A model generated the notes under the pieces. The model was not told where the DNA came from. It saw only the letters and a program-made list of their open reading frames with translations, and made no database searches. From the NCBI GenBank assembly GCA_963383645.1, contig OY726566.1, positions 95,881,321 through 95,945,320 on the forward strand: a DNA stretch of 64,000 bases, in the 5' to 3' direction. Shown here piece after piece: positions 1-64,000 of this stretch. The translations under genes and the position numbers were made by a program. The DNA comes from Muscardinus avellanarius (taxonomy: Eukaryota; Chordata; Mammalia; Rodentia; Gliridae). Numbering within the stretch: the first letter of the stretch is position 1; every line of letters starts with the position of its first letter.

Positions 1-99
1 CTTCTTCTTCTTCTTCTTCTTCTTCTTCTTCTTCTTCTTCTTCTTCTTCTTCTCTCCCTCTCTCCTCTCCCTCCCTCTCTCCCCTTCCCTCCCCTCCCC

Positions 100-160
<61 letters not shown>
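1..160. repeat. (CTT)n / polypyrimidine / (CT)n microsatellite
   Basis: About 17 CTT units (1-52), then irregular C/T-rich sequence, then a (CT)n run (about 108-160). It continues off the left edge. It directly abuts the 3' (ID) end of an antisense SINE, so it may have grown from that SINE's tail. Confidence 0.95.
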
Positions 161-164
<4 letters not shown>

Positions 165-165
165 G

Positions 166-352
166 CAGATGGAACCCAGAGCATTCAACCTCCGAGCTAC
201 ACCCTCTGCCCTACTTTTATTCTTTATTTTGAAATAGGGTCTCACTAAGTTGAGGAGGGTCTCATTAGGTATCTGAGGCTGTCTGCAAGCTGCAATCCTC
301 CGGTTTCAGGCTCCCAAATGCTGGGATTACAAGCGCTTGTCGCCATGCAAGG
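166..352 (-). mobile_element. B1-dID SINE, antisense
   Basis: Read on the + strand it runs from the complement of the ID half (GGAACCCAGAGCATTC...) through the linker (TTTATTTTGAAATAGGGTC) to the complement of the B1 head (GCTGGGATTACAAGCGC), ending near GCCATGCAAGGC. Both halves are present, so it is nearly full length. It is diverged, with most CpGs lost. Confidence 0.85.
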
Positions 353-591
353 CTTTATTTTCTTCTTTTGACTCAGAGTCAACTAACCCTGTTCCTACTG
401 GTGGCTTCCCAGTGAGAATTGGGTAGAGCAGACTAGTTTTTTTTCCAGCAATATCAAATTGCAGGTTTCTAGGAAACTTGGCAATAGCTTTTCAAAATTT
501 CCTACATTTGTGCTATGTTCAAAAGAGCATATATAAAATAAATGATAGAAAAGATTTGTCTTTAAACTCAGAGTAAATATTCAAATTACAA

Positions 592-798
592 GCCGGGCGT
601 GGTGGCGCACACTTGTAATCTCAACATTTGGGAGGCTGAGACCTGGAGGATCGCAGTTTGCCGACAGCCTCAGCTACTTAGTGAGGCTCTTCCTAACTTA
701 GTGAGATCCTGTTTCAAAATAAAGAATAAAATATGGGGCAGGGGGTGTAGCTCAGAGGTCGAATGCCCCTGGGTTCCATCCCCAGACCCACAAAAAAA
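592..798 (+). mobile_element. B1-dID SINE, full length, with TSD
   Basis: It starts GCCGGGCGTGGTGGCGCAC (B1 head, pol III A-box region). An A-rich linker and the ID half (GTGTAGCTCAGAGGTCGAAT, CCCCTGGGTTCCATCCCCAG) follow, then an A tail. A 10-bp target duplication ATTCAAATTA flanks it (579-588 and 799-808). It is well preserved, so a relatively recent copy. Confidence 0.92.
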
Positions 799-799
799 A

Positions 800-1300
800 T
801 TCAAATTATATTCTAGTATCTATTTAGAGAAATCTGTGGACAAAACTCATCTGTATGTCACTTTAATTGAAATTTTCACTAATCCATGTTCTCTGTCCTT
901 CCTGCTCCCATTCCCTGAATGTAAAATCAGACTTACCTTCATGTCACAAGTATGAAAATCCAAGGCTATTTTCTAGAGTGGAGACTATTCATGCATTACG
1001 ATGTTTCTGTTACTGTTGTTCAGATATTTGAGGACTCGATTTTAGATTTGAAAATCTCTATATTCAGGATGACAGAAATACCAGGTGACCAAATTTAGAA
1101 TTATCAATATTATTATATGCCACAAGCTCTCTAAATAGAACCCAAATGAATAAAGATAAAATATTAAATGAATATAAACATTTTGAACCATAAATTCCAT
1201 TTCTAAAAATTTTTTTCTAAGAAAATAATTAACAATTTGTTTACAGACTTTGCTAAGGAATTCTCATTCAAGTATTTATAAAATATTAGAAACATTACAT
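800..1300. other. unassigned AT-rich intergenic sequence
   Basis: I see no recognisable repeat or coding pattern. ORFs here are short and run through repeat edges. Confidence 0.5.
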
Positions 1301-1610
1301 ATTTCAAAGTATAAAAGTGGCTAAATAAATTATACTACATCTCTGTATTTTATACTTTAAAACTGATGCCATAGCAAAAATTTATAGCATCCCAGATGGC
1401 CATTAATAGAGTCTGGTCAAATATAAAATGGAGTGCTATACAGTTATAAAAAGGAATGAGGTCATTTTCTATTATAAAATGATGTGGATTTACCTCTAGA
1501 ATACATTGTTAAGTATAAAGGCAAGGGTCATAATAATATATTTAATATGCATCTATTTGCATATGCATATATTTGCTCACAAAAGTACTCAAAGTAAGAA
1601 ACAGATATAA
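1300..1610 (+). mobile_element. ancient L1M 3'-end-like fragment
   Basis: The stretch around 1,390-1,560 (CCAGATGGCCATTAATAGAG, TAAAATGGAGTGCTATACAG, AAAAAGGAATGAGG, CATTGTTAAGTATAAAGGCA) follows the order of a well-known old L1M 3'-UTR segment. It is strongly diverged, and the borders are approximate. Confidence 0.45.
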
Positions 1611-1621
1611 AAGCAAAATTT

Positions 1622-1938
1622 GCCAGGCGTGGTGGCGCACGCTTGTAATCCCCGCACTTGGGAGGAGAAGACAGGAGGATTGCGCAGGTTCGAATCCAGC
1701 CTCACTGGATTAAAAGACCCTGTTTCCAAATTAAAAAAAATATAGGCCGGCATGGCGGCGCACGCTTGTAATCCCTGCGCTTGGGAGGCAGAGACAGGAG
1801 GATCGCGCAGGTTCGAAGTCAGCCGCGCTGGCTTAAGAGACCCTGTTTCCAAATAAAAAGTATAAAATAGGTCTGGGAGTGTAGCCTGGAGGTAGAAGGG
1901 CTTCCAGGAACCCCAGTACCACCAAAAAAAAAAAAAAA
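1622..1938 (+). mobile_element. two B1-type SINEs in tandem inside one TSD pair
   Basis: A B1 head with A-rich tail but no ID half (1,622-1,740) is followed directly by a complete B1-dID (1,744-1,938). The pair is bounded by AAGCAAAATTT at 1,611-1,621 and 1,939-1,949, and no separate TSD lies between them. The first head has an intact B box (GGTTCGAATCC). The second copy is CpG-rich and carries the variant ID half (GTCTGGGAGTGTAGCCTGGA), so it is young. Either the second SINE landed in the tail of the first, or the two moved as a unit. Confidence 0.9.
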
Positions 1939-1949
1939 AAGCAAAATTT

Positions 1950-2540
1950 CTCTGAAAATATCTTGTTATGATATTGTTATCAGTTAATTTTTCAAAATTA
2001 TATTGAATCAAAAATATATATAATAGAGTAACACTACACATTGAAACTAAAATACATGAACTTAACTGTATATTAAGTGGATGGTATTAGTCACAGAGAG
2101 AATGAATTGTTTCAGGTGGTTATAAAAGCAAAGTGAACTAAGCAATCTAAATTAGAGGCAGAGTTTTTACTTTGTGTAAAAAAAATGTAGTGCTTAGTTT
2201 ATTCTAGCTAAGAAAAGATTTTAACTATTAAGGACTCAAATAAGTTAAAAGAATAAAAAAGATATACTTTTAAAGAACTCTTGAAGCATTTCTTTATGAA
2301 AGGATGACGGGTACCTAGATTAATATTAAACTAAGTAGATACCCAAACAAGAAATATGGAAGAGAGCAATAGAATTATTTCATGATGGTAAGAGGGTCAA
2401 GCCATTAAAATGTTATATAAATAGTCTTCATATGCAGCATTCAATAAAGGAGCTTCAAACTCAGGGAGCTGGAAGTAGTGGAAGAGAAAAGAGACCGAGA
2501 AAATTCTATGATTAGAGTTAACAGATTTCTACCCTTATCT
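1950..2540. other. unassigned AT-rich sequence
   Basis: No coding signal. It may be part of the older L1M insertion that begins to be recognisable near 2,540, but I cannot align it by eye. Confidence 0.4.
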
Positions 2541-4220
2541 TTTTAGTAATCCCCAGAACTGGTAGATAGGAACCAACTTGACTTAATGGACATTTATAGA
2601 AAATTTCACTTGACAACAGCCAAGTACACATTTTTTTAAAGTACACTTGGAATAGTTACCAAGAAAGAGCATTTATTGTGCCAAAAAAGCTAGATTCAGT
2701 ACATTTAAAATGATTGAACCAGACAGAATACATTTTTTGAACAAAATGGAATTAAATCAAGAATCAAAAGAGAGGTGAATGGAAAATTTCTAAGCAATTG
2801 TGACTTAACTACAAATTTTAATCCTATACCAAATATCATCAGAAAGGAAATTAAAAGACACTTCAAGTAAATAAAAATAAAAACAACATGCCAAAATCAG
2901 AGAGTGTAGCTAATAAAGTAATTAGAGAGAAATTTATAGTACTAGATACTTATATGGTCATATGCCACAAAACGATGTTAAGTACAGATTGCATTTCTTA
3001 TAATACTCCCCTAAGATTACATGGCCTAGTGACATTGCAGCTGTCTTAGTTTAAGTACATACCATGACAAAATTATTTAACAAACCATTTCCCAGAACAT
3101 ATCCTTGCCATTAAGTGATGAATGACTGAATTAGAAAATTTGTCTAAAATAAACAATTTAGGGTTCACTCTAGAGAACAATGAAAATAAGAGCAAATTAA
3201 GCTGAGAATAAACAGAGATATGAAAATAGTAAAAAAAAGTGGTAAAAAATAATATTTTAAAAATAGGAAAAATAATTTTAAAGAATGAAAGATTGGCTGA
3301 ATATTTGAGAATCACTTTGTGTAATACATATCAGACTGAATAAAAATTGTATAATCTTAATTGTAACAAAAATATCACATGAAAAAATTTAACATTTATT
3401 CTTGATAAAACTCTCAAAAAATCAGAATAGAAGAGAATTTTCTCAAGTGGATGAAGGGCATCTATGGATGAAGGGCATCTATGAAAAAATACAGCTAGCA
3501 TCACACTTGACAGGAAAGCACTAAATTCTTTACACCTCACATCAAAAAGAAGTAAAGGAGATCCACTCTTATCACTTCTAATTAACATTGTTAAGGAGAT
3601 TCTCTCATTTCTAACAGAAATAAGAGACATAAAGGATAAAAAGGAGGTGAAATCATCTTTATTCACAAAAACATAGTCATTTATGTAGAAAATCCTAGAA
3701 GTGATGTAAAAGCTTCTAGAACCAGTATTTGTCTAGCAAAATCACATTATGTAAAGCCAAAAGCCAATTGTATACCCATGTGCTATATTACAATATACAG
3801 CATCAATGACAATAATACATAAATATGGACCGCTTAGAGAAAAATCAAGAAAACACATGCAAAATATTTACATTAAATAAAAATACGTTGAAAATTGAAG
3901 AAAATAGATGTGTGAGACATCACGCACATATGTCAGAAGATCCAATATAGTTTTTAAAATTCTCCCTACTTTATAGATTATTTGTAATCTCAGTTAAAGT
4001 CTTAATAGGCCATAGCAATTAACAGAATAAGCCAGACATGTTGGTGCATGGCTGTAGTCCCAAAACAAAACAAACAAAAACAAAATAGAGAACATGAATT
4101 ACTGGAATTCAAGACTTACTGCAAAGCAATAGTACCTGACAGTAGGTTATGGTTGAAATAAGTGATATGTATATATCAATTGCCTTTCTGTAAGCAAAAC
4201 AGTAAAACAGTAGAATTGAA
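2540..4220 (+). mobile_element. ancient L1M ORF2 relic
   Basis: Conceptual translation in broken frames gives L1 ORF2 patterns. DLMDIYRKFHLTTAKYTFF (end of endonuclease, near 2,580) leads into a stretch like FEQNGIKSRIKRE (near 2,740) and EIKRHFK. RT-domain traces lie at 3,340-3,860, and CTACTGCAAAGCAATAGTAC-type sequence near 4,110 matches the post-RT region. Many stops and indels make it a dead copy. A short SINE fragment interrupts it at about 4,030-4,058. A 16-bp tandem duplication lies at 3,456-3,487. Confidence 0.6.
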
Positions 4221-4269
4221 TAAGAGACAAATTGCAGAGTAATCATTTTCAAAAGTCTTACCTAATAAT

Positions 4270-4430
4270 TCAGAAAAGGTGATTTGATGTGTTTAAATTA
4301 GAAATGTTCCATATTGGGAGGGAGAGAAATGGGGATGGGGCACCAAGAATGTGTGCATGTATGTTATTGTCAACATGATTTACATTATAATGTGAGACTA
4401 TAATGTACCAATAAAAGCACAAAATGTAAA
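4270..4430 (+). mobile_element. L1 3' end fragment
   Basis: G-rich 3'-UTR sequence (GGAGGGAGAGAAATGGGGAT, GGGGCACCAAG) followed by the lineage's characteristic 3' terminus (TATAATGTACCAATAAAAG) with its AATAAA signal. Heavily 5'-truncated. Confidence 0.75.
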
Positions 4431-4820
4431 AGAATAAAAAATAAGTAAAAGGCAAAAAATTAGAATTGACCAAATTCTGGTTAACATAGTAGGAGTTGGT
4501 GGGAATAGTCATAAAAAAGAGGTAAATATTCAAACTACAGTGGCAGAAGGCATGCAAGGCCCTTGAGTTAACAAATATATAGCCAGGCACTTACATTCAA
4601 GAATCACTGTGGGAATAGCATCAATGTGTGGAAATTGTATTTCTTGTATTGGAAGACGAAATTTACTTGGAAAATATAGAAAGACACATGACTATATCAT
4701 AGGCTATCAGACAGATGCTTGGCCACACATGTACACATAGTTTCTGGGAGGATACAGAATAAATAATTAAAAGATTTTAAATACTTAGAAGAGGCATAAG
4801 AAATGAGGTAAATGTAGTCA
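4430..4820. other. unassigned AT-rich sequence
   Basis: Nothing recognised between two L1 3' fragments. Confidence 0.4.
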
Positions 4821-4824
4821 ATTT

Positions 4825-5010
4825 ATTTTTTTTTATTGGTGCACTGTAATTATATATCGCAATAAGTTTCAGCTTGAGAGAAACACACATGCCCACAGCA
4901 CTTGGTGTGTTTCCCTCTGGATCCCATATATGATATATACCATATATGCCTGATCCATTTATGATATTGAAATTCATATTGATAAATTTATATATGGACA
5001 ACAGCATAAC
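4825..5010 (-). mobile_element. L1 3' end fragment, antisense
   Basis: It begins with a T-run and TTTTTTATTGGTGCACTGTA, the complement of the L1 3' terminus seen elsewhere in the window, then degenerate 3'-UTR sequence. Confidence 0.7.
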
Positions 5011-5175
5011 TTGCTATTTTTATAATATTTGTAACTTGACATGTGTATGTTTTATTCTTATAGTAATAAATGACTTGTTAAAACTTTGATCTGCGTCTAA
5101 GCCTAGCTTTTAAGAAAAGCTTCTTAATAGGTACTTACTATTTGCTGTACATGAAAAGTAACTTATTATTTTCAA

Positions 5176-6160
5176 TATGCTTTTATTGGTACATTATAGT
5201 CTTACATTATAATGTAAATCATGTTGACAGTGACATACATACACATAGCATTTGGCAAGTTCCCCCTTTTTACCATCTCTCTTCTTCCCAATACAGCATA
5301 TCGAGATTGACATTGGTATTTTTGGTATTTTCACATATGTACACATAGTTGATGGTAGAAATTCCATTAATGAACCTCAGTCTTCCTCCTCCCCTTTCCT
5401 TAGACCTCTCCCTGGCTCCGCTGAGGTTTCTCCTTCATTATCTAGAGTCCCTCTGATACTGCAATTACTCCTTATCTTCTACATACTAGAGAAAACATAT
5501 GACCCTTCGCTTTCTGTGATTGGCTAATCTCATCATAATGTTCTCCAAGCCCTTTCATATTTTTGCAAATGACATAATTTTATTCCTTCTTATTGATGAG
5601 CAGAGTTTTATTTTGTATATATCACATAACTTTGTAATTCCTTCATCTGTTGATGGACAACTAGTTGGTTTCATAATTTGGCTATTGTGAATTGTGCTGT
5701 TATGAACATGGGTATGCATATATTACTGTATTTTATTGATTTTGGCTCCTTTGGGAAGATACTCAGGAGTGGTATAGCCAGGTCATATGGTAGATCCATT
5801 CCAAGATTCCCAGTTTTTTAAAGTTTCCACACTGATCTCCAAAGAAGCTGATCTAATTTGCAATCTCACCACAAGTGTAGAAGAGTTCCAATTTCCCCAC
5901 AGCCTCGCTGACATTTATTGTTGTTTTTTTTTTTTAACTTCTTGATGATTGCCATTCTGATTGGAGTTAGATGGAATCTTGGTATAGTTTTGATTTGCAT
6001 CTTCCTGATTTTTAATGATACTGAACATTTTTATGTATTTATAGGACTTTTGTGAAGTGTCTATTCAATTCAGTTGTCCATTTCTTGATTGGATTATTTG
6101 TTTTTGTTTTAGTATGAAGTCTTTTAAGTTCTTTGTATAGTTTAGATATTAAGAGGTTAA
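5176..6160 (-). mobile_element. 5'-truncated L1, 3' UTR and ORF2 C-terminus
   Basis: Starts TTTTATTGGTACATTATAGT and runs through the 3' UTR into the complement of ORF2 C-terminal sequence (CATCTGTTGATGGACAACTA, TTGGCTATTGTGAATTGTGC, ATACTCAGGAGTGGTATAGC). It ends near 6,160. The reading frame is interrupted. Confidence 0.85.
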
Positions 6161-8157
6161 GTAGAGTAACAGTAAGTCCAAATTGAAATGGTAGAAAACA
6201 AGCATTGAGTGGAAGGTGGTTGGAGAAGTTGCCTGGGTCTCATGATCATGGTGGATTTCTGTTTTTAGGATTTCTGTTGTTTTGGTAAGAAAGGTCTCAC
6301 ACGTAAACACATTTGTAAACCTATTTTAAATGCTTTCCCAGAGGCTCTGGGGTGCCTGTCAGCAAGAGGCAGATCACGCAGAGAAACTCAGGGGAAGAAA
6401 GCTAAACAGCAATTCACTTTAATCCTGTGCGCTGTGTTCAGATGAATATGCAAATAGCCTCGGTGGAGTGAGCCTGGTACAATATTACTTGGAAACTCAT
6501 GTTAAATTATTTTAAATGGGCAGAATACAGGCTAGCTCATGAGTTTAATTTATCTTTTCTCTGAATCATGGTGTTTTGGTTCAATTTTGAGGTAATCTTA
6601 TTAATCCATTCAAAGGGCATACATGAAGGGTAAAAATGTTTGCTTCTTTATGCTTTTCTATGATGCTCATATGTCTTTTTTCTACATTTTAGATAAATTT
6701 AAGTAAAGTATGTGATAATGGACAATAAAATTATATGTATGTGACGTGTGTATATGTATTATCTGTTCGTGTATCATCTAGTCATTATTTCCTGGTTCAC
6801 CTAGAGCATAATAAAACTACAAAACCTTTGGCTCTGACTCATGGAATCTCAATTACATATCTATACATTTATTAAATCTTTTGCCCACTCTATATACTGG
6901 GTATCATGGGTGTAACAAAAATCAAAAGGAAGTAAAGCACAAAAAGTTCCACCAGTACCAGACTGGTGACCCCTTAGCTGTTTCTGAAGTCAATCCTAGC
7001 TGCCATCCACTAAATTATAGATACTTGGGTCTAAAAAAGGCAGTGAATTGATTGGTGAGCTGTGATTCATATAAAAAATCTAGGATCTTTATAAATGTTT
7101 TCCTAGAGTCAGTTTGCATGATCATACAGTGAGTTAAAAATCTTTCAGAATAAAGTCAATAATTTTGTATTTAACGAAAGAGTGAGAAGAAAAAGAGAGG
7201 TTGTTTCTTTTTAAAATAAAATTAAACAGCATAACTGAAACTCTAGTATCTTTTATTCCATGATTCCATGGCCTATTTAAGACTCCCTTTCAAACTATAC
7301 AAAATAATAATTATGATTAGGAATAAGAATACTGTAGGTGATTTTTGCAGGGGCACGGGAGTAATTAGATGTGGGCAGAAAATCAGTAAGTACCACCATG
7401 TCACAAAGTACATTCAGAACATCTTTTACCCAAAATATGGCTCTTCATTCAGCAGCAGTTGTGTTGCCTGGAGATTTCAGAAATACAGAGATAGGGCCTT
7501 AGTAAAATCTGCATTTTAGCAAATCATGCAGGTGTTTTATAAATCCATAAAAAATTTAAAAGTGCCAGATTAAGAAATGGGCTTAACTTGGGAAAGAGAT
7601 TTTTCTCTCTGTGGAAAGAGCAACAATTAAGCAAGAATAGTCATGCTACACTCTATCAAGGGGAGATCTTTCTGGGTTTGGGGAAAGATGTGGTACATAG
7701 ATGGATTTACATTCTCAGGGATGGATCCAAACTCCTTACTTACCTTCTTATGCTCAAATATGAGTTTGGGTTGAATAAACTACCAGAGTTGAGACACCAC
7801 TCCAGAGTTGTCTGGAAGCTATCTCTGTTACTGGTGGCTTTGTGAGAAATATATTTCAAGTGGCCTGGTGTGCTTGGTAAAATCTTCAGTTGGTTTGGAC
7901 ACAGTCAGCTCTGATTGGTAATGGGAAACCCACTTTCTTAGTCATCATGAACTTTCGAAGATTTTCCTCTGGATAATCTTATTTTTCTCTCTCCATAAAC
8001 TAAGTGAGATTATGAGTATAAAGGACCATGTGACACATATTATACTGTATTACAGCACCTACCTCACAGCTATTTTTATATATCTTTAGAGAAAATCAAA
8101 CGTTTCCCATCATCATTATCTAGTATTATGTCTAGATCCAAGGAGGACACTTTGCTG
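6160..8157. other. unassigned, apparently unique intergenic DNA
   Basis: No repeat family or gene recognised with confidence. A weak MER5-like stretch (AATCTGCATTTTAGCAAATC near 7,505) is possible. ORFs of 83 and 85 codons at 7,268-7,845 show no domain. Confidence 0.45.
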
Positions 8158-8566
8158 TGGACCAAATTTGTCCCCAACCTGCCACATTCACATTTTGGAG
8201 CCCTAATTATCAATGCATGAGGTAAATAAATATTAAATGGATCATTAGAGTAGGTTTTCCTAACCCAGTGACTCTTGTGCCCTTATCAGAGTAGGTTTTC
8301 CTAACCCAGTGACTCTTGTGCCCTTATCAGAAAAGGAAGGGTTTAGAGCTCCCTTTGCACCAAGGAAAGACCACATGGATACCCAGTGAGAGGCAGCTGT
8401 CTATAAGCCAGGAAGAGAGAAAGCCATCATCATAAAATGACCACCCTGGACCTCCAGCCTCAGGTTTCCATGCCCCATAACTATAAGAAATGCATTCCTG
8501 ATGTTTAAGCCCAGCAGTCTGTGTACTTTGTTTTGACAGTCTGAGCGAACTAATGTGCACCTAGAT
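8158..8566 (+). mobile_element. MLT1-type (ERVL-MaLR) LTR, degraded
   Basis: Follows the MLT1 LTR order: CTTGTGCCCTTATCAGAAAA, AGAGCTCCCTTTGC, ACCACATGGATACCCAGTGA, CTATAAGCCAGGAAGAGAGA, CCTGGACCTCCAGCCTCAGG, then TGTGTACTTTGTTTTGACAG. A 41-bp tandem duplication lies inside it. This is a solo LTR with no internal retroviral sequence next to it. Confidence 0.75.
8247..8328. repeat. perfect 41-bp tandem duplication inside the MLT1 LTR
   Basis: Two adjacent copies (8,247-8,287 and 8,288-8,328) beginning AGAGTAGGTTTTCCTAACCC are identical, although the host LTR is highly diverged from its family. The duplication is therefore much younger than the LTR. Confidence 0.95.
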
Positions 8567-8751
8567 TTTCTCTACTTTGGTTCATATTTAGTGTGCTCTC
8601 CCTCATCCTGTGTGCCTAAGTTGGCATTTTCACCCAATTTCAGAACGTTATCGTTTTTCCTGTTAATTTTTATCTATTGAACAATACAACTCCAATCAAA
8701 GCAGTCTGCTCTTCCTTTCTAAATTACCCTGAATACAATTTTAGCTTTAAT

Positions 8752-8956
8752 TGCAGCAGGTTGTGGTAGCACACACTTGTAATCCCAGTATTTGGGAGGC
8801 TGAGACAGAATAATTTCCGGTTTGAGGACAGTCTCAGAAACTTAGCTAGGCCCTCAGTGACTTAGAGAGATCCTGTTTCAAAATAGAAAAAGGGTTGAGA
8901 TATAGCTCAGAGTTAGAATGCCATTGGGTTCAATACCTAGTACCCCACCTCCAATT
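8752..8956 (+). mobile_element. B1-dID SINE
   Basis: Head GGTTGTGGTAGCACACACTT, middle GAGATCCTGTTTCAAAATAG, ID half TATAGCTCAGAGTTAGAATG and GGGTTCAATACC. Full length but with CpGs decayed. Confidence 0.9.
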
Positions 8957-9100
8957 TTTTTAGATCATATTGCTACAACCCAGCATGTTTGCTGCCGCCA
9001 GCCAACCTTTCTTTTCCCCTGAATTCCTTTGCTTTCCTTTGCTTCTTTGTTCTGTGCTCAGTAAAGAAGTGAGGCCATTAGAAGGGTGAAGGAGCAAAGC

Positions 9101-9262
9101 AGTGATTCTCATTCCTTGCACATTTGCTGATGCCTGACTCTCACTCAGAGGAATTCTGATTTATTTTGATATGGTACTGTCTGAGAATAGAGATTTTTAA
9201 AAACTTCTAGGAGCTTCTAGTGAGTTGTCCAAACTGAGAATTACTGAACTGAGAATTACTGA
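9101..9262. mobile_element. MER5-like hAT-Charlie relic
   Basis: Ends resemble inverted repeats (GCAGTGATTCTCATTCC at the left, AACTGAGAATTACTG at the right). Internal TCTGATTT and GAGATTTTTAAAAACTTCTAG fit a MER5-type core. The right terminus is duplicated in tandem (AACTGAGAATTACTG twice). Confidence 0.5.
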
Positions 9263-10433
9263 TACAGAATAACTTGTGCTAAGGTAAACCATGTCCAGGA
9301 CTGGCCAAGGAAAATGTGTGTGAAGAGAGCCCAAGAGAAATTAAGAAATCCCAGGGCTAATGACGTAAGAGAACTGGTCAGAAAACAGGAAGGGTTTGCA
9401 TAAGGTGAGCTGTGGGGAGGGGTTGGACATTTTGTCCTCTTCAATGATACCAGCAACAGTGGTTTCCAGTGTTAGAAAGAAGACCCAGTATAATTTGCTT
9501 TGCCTTTTTCTATGCTGAAAAAGGTTTTAGAAAAATATGCATTAAATAAAATTACTATGTTTTATTATTGAAATAACGTGTGATCGTTTATGGAAAAATA
9601 ATTTTGTAGTGTCTCACAGATTGTGGAGAGGGATGAAGAGGTATGCTGCATGGCAGATGGAAATCAGAGATACTTTGTGGGCATAAGATTGGAATTCACT
9701 TTGGGAGTGGTGCCATTAAAAATATTCCACCTCCACCATCATACATCTCTACCTAGAGACCTGTTGACATCTCTAAGAGCACAGTTTAAACTTCTGAAGG
9801 TGGGTGCTTAATTGGTCCAGCTTTGTTCTTATATCTACTGCTGCCAATCAGTTTAAATCATGAACATTGGCATCATTTTTTTTTAAAGAAAGATACACTC
9901 AGGGATGAGTTCCAAGAGAAAACTGTTGTGGATGAGTAGAAGCCTGGAATGTATTTACTGCATACATCTTTCAGTGTCAGATTTCTTTGTCAAAGTAACA
10001 AGAGCAGTTTTCTTTTTCTTTTTTCTTTTTTTGGAAAAAGTTTTCTATTATTGGAAAATAAAGATACTAATAAGGGGGAAATTTTAATAAATGATAAAAT
10101 TTCACCATTATAACCTAGTTAATGGTATTGATCTCTCTAGTACTTAACAGCAGCAACAAGGGTGAAAGAGGAAAAGAAAATTAAATGCCTATAGGGAGAA
10201 CCTTTTAAGAAACAGGTGGTCACACTGGGGCTTCCCCTAAAAGAGAGGCGAAGTGAACCAGCGACTCTGCAAGGGACACCTCAATTCCTCAGGGGGACCC
10301 CAGCTCTCCAGCCCCACCACAGCTTGCTCTGCTGACGATGGAAGAAATATAATAATAATGCACCATGATAAATATTCTGGATATGAACTACTTTTGAGTA
10401 AGCATTTTCTTCTTCCTTGGATTCTTAAAAAAA
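9263..10433. other. unassigned intergenic DNA
   Basis: No recognisable repeat or gene. A short T-rich stretch lies near 10,008-10,032. Confidence 0.45.
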
Positions 10434-10548
10434 ATGCACGCTTGTAATCCCAGTACTTTAGGTGTGAGACCCTATTTAAAAATAAAAAGGGCTGGAGGTA
10501 TAATTTGAAGATAGAATTTTCCTGGACTTAACCTCCAGTACCAAAAAA
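10434..10548 (+). mobile_element. B1-dID SINE with internal deletion
   Basis: GCACGCTTGTAATCCCAGTA is followed almost at once by GTGAGACCCTATTTAAAAAT and an ID half (GGGCTGGAGGTATAATTTGA, CCTCCAGTACC). The first bases and most of the middle of the B1 half are missing. Confidence 0.8.
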
Positions 10549-11104
10549 GGGAGGCCTTGAGGGTACCCCAGAGGTAGACACTTGCCTGAATAGCAAAGCT
10601 GTAATCAAAGGATTGCTGATAAAGGACCTAAAATGGTTTACACCTGATCATAAGAAGCCCAGTGGTCACTGCTGCTGGCACCCAATACTGTTCACCTAGT
10701 TAGCATGCTCAAGCCTTTCTTCCAGGAATTCCCAGAGACTATGAAATTTTTCTGCTCTGAGCAATAAGAAAGTTCCAGCTCCCCAGAGACAATGAAGAGC
10801 CATCCTGAAATTCCTTCCAATCAAATCAATATCCCTTCTTCTACTTTTTGCCAAGCGATTTTTCACAAGACGTATTACATTTTAGGTACAAACTTATTTA
10901 TGTGATTATTTGTTTAATATGTGTGTTTTCTCCTAGAATAAGAGATCTGTTCAGGGAAAGTTTATTTGTGTGTGTTTGCTACTACACAACCAGTGCCAAA
11001 TTCCAAAATGAAACTATTCAGTTGGTGTTTGCAGCATAAATAAAAAAGTGTTCTGAAGGATAAGGTCAGGTCTGTACACTTCTGCATTGTAGGATAAAAT
11101 TAAG
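10549..11104. other. unassigned intergenic DNA
   Basis: Nothing recognised. A roughly 60-residue open frame at 10,848-11,039 shows no domain. Confidence 0.4.
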
Positions 11105-12773
11105 TAGTCAGGCGATAGCCAAGAGCCCAAGTGCGCTACTGATCTGATGAACACAACCGTCATGGAAGCCCATGCTATTTTGGCTTGCCTGCCTGTGTTG
11201 GGTCTGCTGCTTAAGCAGCCTTAAAAAATTACAGGCAAGGTGAAGTGAGTGGCTACAGAACTCCAACATCTTAAGCAATTAGCACCTCACTTCAGGGATA
11301 AAAAACGATCTAATACTTTGTGCGTTCACCAGAATCCTGCACCTGCAGTAGGGCACAGTGCCCACAAGAGCCCACAAGACAGTAAGTTAACTGTGTTTTT
11401 CAGCAGAAGACCACCCAGAGAAGACGCAAGTGTCCTGGTGGTTTGAGATTTGGCAGTTCACCTCTGAGGAGTTCGGGTTAAAAACTACAGAGACACTGGA
11501 GAGACGGATAGTGCCCAGATGCAGTACCCATACAAGGTCATTGGGGGTCACTCTGAGATTACACTGGACACCTTCCATCAGTGTGGGTAGGGTGGCACAG
11601 GCTGGGCCAGAAAGCATGGCCCCCCTGCACTTACAAGAAACCCATTTACAGTGACACTCACTGCCCTGAGACCCAAGCGCAGAGCAGTGAGAAGTGCCAG
11701 AAGGGCACAGGCATCACTGCGCCAGCTCTGACAGAGAGACAACAGCAGAGGGTCCCAAACATTTCAGGAAACTCAAAAGTGGGGCCACGAACTAAAATTA
11801 CTACTATAGGTTTCTGAGCAAATAAGAGATATTGAAACTTCTTGAGAACTTATTATAGTGACTGAACACTAAACAGCTGAAAGTATCCATGCAGACCTAG
11901 GAGGACTGCAGACTTCAACTTGGCTCTTTATGTGTGTATTTGCAGTATTGCTTTTGTTGTTTTATTTTTTTCTGTTTTGTTTTGTTTTTGATTTGCTATT
12001 GTTGTTTACTTGGTTGGTTGTTTATTTACTGCATGTTTGTTTGCTCCCTTCTCTATTCCTTTTACAAGCTTCCTCTCTCTCTACTATCTACTCTCTTCCC
12101 TCAAAAAAATTGTTTCTTTTTGTATTGCCTTGTCTTGTACTCGATCTATTTCATCATAGAATATAGAATATAGAATAGAATTTCAAAAAATCTATTATAT
12201 ATTCACTATCCAGCTTCTCAACCAGATACTACCTAACCTTTTTATACTTAAAGTCTTATTTAACTTGATCATATCCTCCAATTTACTTTATTCCAATGCC
12301 AATCACTCCAGTTTCTCCCCCGCTCACCTAACCCTCACCATTGAAAACAATGCAACTTCCCTTTGCATAAACCTGCTGACACCTTTAAATTCCTATAGCT
12401 AAAATTGGATGAGAGAAGTGATCAACAGGAAAGGCCTTTCACACACTAATGATAAACTAACCGCAGCTGATAGAAGGAAATGCTCAACAGCTGGCACATC
12501 AAGGTTTAAAAAAATGCATGGGTCACAAACTTTTCTGCTCATACCTCTGAAGTGACTCTAAATAAAGGTAGAATACCTGACCTTAACACCTGAAACCCTT
12601 CAATACCACCATACTATCAGGCAGAAGAAATCCCAGAGCAACTCAATATTGACAAAGTATAGGCAGAACATAGTGAGGTGATAATAGACATCGTCTTTAG
12701 GGTTAATATCAAAGTGTGAGGGGAAGCTAGAACCAGCTCTTCTAGCAGTGATCTGAAAAAGCACCTGTCAACA

Positions 12774-13981
12774 ATGACTCACAAACAAAGAAAAGATGTC
12801 AGGACAACAGAATATAAACCCAAGATCTCTGATAATATGAGAATGAGGAACAGTGAGGAAACAATAAATTTCCACAACTCAACAACAAGGGAGATCACCA
12901 ATACTGATCTATAAGAAATGAAGAAGGAGACTTCTGAATCCTGATCTTCAATATGAAGAAAGGTCTCACAGTGAGTGTACAGGAAATGAAAGAGAAAATT
13001 GAGAACTTAATAAACAATCAGAAAGAGGCCTGGAATGAAATGAGGAGTTAATAAATAAAATAAAGATAGCAATAAAAATATTTTGGAAGATTAGATGGAA
13101 AGAAAAACAGAACATCACTTTTAGAGGACAGTTGATTAAAAACTGAAAAGCCCAGTCAACAGTGTACAGAAGACATTACAATAGAACCTAAATATCCAAC
13201 AATTAGGGGACAATATGAAACATTCTAAAATATGATTAAAAGCATTGTAGAAGGGATGAAGGCACAGAGTAAGGGTATTCATAATCACTTCAGAAAAAAA
13301 TAATCTCAAAGAATTAATCAAACATGAAAAAAGTCTTGGACATCCTTGTACAGGAGACATACAGTATACTGTTAACACAAAATAAAAGAAAAATCTCCTC
13401 ACACCATGAAATAATCAAAATGACTAACTATAGGTAAGGAAAGAACCTTAAAGGTGGTGAGAACAAAATAATGGGTGAAAAATCATAAGAATGGGTGAAA
13501 AATCAAAAGAATGGGGAAAAATCATAAAAATAATTCCAGATTTCACAATCCATGTCATGAATGCCAGGAGGGACTGGTACGGTATAATATAGACCCTGGA
13601 ATAAAACAACTTCCAAACAAGACTGCTATATTTAGGAAGATTACTATTTATTATTAATTTTTTTGGTGGTACTGGGTTCCTGGAAGTCCTTTTACCTCCG
13701 GGTATACCCCCAGACCTATTTTATATTTTTATTTGTAAACAGGTTTTCTTAAGCCAGTGTGGCTAGCCTTGAAACTGCGTGATCCTCCTGTCTCTGCCTC
13801 CCAAGCTCGGGGATTACAAGCTTGTGCCACCATACCCGGCCACAAGGTTACTATTTAAAATTATTGGAGAAATAAAAATCTTTCAAGATAAGCATAATCT
13901 TAAAAAAATTATGAACACCAAGCCAGCACTAGAGAAAATACTTAAAGAAATAAATCATAAAGAAGAAAAATGCAAATTTTA
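12774..13981 (+). pseudogene. L1 ORF1 relic
   Basis: The ATG at 12,774 begins a broken frame. Near 12,838-12,930 it gives NMRMRNSEETI and TTREITNTDL, matching residues 14-34 of the intact ORF1 at 41.6-42.5 kb. The C-terminal end (LLFKIIGEIKIFQDKHNL, then EKILKEINHKEEK) is at about 13,844-13,976. A SINE splits the CTD coding region. ORF1 protein is the trimeric RNA-binding chaperone of L1; this copy cannot encode it. Confidence 0.75.
13658..13841 (-). mobile_element. B1-dID SINE (variant-ID subtype), inside L1 ORF1
   Basis: Antisense copy: TTTGGTGGTACTGGGTTCCT, CCTGGAAG, CCCCAGACC, then the B1 complement to TGCCACCATACCCGGC. A TSD close to RRTTACTATTTA lies at about 13,638-13,650 and 13,844-13,856. 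It has the ID half of the GTCTGGGAGTGTAGCC type. Confidence 0.9.
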
Positions 13982-14062
13982 GAACCAGAGCAAAGATGAA
14001 TTTCATGGGGGTAGTCAAATAAGAAAAGAAAAAAATTACACTACATTGAAGAGTATATAGAA

Positions 14063-14258
14063 GCCAGGCGTGGTGGTGCATGCTTGTAATTCCCGCGCTT
14101 GGGAGGCAGAGACAGGAGGATCGTGCAGGTTTGAAGCCAGCTGCGTGCGCTGGTTTAGGAGACCCTGTTTCCAAATAAAAATGTAAAAATAGGTCTGGGA
14201 GTGTAGCCCGGAGGTAGAAAGGCTTCCAGGAACCCCAGTGCCACAAAAAAAAAAGAAA
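14063..14258 (+). mobile_element. B1-dID SINE (variant-ID subtype) with TSD
   Basis: GCCAGGCGTGGTGGTGCATG, ATCGTGCAGGTTTGAAGCCA, TAGGTCTGGGAGTGTAGCCC, CAGGAACCCCAGTGCC, A tail. TSD AGTATATAGAA at 14,052-14,062 and 14,259-14,269. It sits at the ORF1/ORF2 boundary of the old L1. Confidence 0.93.
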
Positions 14259-14269
14259 AGTATATAGAA

Positions 14270-16534
14270 TATGAAATGACCGGAAACAAAAACCATATCT
14301 CAATAATAACACAATGTCGACTCACTAATTAAAAAATTAGACTGACAAAGTGGATTAGAAAACATAATTCTAATATATGCTGCTTTCAAGAACTCATAGC
14401 TATAAATATTCATAGGCTAAAGTTGAAAAAATGAAAAATGGTATAGCATGCCAATGAGAACAAAAATGAGCAGGAGTAGCAATGCTGATATCGAATAAAA
14501 AAGACTTTAAGCAAAAACACATCAGAAGAGACAAAGCAGGACACTTATTAATAAACAGTCCAGCAAGAAGATATAATGAGAGTAAATGTTTATGCCCCAA
14601 ATGTGTACTGACATTTGTAAAACAAACTCTTCTCAAGACATTAGATCTCAAATAGGCCAAAATACAATAATATTTTGCATTTTAACACACCACTCATGCC
14701 ATTAAATGTAAAAGAACAAACACTACCTCAACCAGAAGTTAAAACTCAATGTGTTAGGAATTAAAAATAATCTCTCAATAATTACACTGAACATAAAAGG
14801 CCTCAACTCCCCAATAAAAAAAAACATAAGGTGGCAAAATGGATTAAAAACCAGAATCCATCTATCTGCTGTGTACAGGAAACAAACCTTACAAGTAAAG
14901 AAAGTAGCAAAATATAGGTAAAAGGCTGTAGCAAGGTAATCCATGCCAATGGAACTCAAAGACAAGCAGGTGAAGCAACTATGATATCAGACAAGTTAGA
15001 CTTCAAGTCCAAGCTTATTAGAAGAGACAATGCAGGTCATTTTCTACTGGTAAAAAAAACAAGCCAGCAAGAGGAGATAACAATAGCCAGCATTTATGCC
15101 CTCAAAACAATAGCCAACATTTATGCCCCTAAAATAGGTGCAGCTACTTTAAAAAAAAACTCTTTGTGACATTAGGTTCCACATAAGTCCCAATATAATA
15201 ATACTAGGAGATTTCAATACCCCTTTCACACCATTAGACCGATCTTCTAGACAAAAGGTCAGACCAAAAGAACACATCAACCAAATGGACACATATAGAA
15301 TATTTCATATAACTACAGCAGAGATCACATTTTTCTCAGGTGCTCACAGAACCTTCCCCAAAATAGATCACATCCTGGGCCACAAAGTGAGCACTAGTAA
15401 ATTAAAAAAAATGCGACATACTTCCCTGTGACTTTTCAGACCATAATGGAATGAAACTAGAAATAAACTATAAGAAGACCCAGAGAAACCACATAAACAT
15501 GTGGAGGTTGAACACTACACTGCTGAATAAAGAATGGGTCATAGAAGAAGTAAGTGGTGAAATAAAAAAAAATTTCTAAAAACAAACAAAAATAGAAAAA
15601 TAACATATCAAAACCTCTGGGACACTTTGAAGACAGCATTAAGAGGAAAATTTATAGCACTGAGTGATCATATAAGTAGAACAGAAAATCATCAAATAAT
15701 TGATTGGACATAGGTGTTTTTCACACACACCTCAAAGCCCTTGAAAAACACACACACACTTCAAAGCCCCTGAAAAACACAATCTAACCCCAAATCCAGT
15801 AGAAGACAGGAAATTATAAAAATTAGAATGGAAATCAACAAAAGAGAGAATAACAAGAGATAAAAAAGAAGATATTACCATCAGCAGTGTAGAAATCCAG
15901 AGGATCATCAGAAACTACTTTGAAAAACTATACTCCAATAAAACAGAAAATATGGATGAAATTGAGAACTTTATAGTGTTATACAACTTCCCTATGCTGA
16001 GTTGAGAAGATATAGAAAATTTAAAGAAACCATAGCAATCAAAGAGATTGAAACAGCAATAAAGAGCCTACCATTAAACAAAAGCCCAGGACCAGATGGT
16101 TTCCAGGTGAATCCGATACTCCTCAATCTATTTCATGAAATAGAAAGAAATGTGAGTCTCCCAAATGCCTTCTCTGAAGCCAATATCACATTAATACCAA
16201 AACTAATAATTAATACCAAAACTAATAATTAATACCAAAAGGCTGGTTTAACATACAAAAATCAATCTATGTAATTCATCACATAAACAGAATCAAAGAC
16301 AAAAATCATATGAACATTTCAGTAGACACTGAAGAAGCATTTGATAAAATCCAACATCCATTCATGCTAACAGTACTGCAGAAAATCAGAATAGAAGGAG
16401 CATACCTCAACATCATAAAGCAATCAGCAGTAGGCCTACAGCTAACATCATATTAAATGAGGAAAGGCTTTGGGAATTTCCCCTAAAAACAGAAAAAAGA
16501 CAAGGATGAAGGATGTCCATTATCACTACTTCTG

Positions 16535-16581
<47 letters not shown>

Positions 16582-18990
16582 TTTGTGGTACTGGGGCTGG
16601 AACCCTTCCAGGCTACACTCTCAGATCTATTTTATATTTTATTTGGAAACAGGGTCTCTTAAGGCAAGGCTGGCTTCGAACCTGCATGATCCTCCCATCT
16701 CTGCCTCCCAAGCACGGGGATTACCAGTGTGCACCACCATGCCTGGCTTACCAATTCTTTTTAATGTAGTACTTGAGACTCTATTCAGAGCAACACCAAA
16801 TTAAGATATCTCAGGAAAATAGAATTACTGATTAAAATTTTTGATGAAAATAGATTCAAAATTTCTAAACAAAATACTAGCTATGTACATTCAAAACCAT
16901 ATTAAGAAAATTGTACATCATGCCCAAGTTGGTTTTATCCCAGGAAAGCAAGGCTGGTTTAATATATGCAAATCAATACATGTTATTTACTGCATAAATA
17001 GAACTGAGAATAAAAGTCATATGATCATATCAATAGGTTATGAAAAAGCATTTGACAAGGTTCAATACCCATTCACATTAATAACAGTGCAGAAAATTGA
17101 AATAGAGGAAATGTATCTCAACATAATTAAGGCAATATACAAAAAACCCAAATCCAACATTGTACTGAATGGGGAAAAACTGCAGGAATTCCCTCTAAAA
17201 TTAGGAACAAGACAAGATGCCAACTTCACCACTTCTTTTCAATATACTCATTGAGACTCTTGCCAGGGCAATAAGAAAAGATAAGGATATTAAAGGAATT
17301 CAAATAGGAAAAGAAGAATAAAAGTTATCTTTGTTTACAGATGACATGAACATATATTTAGAAGACCCCCCCTAAAAAAACTCAGACTACTGGATCTGAT
17401 TCAGCAAAGTAGCATTATACAGAATTAAACTAAAGAAATCAATAGCTTTTCTATATGCCAACCATGATCCATGAAAAAAGAAATACAGAAAACAATTCCA
17501 TTTACAATTACCTTAATACTAATAAAATACCTAGGAATATACCTTACCAAAGATATAAAAGACCTCACAATGAAACTTATAAAACATTAAAGAAATAAAT
17601 TGAAGAAGACCTTGGAAGATAAAAAAAAATCTTGTTTGCTCATGAATAGGCATAATAAATATCATTAAAATGGCCATTTTGCCAAAAAATGATCTACAGA
17701 ATCAATGCAATTCCTATAAAAATACCAATGGCATTCTTCATAGACCTCAGTCATGAATTTTACATGAAGGAACAAAAGACCCAGAATAGCCAAAGTAATA
17801 AGAATCATGCAGGAGGCATCACAATTCCTGGCTTCAAAATATACTACCAAGCCATAGTATTTAAGACAATATAGTACTGGCACAAAACAGGCACACAGAC
17901 CAATGGAACAGAATAGAAGATACAGAAGCAAACTCACACATTTATAGTTGATCTTTGACAAAGGAACCAAATTCATATGCTGGAGAAAAGATAGCCTTTT
18001 AAACATATATTGCTGCAAGAACTGAGTATCCATTTGTAAATACATGGAACTAAATTCTTACCTCTCACCCTGCATAGGAATTGACTCAAGATAAATCAAA
18101 GAACTGGAAATCAGAATAGATGCTGTAAAGTTATTAGAGTAGGGTATAGGTTCAACACTCCAACATATAGCACAGGTAGTAACTTTAATAAGACCCCTAA
18201 AGCTCAGGAAATTAAAACAAGAATTAACAAATGGGATAGCATCAAACTAAAAAGTTTCTGATCATCAAAGAAATAATAAGAATTTAAAAAGAAAACCTAC
18301 AGAATGGGAGAAGATCTTTACCAGCTATCCCTCTGATAGAGTGCTAATATCCAGAATATACAAAGAACTTAAAAGACTTTATACAAGCAAGACAAACAAC
18401 CCAATCAGGAAATGGGTCACTGAATTGAATAGATACTTCACAAAAGAAGAGAGACATATGGCCAATAGATACATGAAAAAAATGTTCAACATCATTAGCA
18501 ATCAGGAAGATGCAAATCAAAACTACACTGTGATTTCATCTAACCCCAATCAGAATGACAAGCATAAAGATGTCAAATAACAATAAACTTTGATGAGGCT
18601 ATGGGAGAATAGGAACTATTCTACATTGTTGGTTGTGTAAACTAGTTCAGCAGCTATGGACATCAGTGTGGACAGTCCTTTAGAACATTTGGAATGGACC
18701 CACCATATGATCCAGTCATACCATGCTTAAGTATCTTTCCAAAGGGGCTTAAACCAGGGAACTACAATAATATATGCATACCCATGTTCATAACAGCACA
18801 ATCAGCCAAACTATGGAACCAACCTAAGTGTCCATCAACAGATAAATGGATTACAAAATTATGGAAACTCACATAGTGGAATTCTACTCAGGAATAAAGA
18901 AAAAGATTATGTAATTCATAAGAAGATAGAAGGACATGGAGAGCATTATGTTAAGTGAAATTAGCCAATCACAGAAAGAGAAGGGATATG
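14270..18990 (+). pseudogene. L1 ORF2 relic with two internal step-back duplications
   Basis: Endonuclease copy A (about 14,270-14,700) gives RLTKWIRKHNSNICC and VNVYAPNVY. Copy B (from about 14,735) restarts at [20 protein letters not shown] and runs through [20 protein letters not shown] copy 1 holds [20 protein letters not shown] (16,050) and ends near ILFNVVLETLFRA (16,790). RT copy 2 (16,841-17,254) restarts upstream at [21 protein letters not shown]-terminal sequence continues to about 18,960. A 23-bp duplication sits at 16,190-16,237. Frameshifts and stops throughout. Confidence 0.8.
16539..16748 (-). mobile_element. B1-dID SINE (variant-ID subtype) with expanded (TATT)n tail
   Basis: The SINE tail has become a (TTTA)n microsatellite (about 16,539-16,583). 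Then come GTGGTACTGGGGCTGGAACC, TCTCTTAAGGCAAGGCTGGC and the B1 complement ending CACCACCATGCCTGGC. It interrupts RT copy 1 of the old L1. Confidence 0.9.
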
Positions 18991-19262
18991 TGTTTTTTTT
19001 TCTAATATGCTTGAGCTAGGAAGTATTGGGGATACCAGAGGGACTCTAGATAATGGAGGAGATACTCAGTGAAGCAAGGGAGGAAGCGTAGGAGAGGAGG
19101 AAGATTGAGGTTCATTAATGAAAATACTACCTTCTACTATGTGTATATATGTGAATATACCATTGTCTATCTGGACAGTTGGTATTGGAAGAGAGAAAAA
19201 TGAGAAGGTGTTGGGGGACGTACCAAGTATTGTGTGAATGTAAAAAAAAAATAAGTTAAAAA

Positions 19263-19397
19263 CAACAAAAAACCCCAAATATATACAAATATATCTGTAA
19301 CTCAGAGATGCTTTTTTTTTAAATTACTATTGCTTTTGTTATTCAAGAGGCTAAAATATTTTTTCTTTTCTCAAATTACTAATAATGGAAATTGTTA
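19263..19397. other. unassigned
   Basis: AT-rich, no identity seen. Confidence 0.4.
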
Positions 19398-19790
19398 GGT
19401 GTTATGGTTTGAATATAGAATGTCAGCTCGTGTATTGACAATGCAAACATGTTCAGTGTAAATTGAATCATGAGGGTTCTAATTTCATCAGTGGTTATAT
19501 TCATTGATAGAGTAATTGGATTTATTGGGTGCTAAGGTAAGCAGGTAGGGTGTGGCCAGAGAAGGTAGGTACTGGGGGTATGGCCTTGGGGACTAATTAT
19601 ATGTTCCTCATCCCTTTCCCTTTTTATCTGCCTTTCACTGCCTTCTCTGAGCTCAATAGATTTGACCCAGACTAGCATGGACTAAGACCTCTGAAACCTC
19701 CAGAACAGTGAGCAAATAAATCTTCCTTTCTCTAAGCTGTGGTGGTCAGGTACTTTAAGCCACAGCAGTGAGAATGTTGACTGAAAGAAA
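19398..19790 (+). mobile_element. MaLR-like solo LTR, degraded
   Basis: Starts TGTTATGGTTTGAATATAGA. It continues with AATCATGAGGGTTCTAATTT, GGCATGGAC-type motifs, GACCTCTGAAACCTCCAGAA and a polyadenylation signal (GCAAATAAATCTTCC), then ends CCACAGCAGTGAGAATGTTG. The order and the TG start fit an ERVL-MaLR-type LTR. Two relatives occur at 24,960-25,350 (antisense) and 46,215-46,550. Confidence 0.65.
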
Positions 19791-20574
19791 AAGGGAAAGC
19801 ACATTACATTTTACAAAACACATGTGACATATAACTTTAATTAACACAGCAACTCAGCCTGGGGAGACACACAATTGATGGAAATGCTGGGACTCTCTGA
19901 GATTCATTCCCAACTCACAAAGCTGTACAGTGGCCATTCTAGGGCTCACTCAACTTTGAGACGTTTCAACTCCAAGTCTTGTGCTCTTTATCCTGTATCA
20001 CAGATGGGAATCAGATCCTGAAAGACACAGCCATTAGAAATGATGCCCTCTTACTCTCACAAAGGAGCCACAATAATGTCCTCCCTGGTAAAAGGGACTT
20101 GCAATCTGTGTTTCTCCACTAGAAGGCATAACACTGAGTTTTCCATTCTGCTCCAGCCCTAAAGGATATAATACAGTATTATCAGAAGGCCTTTGCTGTC
20201 TTTCACCAGATTTATAGCAGCTAGTTGTAATTCTAAAGCCATAGGTATAGAGTGCAATACTCTTAATTCAAGAAGAGAAATGAAAGATTTTACTTTTCTG
20301 TGCTTGGCCACTGTGGCATTGTTAGAATCTGCTGTTTCATGATCATATCTTATTCTCATCTGCAATGTTGGGTGGTTTGGAAAGAAGAAAGAAAATATTA
20401 GCTGTATTTTTCAATCACATTATGTCTGTGAACCTAACAGAATGCAGGCACATTAATATACCTGAGATGAGTTGGTGATTCCCACTTGCTAGAGTTGATG
20501 AAAATTATCCATGAAACAACATTTTAGAGCAATTTACCAAGGCAGAGAGCATCAATCCTGGAGATGCCTTTAGA
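19790..20574. other. unassigned intergenic DNA
   Basis: No recognisable element. A 68-codon open frame on the minus strand has no domain. Confidence 0.45.
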
Positions 20575-20695
20575 GTTCACCTTCTTTTTATAAATAATAA
20601 AACTGAGTCAGAAGCCAGAGAATGACTTAATTACCTAGCTCACTTGAACCAGAGGCTATCCTAGAACCCAGGACTCTGATTTTCATGGTCTTATC
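20575..20695 (+). mobile_element. MIR SINE relic
   Basis: AATAATAAAACTGAGTCAGA, GACTTAATTACCTAGCTCAC and ATCCTAGAACCCAGGACTCT align with the MIR core and 3' part (aaactgag...ttaagt...ccagg). Confidence 0.6.
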
Positions 20696-20699
20696 CTAC

Positions 20700-22399
20700 T
20701 AAGAAAATTGGGAAGAAGTATTTTGATGATACTGGTCCATAGAATTATGTATGGCCTGATTATCAAGTTAATAAAGCCTGACTATATAGAGTCTTGATTA
20801 AGTAAGTGTATCCATTTTAGTTTTCATTAATAAATACTATTATTGCACCAAATATGCTTGTCTACAGCTAGATTAAGCAACCCCCAGGGGTAATTTGCAT
20901 CCCATTCCCATTAGACAGTTTCTAAGAATATCCGTGAGATGCATGCATCTGCATCATTATCTTTGTCCTTCTCTTCCTACATAGTTCTAGAAATGGAGAG
21001 CACAGTTTTAAGATTATCTAATCATACTGACAGAGTCATGTTGATTAAGTGTCCCCATCTTGCTTTAGTTGGTGGAGAGAAGATAGTTTTTGGAAATGGG
21101 GTTGAATGTGGGGATAATCATTTAAGATTACTGTGCCTTTTTATCTGATGATAAAGAAATACAAAGGGATATGTGATTCATTCAAGGCTCTGACATTAGA
21201 TGTCAGAACAGGCACCATCGAATACAATAGGAGCTTTATTAGACTTACGGTGAAATATTGTAAGTACTGATTCTATTGTATAAGTGGCTTCTCAAGTCCA
21301 AGAGTCAGCTAGGCACTTTTTAAAATCTATGTCCAATCCCTCTATGAGTATTGTCTAACCAGCTCTGCAATATACTCTCCTCAACTGTCTCCTCTCTTGT
21401 CACTGTCTTATGCCTTTTTCATGCAGATGTGCCCAGCCCTCCCCAACTCGTCTCTAACAGTATAGTTAGCAGAACCCTCTTCTAAAGAAAATTTGATTAG
21501 CCTCTTTTCTGAGTAAAATTTACTAGTTCCTTGTTTCCCATCCTGGTATCTGTCTAACTGTATCTCAGAGGGAAGCAATTCCATTATGGAACAAAATTTG
21601 TCCTTCTCTTCCTACACCTCTATTTGTTTTCTTTCCCACTTGGAAAACCCTCTTTCTCTGGATTGCCCTCTCTTAAATGTATCTGTGGTATAATCATATG
21701 GAAGCTGGGAGGTTTTATAGGAAAGTCCATGCACCAAAAAGAGGTGTGGCATTTTAAGTGATGAGTAGCAGATGCCTGTGTAGCAGTGAATCAGAATCTA
21801 AAAGATTCCGCCTCCAAGAGGAAAGTCATATGCATACATATTATACATACATACTCACATACATCTGAGCTGAACAGTCACTAAGCTCCTGATGTGACTT
21901 GCCCTACATTTCTTGCTCCCTGGGGAACCACACAAGTATTTTGCAGGCTCCTTTCACACCTCAGCCTACCACGCTGTGTGTCTCTGAACATTTATATTCC
22001 ACCTCCTTCTCTATTTGTGATAATTTTATACATGACAGCTACTAACAAAATTACAGCAAAAATGATAGAGGGTCCTATTTAAATGACAAATGCAAGGCTG
22101 TTAGTACAGCACATTCTCTGTAAATAGTCTAGCATCCTCAGCTAAAAATTTAAAGCAAGAGATATGCAACAACAATTTTAAAAAATCATAGAAAACTGGG
22201 GCTTACCCAAGATTCCTTATGAGTATACTTTTGAGATTCATTCAGTTGCATTTTTTTTTAAAATGCATATCCAAAGCTCTTCCACCAACATATATTAAAG
22301 GTGCCAAAGTGATTTTTCTTATCTTCCCACAAGGGCAGAAATCTGCAGCAGATTTGGGAGGTCATTCAGTACCATATTCATTCAGCCTGGATATATTCT
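20700..22399. other. unassigned intergenic DNA
   Basis: No gene or repeat assigned. Moderately AT-rich, apparently unique. Confidence 0.45.
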
Positions 22400-22690
22400 G
22401 TAGCCCTGGAGATGGAGTACTTTGCTAGGTCTTGTGATTGGAGATGCACAGGTGATGAAGGATCACACTGAGGTATAGGGCTGGTACGTAATCAGATACA
22501 CACATGGCAGTGCTGTGTGCTCCCCTGGAAACCTATGTGATGCACAATGTCTGCAGAGGGAGAGAAAGCCCAAAACTTTGGATGGCAATGGAAGGGGACT
22601 CCCTGGAGAAGATGTTAATAGTTCTGGCAGAGACTCAAATGTGAAGGTGAGAGTGTCACTCGGGAATAAGGCAGAACAGACAAAAGAATT
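22400..22690 (+). mobile_element. possible L2 relic
   Basis: CCCTGGAGATGGAGTACTTT, ATTGGAGATGCACAGGTGAT and the purine-rich GGCAGAGACTCAAATGTGAA resemble the order of an L2 fragment. Weak by-eye match. Confidence 0.3.
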
Positions 22691-22839
22691 GGGTTTCCTT
22701 AGGCCCAATATACACAGTAGTACATTCTTCTTCTGTATAGGGTTCCAGTGGACCTTGCTTTCTGCATGGGGAAATTTTTGGCAGGAATAGCCTGATGAGT
22801 TTCAGGAAGTTGGCCAGGTAAGTAGGCTAAAGTTTTCTT

Positions 22840-23036
22840 TAGCCAGGTGTAGTGTAATGCCAGTACTTGGGAGGCTGAGATAGGAGGATTGCAGGTTTCC
22901 AGCAAGCTACAGCTACTTGGTGAGGCCCTCTGCAACTTAGTGAGACCACATTTGAAAATAAAGCATAAAAATAGGGCTCGGGGTGTAGCTCAGAGGTAGA
23001 CTGCTCCTAGGTGCCATTCACAGTACAAAAAAAAAT
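22840..23036 (+). mobile_element. B1-dID SINE
   Basis: Head AGCCAGGTGTAGTGTAATGC has a short internal deletion. Then GGCTGAGATAGGAGGATTGC, the ID half GGGGTGTAGCTCAGAGGTAG and GTGCCATTCACAGTAC, then an A tail. Confidence 0.9.
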
Positions 23037-23127
23037 TGAAATAAAAAATTTATCCATATTGCTAATTTCTTCATTCACTCCTTTGGAAATTACTTATGAG
23101 TCTCTTCTAATTAAAGTATTGATATTA

Positions 23128-23336
23128 GGCCAGGCATGGTAGTTCATACTTATAATCCCAGTACTTGGGAGGCTGAGACAGGAGGCTTGAAGGTTTGTGG
23201 TCAGCCTCAGCAACTTATGAGGCCCTCTGCAACTTAGTGAGACCCTGTTGCAAACTAAGGAAAAATTGGACTGGGAGTGTAGCTCAGAGGTAGAATGCCC
23301 CTGGGTTCAATTCCCAGTTCTGCAAAAAAAAAAAAA
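23128..23336 (+). mobile_element. B1-dID SINE with TSD
   Basis: Head GGCCAGGCATGGTAGTTCAT, ID half GGGAGTGTAGCTCAGAGGTA and GGGTTCAATTCCCAG, A13 tail. TSD ATTGATATTA at 23,118-23,127 and 23,337-23,346. It is the second of two same-strand SINEs about 90 bp apart. Confidence 0.93.
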
Positions 23337-23346
23337 ATTGATATTA

Positions 23347-24169
23347 CTTAACTTTAATCCTAAATAAGTACAAATTGAAAAGGGGTAGTATACTCTCTGG
23401 TCAAGTAAGACATCATTCTGATTGTATCCATAGTATGATATACAGTATGACTTCTGTTTAATAAAAAAATGAGATAAAACCTATCCTAATGGTCTGAGAG
23501 GAAACCTACCTTAATTGGACCCTGTGTATACTCTTGTTTAACATAAGATCTAGGTGAAAGTAGAAACAACAAAAAATAAAAATAAAAAAAGCCACTTAAA
23601 ACTTAAATATTTCATTGGTTTATTTTCATCTTCAGTCATTAGTCAGCATAACCAAAGTGTTTCTTTGTTATATGTATCTTAACTGCAGAAGAAAGAAAGC
23701 AAAGAATGTTCTCAAAGTCACCCATGGCAGAGTTCAAACTCCTCTGAAGTTACTTTCTGACCAAGTGGAGGCAGAAACACTTTTTGAAAATCCTTGGTGC
23801 AATACCCTGATATTATCCTCTGTTTGTGACTTGAAACCCAGGAAAAAGTGGAGATGAATTTGGATATCCATCAACTCAAGATATGATTATGTTTTATGTT
23901 TGCTTGTTTGTTTTTGGCTATTTACTAAAGAGAATTTGCCATTCACTAGAGAATATTTTGAGGACCCAAATAGCAATATGAGACTTGAATCTTGATTTAA
24001 TAATGTTGATCAAATAGGAAATAACCATTACTATGTGAATCAATGCTACTGATTGTGTGCCCTTGGAAACCATTTTGGGAAACCTTGATATGCATGCATC
24101 TCACGTTGGGAAACAATGGCCTCTATCTATTTACCTGTTTATATTAAATACCAGTCAAATCTTGGAATC
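23347..24169. other. unassigned intergenic DNA
   Basis: No recognised repeat. An 80-codon open frame at 23,615-23,857 has no domain. Confidence 0.45.
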
Positions 24170-24760
24170 CTGCAGATTTCAAATATCTATACTAGATTAT
24201 TGCCTTGGAGCTGCTTTGATGAAGAAGAAGGTATGAGGCAATTTTTCTGATAGTTTTCTGTGCTGGTATAGAATGACTGTCTATGCAGCACACTCCAGAG
24301 AACTATATAAATGGGGTTAAAGGCCTTCTGTGTTTTCCCACGGATCAACATGATCACTGTGGCCAGAAAGTAGGTTCTCTCAAACATTTATTCAGGAAAG
24401 ACATCCCTTAGGAGGAGGTGAAGAGGGCACCTTGCTTTCCAGTGGTTGAGCTGCTCTCTCCTTTATGTGCAGGATTATCAGCAATTCTTCTCCAAGTATG
24501 GGGGAGCTTGCATGCTGACTCCTCCCAGTGTCCCCTATTTTTAACTTCTAATATCAATTTGGGGCCATTTCTTGTGGTCTGGGGTCTAATCTTTGGCAGA
24601 TTCTTGTGGAGCTCCTGGAGGCTGAGGTGAATTTGAGATGTACCTTTTTCATGCTTGATATCAGTGGTTGCCCTTATCACCAAGATCAATAAGCTACTTA
24701 GTAATACACTCATAAATTGTGTCTTGGTCTGCATGTGTAGAAGTGTGGGGTGAACTTAGA
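24170..24760 (-). other. unrecognised segment with a 108-codon ORF; possible LTR-derived
   Basis: A minus-strand frame (24,734 to 24,408) starts with a Met and has a hydrophobic stretch (FMSVLLSSLLILVI, about residues 7-20) that would look like a signal peptide, then a basic, low-complexity remainder. I recognise no family. Just downstream on the minus strand a CACATAAAGGAG motif is followed about 75 bp later by CTGAATAAATGTTTGAGAG (AATAAA). That TATA-then-poly(A)-signal spacing is LTR-like. I favour repeat-derived sequence over a gene. Confidence 0.2.
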
Positions 24761-24959
24761 TTGCATGATGTCTATCATCAGAGACTTCAGTACTCCTTCC
24801 TTTCCCAGTCCTCTCTAACTGAATGGCATGGCCTCCTATCCTGTGGCTCCAAGTCTTCTGGCCCATGCATGTTCTGACTGTAGCAGAGCTTGCCTAGTTG
24901 AACTCATGCACACAGTCTAAGTATGCTTTAAAGCTTCTCTGTAAATCACAATTCCCTTA

Positions 24960-25350
24960 TGTTGGTCAGCTTTGTGTTGCTATCACAAAATATCTTGAGG
25001 TTGAATACTTTACCAAAAAGGAGGCTTATTTAGCTTAAAGCTCTGGAGATTCCAAGCGCAGGGGGTTGGTATTAGCTTCTGGTGAGACTTCCGTGGCAAA
25101 TGGCAATACATGACAGAAATGCAGGCAAGATAGAGCATTCACGTGGAGAGAAAGAGAACAAGGAATGAATGAAGGTCCAGGCTCTCTCTTTTATAACAAT
25201 CTACCTAGTCCATTTTGAGAGACCAGCATTCATCCCTTTATTAGAGCAGTAATGACTCAGTCACCTTCCACCAACCTTGTACAGGCTCCACCTCCTCTCA
25301 GTACCATTACACTGAGGAACAAGTTTCTACACATGAACCTTTGGAAGAAA
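24960..25350 (-). mobile_element. MaLR-like solo LTR, antisense
   Basis: Begins GTTGGTCAGCTTTGTGTTGC, the complement of the terminal ...AGCTGACTAA seen in the sister copies. It continues with ACAAAATATCTTGAGGTTGA, a GTGGAGAGAAAGAGAAC purine stretch and CAGGCTCCACCTCCTCTCAG, then CACATGAACCTTTGGAAGAA. Same family as 19,398-19,790. Confidence 0.65.
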
Positions 25351-25684
25351 AACTATGTCCTATTCATAGTATCCCCCTTAAATGTTCTTATAGGGCTGAA
25401 GGGCTCTCTCAACCTCTCATCAATCCCAGGAACAGATATCATATAATATGGGTTTGCAAGTCAAAATTTCTAGCGGTCTTTTTTTATATCCCTCCTTTTC
25501 CTAAAGACACACAGAAGAAATGTGTCTCCATTTTTACACACTCTCACCAGTAAGTAGCTCAATAGCCTGCTACATAGATACACTAGGATACAAGCTGATG
25601 CAGAAATCCTGGCATCTTAGTGGTAACTCCATCTCTAACTCAACTATTGAGTTTGAGTAGTTGGAAATAGACATTATAGAGCAA
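25351..25684. other. unassigned
   Basis: No element recognised. Confidence 0.4.
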
Positions 25685-25855
25685 CATTTCTCAAAGTTAA
25701 CACATGGTTATAGGTTACATGGGGAACATTGAAAATACAGATTCTGATTCAGTAGGTCAAGGATGGAATTTAAGATTTTGCATTCCCAGCATGCTTGTCC
25801 CCAAGTGATGCTAATATTGATGATCTTTGGACCAGGCTCTGAATAGTAGCACTCT
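25685..25855 (-). mobile_element. MER5A-like hAT-Charlie relic
   Basis: CATTTCTCAAAGTTAACACA, CAGATTCTGATTCAGTAGGT, GATTTTGCATTCCCAGCATG and AAGTGATGCTAATATTGATG match the complement of the MER5A consensus in order. Confidence 0.75.
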
Positions 25856-26099
25856 AGATGGTGATTTTTAGCCACAGAATCTAGCCTCTCTAGCTTTTAG
25901 GATACATACATATCTAAGGTCCATGTCTATACATCCAATAATTTTCATGTTTTAAAATTGTTATTCAATATTTCACTTGTCCCTATGTAGGACCTGTAGT
26001 TTTGCCCTTATAAGAGAAATATGTTTATAATTATTATTCTTGATCAAATGAAAAATAATAAAGGCCTAGAGGAACTGTCTTATCCTGAGTGTTTATCCC
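25856..26099. other. unassigned
   Basis: AT-rich, no identity seen. Confidence 0.4.
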
Positions 26100-26225
26100 C
26101 TTTCCGTTCCTCTTATTTTCTCATCCAGTCCAAATTTTTCCCTTGTTCTTTCTATAAACATTAAGTTATTTAAAACCTGGTGTAGTAACTGGCATACAAT
26201 AGATGCTCAATAAATATTTGAGTTG
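26100..26225 (+). mobile_element. L2/MIR-like 3' fragment
   Basis: AACTGGCATACAATAGATGC followed by TCAATAAATATTTGAGTTG is the classical end of an ancient mammalian L2 (tgcctggcacatagtaggtgctcaataaatatttg). Confidence 0.6.
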
Positions 26226-26639
26226 CAGCACCTTTTTACTGGGCCCTTTCACCTGCTCTGGCTGGATCCTGGGAGTCTCTGAAAGAGGAACTCCCCTATT
26301 TTCACTGACCTTGGAGGCCATTCATTCCCTAGAGTGTGTATTATTCTTGACTTCATATTCTCTTTTATGTTTTTTTCTGAAAACATAATTTATAGAACAT
26401 TTGAGATTTATGTCACCTCTCTACATTTTTGTTGTTACTTGTTGTCTATCATTTTATGGATTGTTTGTTAAGATCAGAATATGATTCACTTTTTTCACTC
26501 CATCTTTTGATATTGTCATATATAGTTATTGAACTTCAAAGATGATCATACTTCTCAACATCAACAGCCTTCACCCACATTGTATGACAGGCACCTGCTT
26601 ATATGACTGCAACTTCACTGAGAAAATATTAGAACTCAC
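26226..26639. other. unassigned
   Basis: No recognised element between the L2 end and the twin-primed L1. Confidence 0.4.
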
Positions 26640-26939
26640 TACATTTTTTGTAATCCATTCATCTGTTGATGGACACGTAGGCTGGTTCCATCCTTCAACT
26701 ATTGTGAATTGTGCTTCTATATACAGGAATATGTGTATAACTTTAGATTTATGACTTTAAATCCTTTGGAAAGATACTAAAAAGTGGTGTAACTGGGTCA
26801 TACAGTGGTTCCATTTCTAATTCTTTGTGGAACCTCTGTACTAATCTCATAGTGGTTGTACTTCATTACAATCCCACCAACAGTGTATGAGAGTTTCTAT
26901 TTTCCTCAATACTCACCAGAAATTATTATTGTTTGTATT

Positions 26940-27147
26940 TTTTGTGGTACTAGGGATGGAACCCATGGGCATTCTACCTTCCAGCTACACCCCAAGCCCT
27001 ATTTTTATACTTTATTTTGAAACAGGGTCTCACTAAGTTGCAGAGGGCCTCACTAAGTAGCTGAGGCTTTTAGCAAAATCACAATCCTCCTGTCTCAGCC
27101 AGCCTCCCAAGAACTGGAATTACAAGTGTGCACCACCATGGTGCACA
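26940..27147 (-). mobile_element. B1-dID SINE, antisense
   Basis: GTACTAGGGATGGAACCCAT, TTCCAGCTACACCCCAAGCC, TTTTGAAACAGGGTCTCACT, GTGTGCACCACCATGG. Inserted in the inverted arm of an L1. Confidence 0.9.
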
Positions 27148-27324
27148 CTGGCATATTCTATTCTTGATTATTGTAATTTTAACAGGAGTTGATGGAATAA
27201 CAGTGTCCTTTGGATTTGCATTTCTCTGATTGGTAATGTTGTTGAGCATTTTTAAATGTATTTGTTAGCCATTTGTATTTATTTTGAAAAGTATCTATTC
27301 AGTTTACTTGCCCATTTTTACAAA

Positions 27325-27327
<3 letters not shown>

Positions 27328-27362
<35 letters not shown>
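27328..27362. repeat. (CA)n microsatellite at the L1 inversion point
   Basis: About 17 CA units exactly where L1 orientation switches. In the L1 consensus order this position holds a short ACACACAAT motif, which probably seeded the expansion. Confidence 0.95.
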
Positions 27363-27364
<2 letters not shown>

Positions 27365-27770
27365 AGAGTTTTTCTCAGCCATAAAGAAAAACAGAATTAT
27401 CTTATTTTCAAGAAAATGGATGGTACTAGAGACTATTATGGTAAGTGAGATTAAGCAGTCTCAGCAAGTGCAGGATTATATATTTTCTCTCCTATATGGA
27501 AGCCAGAGAGAAATTGGAAAACAAAACTTAGATAAACAAGGGGAGATACTAGTAGAATAGTGGAAGGGGATTTGAGGAGGATGGTGGTGAGGCAAAAAAG
27601 GTTCCTTGATGAAGGAAATAATTCAAATAATGCTATGTTCACATTTAAAGTTATCAGAACCAATCTCAATATTGTATATGGGAAGGGGAAGAAACATGTT
27701 TCTATAACTCTGAAGCTCACTATGATGTAAATTTATAATGTATCAATAAAAATAAAACTATCAGCCAGGG

Positions 27771-27975
27771 TTGTGCAGGGCACGCCGGACCCCCGGAAGA
27801 ACCGGGGCCTGGGTCGCAGGACCCCGGCTCCCAGGCCAGGTTGTGCAGGGCACACCATACCCCTGGAAGAACCTGCGCCCGGGTTGCAAGGCCCTGGGCC
27901 CCGGGCGGGGGTCGCACGGAGCACGCTGGACCCCCTGTAGAACTGGGGCCTGGGCCACAGTGCTACTGAGTGCCT
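27771..27975 (+). repeat. three 70-bp GC-rich tandem repeats
   Basis: Units start at 27,771, 27,841 and 27,911 (TTGTGCAGGGCAC, TTGTGCAGGGCAC, GTCGCACGGAGCAC), exactly 70 bp apart. Each carries GGACCCCC/ATACCCCTGGAAGAAC and a GGGGCCTGGG-like block. CpG-rich inside an AT-rich region. It forms the 5' end of the composite element. Confidence 0.92.
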
Positions 27976-28018
27976 GATCCCACAACCTCCTCAAACCACA
28001 CATACTGTCTTCTCTTAT

Positions 28019-28074
28019 AAAAAAAAAAAAAAAAAAAAAAAAGGAAAAGAAAAAGAAAAAAAAAAAGAAAAATA
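28019..28074 (+). repeat. A-rich tract
   Basis: A23-24 followed by A/G-mixed sequence (GGAAAAGAAAAAGAAAA). It separates the GC-rich 5' block from the L1-like monomers and looks like an old poly(A) tail now internal to the element. Confidence 0.9.
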
Positions 28075-28080
28075 TCGGAG

Positions 28081-28567
28081 AGGGGTCAAGATGGCCACGG
28101 CAGATGCCAGGATACTGGAGATGCAGACAAAACTTATCCAACTGAACTGGAACTTCTGGAAAAATTCCCCGCAAAGGAGGACTGCTTCTTCTCTACATAC
28201 TTAAGAATCCTGGACATCACTTGTAAGGAGAGAGAGGAAGGCGGTGTTGGAAGCGGTCACTGCGATGGTGGTGGAGACTTCTAGTCAGGAGAGGCTATCA
28301 ACCTTATCTTCTGGAGAAATTACCCCAAACGTTGAATCCTACCATCGTACATTCTTAGGAACACTGGACAACATGCAGAGTGGTAAAAGAGCTTGTGAAA
28401 TATTTGAAATGGTGGAGGCAGTGAAAATGGCATTGGCCAGTACTCAGGGAAGGCAGAGATCTGATGCATTACACCTGGAACTTTTGAAGAAATAACCCCA
28501 GAGGCAGAATACTACCACCATGCACCCTCAGGAATGTGGAACAACCTGCTAGGTGAAGAGGGTGTTT
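28081..28567 (+). promoter_or_regulatory. L1-like promoter monomers with YY1-type motif
   Basis: The shared block TTCTGGAAAAATTCCCC / TTCTGGAGAAATTACCCC / TTTTGAAGAAATAACCCC recurs with its last C at 28,170, 28,326 and 28,499 (spacings 156 and 173 bp), each followed by related sequence (CTACATACTTAAGAATCCTG, CGTACATTCTTAGGAACACT, ATGCACCCTCAGGAATGTGG). Each unit begins with an ATGG motif: CAAGATGGCC (28,087), GCGATGGTGG (28,262) and AAAATGGCAT (28,424). The first two named bases fit the AAnATGGC YY1 core used by L1 5' UTRs. Promoter function is inferred. Confidence 0.7.
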
Positions 28568-29466
28568 GGATTGGAGCCTGCCGAGGGGTGAGGTTGGTGA
28601 TGGGAACAGCAAAGCTGGGATTGGAGCCTGCCATGAGGAAAGGCCAGTGCTGGGGCCTCCGAGGCCAGGATTGGAGCCTGCCAATGGGTTAGGCCAGAGC
28701 CGGGGCCAACGAGGCCAGGATTGGAGCCTGCCATGAGGCAAGGCCAGTGCTGGAAATCCGAGGCTGGGATTGGAGCCTGCCGAGGGGTTTGGTCAGTGCG
28801 GAGGCCAGTGAGGCTGGGATTGGAGCCTGCCATGAGGCAAGGCTGGTGCTGGGGCCTCTGAGACTGGGATTGGAGCCTACTGAGGGGTTAGGCTGGTGCT
28901 GGGGCAAGCAAGGCTGGGATTGGAGCCTGCTGTGAGGCAAGGCTGCTACTGAGGACTCCAAGGCTGGGATTGGAGCCTATTGAAGGGTTAGGCCGATGCC
29001 GGGGCCAGTGAGGCCAGGATTGGAACCTGCTGTGAGGCAAGGCTGGTGCTGGGGCCTCCGAGGCTGATATAGGAGCCTACTGAGGGATTAGGCCGGTGCT
29101 GGGGCCAGCAAGGCCAGGATCAGAGCCTGCCATAAGGCAAGGCCATTACTGAGGCCTCCAAGGCCAGGATTGGAGCCTGCCGAGGAGTTTGGCCAGTGCT
29201 GGGGCCACTGAGGCTGGGATCAGAGCCTGCTGTGAGGCAAGGCCAGTGCTGGGGTCTCCAAGGCCGGGATCGGAGCCTGCCTTGAGGCAAGGCTGGTGCT
29301 GGGGCCTGTGAGGCCTGGATTGGAGCCCACTGAGGGGTAAGGCCGGTGCCGGTGCCAGCAAGGCCAGAATCAGGGCCTCCCATGAGGCAAGGCTAGTGCT
29401 AGAACCAGTGAGACTGGGATCAGAGTCCTCCGTGTGGCCAGGCCATTACTGAGGCCATCAAGAGTG
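28568..29466 (+). repeat. 50-bp VNTR, 18 units, alternating as 100-bp dimers
   Basis: Units start at GGATTGGAGCCTGCC (28,568) and recur at 28,618, 28,668, 28,718, 28,767, 28,817 and then every 50 bp to 29,417. Two unit types mostly alternate: A (TGAGGGGTTAGG...GGGGCCAGTGAGG) and B (CATGAGGCAAGG...GGGGCCTCCGAGG). The true period is therefore 100 bp, broken near 29,217-29,316, where two B units are adjacent. The minus-strand frames of 62-94 codons here are by-products of the repeat. Confidence 0.95.
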
Positions 29467-29842
29467 GGATCAGAACTTGAAATGTGTATGCACAGAGAAA
29501 TATCACAGAAAAGAAAAAACAGATGCTTCCCCTAATTAGCAATAACTAGGAGGAAAGGGGTAACAAGAGGAGGTCGAGTTATAGAAAGGGCCCTATAGTG
29601 AAGCAACTAAGGTGACCAATCAGAGGGTATGGGATGGGGGAGGATGGAACCTCTTTAAAACTCAAGAGGTATGTAAACAAATGTATCAAAGATAATCACC
29701 AATGAAACATGGGATCGAGGGAGGGGGAGGGAATGGGATGGGGATTGGATGAGGGCTAATTGGATGATGTGTGCTTGTATATCCTCTCAAGTCTTGTATT
29801 CCAATGTGATGTATGATTACAATGTACCAATAAAAAAAATAA
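29467..29842 (+). mobile_element. L1-like 3' end of the composite element
   Basis: After the VNTR come a CCAATCAGAGG motif (29,617), a G-rich stretch (GAGGGAGGGGGAGGGAATGG, 29,712) and the terminus GATTACAATGTACCAATAAAA with an A-rich tail. G-rich 3' UTR plus this terminus is the pattern of the older L1 tails at 4,400, 51,190 and 58,560, and differs from the young L1's terminus. Confidence 0.75.
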
Positions 29843-29857
29843 AAAATAAAACTATAA

Positions 29858-29980
29858 GCCAGGCGTGGTAGTGCACGCTCGTCATCCCCGTACTTGGGAG
29901 GCAGAGACAGGAGGATAGCACAGGTTTGAAGCCAGCCTTGCTGGCTTAAGATACCCTGTTTCCAAATAAAATATATATAA
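29858..29980 (+). mobile_element. B1-head-only SINE with TSD
   Basis: GCCAGGCGTGGTAGTGCACG through CCCTGTTTCCAAATAAAATA; there is no ID half. It is flanked by AAAAATAAAACTATA before and after (the latter at about 29,981-29,995). It used the same target as the composite element upstream. Confidence 0.9.
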
Positions 29981-30080
29981 AAATAAAACTATAGACATGT
30001 TTAAAATGGAAAAGAGAATTTCCCGTACTGCATAATTTAGCTGGTCTTAATAATCAACAAAATAACACATGCTTATAATG

Positions 30081-30285
30081 AGGCATGATGGCACACCCCT
30101 GTAATCCCAGTACCTGAAAAAATGAGATAGGAGGATCACAGATTTTCATCTCAGAAACATAACAAGGCCCTCTGCAACTTAGTGAGACTCTATCTCAAAA
30201 TTAAAACAAAAAATAGGGCTGGAGATGTAGTTCAGAGGTAAAATGCCCCTGAGTTCCATCCCCAGTACCACATACACAGACGACT
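30081..30285 (+). mobile_element. B1-dID SINE
   Basis: GAGGCATGATGGCACACCCC, TTAGTGAGACTCTATCTCAA, ID half GGAGATGTAGTTCAGAGGTA and GAGTTCCATCCCCAGTACC. Confidence 0.9.
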
Positions 30286-31749
30286 ACATATTTTTCTTTT
30301 TTTCCCTTATATATAAGACAACAGGAAGACCTAGGGCTTTTAGGCCTCTTGCCTTAGGCTTTAAGAATTTAATATCTTTTGTTAAGCAATTCTAGCTTCT
30401 GAAATTTTCAATGCATAGGATGTAATCTGCAGGCTAAGGTAAAACTGTCATGTCTGTTGACTTAATGACTTTAGCCAACTCATTATGAGGATATTTAGAA
30501 GCCAAATTTCTGTGTGCATACATAAATGTCTAATGAATCTCTCTTCTCGCTCTCTGATTCTCTCTCAGTGCTGCATTTAGATTTATATTTTAATCAGACC
30601 AAGTCAACATTTAATTTTCACTTTCTTTAACTATTGTGTTCAATGAAGCAGAGAATCCATCTGTCTTAAAAATACAGAGAAACTCAAATACAGCAAATAA
30701 AGGAGTCTCAGACATGCTTGTGTATTTTCTCACTGAAGGCAGACATCTTGAAGCCTACAGCATAACCTGAAATAGTTGAACATGAAGAATCATGAGGAAG
30801 GTTTAGTCTTTCTTCATAAGACCATTTTTCTTTTCCTTCCAAGTACTGCTATGATTACTAAATTCCTATCTTTTTCTGTGACTTTTCTTTTCTTTATTAG
30901 ACTGTCATTTAATTTTCATTTATACATATAAAACCAAGTGAGGATTTGAGTTCAACAATAACTGTATCTTTCTGGCTTTTTCTTTTTCCCTCCTTACTCT
31001 TCCCCATTTCTCTTTTTCTTCCCCAAACTGCTTTACACTCTGAATTTCATAGGCAAACTCTGAGGATGTCTTCCCTTAAATTACCTCCCTTTGTTAATGG
31101 CATAAACAAGAAAGCAAGACAGTCTTTCTATTCAGAAAGGGATTTTAAAACATAACCCTCTCACTTTGGTTCATTATAGCCAAGTAAATAGCCACCTGTC
31201 CTACTGTCAAAGCCCTTCTTACTCTCCTAGGCTAATTTGGGTTTTATTCTTTAATAAGAACACAACATCTTAGTCAAATTGGTTTCTCATGGTATGCCAG
31301 ACACACTCAACTTTTTGAAGCTTTTTATGTTCACATAATTTCACCATTATACATGCGGTGTATTCCCACAATTTATCTACTCCCAACTTCCTGCCCTTTA
31401 TTTTTGCCTCTTCAAATACTTTTCAAATACTTTAACTGGGTTAAATTCCATCTTCTCAGTTCTATAATCAGTGACATCAACTCCCACTTCCCACCTAATG
31501 GTAGGATTCTCACATGATGTCTCTATAATTTGTTCTTGCATACCTAGCTCAATTACTCTCAGTGACAGATAATACAGTACATCAGTTGAGAGTTCACCTC
31601 ATTATGAACCAGCTGATATATTCAATTTCTTTATTACACATGTACCTCTATGTAAAGTACATACATTGATCCTAATTTTAATATGTACATTTTTCATATC
31701 TCTTTTTGTATTTGGCAACGCTTCGAGTATGTGGAAAGTACTATTGCTC
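30286..31749. other. unassigned intergenic DNA
   Basis: AT-rich. T/C-rich stretches (30,946-31,040) give a spurious 69-codon frame. No gene or repeat recognised. Confidence 0.45.
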
Positions 31750-31767
31750 TTTTAACTTTGGCATTTT

Positions 31768-34700
31768 TTTTAATTTAATTTTTATTTCCTTTTAAGTGGA
31801 ACATATTGAGAGTGGTGTACATTTACATTGTGCTTCATGCCCTTCCCCCTCCATTTCCCTTCCCCCCAATAGAGAGTGTCCAGGTTAATCATATTGTATT
31901 TATACTATTACACATACTCGTATGTAGCTCCTCCATTGAACAACCTCAGCTTTCTTCCTCTCCTATCCTTCCATTCAAGCTTTGCTGAGATTTCCCCTCC
32001 ATCATCTGGAGTCCCTCTGGTATTACTACTACTCCCTAGCTTGGACATATTAGAGGAAAACATATGTCCCTTCTCTTTCTGTGCTTGACTAATCTCACTG
32101 AACATAATGTTCTCTAGTTCCTTCGATTTTCTTGCAAATGCTATTATTTTTCTTTATAGCTTAATAGAATTCCATTGTGTGTATTTCCCATAACATTGCA
32201 ATCCATTCATCTGTTGATGGAGATCTAGGTTGGTTCCATATTTTGGCTATTACAAACTGTGTTGCTATGAACATGGGTATGCATATATTAACGTAGTTTT
32301 CTGATTTCAACCCCTTTGGAAAGATACCCAGGAGTGGTATAGCTGGATCAAATGGTGGATCTATTCCCAGTTTTCTAAGGAATCTCCATACTGATCTCCA
32401 TAGTGGCTGAACTACTTTGCACTCCCATTAACAGTGTAAAAGAGTTCCTCTTTCCCCACATCCTCACCAGCAATTGTTGTTGTTTGATTTCTTTATGTTT
32501 GTCACTCTGATTGGGGTTAGATGGAATCTCAGCATAGTTTTGATTTGCATCTTCCTGATGGCTAGTGATGTTGAACATCTTTTTATGTATCTATTGGCCA
32601 TTTGTATCTCTTCTTTTGTGAAGTGTCTATTCAGTTCAGTTGCCCATTTCTTGATTGGGTTGTTTGTTTTGCTAGTGTAGAGTCTTTTGAGCTTTTTGTA
32701 TTTCTGGATATTAGCCCCTTATCAGAGTGGTGGCTGGTAAAGTTCTTCTTCCATTCTGTAGGCTTCCTCTTTAGGGGCTTGATGGTTTACTTTGATGAGA
32801 AGAAACTTTTTAGTTTGAAGAGATCCCACTTATTAATTCTTTCTTTAATTTCCTGTGCTTTGGAAGTCTTATTGAGAAAGTTACTCCCTGTACCTATATG
32901 TTGGAGTGTAGATCCTATGCCTTTCTCTAATAACTCCACAGTCTCTGGACTAATTTCTAAGTCTTTGATCCATCTTCAGTTGATTCCTGTGCATGGTGTA
33001 AAGTAAGGATTCAGATCCAACTTTCTACAAATGGATAGCCAGTTCTCTCAGCATCATTTGTTGAAAAGGCTGTCTTTTCTCCAGCATATGAGTTTGGCCC
33101 CTTTGTCAAAGATCAGTTGACTATAGATGTGTGGGTTTGTTTCTGTATCTTCTATTCTGTTCCACTGGTCAGTCTGCCTATTGTTGTGCCAATACCATGC
33201 TGGGTTTTTTTTTTTTTTTTTTTTTTACTACTATTGCTCTGTAGTATAATTTGAAGTCTGAGATTGTGGTGCCTCCTGCCTGGTTCTTGTTGCTGAGAAT
33301 TGCTTTGGCTATTCTGAGTCTTTTCTTCCTCCATAAAAAATCCATAACTGATTTTTTCAGGTCTATGAGGAATGTTGTTGGTATTTTAATGGGGACTGCA
33401 TTGAATCTATAGATCGCTTTTGGCAGAATGGCCATTTTGATGACATTAATTCTACCTATCCATGAGCAAAAGAGATCTTTCCATCTTCCAAGGTCTTCTT
33501 CAATTTCTTTCTTTAATGTTTTGTAGTTTTCCCTGTAGAGGTCTTTTACATCTTTGGTTAGGTTTATTTCTAGGTATTTTATTGGTTTAGAGGTTATAGT
33601 AAATGGAATAGATTTCTTTCTTTCGTTGTGGATTCATTGTTGGCCTAAAGAAAAGCAACTGATTTCTTTAGGTTGATTTTGTATCCTGCAACTTTGCTGA
33701 ATTGGTTAATCAGCTCCAGAAGTCTTTTGGTTGAGTTCATTGGATCTTCTAGATAAAGAATCATATCATCTGAAAATAAGGATAGTTTTAGCTCCTCTCT
33801 TCCTATTTGAATTCCTTTGATTTACTTCTCTTGTCTTATTGCTGTGGCAAGAGTCTCAAGGAATATAGTGAAAAGGAGAGGTGATAATGGGCATCCTTGT
33901 CTTGTGCCTGATTTTAAAGTGAATTCTTGCAGTTTTTCTTCATTCAATATGATGTTGGATTTGGGTTTATTGTATATAGCCTTAATGATGTTGAAATATG
34001 TTCCTTCTTTTCCAATTTTCTGCAGTGTTTTTAACATAAATGGGTGTTGGATTTTGTTGAATGCTTTTTCAGCATCTATTGCTATGATGATGTGGTTTTT
34101 TGTTCTTAGTTCTATTTATGTGGTGAATACATGTATTTATTTGCATATGTTGCACTAGCCTTGTTTTTCTGGGATGAAACCAACTTAGTCATGGTGTACA
34201 ACTCTCTTGATATGGTTTTGAATGTTTATAGCTAGTATTTTGTTTAGAATTTTTGTATCTTTTGTATCTATGTTCATTAAGGATATTTATCTGTAATTTT
34301 TCTTTCTTGAAGTATCTTTATTTGGTTTGGGGATTAATGTGATACTGGCCTCATAGAAGGAATTAGGGAGAATTCCATCTCTTTCAATTTCCCGGAACAA
34401 GTTGTGAAGTATTGGTATTAGTTCTTCACTGAGAGTTTTGTAGAATTCAGCTGGAAACCTGTCGGGGCCTGGGCTTTTCTTTGTTGGCAGAATTTTGATT
34501 GCTGTTTCTATTTCTTTGTTTGCTATTGTTTGGTTTAGGTTGCTATGTCCTCTTGGTTCAGTTTAGGTAGGTTATATGTGCTTAGAAATCTATCGGTTTC
34601 TTCCATGTTTTCCAGTCTGTTGGAGTATAAATTCTCAAAATAGTTTCTAATAATCCTTTGAATATCCCCTCTGTCTGTGGTGATGTCTCCTTTTTCATTT

Positions 34701-35781
34701 CATTTCTGATTTTAATAATTTGGGTTGATTCTCTTTCTTTTGATTAGGTTGGCCGGGGGTTTGTCAATCCTATTAATCTTCTCAAAGAAACAGCTTTTTG
34801 TTTTGTTGATTCTTTGAATTGGTTTTTTGTTCTCTATTTCATTTATTTATGTTCTGATTTTAATAATTTCTTCCCTTCTGCTGGCTTTGGGATTAGACTG
34901 TTGCAGTCTTTCTAGGTCCTTGAGTTGTGTCATTAGGTTGTTTGCTTGGTGGCTTTCTGTTCTTCTTATGTGGGCACTCAGTGCTATGATTTTCCTCTCA
35001 ACACTGCCTTCAAAGTGTCCCATATATTTTGATAGGTTGTTTCTCTGTTTTCATTTAATTCCATAAATTTCTTTATTTCTCCCCTAATTTCTGCTCTTAC
35101 CCACTCATTGTTAAGAGTGTATCATTCAATTTCCATGTATTTAATTTATTTTGGATTTCCTGTTGTTGATTTCTACTTTCATTCCATTATGGTCTGAAAA
35201 GATGCAGGGAATTATGTTACAGCTTTTGAATTTGCTGGTGCTTTCTCTGTTCCCCAGAATGTGATCTATTTTGGAGAAGGTACCATGGGCTGCTAAGAAG
35301 AATGTATATTCTGTTTTTCATGGTTGAAATATTCTGTATATGTCTATTAAGTCTATTTTGTTTATAGTTTTCATCAGTTTTGCAAAGTCTTTACTCATCT
35401 TTTGCCTTGAAGGTCTATCTAGTGGCGTGAGAGCTGTATTGAAGTCTCCCACTATTATTGTGTTTGGGTCTATTTGAGATCTTATGTCCAAGAGGGTTTG
35501 TTTTACAAACGTGGCTTCACCCACATTCAGGGCATAAATATTTACCATCATTATATCTTCTTGGTGGATTGTTCCTTTTAATAAAAGGAAGTGCCCTTCC
35601 TTGTCTCTTCTGATGTGTTTTAGCTTAGAGTCTGTTTTGTTGGATATCAGTGTTGCTCCTCCTGCCTGATTTTGGTCCCCATTGGCATGATATATCTTTT
35701 TCCATCCTTTCACTTTCAGTATGTGAATGTCTTTTGCTGTAAGGTGTGTTTCTTGCAAGCAGCATATATTTGGATTATATT
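31768..35781 (-). mobile_element. 5'-truncated L1 with 18-bp TSD
   Basis: T-rich tail, 3' UTR and most of ORF2 in antisense, ending inside the endonuclease domain (the last readable residues are [12 protein letters not shown], at about 35,758). Flanks TTTTAACTTTGGCATTTT (31,750-31,767) and TTTTAACTTTGGTATTTT (35,782-35,799) are an 18-bp TSD with one mismatch. ORF2 is related to the intact ORF2 at 37.7-41.5 kb but broken by indels. An internal poly-T run (33,206-33,227) has expanded. Confidence 0.95.
31900..35779 (-). pseudogene. L1 ORF2 relic
   Basis: Recognisable pieces in order along the minus strand: VGDFNTALTPLDRPSRQKMS (endonuclease, near 35,430), [20 protein letters not shown] (RT, near 33,890), a palm region with CATATCATCTGAAAAT (33,763, complement of the FADD block, now altered), [16 protein letters not shown] (33,400), and the C-terminal region at 32.4 kb. 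Several frames; not translatable. Confidence 0.85.
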
Positions 35782-35799
35782 TTTTAACTTTGGTATTTT

Positions 35800-36839
35800 A
35801 ATCTCTGACTTTTTGGGGAAAATCTCTCATCAGGTTTGTCTTTGTCTTTAAAGTATCCTTATTACATTTTTTCAGTAATAATTAAGCACAATGTTTCATA
35901 TATGGTCTGACTAGTACAGAGTAGAATGTACTATTTATGATGTTTTATATTTACTTCTCTTTGTGTAGTCCAATGCTGATTAAAATCTTTAGTAATTACT
36001 TGACAACCTGATTCTTTACTTGGCAATAAGTTACTTATATTTGCCCCTTTAAATTTTCTCTAGCAAAACATTTTAGTGAATAACCCTCTTTATTTTAGAT
36101 TCTAGGCAAACGCTGATCTGCTTTATGTCACTATAGATTAGTTTGCACTTTTTAGAGTTTTATATAAATAGAAATACATACATATAGCCTATTATAAAGG
36201 ATTTTCTTCTTTGGAAAGTATATTTTTTAATTGAAGCCAGGTTATTCCAAAGCTATGTTTTCACAAATGAGTTTTTATAACTAAATTCAATAAATTTGTT
36301 CTTTTAAATTTATCTTGTTCATTTCAACCCAGGGTTCCTGCATGTCAAAATGATTTTGAATCATGAATCTGTCATAAAATGTATTGGGTAGCTGTCCTTT
36401 CTAGTTGTAAGCTTTCTGAAGTTTTGATGAAAAATTTTAATACACTACTGCAGAACATAGAATCATAAAATATTAACCTGAAAGAACCTGAGTCTTGGAT
36501 AAAATAGTTGATCAGAAAAATCAAAGATAGAAGCTCGAGTTGCTGGACTGGCAATGAATGACCTACCAGGTTTATCTCACATCCAAAGTCTGTTTTCTTC
36601 CTTACCTAGAACATAGCCTTTTACCACATAAAATGCTCTGGAAATTTTTATACCTACCACTTTCTCTGATACATTTTCTAGCACTAGTTATATTTTTTCT
36701 CATAATTCTCTCATTATTCTTCCCAGGTACCATCTTTGTATACATACTTAAAATGTATTTTTCAAGGAATAATTCACTTTTAATAACATTGACCCAAAAT
36801 TTTAAAATTTAATAAGTTTTAACAAATATTAACATTTCT
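35800..36839. other. unassigned AT-rich DNA
   Basis: No gene recognised; may include more diverged L1M. Confidence 0.4.
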
Positions 36840-37337
36840 GTAACGTCTTATTTAGTAAGATGAAGAAATGCTTTCATCACCTCAAAGGTTCCTTAATGTC
36901 ATTTTCAATCAATATCCCCTACCTGGAACCCCAGACAATCATTGTTTTACTTTATGTTTATTTATACTTGTTTGTATTTTTGAAATTTTATGTAAATTAA
37001 AGCATGCAGTATACATTCTTTCAGGATTTCAGGAAGTTTTTGAGATGTATTTATGAATTTGCAAGTGCCAATAATTCATTTTTTTATTGGTGCATTGTAG
37101 TCATATATCTTAATGGGGTATAAGATGGTAGAGGCATACATGCACATATCACTGAATTAACCCTTACCCATTTCTTGCCTCATTCCCTCCTCCTCTCTCC
37201 TTCTCATGTTTGGTTTAGTGATTGAAATTGATATGTTTGTTAAAGTACATCATGTGCACTAGAAAATTTCCCTCTTCCCCTCTCCCATGCCCTCATTTAG
37301 GTCATCTTATTTGCTAATATACAGTATCTCCTACTTT

Positions 37338-37339
<2 letters not shown>

Positions 37340-37370
<31 letters not shown>

Positions 37371-37686
37371 TTTTATTTTTTTTTTTTTTTTTTATTTTTA
37401 TTTTTATTTTTTTTTATTTTATTTTATTTTTTTAACAATTTTTTATTGAACATAAATAGTATACATTTACACTATATTTGGTGCCCTCTCCCCCCGCCCC
37501 CATTTTCTCCCCCCCCCCCACCAATGGTTGGCCAGGTTAACCATGTCTTATTCATAATTTTACACATGTTCAGGTGAAGATGCTCCTTAATCAAGATCGG
37601 CCTTTCTCCTCTCCTATCTTTCCATTAAAACTTAGCTAGTATTTCCCCTCTAATATCTGGGGTCCTACTGGTATCCTTTGTGTTTT
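37340..37686 (-). promoter_or_regulatory. L1 3' UTR, poly(A) signal and tail
   Basis: In sense, ORF2's stop is followed by about 250 bp that include two G-runs (complement of 37,490-37,520, with ten consecutive G). The sequence then reads TATTTATGTTCAATAAAAAA and a roughly 97-base tail of A interspersed with (TAAAA). The G-rich tract is a typical L1 3'-UTR feature with quadruplex potential. The terminus differs from the ACCAATAAAA ending of older L1s in the window. Confidence 0.85.
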
Positions 37687-40600
37687 CTAGTTTGGGCATA
37701 TTAGAGGAAACATGTGTATCTTCTCCTTCTGTGCTTGGCTGATCTCACTTAACATGATGCTTTCCAGGGCTTTCCATCTTCTTGCAAATGATAAAATTTT
37801 GTTCTTCTTTATGGCTGAATAGAATTCCATTGTGTGTATTTCCCACAGTTTTGCTATCCATTCATCTGTTGATGGTGATCTGGGTTGGATCCATATTTTG
37901 GCTATTACAAATTGTGCTGCTATGAACATAGGTATGCATATGTTGCTGTATTTCTCTGAATTCAACCCTTTTGGAAAGATACCCAGGAGTGGTATAGCTG
38001 GATCATATGGTGGATCTATTCCCACCTTTCTTAGGAATCTCCACACAGATCTCCATAGTGGCTGAACTAGTTTGCACTCCCACCAACAGTGTAAAAGAGT
38101 TCCTCTTTCCCCACATCCTCGCCAGCATTTGTTGTTGTTTGATTTCTTTATGCTTGCTACTCTCACTGGGGTTAGATGGAATCTCAGTGTAGTTTTGATT
38201 TGCATCTCCCTGATGGCCAGTGATGAAGAACATCTTTTCATGTATCTATTAGCCCTTTGTATCTCTTCTTTTGTGAAGTGTCTATTTAGTTCATTTGCCC
38301 ATTTCTTGATTGGGTTGTTTGTTTTGTTGGTGTAGAGCCTTTTGAGCTCTTTGTATACTCTGGATATTAGCCCCCTATCAGAATGGTGGCTGGTAAAGAT
38401 CCTTTCCCATTCTGTAGGCTTCCTCTTTAGGTTATTGATAGTTTCCTTTGATGAGAAGAAACTTTTTAGTTTAATGTTATCCCACTTGTTTATTCTTGCT
38501 TTAATTTCCTGAGCTTTGGAGGTTTTGTTGAGAAAGTTACTGCCTGTGCCAATATGTTGTAGTGTTGAACCTATGTTCTCCTCTACTAACTTCACCGTCT
38601 CAGGTCTAATTTCTAAGTCTTTGATCCATCTTGAGTTGATTCCTGTGTTAGGTGAGATATAGGGGTTTAGCTTCATCTTTTTACAAATGGCTAGCCAGTT
38701 CTCCCAGCACCACTTGTTGAAAAGGCTGTCTTTTCTCCAGCGTATGTGTTTGGCCCCTTTGTCAAAGATTAATTGACTAAAGATGTGTGGGTTTGTTTCT
38801 GTATCTTCTATTCTAATCCACTGGTCAGTATATCTGTTTTTGTGCCAGTACCATGCTGTTTTTACTACTATTGCTCTATAGTATAGTTTGAAGTCTGGGA
38901 TTGTAATGCCTCCTGCGTGTTTCTTGTTATTGAGAATTGCTTTGGCTATTCTAGGTCTTTTCTTTCTCCATATGAAGTTCATGATTGATTTTTCTAGGTC
39001 TCTGAAGAATGTCACTGGTATTTTAATGGGAATTGCATTGAACCTATAGATCAGTTTTGGCAGAATGGCCATTTTGATGATATTTATTCTGCCTATCCAT
39101 GAGCACGGGAGATCTTTCCATCTTCCAAGGTCTTCTTCTATTTCTTTTTTTAATGTTTTATAGTTTTTGTTGTAGAGGTCTTTTACATCTTGGGTTAGGT
39201 TTATTCCTAGGTATTTTATTGGTTTTGAGGTTATAGTGAATGGAATTGTTGTTTTTGTTTCCTTCATTGTGGATTCGTTGTTGGCATAAAGAAAGGCCAC
39301 TGATTTCTTTAGGTTGATTTTGTAACCTGCGACTTTGCCGAATTTGTCGATCAGCTCCAGAAGTCTTTTGGTTGAGTTCTTTGGGTCTTCCAGGTAAAGG
39401 ATCATGTCATCTGCGAATAAGGATAATTTCACTTCCTCTCTTCCTATGTGGATTCCTTTGATTTCCTTCTCTTGTCTGATTGCTGCAGCAAGAGTCTCAA
39501 GGACTATATTGAAAAGGAGAGGTGAAAGTGGGCATCCTTGTCTTGTTCCTGACTGTAGCGGAAATTCTTGCAGTTTTTCCCCATTCAATATAATGTTGGC
39601 TTTGGGTTTGCAGTATATTGCCTTGATGATGTTGAAGTACTTTCCTTCTATCCCAATTTTTTGCAGTGTTTTTAACATAAATGGGTGTTGGATTTTGTCG
39701 AATGCTTTTTCAGCATCTATTGCTATGATGATGTGGTTTTTGTTCTTGGTTCTATTTATGTGGTGAATAACATGTATTGATTTGCGTATGTTGAACCAGC
39801 CTTGTTTTTCTGGGATGAAACCGACTTGGTCGTGATGAATTATTCTCTTGATATAGTTTTGAATGCGTATAGCTAGTATTTTGTTTAGAATTTTTGCATC
39901 TATGTTCATTAAGGATATTGGTCTGTAGTTTTCCTTTCTTGAGGTATCTTTATTTGGTTTGGGGATTAATGTGATACTGGCCTCATAGAAGGAATTTGGA
40001 AGAGTTCCATCTCTTTCAATTTCCCGGAACGTGTTATGAAGTATTGGTATTAGTTGTTCACTGAAGGTTTTGTAGAATTCAGCTGGGAACCCATCTGGGC
40101 CTGGGCTTTTCTTTGGTGGAAGAATTTTTATTGCCGTTTCTATTTCTTTGGTTGTTATTGGTTGGTTTAGGCTTGCTATGTCCTCTTGGTTGAGTGTAGG
40201 AAGGTTAACTGTGTTTAGAAATCTGTCAATTTCATCCAGGTTTTCAAATCTATTGGAGTATAAATTTTTAAAGTAGTTTCTGATAATGTTTTGAATTTCT
40301 TCACTATCAGTGGTGATATCTCCTTTTTCATTTCTAATTTTGGTAATTTGAGTTGATTCTCTTTTTCTTTTGGTTAGGTTGGCCAGGGGTTTATCAATTC
40401 TATTAATCTTTTCAAAGAACCAACTTTTTGTTTTATTGATTCTTTGAATTGTTTTTTTGTTCTCTATTTCATTTATTTCTGCTCTAATTTTGATGATTTC
40501 TCGTCTTCTGCTGGCTTTGGGAATGGATTGTTGCAGAATTTCTAGATCCTTGAGTTGTTTCATTAGGTTCTTTACTTGGTGGTTCTCCATCCTTTTTATG

Positions 40601-41514
40601 TGGGCACTCAATGCGATAAACTTTCCTCTTAGTACTGCCTTCATGGTGTCCCATAGGTTTTGGTGGGTTGTGTCTCTGTTTTCGTTTGTTTCCATAAATT
40701 TCTTTATTTCTTCCCTAATTTCTGCTCTTACCCATTCGTCATTTAGTAGTGTATCATTCATTCTCCATGAATTTGAATACTTTCTTTCGAGTTTCCTGTT
40801 GTTGATTTCTACTTTTATTCCATTGTGGTCTGAAAAGATGCATGGGATTATATTACATTTTTTGAATTTGCTGGTATTTTCTTTGTGTCCCAGGATGTGA
40901 TCTATTTTGGAGAAGGTTCCATGGGCTGCTGAGAAGAAAGTGTATTCTGTAGTTCCTGGTTGAAATACTCTGAAAACGTCTATTAGGTCCATTTGGTTTA
41001 TGGTTTCCTTTAGTTCTAGAGCATCTTTACTCATCTTTTGCCTCGAAGATCGATCCAGTGGTGTGAGAGGCGTATTAAAGTCTCCCAGAATTATTGTATT
41101 TGGGTCTACTTGGGATCTTATGTCCAGAAGGGTTTGTTTTACGAATGTGGTTGCACCCACATTTGGGGCATAAATATTTACTATCATTATATCTTCTTGG
41201 TGTATTGTTCCTTTTAATAAAAGGAAGTGCCCTGATTTGTCTCTTTTGATGTGTTTTATTTTAAAGTCTGTTTTGTTGGATATCAGGGTTGCTACCCCTG
41301 CTCTTTTTCGGTCACTGGTGGCATGGTATATCTTTTTCCATCCTTTCACCTTCAACCTGTGAATGTCTTTGGCTGTGAGGTGAGTTTCTTGCAGACAGCA
41401 TATGTTTGGATTATGTTTCCTAATCCACATTGCCAGTCTATGTCTTTTGATTGGTGAGTTAAGTCCTTTGACATTAAGTGATATTATTGAAATATGCTTT
41501 TTGTTTTCTGCCAT
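37687..41514 (-). CDS. ORF2: L1 ORF2 protein: endonuclease and reverse transcriptase
   Basis: 1,275 residues, the length expected for a mammalian ORF2p, with no stops. The endonuclease nicks target DNA and the RT copies L1 RNA at the nick. The N-terminal APE-type endonuclease keeps N14, E43, Y115, D145, N147, D205, S228, D229 and H230, at the same positions as in human ORF2p. The RT palm has FADD at 700-703 (DNA 39,417-39,406), again aligned with the human catalytic aspartates. [14 protein letters not shown] lies upstream of it. The C-terminal Cys/His motif is complete (C1130, C1134, H1142, C1147; first Cys codon at 38,127). The ATG is 45 bp after the ORF1 stop, as in a bicistronic L1. ORF2 is normally translated at very low level by reinitiation after ORF1. 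No catalytic defect is visible. The protein acts as a ribonucleoprotein with its own mRNA. Confidence 0.97.
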
Positions 41515-41559
41515 TTTGTGTTCTGTCTACTCTTGGGTGTTGTGATCTTTCTTCTTTAC

Positions 41560-42537
41560 TTAAATGGCCCACTTATTAACTTCCTCGCTTCTCTGATTCT
41601 GGAGTCTGCTTCTTTTTTCTTCCTTATGATTTATTTCTTTAAGAATTTTCTCTAGTGTTGGCTTTGAATTCATGAATTTTTTGAGATTCTGTTTATCCTG
41701 AAAGACTTTGACTTCCCCATTGATCTTGAATAGTAGTTTTGCTGGGTAGATTAATTTGGGCTGGAAGTTATGTTCTTCCAGGGTCTGAATCACGTCATAC
41801 CAGTCTCTCCTAGCATTCCTGACCTGGGTTGTATAGTCTGGGGTGATTCTTATTGTTTTGCCTCTATATGTCACCTGTCCTTTTGTTCTTACTGCTTTTA
41901 AGATTCCTTCCTTGGCCTCTATGCTGGTCAATTTGGTTATTATGTGGCGTGGAGTGGTTTTTCTTTGGTCCTGTCTCAGTGGAGTTCTGTATGCCTCCTG
42001 TACTTGAAGATTCAAGTCTCTTTCCATATTTGGAAAATTCTCTGAGATTATTTCCTTGAAGATATTACATATGCCCTTGGTCTGTACCTCTATCCCTTCC
42101 TCAATGCCTATTATCCGTAAATTAGGGCGCTTCATATTATCCCATAATTGCTGGATGTTTAGGTTTTGTTGCTGTAAAGATTTCTGTATATCGCTGACTG
42201 TGTTTTCGGTTTGGGATGTACTGTCTTCTAATATTGATATTCTGTTTTCCATTTCATCTAATCTTCCAGAGTTTCTTTCTATTGCTGTCTTCATTTCACT
42301 TATTGCCTCTTTCATTTCATTCCAGACCTCTTTCTGATTCTTTTTTAGTGTTTCTATTTCACCTTTAACCTCCTCTATACTTGTTTTAAAACCTTTCATC
42401 ATATTGAACAACAAGATTCTGAACTCCCCTTCTTGCATTTCTAGTAGGTCAGTATTCGTGATTTCTGCTGTCTCTTCATAACTCCTGGTTCTCATATTTA
42501 TAGTGTTCTCTGTCCTGTTTTTCTGATTTCTACCCAT
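41560..42537 (-). CDS. ORF1: L1 ORF1 protein: RNA-binding trimeric chaperone
   Basis: 325 residues, close to the usual mammalian length of about 340. The N-terminus is short and basic, starting MGRNQKNRTENT. A coiled coil spans roughly residues 50-130 (heptad-rich, E/K/I/L), with SEMKTAIERNSGRLDEMENR in it. The RRM carries RPNLRIIGIEEG (about 137-148) and the C-terminal domain PRHIITKL, KEGILKAVRTKG and ITPDYT. The end EKILKEINHKEEK is shared with the decayed ORF1 near 13.9 kb. The frame is uninterrupted. The protein coats L1 RNA in the cytoplasmic particle and acts as a nucleic-acid chaperone. The start is supported by alignment to the relic's N-terminus and by the 5' UTR immediately upstream. 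Confidence 0.96.
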   Translation of the reverse strand: MGRNQKNRTENTINMRTRSYEETAEITNTDLLEMQEGEFRILLFNMMKGFKTSIEEVKGEIETLKKNQKEVWNEMKEAISEMKTAIERNSGRLDEMENRISILEDSTSQTENTVSDIQKSLQQQNLNIQQLWDNMKRPNLRIIGIEEGIEVQTKGICNIFKEIISENFPNMERDLNLQVQEAYRTPLRQDQRKTTPRHIITKLTSIEAKEGILKAVRTKGQVTYRGKTIRITPDYTTQVRNARRDWYDVIQTLEEHNFQPKLIYPAKLLFKINGEVKVFQDKQNLKKFMNSKPTLEKILKEINHKEEKRSRLQNQRSEEVNKWAI

Positions 42538-44673
42538 CGTTCGTGAGTAATGTGTTTAGTCAAATCTTAATATTAGGAGTTTAGGAGTATCGGCCAGTCA
42601 GCAGAGCCTTTCCAGTGTTGAAAGTGGGTGATGTGGGAGGAGCTGGGGTGATGGGTAAAGGAGTCAGATTAGGTGGAGGATATGTTAGGTTGAGAAGGAC
42701 TTTAAGTATGATAAAGTAATAACTTGCTATGAATGAGAGAGAGTTAACTACTAGGACTCTTGTTGTTAGTAGAGTAGTTATGGATATAAAAAATACTTTG
42801 AGTTTTAAACCATGAGGTATATTATGGGGAAAAGTTTTGGGGGAGAAATGTATGTAGGTTAGTGTGGGAAGGTTTGTAAATAGGGATGCTGGTAGGAGCA
42901 GGCAGACATAAAAAAAAAAAAAAAAAAAAAGAATCCGCTCAAGATACCAAGACTATTATGTAATCCAAGAAAAAGGAAGGTAAACCAATCAAAGGAGGAG
43001 AATGAAAGAAAAGGAAGGAAAAGGGAAGAAAGAGGAAAAAGGAAGAGGAATAAAATAAAAGGAACTAGCAGCCGTGTGAAATAAAGAAATAAGGCAAACT
43101 ATCCAATGTATATATATATATAAAACAACAAGTTAAAGTAAGAGAAGTTTGGATTAAAAGAAGAAAGAAAACGAAAAAAAAAGAAAACAGCAATAACCAT
43201 ACTAAAACAAAAGCACTTTAAAAGCAAAAGAAAACATAACATCCACATTAAAAGTAAAACAAACAGTCCTACTTATTTACGCATATGGGGTCAGGTCCAT
43301 ATAATATGTGTGTATCTGATTGCTTGGTAGCTTTCAGGATACCGTCCAATGTCTCTTAGTTTTCTTTGTACTCTATTTTTATCTTCTTAAGTCACTCTGG
43401 GTGTTTGGACACCTTTTTCTCCTTTAGCTGCTTTAGGTTTATGTGTCCGGGTGTCTGGTTTCACTGTTATTTGATTCTGTACAGTTCACAGATTCTGCGA
43501 AATTCTAACCTGTGGTCAGCACATCTGCACTCACCACCCTCGCCTCCAGCCTGTGCTTCCCTACAGCAGGGGTGGAGAGTGACTAAAGTGTAATTGGCAC
43601 TTCCCCCTGAGGTCCTGAGCAGATTTTGTGGCCCGATGGATTTTCTTGTGTCTCTGGAAATTCCAGCTGGGCTAGCCAGGTGTGGTCCCAAGATGTGCCC
43701 TGGGCAAATGAATGCTGGTTCCTGGGTGGCCACACTTACTGCCAGAGCTCTGCCTATTCCAAGAGTGCAGGCTGGATGCCCTGTTAATACTGGACCCTAG
43801 TGAGAGTGGGTGCAGCTGTCTATTGCTGCTGGTATGTTCTTCCAAGGTGTATTGAGCTGTGTTCTCACTTAGAACTAAGCATCTGGCTACCAGGAGGTTG
43901 GGAATACCCCGCGGTGGGCCAGGGGTGCAGGGTAGGTGCTCAAGGGTCCAGTGTGCGGTGTCCAGCAATGGTCTCTGCGTCCCGCGGGACGTAGAGGCTG
44001 GGGGTGCCCCAAGGAGATTTCCGGGTCTCCCAGTGCTTTTGCAGCCTGGAGGGTAGGCTCTGGCAAGGTGGCAGGGGTTAGCCACAGAAGCAGGCTCCAA
44101 TTTAGGAGGGCAGTGTACAGGCGCTGATTACTAGTAGGGGACAGGCAGGAAGCGCGAGGAGAGTGCTCTGAGGCTTGAGCCCGTGGTGGGGGTTTGAGAC
44201 TGCGACTCCGCACACGCTAGGACCCCAGTTACTAGGGCGCCCTCAGGTACCTGTCTTGGTGCAGGAATCCGTGTGAGTCTCTGTGCCGATGTGATCCGGT
44301 CGCTGGTGGGCAGACAGAGTTCTGGAGGGTGCTGCTCGCTGCTTAGGATGCGGTCCTAAGTCCGTTTTTATTCCCGGATTATCTTGCCGTGGAAATATCG
44401 GGCAGGCAGCTCCTTGGACAGCTGCCAAAGCAGCCCGCGGCTCAGCGTTCTGGTCCGCGGTCAGATTGTATCTGCAGCAGGTCCCGTGTCCGATCTTTGT
44501 TCTTCTTGTTCAAGTTCAGGGTTCCGCCGAGGTACAGGATGTGTTTTGGTTCCTGGTATGTATTTGTTTTGTTGATTTAGACACTGCTTTCTCAGTATTT
44601 AAACTTTATTTACTTCAGCTACTGAGAGGTGCTGTGTCCCTCAGTCGCCATTTTGAAAAAAAGAAAAAAAAAA
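42538..44673 (-). promoter_or_regulatory. L1 5' UTR / internal pol II promoter, CpG-rich at its start
   Basis: 2,136 bp upstream of ORF1. The first bases in sense are a T-rich stretch, then CAAAATGGCGACTGAGGG (complement at 44,638-44,655), a YY1-type AAnATGGC site at the very 5' end as in human L1. CpGs concentrate in 43,900-44,560. Nearer ORF1 lies a pyrimidine-rich tract in sense (complement of 42,909-43,260, including an A21 run on the + strand). Sense-strand frames up to 142 codons (43,672-44,100) have no domain. There is no tandem monomer structure, unlike the composite element at 28 kb. Promoter activity is inferred from position and family. Confidence 0.85.
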
Positions 44674-46214
44674 AGTATCTCCTACTTTGTCTAGAGTTCT
44701 TCCTATGAACCAGTTTATCCCTAGCTTCCACATATTAGGGAGAATATCCGATTTCTTATTTTTTGTGACTGACTAATCTCACTTAGTATAATGTTCTCCA
44801 GTTTCATTCACTTCCCTGTAAATGATGTAATTGTGTTTTTATTTATGGCTGAGTCGAATTTCATTGTGTACATAGCCCATAGTTTTTTAATCCATTCATC
44901 TCTTTATGGACATCTTAGCTGGTTCCATAGTTTGGCTAAGGTGAATTGTGCAAATATAAACATAGGTACACATGCATTAGTTTGGTAGTTTGGTTTCCAT
45001 TCTTTTAGGTAAATACCTAGAAGTGGTATTGCTGGATCATATGGTAGGTTTATTCCCATTATTTTAAGGATCCTTCATACTGTTTTTCAAAGTGGTTGCA
45101 CTAATTTTCAGTCCCACCAACAATGTATTAGAGTTCCAGATTCTCCACATCCTTGCCAGTATTTATTGTTTGTGTTTTGAATGATTGCTATTCTAGTTAG
45201 AGTTAGGTGAAATCTCATGGTAGATTTTGATTTGCAGAATTTAACAGAAGTAAATTTTAATATGTTAGAAATTAATTATCTCTCAATAATCACACTGAAC
45301 AAAAATGACTTCAACTCCCCCATAAAAAGACACAAGGTGGCAAAGTGGACAAAGAATCAGAATCCATCTATCTGCTACCTGCAAGAAACACATCATAGAA
45401 GTAAAGATAGTACAAAACCTAAGGTAAAAGGCTAGAGGAAGGTAATCCATGCCAATGGAATGCAAAGACAAGAAGAAGTAATAACTATGATATCAGACAA
45501 GTTAGACTTGAAGCCCAAATTTATTAGAAGAGACAAAGAAGGCCATTTTCTACTGATAAAAGGAACAATTCAGCAAGAGAAAATAATGGTAGTCAACATT
45601 TATGCCCCAAACATAGATGTAGCTACTTTCATAAAACAAACTCTTTATGACATTAAGTCATACATAAGTCCCAATAAAATAATACTGGGAGACTTCAAAT
45701 CCCTCTCACACCATTAGACCAATCTTCTAGACAAAAGGTCAGTAAAAATGCCTCCGAGTTAAAGAACACATCAACCAAATGGACCTATTAGACACATATA
45801 GAATATTCTACCCAACTACAGAAAAGTTCACATTTTTCTCATCTACTCACAGAACCTTCTCCAAAATAGATCACACTTTGGGCCACAAAGTGAGCACTAG
45901 CAAATTCAAAAAATATGCCATACTTTCCTGTGTATTTTTGGACCATATGGAATGAAACTAGAAATCAACTGTAAGAAAACCCAAAGAAACCACATAAATA
46001 TGTGGAGACTAAACACCACACTGCTGAATGAAAAATGGGTCATAGAAGAAGTAAGGGGTAAAATCAGGAAGTTTCCAATAGTTCAGTTCATTTTTTATTA
46101 ACTTGTGTTTTATTGTAAGAATTTATTTATTCACTCATTCATAGTGATTTGTGTTGTCCTTGGTTTTTAGCTATTATGAATTAAGTTACTATTAATGCTG
46201 GATTCTGTATCTGT

Positions 46215-46550
46215 GCCTGTGGCATTATTTATTGAAGGTGGTGGAACTTTGGGGAGGTGATACCTGGTGGAAGGTTAGGTCACTGAAGGCTTTTGAAAGA
46301 AATGTTGGTACTTCAATTCTCTCTCTCTCTCTCCCTCTCTCTCCTCTCTCTCCCATCTCTGTTTCATGATTGCTTTGAGGTGAAAAAACTTTTCCAACAT
46401 GTGTTCCTGCAATTATGTACTGATCTGAAGCAACTGGATCAAGTAATCATGGATTAAAATCTCTGAAACTGTGAGCCAAACTAAATATTTCCCCCATTTA
46501 AGTTGATTATGTCATGTATTTTGTCACAGTGACAGAAAGCTGACTAAAAG
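46215..46550 (+). mobile_element. MaLR-like solo LTR in L1M
   Basis: GGTGGTGGAACTTTGGGGAG, GATACCTGGTGGAAGGTTAG, a (CTCT)n stretch (46,319-46,360), AATCTCTGAAACTGTGAGCC, CTAAATATTTCCCCC, and the end GTCACAGTGACAGAAAGCTG then ACTAAA. Same family as 19,398-19,790 and 24,960-25,350; the first part is missing. Confidence 0.65.
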
Positions 46551-46796
46551 CATGATACTCTGTTTATTGACATATATTCTTATTTCCCTTGGGTGCATAC
46601 CTAAGACAAGGAGTACTAAGTATGTTTAATTTTATAATAAATTGACAGAGCATTTTTCAGAGTGATTGCATCATTTTCCATTCCTACCAGCAGTGCATGG
46701 GAGATCTAGTTGGTCCACATCCAAACATTTATATTCTCTTTTAGTCATTGAGGACATGTAGTATCAGTCCATTGTAGTTTAAATTAGCATTGTTCT

Positions 46797-47540
46797 TCTG
46801 ATTTCCAGTAGGTATCTATTAAGCAAATATTTACTATTTAATGTGCAGCTACAATTCTGTCAGCAAATGTTAATTTCTTTCTTTATTTAATACTTCAGTC
46901 CTAACAACAGCCTTACGGGCTGGGTAGTTTTACAATTTTTGTTTTGTAGATGTGGAAAACAGAAGGCTGAAAGTTAAGGTACTCTTTCAAGAGACATAAT
47001 CAGAGCGAGAAATGTAACATGGGCAATCAAGCTAATGAATTCACACTTTGAAACAATGCTGCCCTGTTTTATTTGTATGTCAATACAACCAATGTACTTG
47101 ACTCCTGCGTATGTGGGGGAATGTCCTAGGTTTTTGGGTTACAAAGCTGAAGAAGTCTGGCTCCTGAAAACACCATGTTGTAGTGGTAAAGATACACTTG
47201 CATACCAGTAAGTATCATGTAATGCTGTACATCCTTGCAAGTCACATGTAGTGCACTATGAAATCTCTTTGAAGAGGGGCTGGATGCCAGGTCCTGTAGG
47301 GCCCACATTCCACACACCCAAATAAATATTTACACATTGTAAAATCAAGTTTCATAAAGCTATTTTTGCAATGACAAAATTGAATGTATGTGTAATCTGA
47401 ATGTTATGTCATTAAAAATTGGCACAATATCAGAATCAATTGATTTAGATAGCAGTGGGAATATCTTCTATTCTTTTCAAGTATGGCAATGTTTGGATGA
47501 GTGGTAACATAAAAATTAAATGTAATTCATAATTTAAAAA
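46797..47540 (+). mobile_element. apparent L1-mobilised retrocopy of unknown source
   Basis: This stretch separates two contiguous pieces of L1M and is bounded by AATTAGCATTGTTCT (46,782-46,796) and AAATAGCATTGCTCT (47,540-47,554), 13 of 15 matching. It ends in an A-rich stretch (AATTTAAAAAAA). It carries a MIR relic near its start and CCCAAATAAATATTTACACA downstream. The pattern is that of a reverse-transcribed transcript, but I cannot name the parent. Confidence 0.45.
46850..47070 (+). mobile_element. MIR SINE relic
   Basis: TTCAGTCCTAACAACAGCCT, GGGCTGGGTAGTTTTACAAT, TTTTGTAGATGTGGAAAACA and AGTTAAGGTACTCTTTCAAG follow the MIR core in order. Confidence 0.7.
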
Positions 47541-47650
47541 AATAGCATTGCTCTAATGACAAATGATAGCGTGCATATTTTTATATGTTTTGCCACCTCT
47601 TTTGTGAAGTGTCTGTTCAGATATTTTCTCAATCATTTATTCTCTTTTCT

Positions 47651-48387
47651 TTATTTTTTACTTTCTTTCAGCAAATTTCTATTCATCCCATCTTTCTCTC
47701 ACACCCTATTGTTTGTTTAGAATGATTTCTCCTGCTTGCTCACTCAAACTCTCGCCCTTCTGATGTGCAAACCTCTCCTCTGCACGTATCTGGTCAAAAA
47801 TGTCTTCTTGAGACGTAAGAATAATCTGAGTTATTTTTTCAAATGATAACACCAAGTCAGGAATGCTAATGGGTGAGTATATTAATAATGAGAAAGAAGA
47901 AGTGCTGCACAAAGATTGTTGAAATTTATCAATGCTATCTTTTGGCATAATCTCCCATTGAAAACCAAGAAAACAAAATTTTGAGAAATAAGGGGAAATT
48001 TCTGTCCTGTAATAGTGCCTTGAATTAAAGAAAGTCAATAAAATTGAATTAAAAGAAAAAATCTCTCTTGTGTTTTTCTACACTGATTTCATTGAATTTG
48101 CTAATAAAATAAAATAAATGTTCTATATAGAAGATTTTTCAGTATCTCTTCATGAATTCTTTAGTACCTGAAAACTATAATTTTTCTTGACAGTAAGCTA
48201 TATTCAACATATAATTTGATGAAATTAGAAAATTTTACTTTCTTAAACATTTGTTTTGCTATCTCAGCTACTTGAAATGGATTTGCAAGATATTTTTCTT
48301 AGGATTTGCAATATTAGAGCACAGAAGGAGGATAAAGAGGTTATCCAATTGAAAGTCAGAGCATCACATTCTACCTCAAAAAGTTTG
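47651..48387. other. unassigned; holds a 110-codon minus-strand ORF
   Basis: The frame 48,038-47,706 (minus) is mixed-sequence with an acidic, Gln/Glu-rich C-terminal third (SFEKITQIILTSQEDIFD, then AEERFAHQKGESLSEQ). It is not simple-sequence and does not match L1. No splice or promoter context is evident. I do not recognise it. Confidence 0.25.
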
Positions 48388-48585
48388 TCAGGTAGGCACA
48401 GTGGCATATACTTGTGATCGCAGGACTTGGTGGAATGAGATAGAAGGACCTTATGTTGGAGGCCAGCACATACAGTAACTTATCAAGACTTTGTTTTAAA
48501 CTAAAAATGGCTGGTGTGTAGCTCAAGGATAGAACATTCTTGAGTTTCACCCCCAGTTACCCCAGTACCCTAAATAAACAAATAA
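48388..48585 (+). mobile_element. B1-dID SINE, diverged
   Basis: GTCAGGTAGGCACAGTGGCA, CAAGACTTTGTTTTAAACTA, ID half GGTGTGTAGCTCAAGGATAG and GAGTTTCACCCCCAG. Confidence 0.85.
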
Positions 48586-48947
48586 AAAAAGCTTATCAGA
48601 TCACAGGAAAGATTATGTCTATCACATGCAATATAATAGAGAATGGTTGCATACTATTTGAGTTTGTGAGAACTTACTTTTTATGTGTTTCCTTTGATGC
48701 TTTTTCTTACTACCTGGAGCCCGTCTTCTCACCTCATACCCTTTCCTTTTAATATTTCTCTTTGGCTATCTAGAGTTCTACAATACGATTTATACCAAGT
48801 GTCTTATCAATGATTGTAGTTTAAATAACTACATTACCGGATTTAAGCATAAGGAGACAAATAACTATACCCTCATTTACTGGGCTTCAAATTCATTAAA
48901 ATATATAATAACTTTCCTCAGGTAACTTATTTTCATATTTATTTTCA
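48586..48947. other. unassigned
   Basis: No repeat or gene recognised. Confidence 0.4.
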
Positions 48948-49144
48948 TTACTGGGGATTGAATCCAGGAACATTCTACCTTTGAGCTATATCCACAGCCC
49001 TATTTTCTATTCTGTACTTTGAAACAGGGTCTCACTAAGTTGCAGAGGGCTTCACTAAGTAGCTGAGGTTGGCTGTGAACCTGTGATTCTCCTGTCTCAG
49101 CTTCTCAAGTACTGGGATGACAAGTATGTGTCATCACAATTGGC

Positions 49145-49191
<47 letters not shown>
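48948..49191 (-). mobile_element. B1-dID SINE followed by (AT)n microsatellite
   Basis: Antisense SINE (TACTGGGGATTGAATCCAGG, TTTGAAACAGGGTCTCACTA, ending CATCACAATTGGCC at 49,146), directly joined to about 22 AT units (49,147-49,191). The microsatellite is at the SINE's 5' side, not its tail. Confidence 0.9.
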
Positions 49192-49200
<9 letters not shown>

Positions 49201-49619
49201 TTTAAATGTTATGCTTTTATCTACTATGTTTCATATATACTACACCAAACTAAGTTTTATTGTTAATTTTGACAGTTTTGGTATAGTTTATAAAATATTA
49301 AAATTATCAAAAGTTAAAAAAATTTATTAGCTAATTAGGATGTGGAAAAGTGTAGGTCATTGTTCAACAAGTACACAAGAACCTATTGGTATATATTGGA
49401 ACCTTCAGGTCTTATATTTATCTTTGGCTATGCACATTTTTAATGTGCCAGCATTTTTGGTGCAGAAAGAAACAGTAAATTTCCGCAATTTGTAATGCTA
49501 ATAACAACTTCTTACTCCAAGGCGACTCACTGGCTTCACCTCTGCTGAATTTTGCCTGTTATCCAAAAATGACTTTGCACTGATGATCCCAAAAATATTC
49601 AGATAAAAAACTAAATCAG
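49192..49619. other. unassigned
   Basis: No element recognised. Confidence 0.4.
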
Positions 49620-49803
49620 CTCTGGGCATGGTGTCATACACTTGTAATCCCAGTACTTGGGAGACTGAGACAGGAGAATCACAGGTTCTAGAACAGCCTC
49701 AGCAACTTAGCAAGATCCTATTTAAAAACAAATAATTTGGGGGGTATGCCTCAGAGGTAGGAATGCCTCTGAGTTCAATTCCCAGTACCACAAAAACAAA
49801 CAA
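49620..49803 (+). mobile_element. B1-dID SINE
   Basis: CTCTGGGCATGGTGTCATAC, AAGATCCTATTTAAAAACAA, ID half GGTATGCCTCAGAGGTAGGA and GAGTTCAATTCCCAGTACC. Flanks AACTAAATCA and AACTAAGTCA are a likely TSD. Confidence 0.9.
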
Positions 49804-50627
49804 ACCCAACTAAGTCACCATCACCAATATCTTGAAACTGTGGTTTATTAAGTAGGCTGTTTTTATTTGTACTTCTGTTTTGTGGGTGAATTTGAATTAT
49901 TGCCTACATAAATTGGCTCTTTCTCTGAGATTGGGCCTAAAATAATTATTGGTTTGTAAAAATTTGTTCACATCCCTTTCTCCAAAATCACGCGAGGCTC
50001 AAACATCTCTATAAAGTGCTCCTAACATAGGAAGAAGATTTAGGAGACTTTAGAAAACTAACTATTGCAAATCATATGTAAAAAGCAATGTAAATATTCT
50101 TTCCTTATTTTTAAAAACATTATGACTTTGTACATGTACAGTATTTAGCACACATCAGTGACAATGTGATATATACAGAAAGTACACAAGTTATTTTAAG
50201 AACTCCAGTTTGCTTACTATCTACAATAAAAATAGAGCATTATTAAATTGTCAATAGCCCTCAAAGATCTGTGCTTTTTCTACCCTATCAGTTCTTCTCC
50301 AGTAGGTTACCACTAACTGGGTTATGGAGTTCTTTGAAGTTGATATATAAAGCTTTTGTACACTCTTTATTCCTGTTTTTATATTTTACTTAAATTAATA
50401 TTATTTATTTAACCATTGAATAACAGACTGTTTACAGATTGTTTACAGATTATTTTAAATCTTGTCATAATACTGACAGTACTTGCATAAACATTTCATG
50501 TATTTCTTGGTGCACATATACAATAATTATTGTAGGCCATAAAATAAAAAAATGTAGTTGTAAAGTTTATACATTTCTACTTAACAAATCATCATTTTGA
50601 ACAATCCACTAAAATGTATAAAATACT
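49804..50627. other. unassigned intergenic DNA
   Basis: AT-rich, no element recognised. Short direct repeat TGTTTACAGATT near 50,429-50,452. Confidence 0.4.
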
Positions 50628-51205
50628 ATCTCTACTCCTGGGCATCTTTCCAAGGGAATTGAAGTTATAATATAGTGATACAATGTATATCCATTTATAG
50701 CAACACGGTTTACAATAACACTTCTATGGAACCGAGTTAGGTTTCTGTCAACAGATGAACAAATTACAAAACTGTGGCTATACACACAATAAAATTTTAC
50801 TGAGCCATAAGAAGACAAAATTATGACATTGGCAGGAAAATGGATGAAACTAGAGAAGATTATGGTTAGTGACCTCAGCCAGTGTCAGAAAGTGAAGGAT
50901 CATATGTTTCCTCTTACATGTGAAAGTTGAAGGGAGACTGGGAAACAAAAGAGGTTTCAGATAAATACATGAAGAGACACAAGTAGAATAGTAGAAGATA
51001 ATTTAGAGAGGGAGGTGGGTAGACAGAGGAGAGACAATCCTATTTACATCTGTGAAGGTGTCAATACCAATTTCAATATTATAAATGTGGAGGAGGAGGG
51101 TGTTGGACGGGGTCTGGAGGAAAACCCTTCATGTGCTGTGTGCATGTATGTTTCTATTATGCTAAAACTCAGTATGGTTTATGGTTACAATGCTCGAATA
51201 AAAGT
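50628..51205 (+). mobile_element. 5'-truncated L1 3' end
   Basis: ORF2 C-terminal sequence (GGGCATCTTTCCAAGGGAAT, CAACAGATGAACAAATTACA, GAGCCATAAGAAGACAAAAT), G-rich 3' UTR (GGAGGAGGAGGGTGTTGGAC) and terminus TTACAATGCTCGAATAAAAG. Diverged. Confidence 0.85.
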
Positions 51206-51234
51206 ATATTATGAAAATACTATCTCATACTTTA

Positions 51235-51640
51235 TTCCATATGAACCTTTGTTTTTTTTTGTATCATAGGAGATTCTAACTTTATTTTACTCCTTGTGGG
51301 TAACCAGTTGGGTCAACATCATTTATTGAAGAATTTCTCATATCTGTGTTGATTTATAGTGTCATGCTACCTCTGTGGTTTTTCACATGTTTCTAGATTC
51401 TAGATTCTATTTCTTTTGTGTCCTTTCAATATTATTCTTGTTGATGACATACATTACTGTAATTTAATTAGAACTTCATTGATTTTAAGGATAAATTAGA
51501 AACAAATTAACATCTTTCCAATACTGCATTTTCCCATCTCATTTAGTATTTCATTTAAAAGTTCTTATAGTTTTCCATCATGAAGGCAATGGGATTTTTG
51601 GTAGAATGTGTATGGCATATGTTGTATTTTGTCACTGTTT
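51235..51640 (-). mobile_element. ancient L1M ORF2 fragment
   Basis: CCTTGTGGGTAACCAGTTGG, CATCATTTATTGAAGAATTT, TTAGAACTTCATTGATTTTA and TTTCCAATACTGCATTTTCC follow the complement of L1M ORF2 in order. Confidence 0.6.
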
Positions 51641-51689
51641 TGGTCATGTTCTAATTTTAATGTTCCAGAACTTGGAGTGTTTACTCTTG

Positions 51690-52242
51690 GATCCCACCTG
51701 GCTCCCTTCCCCTCCCAGTACATGTTATTGGGATTGGTATTAATATTTATACCTATGTATGTAGCATTATTTGAGCTGTTTCTTTCAACAAGTCTCCTTT
51801 GTTCTTCACTGTACTCCCTTAATCCCCATGACTATTTTATTAGAATCTCTCCTTCTCTATCTCAGGTCCATTTTGTTTCCAAATTTCTCTCTAGCTTCTA
51901 TATATGAAAGAAAATATACAATCCTTCATTTTCTGAAACTAGTTAATCACTTAGCATAATTATTCTAAAATGCTACAATTTCATTTTTTGTGTGACTGAA
52001 TAAAGTTTATTGTGTGCATAAACCGTGTTTTTAAAATCCATTTGTCTGTTGACAGACACCGACGTTGGTTCTATAGTTTGGCTATTGTGAATTGTTGTAC
52101 TATAAACATGAATATGCATGCGGGACTATAATAGCCTGACTTCAGTTCTTTTGAAAAGACATTCAGGAGTAGTAGAGCTGAACTATATAGTAGTCCCATT
52201 ACCTGTCATCTGAGGCAACTCCATACTGATCTCCGGTGTAGG
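51690..52242 (-). mobile_element. L1 3' end fragment, antisense
   Basis: 3'-UTR complement (CTCCCTTCCCCTCCCAGTAC) through CCATTTGTCTGTTGACAGAC, TTGGCTATTGTGAATTGTTG and AGACATTCAGGAGTAGTAGA. 5'-truncated. Confidence 0.85.
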
Positions 52243-52244
52243 TT

Positions 52245-52485
52245 TCACGTCTTTATAAAAATGATTTAGAGGACCAGCTTCCTATTCTACTCTGCCACAG
52301 GAGAAGGAACCCAGTGAGAAGGCATGTCTCCTAGGCAGAGAGCAAGTCCTTACCAGATGCAAAACTGTTGTCACCTTGATCTTGGACTTCCCAGTCTCCA
52401 GAACCGTAAGAAATGCATTTATATCATTTATGAACTATTGAGTCTGTAATATTTTGTTACAGCAGTACTGATGGCTTCTTTAGAA
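52245..52485 (+). mobile_element. MLT1-type LTR, 3' part
   Basis: CAGGAGAAGGAACCCAGTGA, CCTTGATCTTGGACTTCCCA, GTCTCCAGAACCGTAAGAAA and TCTGTAATATTTTGTTACAG match the 3' half of MLT1 in order; the 5' half is missing. Confidence 0.8.
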
Positions 52486-53189
52486 ATACAATCCCTATTT
52501 GTACATTTAGTTTGTCTTGTAGACTTGCTAACCTCTATTATGAATATAAATAGTGTACTTTATCTAAGTGGATATCAGAGACTATCAGATGTACCATCTG
52601 GGACTGTTTGCTTTTTTTGTTTTTTCCTTTCATTCTGAGGGCTCTGGCTGATGTGACTGCTGGAGTCCTCACCTCTTTCTGATTCCTTGCTGGAGTCTTT
52701 GCCTTTTCTGGTTTGATGATTGCTGTAAAGCTTTGGTGGATTGCATGGAAAAGAGAAAAAAAATTACTTTTATATTTGGTTTGTTCAAAGGTTTCTTTCC
52801 TTTAACCATGAATAGGTGAGAAATAGCATTGCATATTCCCTTTGCATTTTGTTTTCAGTGACTGCCCTGCCATTTTTATGCATGGGTATATCAACATATC
52901 TAAGGTACAAAAACTGATGTTTGGACAAATACATTCACAGTGAAGTTACAACAATTCATCACCTTCAAAGTTACCGTGTGTGTATGTGTGTGTGTGTGTG
53001 TGTTAGTACGTAAAATCAGTTCTCTTAGTAAACGTTCAGTATAAAAAATTACTAACTATAGTCTTCATGCTATACCAGTTTGTCATCAACTTACTGAAGT
53101 GATGCCTTAAACTAACCAGTTTTACTTACATTAATTAATATTTTACTCCTGAAATAAATGTGCAGTTGTTCATGAAGGGTATTTTTTTA
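52486..53189. other. unassigned, with (TG)n at 52,974-53,003
   Basis: A TG microsatellite is the only clear feature. The stretch after it (TACTAACTATAGTCTTCATG) has an ancient L1M look but cannot be assigned by eye. Confidence 0.4.
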
Positions 53190-53544
53190 TCCACACAATA
53201 TTGAATCTGTGTTCAAGAGCAACTATCCTGTTTTCTTCCAATATTTCTTTTAATTTTGTGGTCAATTTTATATCTGTTTTCTATAATTTCCTTGGACTCA
53301 TCTCCGCTATTTCTGTATTTTAGAAAGATTTATGTGAAATTGAATTTGTTTTTTGATAGATTCACAAAATTCTTTGTAATTGGTCATTAATTTGTGGGAC
53401 TGTTAATTCCCTGGCCCATATCTTGATGCTTACAGACAATTTCACTTTGCAATTTTTCTTCAGCTTTGGTAAATTATATTTTCTCTAGGAAATTTTCTAT
53501 CTTACCCTACATTATAAATCTATTACCAAAAGTACTCGCTTAGG

Positions 53545-53575
<31 letters not shown>

Positions 53576-54279
53576 TCCTCATGCATGTGGACTTGTGTGT
53601 GTGTGGCATATACAGCTCATGTACATAAATTCTGCCTCATTTCTAATTAATTTGTTGCTAATTTCTAATATTGGTTGCACATGTCTTTTATTCTCTGCAT
53701 TTTGTTAGAGATGATTTAGTTGTTAAAAAAATCAACTTTTGGCTTTACTGAGACTCTATTTTACCTTTGTTTATTTCATTAATTCCTACTCCTTTTTTAA
53801 AAAAAATCTTTCTGCCACTGGATTTTGGATTTACTTTGTCCTTTTAACTTTTTAATTGGATGCATAACTCGTTATATTTTAGTTTTTAAAAGTTTTCAGA
53901 TGTAACCTTGAAGCTATGCTTATTCATTTAAAACTATTTTCTAGTTTTGTTTAGAACATCTTCCTTGAAGTCTTTTTAAAAATTTTATTTTAGAAAATCT
54001 AGATTTCTTCAGTTATATTTTAAATTAATTGCATTGCACTTAGAAAACAGGGGTCAATTCTTTTGCTCTGTGTGTCATTTGCTTAATTGGTATAATGGCT
54101 TATTTTATAGGAAATTAAGTATTCCTTCATACAAAGGAAGAATGCATTTTATAATGATTCTACATAAGACTATCAGTCAGTTATTGAATATGTGTTCTAC
54201 TGGTTTTTTATCTTAGCTGATCTCTTTTTATTTGATTTTGTGACTACTAAGATCAATCCATAAAAGTGGTAATTTTTTG

Positions 54280-54483
54280 TGTGTGTGGGTCTGGGGATGG
54301 AACCTGGGAGCATTCTACCTCTGAGCTACACCTCCTGCCCTATTTTTTATTCTTTATTTTGAAACAGGGTCTCACTAAGTTGCAGAGGGCCTCACTAAAT
54401 AGCTGAGGCTGTCCTTGAACAACGATCTTCCAGTCTCAGCCTCCCGAATGCTGGGATTATAAGTGTGCACCACCACGCCCAGC
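54280..54483 (-). mobile_element. B1-dID SINE, antisense
   Basis: GGTCTGGGGATGGAACCTGG, CTCTGAGCTACACCTCCTGC, TTTGAAACAGGGTCTCACTA, ending CACCACCACGCCCAGC. Well preserved; it interrupts L1M. Flanks AAAGTGGTAATTTT and AAATGGTAAATTT form a probable TSD. Confidence 0.92.
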
Positions 54484-55016
54484 AAAATGGTAAATTTATA
54501 ATTTTTTCTTTATACTTTTTAAATTTTTTTATTTGCAGATGATGAAGTAATTTGGTGGCAACAGCTTTCAAGTTAGTATATCTTTTTAGTGACTTGTATT
54601 CTTTATATTTATTAATTCCTTTTGCCTTGGGTTTACTTTATTGGAAAGCAAGAGTAGTTCAACTTTCACTAGAGACAATCATATAATTTCTCATCCTTTT
54701 ATTTTAAGCTTTCCTGCTTGGGGGGCATGTATGTGTCTTTCTTTTTTTGTAAAAAATATAGAAACAAATTTAATATTTTGAAATATATTTTCTTTTAAAG
54801 AATAAGCTTAACCCATTAATATTACTTGAATTTTTATTTTATTTTATGTACATAATATTCTTTGGATGATTTGAAGCAAATTTTCTCTTCATTTTGCTTC
54901 TTCCTTATTGAACTTGAGAGAAAAGCATTTCTTATTTTCTACTTATTTGATTTGCTTGGAAGCTATATTCTCTTGAAATCCTAATATGCACATTTATTTA
55001 TAAAACTTATCTATAG

Positions 55017-55249
55017 TCGGGCGTGGTGGCACATGCTTGTAATCCCCACACTTGGGAGGTGGAGACAGGAGGATCCTGCAAGTTTGAAGCCAGCCTTGCT
55101 GGATTAAGAGAACCTGTTTCCAAATAAAAAATATAAAAATAGGTCTGGGAGTGTAGCCTGGAGGTAGAAGGGTTCCTTCCCCAGTACCATCAAAAAAAAA
55201 AAACAAAACAAAACAAAAAAAAAACACCACCACCACCACCAACAACAAC
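55017..55249 (+). mobile_element. B1-dID SINE (variant-ID subtype) with TSD and complex tail
   Basis: GTCGGGCGTGGTGGCACATG, GGTCTGGGAGTGTAGCCTGG, CCCAGTACCATC, then a tail of A-runs, (CACCAC)n and (AACAAC)n (55,192-55,249). TSD AAACTTATCTATAG (55,003-55,016) and AAACTAATCTATAG (about 55,249-55,262). Confidence 0.92.
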
Positions 55250-55297
55250 AAACTAATCTATAGCTTTCCTTCTCTCATTATTAAAACAAATAGTTTA

Positions 55298-56558
55298 TTT
55301 TTATTTTTTTTAGTTTGCTATAACTTTATTTAACAAAATATAAAATGTTACTCTTAAAGTAACATCTTAATTTTAATTCTCAGTATTATAAAATCTCACA
55401 CAAAGACACAATAACATACTTTTTAGTTTACATACATTATGAGCATGTAAATCCTCTGTTATATACTTTATTTTTTATTTTGTTTTTATATTTTATTTTA
55501 TTTATATTTGGAACTTATTGAAAATGGTGTACATTTTGACTGTGATTGGTGCCCTACCACCCCCATTCCCCTTCTCTCTTCCCAACAATGACTGTCCAGG
55601 TTAACCATGCTATATTCATACTTTTACATGTATTCGGATGTAGCTCCTCCATTGAACAACCTCAGCTTTCTTCCTCTCCTATCCTTCCATTCTAGCTTTG
55701 CTGAGATTTCCCCTCCATTATCTGGAGTCCCTCTGGTATCACCACTATTCTCTAGCTTGGACATATTAGAGAAAACATATGTCCCTTCTCTTTCTGTGCT
55801 TGACTAATCTCACTGAACATAATGTTCTCCAATTCCTTTCATCTTCTTGAGAATACTATTATTTTATTCTTCTTTATAGCTGAATAGAATTTCATTGTGT
55901 GTATTTCCCATAACTTTGCAATCCATTCATCTGTTGATGGAGATCTAGGTTGGTTCCATATTTTGGCTATTACAAATTGTGCTGCTATGAATATAGGTAT
56001 GCATATATTAACATAGTTCTCTGATTTCAAGCCCTTTGGAAAGATACCCAGGGTACAGCCAGATCAAATGGTGGATCTATTCCCAGTTTTCTGAGGAATC
56101 TCCATACTGATCTCCATAGTGGCTAAACTACTTTGTACTCCCATCAACAGTGTAAAAGTGTTCCTCTTTCCCCACATCCTCACCAGCAATTGTTATTTGA
56201 TTTCTTTATGTTTGCCACTCTGATTGGGGTTAGAGGGAATCTCAGCGTAGTTTTGATTTGCATCTTCCTGATGGCTAGTGATGTTGAACATCTTTTTTTT
56301 ATGTATCTATTGGCCATTTGTATCTCTTCTTTTGTGAAGTGTCTATTCAGTTCAGTTGCCCATTTCTTGACTGGGTTATTTGTTTTGCTAGTGTAGAGTC
56401 TTTTGAGCTCTTTGTATATTCTAAATATTAGCCTTCTATCAGAGTGGTGACTGGTAAAGATCTTCTCCCATTCTGTAGGCTTTCTCTTTAGGCTCCTAAT
56501 GGTTTTTCTTTTTTCTTTTTATGAGAAGAAACTTTTTAGTTTGATGCCATCCCACTTA
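55298..56558 (-). mobile_element. 5'-truncated L1 with likely 3' transduction
   Basis: L1 3' UTR and ORF2 C-terminus occupy about 55,500-56,558. The 16-bp TSD, however, lies farther out: TAAAACAAATAGTTTA at 55,282-55,297 and TAAAACAAGTAGTTTA at 56,559-56,574. Between the L1's own A-rich end (complement of 55,465-55,505) and the outer TSD is about 165 bp of non-L1 sequence. It ends, in sense, with TTAAATAAAGTTATAGCAAA and a second A tail. The element apparently read through its own weak signal and carried downstream DNA with it. Confidence 0.85.
55850..56030 (-). pseudogene. L1 ORF2 C-terminal fragment
   Basis: The frame 56,030-55,839 reads [19 protein letters not shown] and ends in KKNKIIVFSRR, matching residues just before the end of the intact ORF2 at 37.7 kb. 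5'-truncated and frame-shifted upstream. Confidence 0.8.
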
Positions 56559-56796
56559 TAAAACAAGTAGTTTAAATGCTTAAACTTAATTCATTTCACA
56601 AATACTATTGCAATTTCACCTGAAATTTTAATATTTTACTTGGTAGTATTACAAATTATGCTATTGTTTCTGTGCATGCTCATATTAACATATTTATCTA
56701 CAAGCTTGCAATTATTTATTTCCTACTATTGCCCATTTTTTACTAGTATATTTTTTCTGGGATCATTTCATGTCTTCTAAATTTCATATTTTAAGT

Positions 56797-56985
56797 CAGG
56801 TATTGTGCCACACGACTGTAATACCAGTATTTAGGAAGTTGGGACAGGAGGATTACAGATTCAAGCTCAGCCTCAGTAACTTAGTGAGAACCTGTTTCAA
56901 GTAAAAAAAATTAAAAAGACCAGGGGTGTAGCTTGGAGGTAGAATGCCACTGGGTTCAATCCCTTGTATAAAAATTAAAAAATAA
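56797..56985 (+). mobile_element. B1-dID SINE, diverged
   Basis: GTCAGGTATTGTGCCACACG, GGGACAGGAGGATTACAGAT, ID half CAGGGGTGTAGCTTGGAGGT and GGGTTCAATCCCTTG. Inserted in L1M. Confidence 0.88.
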
Positions 56986-57719
56986 ATGAATTTAAATAAA
57001 GTACATATTTAGGGTTTTCTTTCTTTGTGAAAGTCCATATTTTAGCTTTTATTTCTTTATGAATGTCCCTTTTTTGTAGCTTGAACATATTTATTTTGCC
57101 CACTCTTTGGGAGGATATTTTTTGAGCCAATTTTGTTTTAGAACGACTATAATTTTTTTGTCAACTCTGTGAATGTGTCATTTAATTCAGCAACTAGTTT
57201 TCACGATTTGTCCTGGGATAGCAGTTGTTTGGTCAAAGCGATTTCTTTGTAAGTTTTCTTCCTTCAGTATCCTTTCAGATCCTTGTCTTTATTTTGTCCA
57301 TAGTCTATTATAACATGTCTAGCAAAGACTTTCAGTCTTACCACATGATATTCATGTATCAACTTTATGTCTTTCATCAATTTTGAATATTCTCATGAAC
57401 TAATTCTTTAAACACTGCTTTTCTCTAGATTTTTATTGACTACTTCTGTAACCTCCATCACAAATGTGAATTTTAAATATATTCTGTTTTTAGCTTTCAT
57501 ATTTCCCATTTTTTGTGTTTTTTTGTTTGCTTCTTTATGCATAACTTTACAGAGTTATCTTTCAATTCATCTATTCTGTTTTCAGGAGTATTGATCATTT
57601 TTTAAAACTTGTATTGATTTTAAACTTATTATACATTTTACTTTGGTAATCTCTATTGACTTCTTTATCAAAGCAGTCTTGTCAAAAATATAAAAACATA
57701 TGCATAGGGCTTCTTACTT

Positions 57720-57900
57720 AAGCATCATTGTAATGACAAAGGAATGGAAGCAGACCAAATGGCATCTATATGGGACTGCTTACCCCGAACAACATGTTCA
57801 TAATGGAGTGCTGTCCAGCTTTATAGAGGAATCATGAATATTTTATATATTGCTGTAAAGTCATATACAGACAGTAGTGAACATTTAAAAATTATGGAAT
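57720..57900 (+). mobile_element. L1M 3'-end-like fragment
   Basis: TAATGACAAAGGAATGGAAG, CATAATGGAGTGCTGTCCAG and TATAGAGGAATCATGAATAT resemble the same old 3'-UTR segment as 1,300-1,610. Confidence 0.4.
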
Positions 57901-58364
57901 TTAATAAAGCATTGAGGATTATAACTGCTTCATAAAAAATAAATGCCTCTAAATTTAGTGTCTTTAAAGTACAGTGTGTGTTATTTCTTGTGCTCATATG
58001 GCCCCACAGGGTGGTTTTTCTGCTATCCCTGTCTGGGGAGAGTCTCATGGTCATTGTTACTTTGCAGCCTGGCTATACTCGCATGAAGAGCTTCTGCTGG
58101 GATGGTTGGACAGCTTGGGATGCTGGCTTTCTCGTGTGTGGATTTTCTTTATAGCCTCAGGTTCCAATGAAAGCAAGAACTATGAAGTCTTTTGAGGCAA
58201 AAAGTTAGAAATAGCCCAACCTTGCTTCTCCTACATTCAATTGGTCAAAAAAACCCCTCCATGCCAGGTTAGTTTCAAAGGGTGATGATATAGGTTTTAC
58301 CTTTGGATAGGAGCTGCAAAAAAATTGTGGTAATTTTTAATGCACCATATTTCATTGACTTACT
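57901..58364. other. unassigned; possible old DNA-transposon relic
   Basis: The GC-richer stretch 57,990-58,195 (GGCCCCACAGGGTGGTTTTT, GCTGGGATGGTTGGACAGCT) has the feel of an old MER-type DNA transposon but I cannot name it. The 73-codon frame there has no domain. Confidence 0.25.
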
Positions 58365-58590
58365 TTGTAAAAATAAAAGTATAATGAAGGAAATTGTTGA
58401 AATAATGCCATGTCTATATATGAAAGTATTACTACCAATCTCACTAACTTGTATGTAAAGGGTCAGGAAGGGGGTGGGAATCTGGAAGGACACACATTAA
58501 GTGTTGTGTGCATAAAATGTATCACTTTGGACACCACTATGATGTATAATTAAAATGCACCAATAAAAGTATAAAACCAAAACTGAAAGT
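58365..58590 (+). mobile_element. L1 3' end fragment
   Basis: GAAAGTATTACTACCAATCT, G-rich AGGAAGGGGGTGGGAATCTG, GTATAATTAAAATGCACCAA and TAAAAGTATAAAA form a typical older L1 3' terminus. Confidence 0.8.
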
Positions 58591-59404
58591 ATGATCTAAA
58601 ACAAATGCAAAATAAAGCTATGGTAGAATGTGATTGCTGACAGATGAGAGGTGGAATAGGGTCACATTTTAAGAAGAGAATTTAAGTTTAACATGAATCT
58701 AACCTATTTTAGGTTTGACGCTGGTAATATTTAGTTATTTAAATAATTATACCACAAAATTTAAGTTTGACTCTGGATGAAAATAATTTGTAAAGTAGCA
58801 TTATGTGATATTTGAAGAAAATAGGAATCTGTTTTAAGTGTGATAGTTATATTATGGTAATACATTTTTATTAAATATATTATAAAGTTGAAGAAATATT
58901 TACAGGTTAAATTAAGTGATGTCCTCAATTACTGCAAAGGCATCCAGCATAGATTGCAGGGAGAGGAGAGGAGGAGAGAATTGTTATAGACAAGAGCAGC
59001 CATGGGTCCGGTCTGTCATCCCTGCACATTGTGGGTGGGCAAGTGAAGATTTCTATAGAATTCTCTCTACTTTTATACCTTCAGTTCTCTATACCCTCTC
59101 ATATGTTATTTCATATTTTATTTGATTAAACATATTAATCTCTTTTTTTATAAAAGTATATTCAGTATTTTTATGGTGTTTTAAAGCCTGCTTCAGATCT
59201 GTTCTTTCTATAATTCAGGCTCTTCAAGAATTCATTCATAGCTTAATATACTATCAAAAACTTACTTAAACAAAGTAAAATGTTAAATAATTGACACCAC
59301 TTATCAAAAAATATTGGAAATAAAATAAGATGAGTTTTATGTAAAAAAATGAAGCTACCACTTACAATGTCACTGCTTACCATTTGAACTTGGGTTACTT
59401 ATTC
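58591..59404. other. unassigned AT-rich DNA
   Basis: No element recognised. Confidence 0.4.
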
Positions 59405-60265
59405 TCATTATATACATTTTTAATTTTAAATTTTTGAAAAGACTTTAAGAGCAGTTTTAGGTTGACAGAAGAGTTGAGAGGAAGATAGAGAACTTTTTCA
59501 TATACTCCACACACGGTATCCTCAGTTATCAATATTCCCCACTAGAGTGGTACATTTGTTACACTTGATGGACTTATGTTGACATATCATTATCACCCAA
59601 TCTCTATAAGCTTATATTAGGTTCACCATTAATGTTATATGTCTATAGGTTTGGAAATAATGTCAAATATCTACCATCATAATATCCTATGGAACATTTT
59701 TACTACTCTAAAATTATCTATGCTCCACCAACTTACCTATCTCTCTCCCCTACCCCAGAAAACCTCCATAGCTCTTTGCCATTTCCATAGCCTTCCCTTT
59801 TCTAGAAAGTTGCAAACATACAGTGTTTAGCTTTTTCAGATTGTTTTCTTTCATTTAGTAATATACATTTAAGATTCCTTCATGTCTTATCATGGCTCAA
59901 AAACACGTTCTTTCCAACACTGTATAGTATTTAATTGTTTATATGTGCCAGAGTTTATTTATTTACCTACTGAAAGGCACATTGGTTACTTCAAAGTTTC
60001 TTAGTTATGAAAAAAGCTACCATAAAATCTGGGTTTAGGTTTTTGTGTGAAGGTAATTCTTTATTTAGTTAAATACCAAGGAATGTGATTGCTGGCTCAT
60101 GAGGTTTACTTTTGTAAAAACTGCCAATCTGTTTACCAACAGTGAATGAGCATCACCACTGATCCACATCCTCAACAGTATTTGGAGTGGTCAGAGTTCT
60201 GAATTTGGGCCATTCTTATAGAAATGAGGTGGTGCCTCCTGGTCATTTTAATTTATATCCAAGCC
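59405..60265 (-). mobile_element. ancient L1M 3' end, antisense
   Basis: Complement of an L1M 3' UTR in order: AGCAGTTTTAGGTTGACAGA, GAGAGGAAGATAGAGAACTT, ACTAGAGTGGTACATTTGTT, CATTATCACCCAATCTCTAT, TGCTCCACCAACTTACCTAT, then ORF2-end complement (GATTGCTGGCTCATGAGG, ACCAACAGTGAATGAG). Confidence 0.8.
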
Positions 60266-63200
60266 TCCTAATCTACAAAATTAAATTTGTAATAAGTACT
60301 TTTGAGAATCCCTTCAAGAACTAGTGAGGAAAATCATGAAATATAGCACAACACCTGGCATCCTTAAGCACTCCAAAAATGGCTTCATATATGGATGATT
60401 CCTGAAATTAGGAGTAGGGTAGAGAAGTCTTCTATCTGGATATAAAATGGCTAAAGTATCAGTTTTTCCTTTTTCCATCATCCTCTAACCTGTGAATTAA
60501 GGAAACATATAATAATTAGTGATGCCACCTTGAGACCTTAGATTACATCACATAACCAACAACAAATGCATTTTATAACCATAGCTAATAGTTTAGACCA
60601 ATAGAATTGGATAGCAGAAATGAAACACACTTGTTCTAGCCAATAAACTTCCTTAGAGAGATTGCCTATGTTCTTTGAAGAAAGTAGAAAATAGAGACTT
60701 CACAACTGACTAATTGGTGTTAAGTGGGTTGGTCATAACCACAAATAAAAATTTAATTTAGGGGATGGGTAGAATATACTCTTGGCTTCTGAATGGTGGT
60801 CTTACATATGATCTAAGCATTAGAAGTTAAATTATTTAGTAGTTTTATTTGATTGGAATTAGAGCTTCCTTCTTACCACAAAGGACTAGAAGACAAAATG
60901 ATTAGTTATAAACTCTTCAACACATCAGGACTTCTGCAAAGCAGTACAGGTAGAGTTTTATGCTGGGGATCTGTTTTGAATGATGTGCTCCACTATTTCT
61001 CAAAATCACATTTCAGGCTCTTTTGAGGACAAACCAATATTTTCTGTTTGAGTCAAAAGATGTAATGCAAGGAGAAAATATGAAGAATAGCAGTGTCTTT
61101 CCATTTGTCATGCTCAGCAACAACCACGCTGAAAGATTCCTAGGATAGAATCTGTACATAAAAAATATTTTTCCCTGAAAGCTTATAAAGTTTCTCACTC
61201 TTGAAAATTAATACGAAACTAGAACAATGGTAAGGCAAATAGTAATACAAGTTTATACGTGTGTTACATGTGTTCTTATGAGCATCAGATTTATTCTGGC
61301 CAATAACTATTTTGTCTCTTCCTGTCTAGAAGGCTATAGTTTTATGTAAATTCATCCAGGTTTTCCCCTAATGTTTCCTTTATCTATTCAGATACAGGCC
61401 AGACAATTAAACAGTTCAAATAGATTTTTTTTTGTGCTATCTATTCAATTCACTATTATTCAGTGTGTATGCGTTTACCACACCATAGGTCCTGATTTAG
61501 TATCCAGGAGAAACTACCATAACAAAATGTGCTGTATTTTCAGTGACAGTCAAGTATGTACATGTGTAAAACAAAGAGAGGTAAAAAGTAAAATGACTAC
61601 AAGAAGATGAAATTCCAGTTAAACATACAAGTTTCTTTCTCCCTTCCACCACTAATCCTGGTAAATCATTTAAAATAATGACTGAATTCTGTTTAATCTT
61701 ATATAACTACAATTACTTTGAAACCTGATGTTTATATTAATGTCTCTTTAAAAGAAAAAAATAAAAATATGACATTTAGGGGACTTTAAGACAGTGTCTG
61801 AACAGTGACTTGGGGAGTAGAAAGAGAATTTTACCAATCTGGGGCTTTTATGAAATTTGAGGTTAAATAAATGGGTGGGCATATGGGGGTAGACCAGTTG
61901 TCCTTTCTCCATCCCATCTCTCAGCAAGAAGAATGGAAGCTAAATTGTTCATCTTCCCTCCTCAGAAACATACATTTCCTTGGCTTGCTTGCTTTTTTAT
62001 GGCATCTTCTTTCTTTCAAAGCTCTCCTTAGTTTGAAACTAGAAAGTACATTTATAGCTTGTTAGGATGAAAGAGAGTACATTGTAATTTTTTTCTGGAT
62101 TCTACATCTATTAACAATCATGTGGGAAAATGAACTTTAGTTTTCCTGTTGAGGAAATGAAAAATGGATAGCTACTTTTGCTGGGGAGGCATGAAATCAT
62201 TTTACAGTGCTGTGTTTGCAAGACTAGTCTTATGAGACTATTGATTTTCTTTTGGATACTTCAGTGTACTCCAAGCTGTATGAAACTTTTGAGATACTTT
62301 ACATGATACTCATTTAGACACTAAGGGTTTATTCCTGGCTATTAGGGGATGATAAATCTCCAATATTAAGAACTCACTTTGGACTGAGTTCAGAGGAAAG
62401 GAGGCCAGAAGCCATGCCCCAGGACACAGTCTGTCTGTCTGAAGTTTTGTTTTTTAGCTAACAAGCATTTTAGAGTAAAATGCACACTGGTCAGGGGAGA
62501 ATCAACCACATCTTACCAAGGGACAATTTTATAAGCATTTTACTGATTGACCCTGAGGTGTATTAAGACTGTCCCAGATTCAATGCATGAGATTCATTCC
62601 TGAAAATATGTTTTTACCCAGTGTCGGGACTTATTTAAATTCATTTAAAATTATTTTTTTGAACTCATAATTTCATATACTTAAACAAATTTGATCTCTA
62701 AAAATTGACAGTAAATAAACGTTGAAACAATTAAATACAGAAAAACATGAACCTTATCAAATTATATCACATATATTATTGAATGTTAAGAGGAAGAATT
62801 GCAAAAACCCAGACATTCAGCCTCCCTAGAAAGATTGTCTGTTCTTTATTGGCCATAGAAGGTGTGTTCATAGTCCAGCTGTCTTGATAAACTTCACTGA
62901 GCTAAACACATTACTAAATCAAATATTAGATATTAGAAAGAGTACCGAACCATCACAGGTTTCTGTTCTTTGGAGAAGCCAAGACATAATATAATTTTAA
63001 ATGTAAGTGTATTCCACATTAAAAGAAACTCTCCTTTCATTTTATTGTGTGTTTAGCCAACAAAACAAACACAATGGCAATAAACACCCTGTACATTTCA
63101 TGTACTTACTCTTTGATGAACATTACAGGAAGCCTGAGAATATGAAAAAACATTTCATTCCTTGCTCTTTAGATAGTATCTCTATTTGAGAAAACCAAAC

Positions 63201-63365
63201 CAAAAGGCATGGAAAATGATGAAAAATAAAGAGTAAGGTATACTAAGGCTGCATATAGATCTTATACTTAAGTAAATTTGTATGGAACCCTTCTACTCTT
63301 TAGTGGATGCAAACTAATGGGCTATGCATGTATGTGTGTATGTATGTATCTATGTATTTACTTCC
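60266..63365. other. unassigned, apparently unique intergenic DNA
   Basis: The longest stretch without a recognised repeat. No splice-framed exon pattern, no conserved protein motif and no RNA gene seen on either strand. Confidence 0.45.
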
Positions 63366-63693
63366 CTTTTTAAAAAATTTATTGGTGCATTATGGTCATG
63401 CATCTTAATGGAGTACAAGATGGTAGAGGCATACATGCACACATCACTCATTTAGCTCTTCCCCAATCCCCACCCCATTCCCTCCCTCTTCCTTCCTTCT
63501 CATGTTTGGCTTAGTGATTCACTTTGTTATGGTTGTGAATGTACATCATATACATTAAGGAATTTCCCTCTTTCTCACTCCCATCTCCCTCAGTTAGGTC
63601 ACCTTATTTGCTCAACTATAGTTTCTTCCTTATCTAGAGTTCCTGCTATGACCAATTATCACCCTAGCTTCCACATATTAGAGAGAATTTGAT
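63366..63693 (-). mobile_element. L1 3' end fragment, antisense
   Basis: AAATTTATTGGTGCATTATG, CTTAATGGAGTACAAGATGG, TAGAGGCATACATGCACACA. The same subfamily as the L1 3' arm at 37,086-37,339. Confidence 0.85.
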
Positions 63694-63694
63694 T

Positions 63695-63843
63695 TATAGA
63701 GATTGAACCACCTGAGTTACCCTTCCATCCTATTTTATTTTGAAACAGGGTCTCTAAGTTGCTGAGGCTAGCCAAGAAACTGTGATCCTCCTGTCTCATT
63801 CTCCCTAGTATTGATATTACAGCTAGGCACCATCACACTCAGC
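63695..63843 (-). mobile_element. B1-dID SINE, antisense, ID part eroded
   Basis: GAGATTGAACCACCTGAGTT, TTTTGAAACAGGGTCTCTAA, TGATCCTCCTGTCTCATTCT, ending CACCATCACACTCAGC. Confidence 0.8.
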
Positions 63844-63859
63844 TAATTTTTAAATTTTT

Positions 63860-63936
63860 GCAGCGCTAGGGATGGAACCCAGGGCTATGCACATGCTAGA
63901 CAAGGTCTATACCACTGAGATACATCCCTGGGCCTC
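63860..63936 (-). mobile_element. stand-alone ID element, antisense
   Basis: GCAGCGCTAGGGATGGAACC, ATGCACATGCTAGACAAGGT and TCTATACCACTGAGATACAT followed by CCCTGGGCC are the complement of a classical rodent ID element. This includes the GCTTGCCTAGCATGC-type block that the B1-dID tail lacks. Confidence 0.85.
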
Positions 63937-64000
63937 TTTGTTTTAACCTGCATCAGTTATGACTTTCAGTCTCTTGTCTTTGATTCATTATAAGTCATAG

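Follow-up and report, generated by a model that had tools for sequence, protein, structure and literature searches.

It has been reported that the SVA, LAVA, PVA and FVA elements are mobilised by L1 in trans (PMC4432496), and such VNTR composites have been described as hominoid-specific (PMC4432496, PMC7353768); our search of the open-access literature found no rodent VNTR composite. A second class of L1 products related to the locus studied here is that of chimeras. Their description gives 452 Alu/L1 chimeras, bounded by target-site duplications (TSDs) of 7 bp or more and in most cases of sense orientation, and names both template switching and RNA ligation as mechanisms of the sense fusions; for the most part, the L1 partners in this account are often 5'-truncated (U6) or follow the ordinary L1 length spread (Alu) (PMC13174262). 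With regard to L1 promoters, mouse L1 Tf monomers are described as carrying the YY1 motif GTCGCCATCTTG, and YY1 as binding the human L1 5' end and setting the position of transcription start (PMC11602158). We analysed a composite block of ~2.1 kb (27762-29841) in a window of rodent DNA, the window being the whole 64-kb stretch analysed, to which all coordinates refer; features of the block and its insertion site are given on the + strand. With a confidence just short of even, we propose that this block, known from a single copy, is one L1-made insertion from a bipartite template. What is seen directly is its anatomy, the TSD, the nick context, the L1 identity of its 3' end and the YY1-type start of its middle module.

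The block lies between two copies of the 14-mer AAAAATAAAACTAT, at 27748-27761 and 29842-29855. An earlier note on this DNA had recognised this bracketing duplication, and the third copy, at 29979-29992, was absent from it. These three copies (starting at 27748, 29842 and 29979) are all that the window contains, and the 14-mer occurred in none of 100 shuffles of the window (mean expectation 0.00). The left copy is located where the 3' end of an older L1 (ORF2 tail at 27363-27494) has its A-rich tail, and the right copy doubles as the left TSD of the next SINE, for which the third copy is the right TSD. This SINE (about 29857-29978), which is found at the composite's insertion site and outside the composite, is 7SL-like and resembles other SINEs of the window; an SRP RNA match below the Rfam threshold (29858-29964) lies over it, and we take it to be B1-like. 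Since the second and third 14-mers flank the SINE, the A-rich site was used at least twice, and the SINE may have hit it either later or earlier than the composite did. The alternative that AAAAATAAAACTAT is simply a common word of L1 tails was rejected, as all three window copies are at this site and other L1 ends of the type do not have the 14-mer. Under a simple model with independent sites, three identical 14-mers make a change of more than about 7% per copy since insertion unlikely.

The outer TSD agrees with L1-type integration: its 14 bp are within the range of 7-20 bp, the bottom-strand nick context (ATTTTT/ATTGAT) is that of the L1 endonuclease, and an A-rich 3' end, AATAAAAAAAATAAA, precedes the right TSD. 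The outer duplication had been taken to show that the block integrated as one unit. A single event is indeed favoured by the 14-bp TSD and the ATTTTT/A nick, but the duplication alone is no proof of it, because the site was reused by the SINE and the first 7 bp of the TSD, AAAAATA, are also found at an inner junction. Integration of the block as one unit is thus favoured rather than proven.

We found that the 3' module (29467-29841) consists of an L1 ORF2 tail with its stop at about 29547-29549, a 3' UTR and a short A-rich tail. The best local alignment, to an older L1 (73% over 352 aligned bases), placed L1 homology at 29463-29838, starting at the end of the last array unit, and the module matched L1 ends of the window at 72-74% over 312-352 bp. 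ORF2 was present upstream in three of the four best matches (37319-37079(-), 50894-51203(+) and 5520-5181(-)), with the ORF2 tail of the first of these at 45248-44730, beyond a nested L1; for the fourth, 63687-63378(-), tblastn found no ORF2 match upstream. E values of the four ranged from 7e-29 to 8e-7 (nhmmer). Of ORF2, the composite therefore has only some 85 nt at the end, followed by the 3' UTR, and its array stands in place of the ORFs. Also, tblastn with ORF1 and ORF2 of the window's L1s gave nothing at E≤1e-3 from 27494 to 32058, and the longest stop-to-stop frame in the block (143 aa) runs across repeats and A-tract. Both the L1-type 3' end and the lack of an ORF, claimed in the earlier note, were thus upheld, and we infer that the block, like the hominoid elements, depends on L1 in trans.

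The window contains several other L1 copies. A full-length L1 at 44673-37341(-), with the 17-bp direct repeat ACAAAGTAGGAGATACT on both sides, has open ORF1 (42555-41560, 331 aa) and ORF2 (41526-37687, 1279 aa; both stop-to-stop) and is possibly young. It splits an older L1 3' part (45248-44690 and 37322-37079(-)), which shares its 3' UTR type with the 3' end of the composite. A second copy, 35782-31815(-), has a broken ORF2 and shows 85% identity to the open-frame L1 along some 4 kb. Among the best 120 of 398 relatives of the open-frame ORF2, rabbit was the best (68%) and Sciurus vulgaris the only sciurid (62% over 73% of the query). This similarity is compatible with, but no proof of, the sciuromorph-type host named in the earlier note, a placement that would rest on the SINE type. 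A comparison of L1 ORF2 with viral contigs gave 11 pattern stretches, none of which was confirmed, a result of little weight for rodent DNA. Besides, a tRNA-Pro call (ARAGORN) at 16661-16744(-) adjoins a SINE match (16750-16633) within an old L1 and is therefore probably SINE-derived.

The middle module opens at 28075-28098 with a G-rich leader and the YY1-type motif CAAGATGGCCAC (28087-28098), which agrees with GTCGCCATCTTG at 11 of 12 positions on the reverse complement. The pattern CAARATGGCSAC, written after both of its sites had been seen, has two matches in the window versus 0.01 expected, one at 28087 and the other being the 5'-terminal site 44655-44644(-) of the open-frame L1. Within L1 ORF2 copies of the window there are three matches to the shorter form CAARATGGCS, so that the position at the 5' end of the module counts more than the word. 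The start-motif word had 0 matches in viral contigs, which carries little weight for rodent non-coding DNA. Three diverged monomers of ~165 bp lie at 28079-28252, 28253-28423 and 28424-28567, with core spacings of about 155 and 173 bp (alignment offsets), and all three pairs scored above all 1000 shuffles. That these monomers are related had been claimed and stands, but the shared opening proposed for them does not: CAAGATGGCC opens the first only, AAAATGGCA and ATGGTGG are found in roughly the same place in the third and second, respectively, and the ATGGC core is kept in only two of the three. By analogy, the monomers may be promoter-like.

The middle module thus reads as beginning like an L1 5' end, and with such a start there is no need for the GC-rich part upstream to be a component of a fixed three-tier element. 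Because it combines an L1 3' end with a YY1-type motif shared with the 5' end of the open-frame L1, 28075-29841 as a whole reads, at the sequence level, as a non-coding VNTR element that is framed by L1 and has a start of its own. A unit framed by L1 at both ends would also be left by an internal deletion of an ordinary L1, in which monomers and VNTR were the 5' UTR of an L1 subfamily with ORF1 and ORF2 in its other copies and both ORFs were lost here, whether or not a GC piece was fused to it. Mouse L1 5' UTRs are likewise described as tandem monomers with YY1 sites (PMC11602158), and L1 5' UTRs as often replaced by unrelated sequence (PMC5753468). However, monomers and array were unmatched upstream of ORF1 in two L1s of the window (44673-42556 of the open-frame L1, and an older L1 upstream of 12834), no ORF remnant was found before the ORF2 tail, and we consider such a deletion quite improbable.

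The VNTR (28568-29466; 63% GC) has 18 units, all of 50 bp save one of 49 bp, so that the eighteen 50-bp units counted previously are borne out with this small exception. Two unit types alternate in the order AB seven times, followed by B A B B, with the alternation breaking at units 14-15; no more than 38 of 5000 label shuffles reached the score for strict alternation, the types having been assigned by eye, including the labels after units 14-15. At six dinucleotide positions of the 50-bp unit, the sequence varies among CG, TG and CA from unit to unit. Unit distances were 0.41-0.46 in these columns versus 0.17 elsewhere in both unit types, values that describe the data and provide no test, since the columns were picked by that very pattern. 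The CpG decay fits an array that was once CpG-rich and methylated. Divergence from the type consensus outside CpG was about 0.10, and part of it predates the insertion. Descent of the GC-rich, monomer and array modules from one repeat lineage was also considered and rejected, as cross-module scores were within the shuffle range (the observed score was reached by 141 of 500 shuffles for GC module versus VNTR and by 113 of 500 for monomers versus VNTR). A VNTR word had 0 matches in viral and prokaryotic contigs, again of little weight for rodent non-coding DNA.

The block begins with a GC-rich module (27762-28018; 67% GC versus 36% in the window), composed of three units of ~70 bp (27762-27833, 27834-27903 and 27904-27966) and a 52-bp single-copy end. 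Unit pairs 1-2 and 1-3 scored above all 1000 shuffles, supporting the GC-rich 70-bp repeats that had been described, and pair 2-3 did not (its score was reached by 26 of 1000); the internal A-rich tract, likewise described, is present at 28019-28074, exactly between the GC piece and the L1-like start. Pol III A and B boxes, as patterned and with at most one mismatch, were not found in the GC-rich module (shuffles averaged 1.9 and 1.2), AATAAA or ATTAAA was not found near its end, and no tRNA was called in it, the single tRNA call of the window lying elsewhere. No Rfam match reached the gathering score in the window, and within 27700-30000 the neighbouring SINE alone gave an SRP-RNA-like match at E≤1. 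With no pol III boxes, no polyadenylation signal and no Rfam match, the GC piece is supported neither as a SINE nor as an mRNA copy. Its origin as a tRNA, 7SL or pol III SINE was tried and set aside, on the lack of A/B box, tRNA and Rfam match, as unsupported rather than refuted.

The last 7 bp of the A-tract, AAAAATA (28068-28074), adjoin the L1-like start and are also the first 7 bp of the right TSD. This arrangement could reflect two nested insertions, the GC-rich piece with its A-tract arriving first with the 14-bp TSD and the VNTR element then entering 7 bp into the right TSD copy and duplicating AAAAATA, and the fact that the SINE hit the same site is in line with it. Such a history would require a minimal 7-bp duplication and, as deduced from the G at 28067, a TTTTT/C nick, which is a poorer L1 endonuclease context than TTTTT/A; besides, chance could easily produce AAAAATA where an A-tract ends. 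The balance is against a nested second insertion, which we regard as very unlikely.

Another alternative is the independent rodent counterpart of SVA/LAVA that the earlier note had proposed, understood here as a fixed composite family in which the GC repeats now serve as promoter, the A-tract is left over from the founding fusion and all 2.1 kb are multiplied together in an L1-dependent manner. It is consistent with a block that is entirely inside one 14-bp TSD, starts at a GC-unit boundary and has all modules in the same orientation, and also with the order of the VNTR unit types, which is as in evolved arrays, an order reported for SVA/LAVA VNTRs (PMC4432496). On the other hand, no second copy was detected within the window, neither blastn nor nhmmer with a 200-bp array query finding other copies of the GC, monomer or array modules there, and the L1-like start of the middle module would be needless in a fixed composite. 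Comparison of the translated VNTR and GC-module frames with proteins, a weak test for non-coding DNA, yielded 13 and 7 candidates, respectively, and no relative at E≤0.01. Taken together, we view a fixed composite as unlikely. Given the L1-like start and the known chimeras, a fused A-tailed RNA explains the GC part at least as well as a fixed three-tier element does; the GC-rich piece with its A-tract looks like a fused second A-tailed RNA and is less likely a separate insertion.

In the one-insertion reading from a bipartite template, the right-hand 1.77 kb (28075-29841) would be a non-coding L1-framed VNTR element composed of start, three monomers, 18-unit VNTR and L1 end. Transcription would begin at its own start, and the RNA, having neither ORF1 nor ORF2, would be copied in trans by L1 proteins, with priming at the TTTTT/A nick. 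The remaining 313 bp on the left, which comprise GC repeats and A-tract, would be a second, A-tailed RNA, presumably joined to the 5' end of the VNTR-element RNA or cDNA by a template switch of the reverse transcriptase or by RNA ligation. The partners of the published chimeras are unlike the VNTR element, which counts against the fusion, and the single copy observed gives no sign of separate movement of the right-hand unit. We also suggest, with rather more doubt than belief, that 28075-29841 is a copy of an undescribed multi-copy L1-parasitic rodent VNTR family, an SVA-like solution reached outside hominoids from a hollowed-out L1 instead of from the union of an Alu with a retroviral piece, and that with the GC repeat such an element additionally captured a foreign 5' end. 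What is newly recognised here is a 3' part that reads as ~85 nt of ORF2 and the 3' UTR of L1, a YY1-type start of the middle module, and a GC-rich piece with A-tract that reads as a fused RNA.

If a rodent family with the SVA layout and an L1 frame exists, it would offer an independent test of the role of the VNTR for an L1 parasite, and would suggest a route of origin for such parasites in which the start and end of the host L1 are kept and the coding body is lost. If the block is a one-off chimera, it would still illustrate clearly one way in which an L1 could acquire a new 5' end, and this kind of gain has been proposed as a driver of 5' UTR replacement (PMC13174262).

Among known non-autonomous L1 derivatives, HAL1, which is reported to have arisen several times in mammals (PMC5753468), is comparable in kind; as an identity for the block it was rejected, because HAL1 encodes ORF1p and the block has no ORF1 match. 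The mouse L1 Tf 5' UTR, compared by layout and motif, similarly has tandem promoter-like monomers with a YY1-type motif, whereas the monomers of the block have no ORFs following them and keep the ATGGC core in two of three. In Alu/L1 and U6/L1 chimeras, a foreign piece is likewise described in sense, directly 5' of an L1-type piece and inside one TSD (PMC13174262). The block, too, has two unrelated pieces of the same orientation in one TSD, the orientation of the GC piece resting on the A-tract at its 3' end; here, however, the L1 side is taken by a non-coding VNTR element that starts like an L1, and a GC-rich repeat RNA would be its partner on the 5' side. With SVA, LAVA, PVA and FVA the block shares a non-coding character, a central GC-rich VNTR of about 50-bp units, a foreign 3' end, an A-rich tail and a TSD; the 30-50-bp GC-rich units of the central VNTR in hominoid composites are matched, as a likeness of layout only. 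The SVA/LAVA-like logic seen in the earlier note is therefore retained for the layout, in which a promoter-like start is followed by a GC-rich VNTR of 50-bp units and a retroelement 3' end, but not for the shared 5' region: the eight TRF rows of 27000-30800 include no 5' CT-hexamer array, the Rfam search gave no 7SL/Alu match inside the block, and the block does not belong to SVA/LAVA for lack of this CT-hexamer/Alu-like region. If it is functional, the block would by analogy work like an SVA-type parasite, distinguished from that type by its L1 3' UTR with ORF2 tail, its L1-type YY1 start and its internal A-tract.
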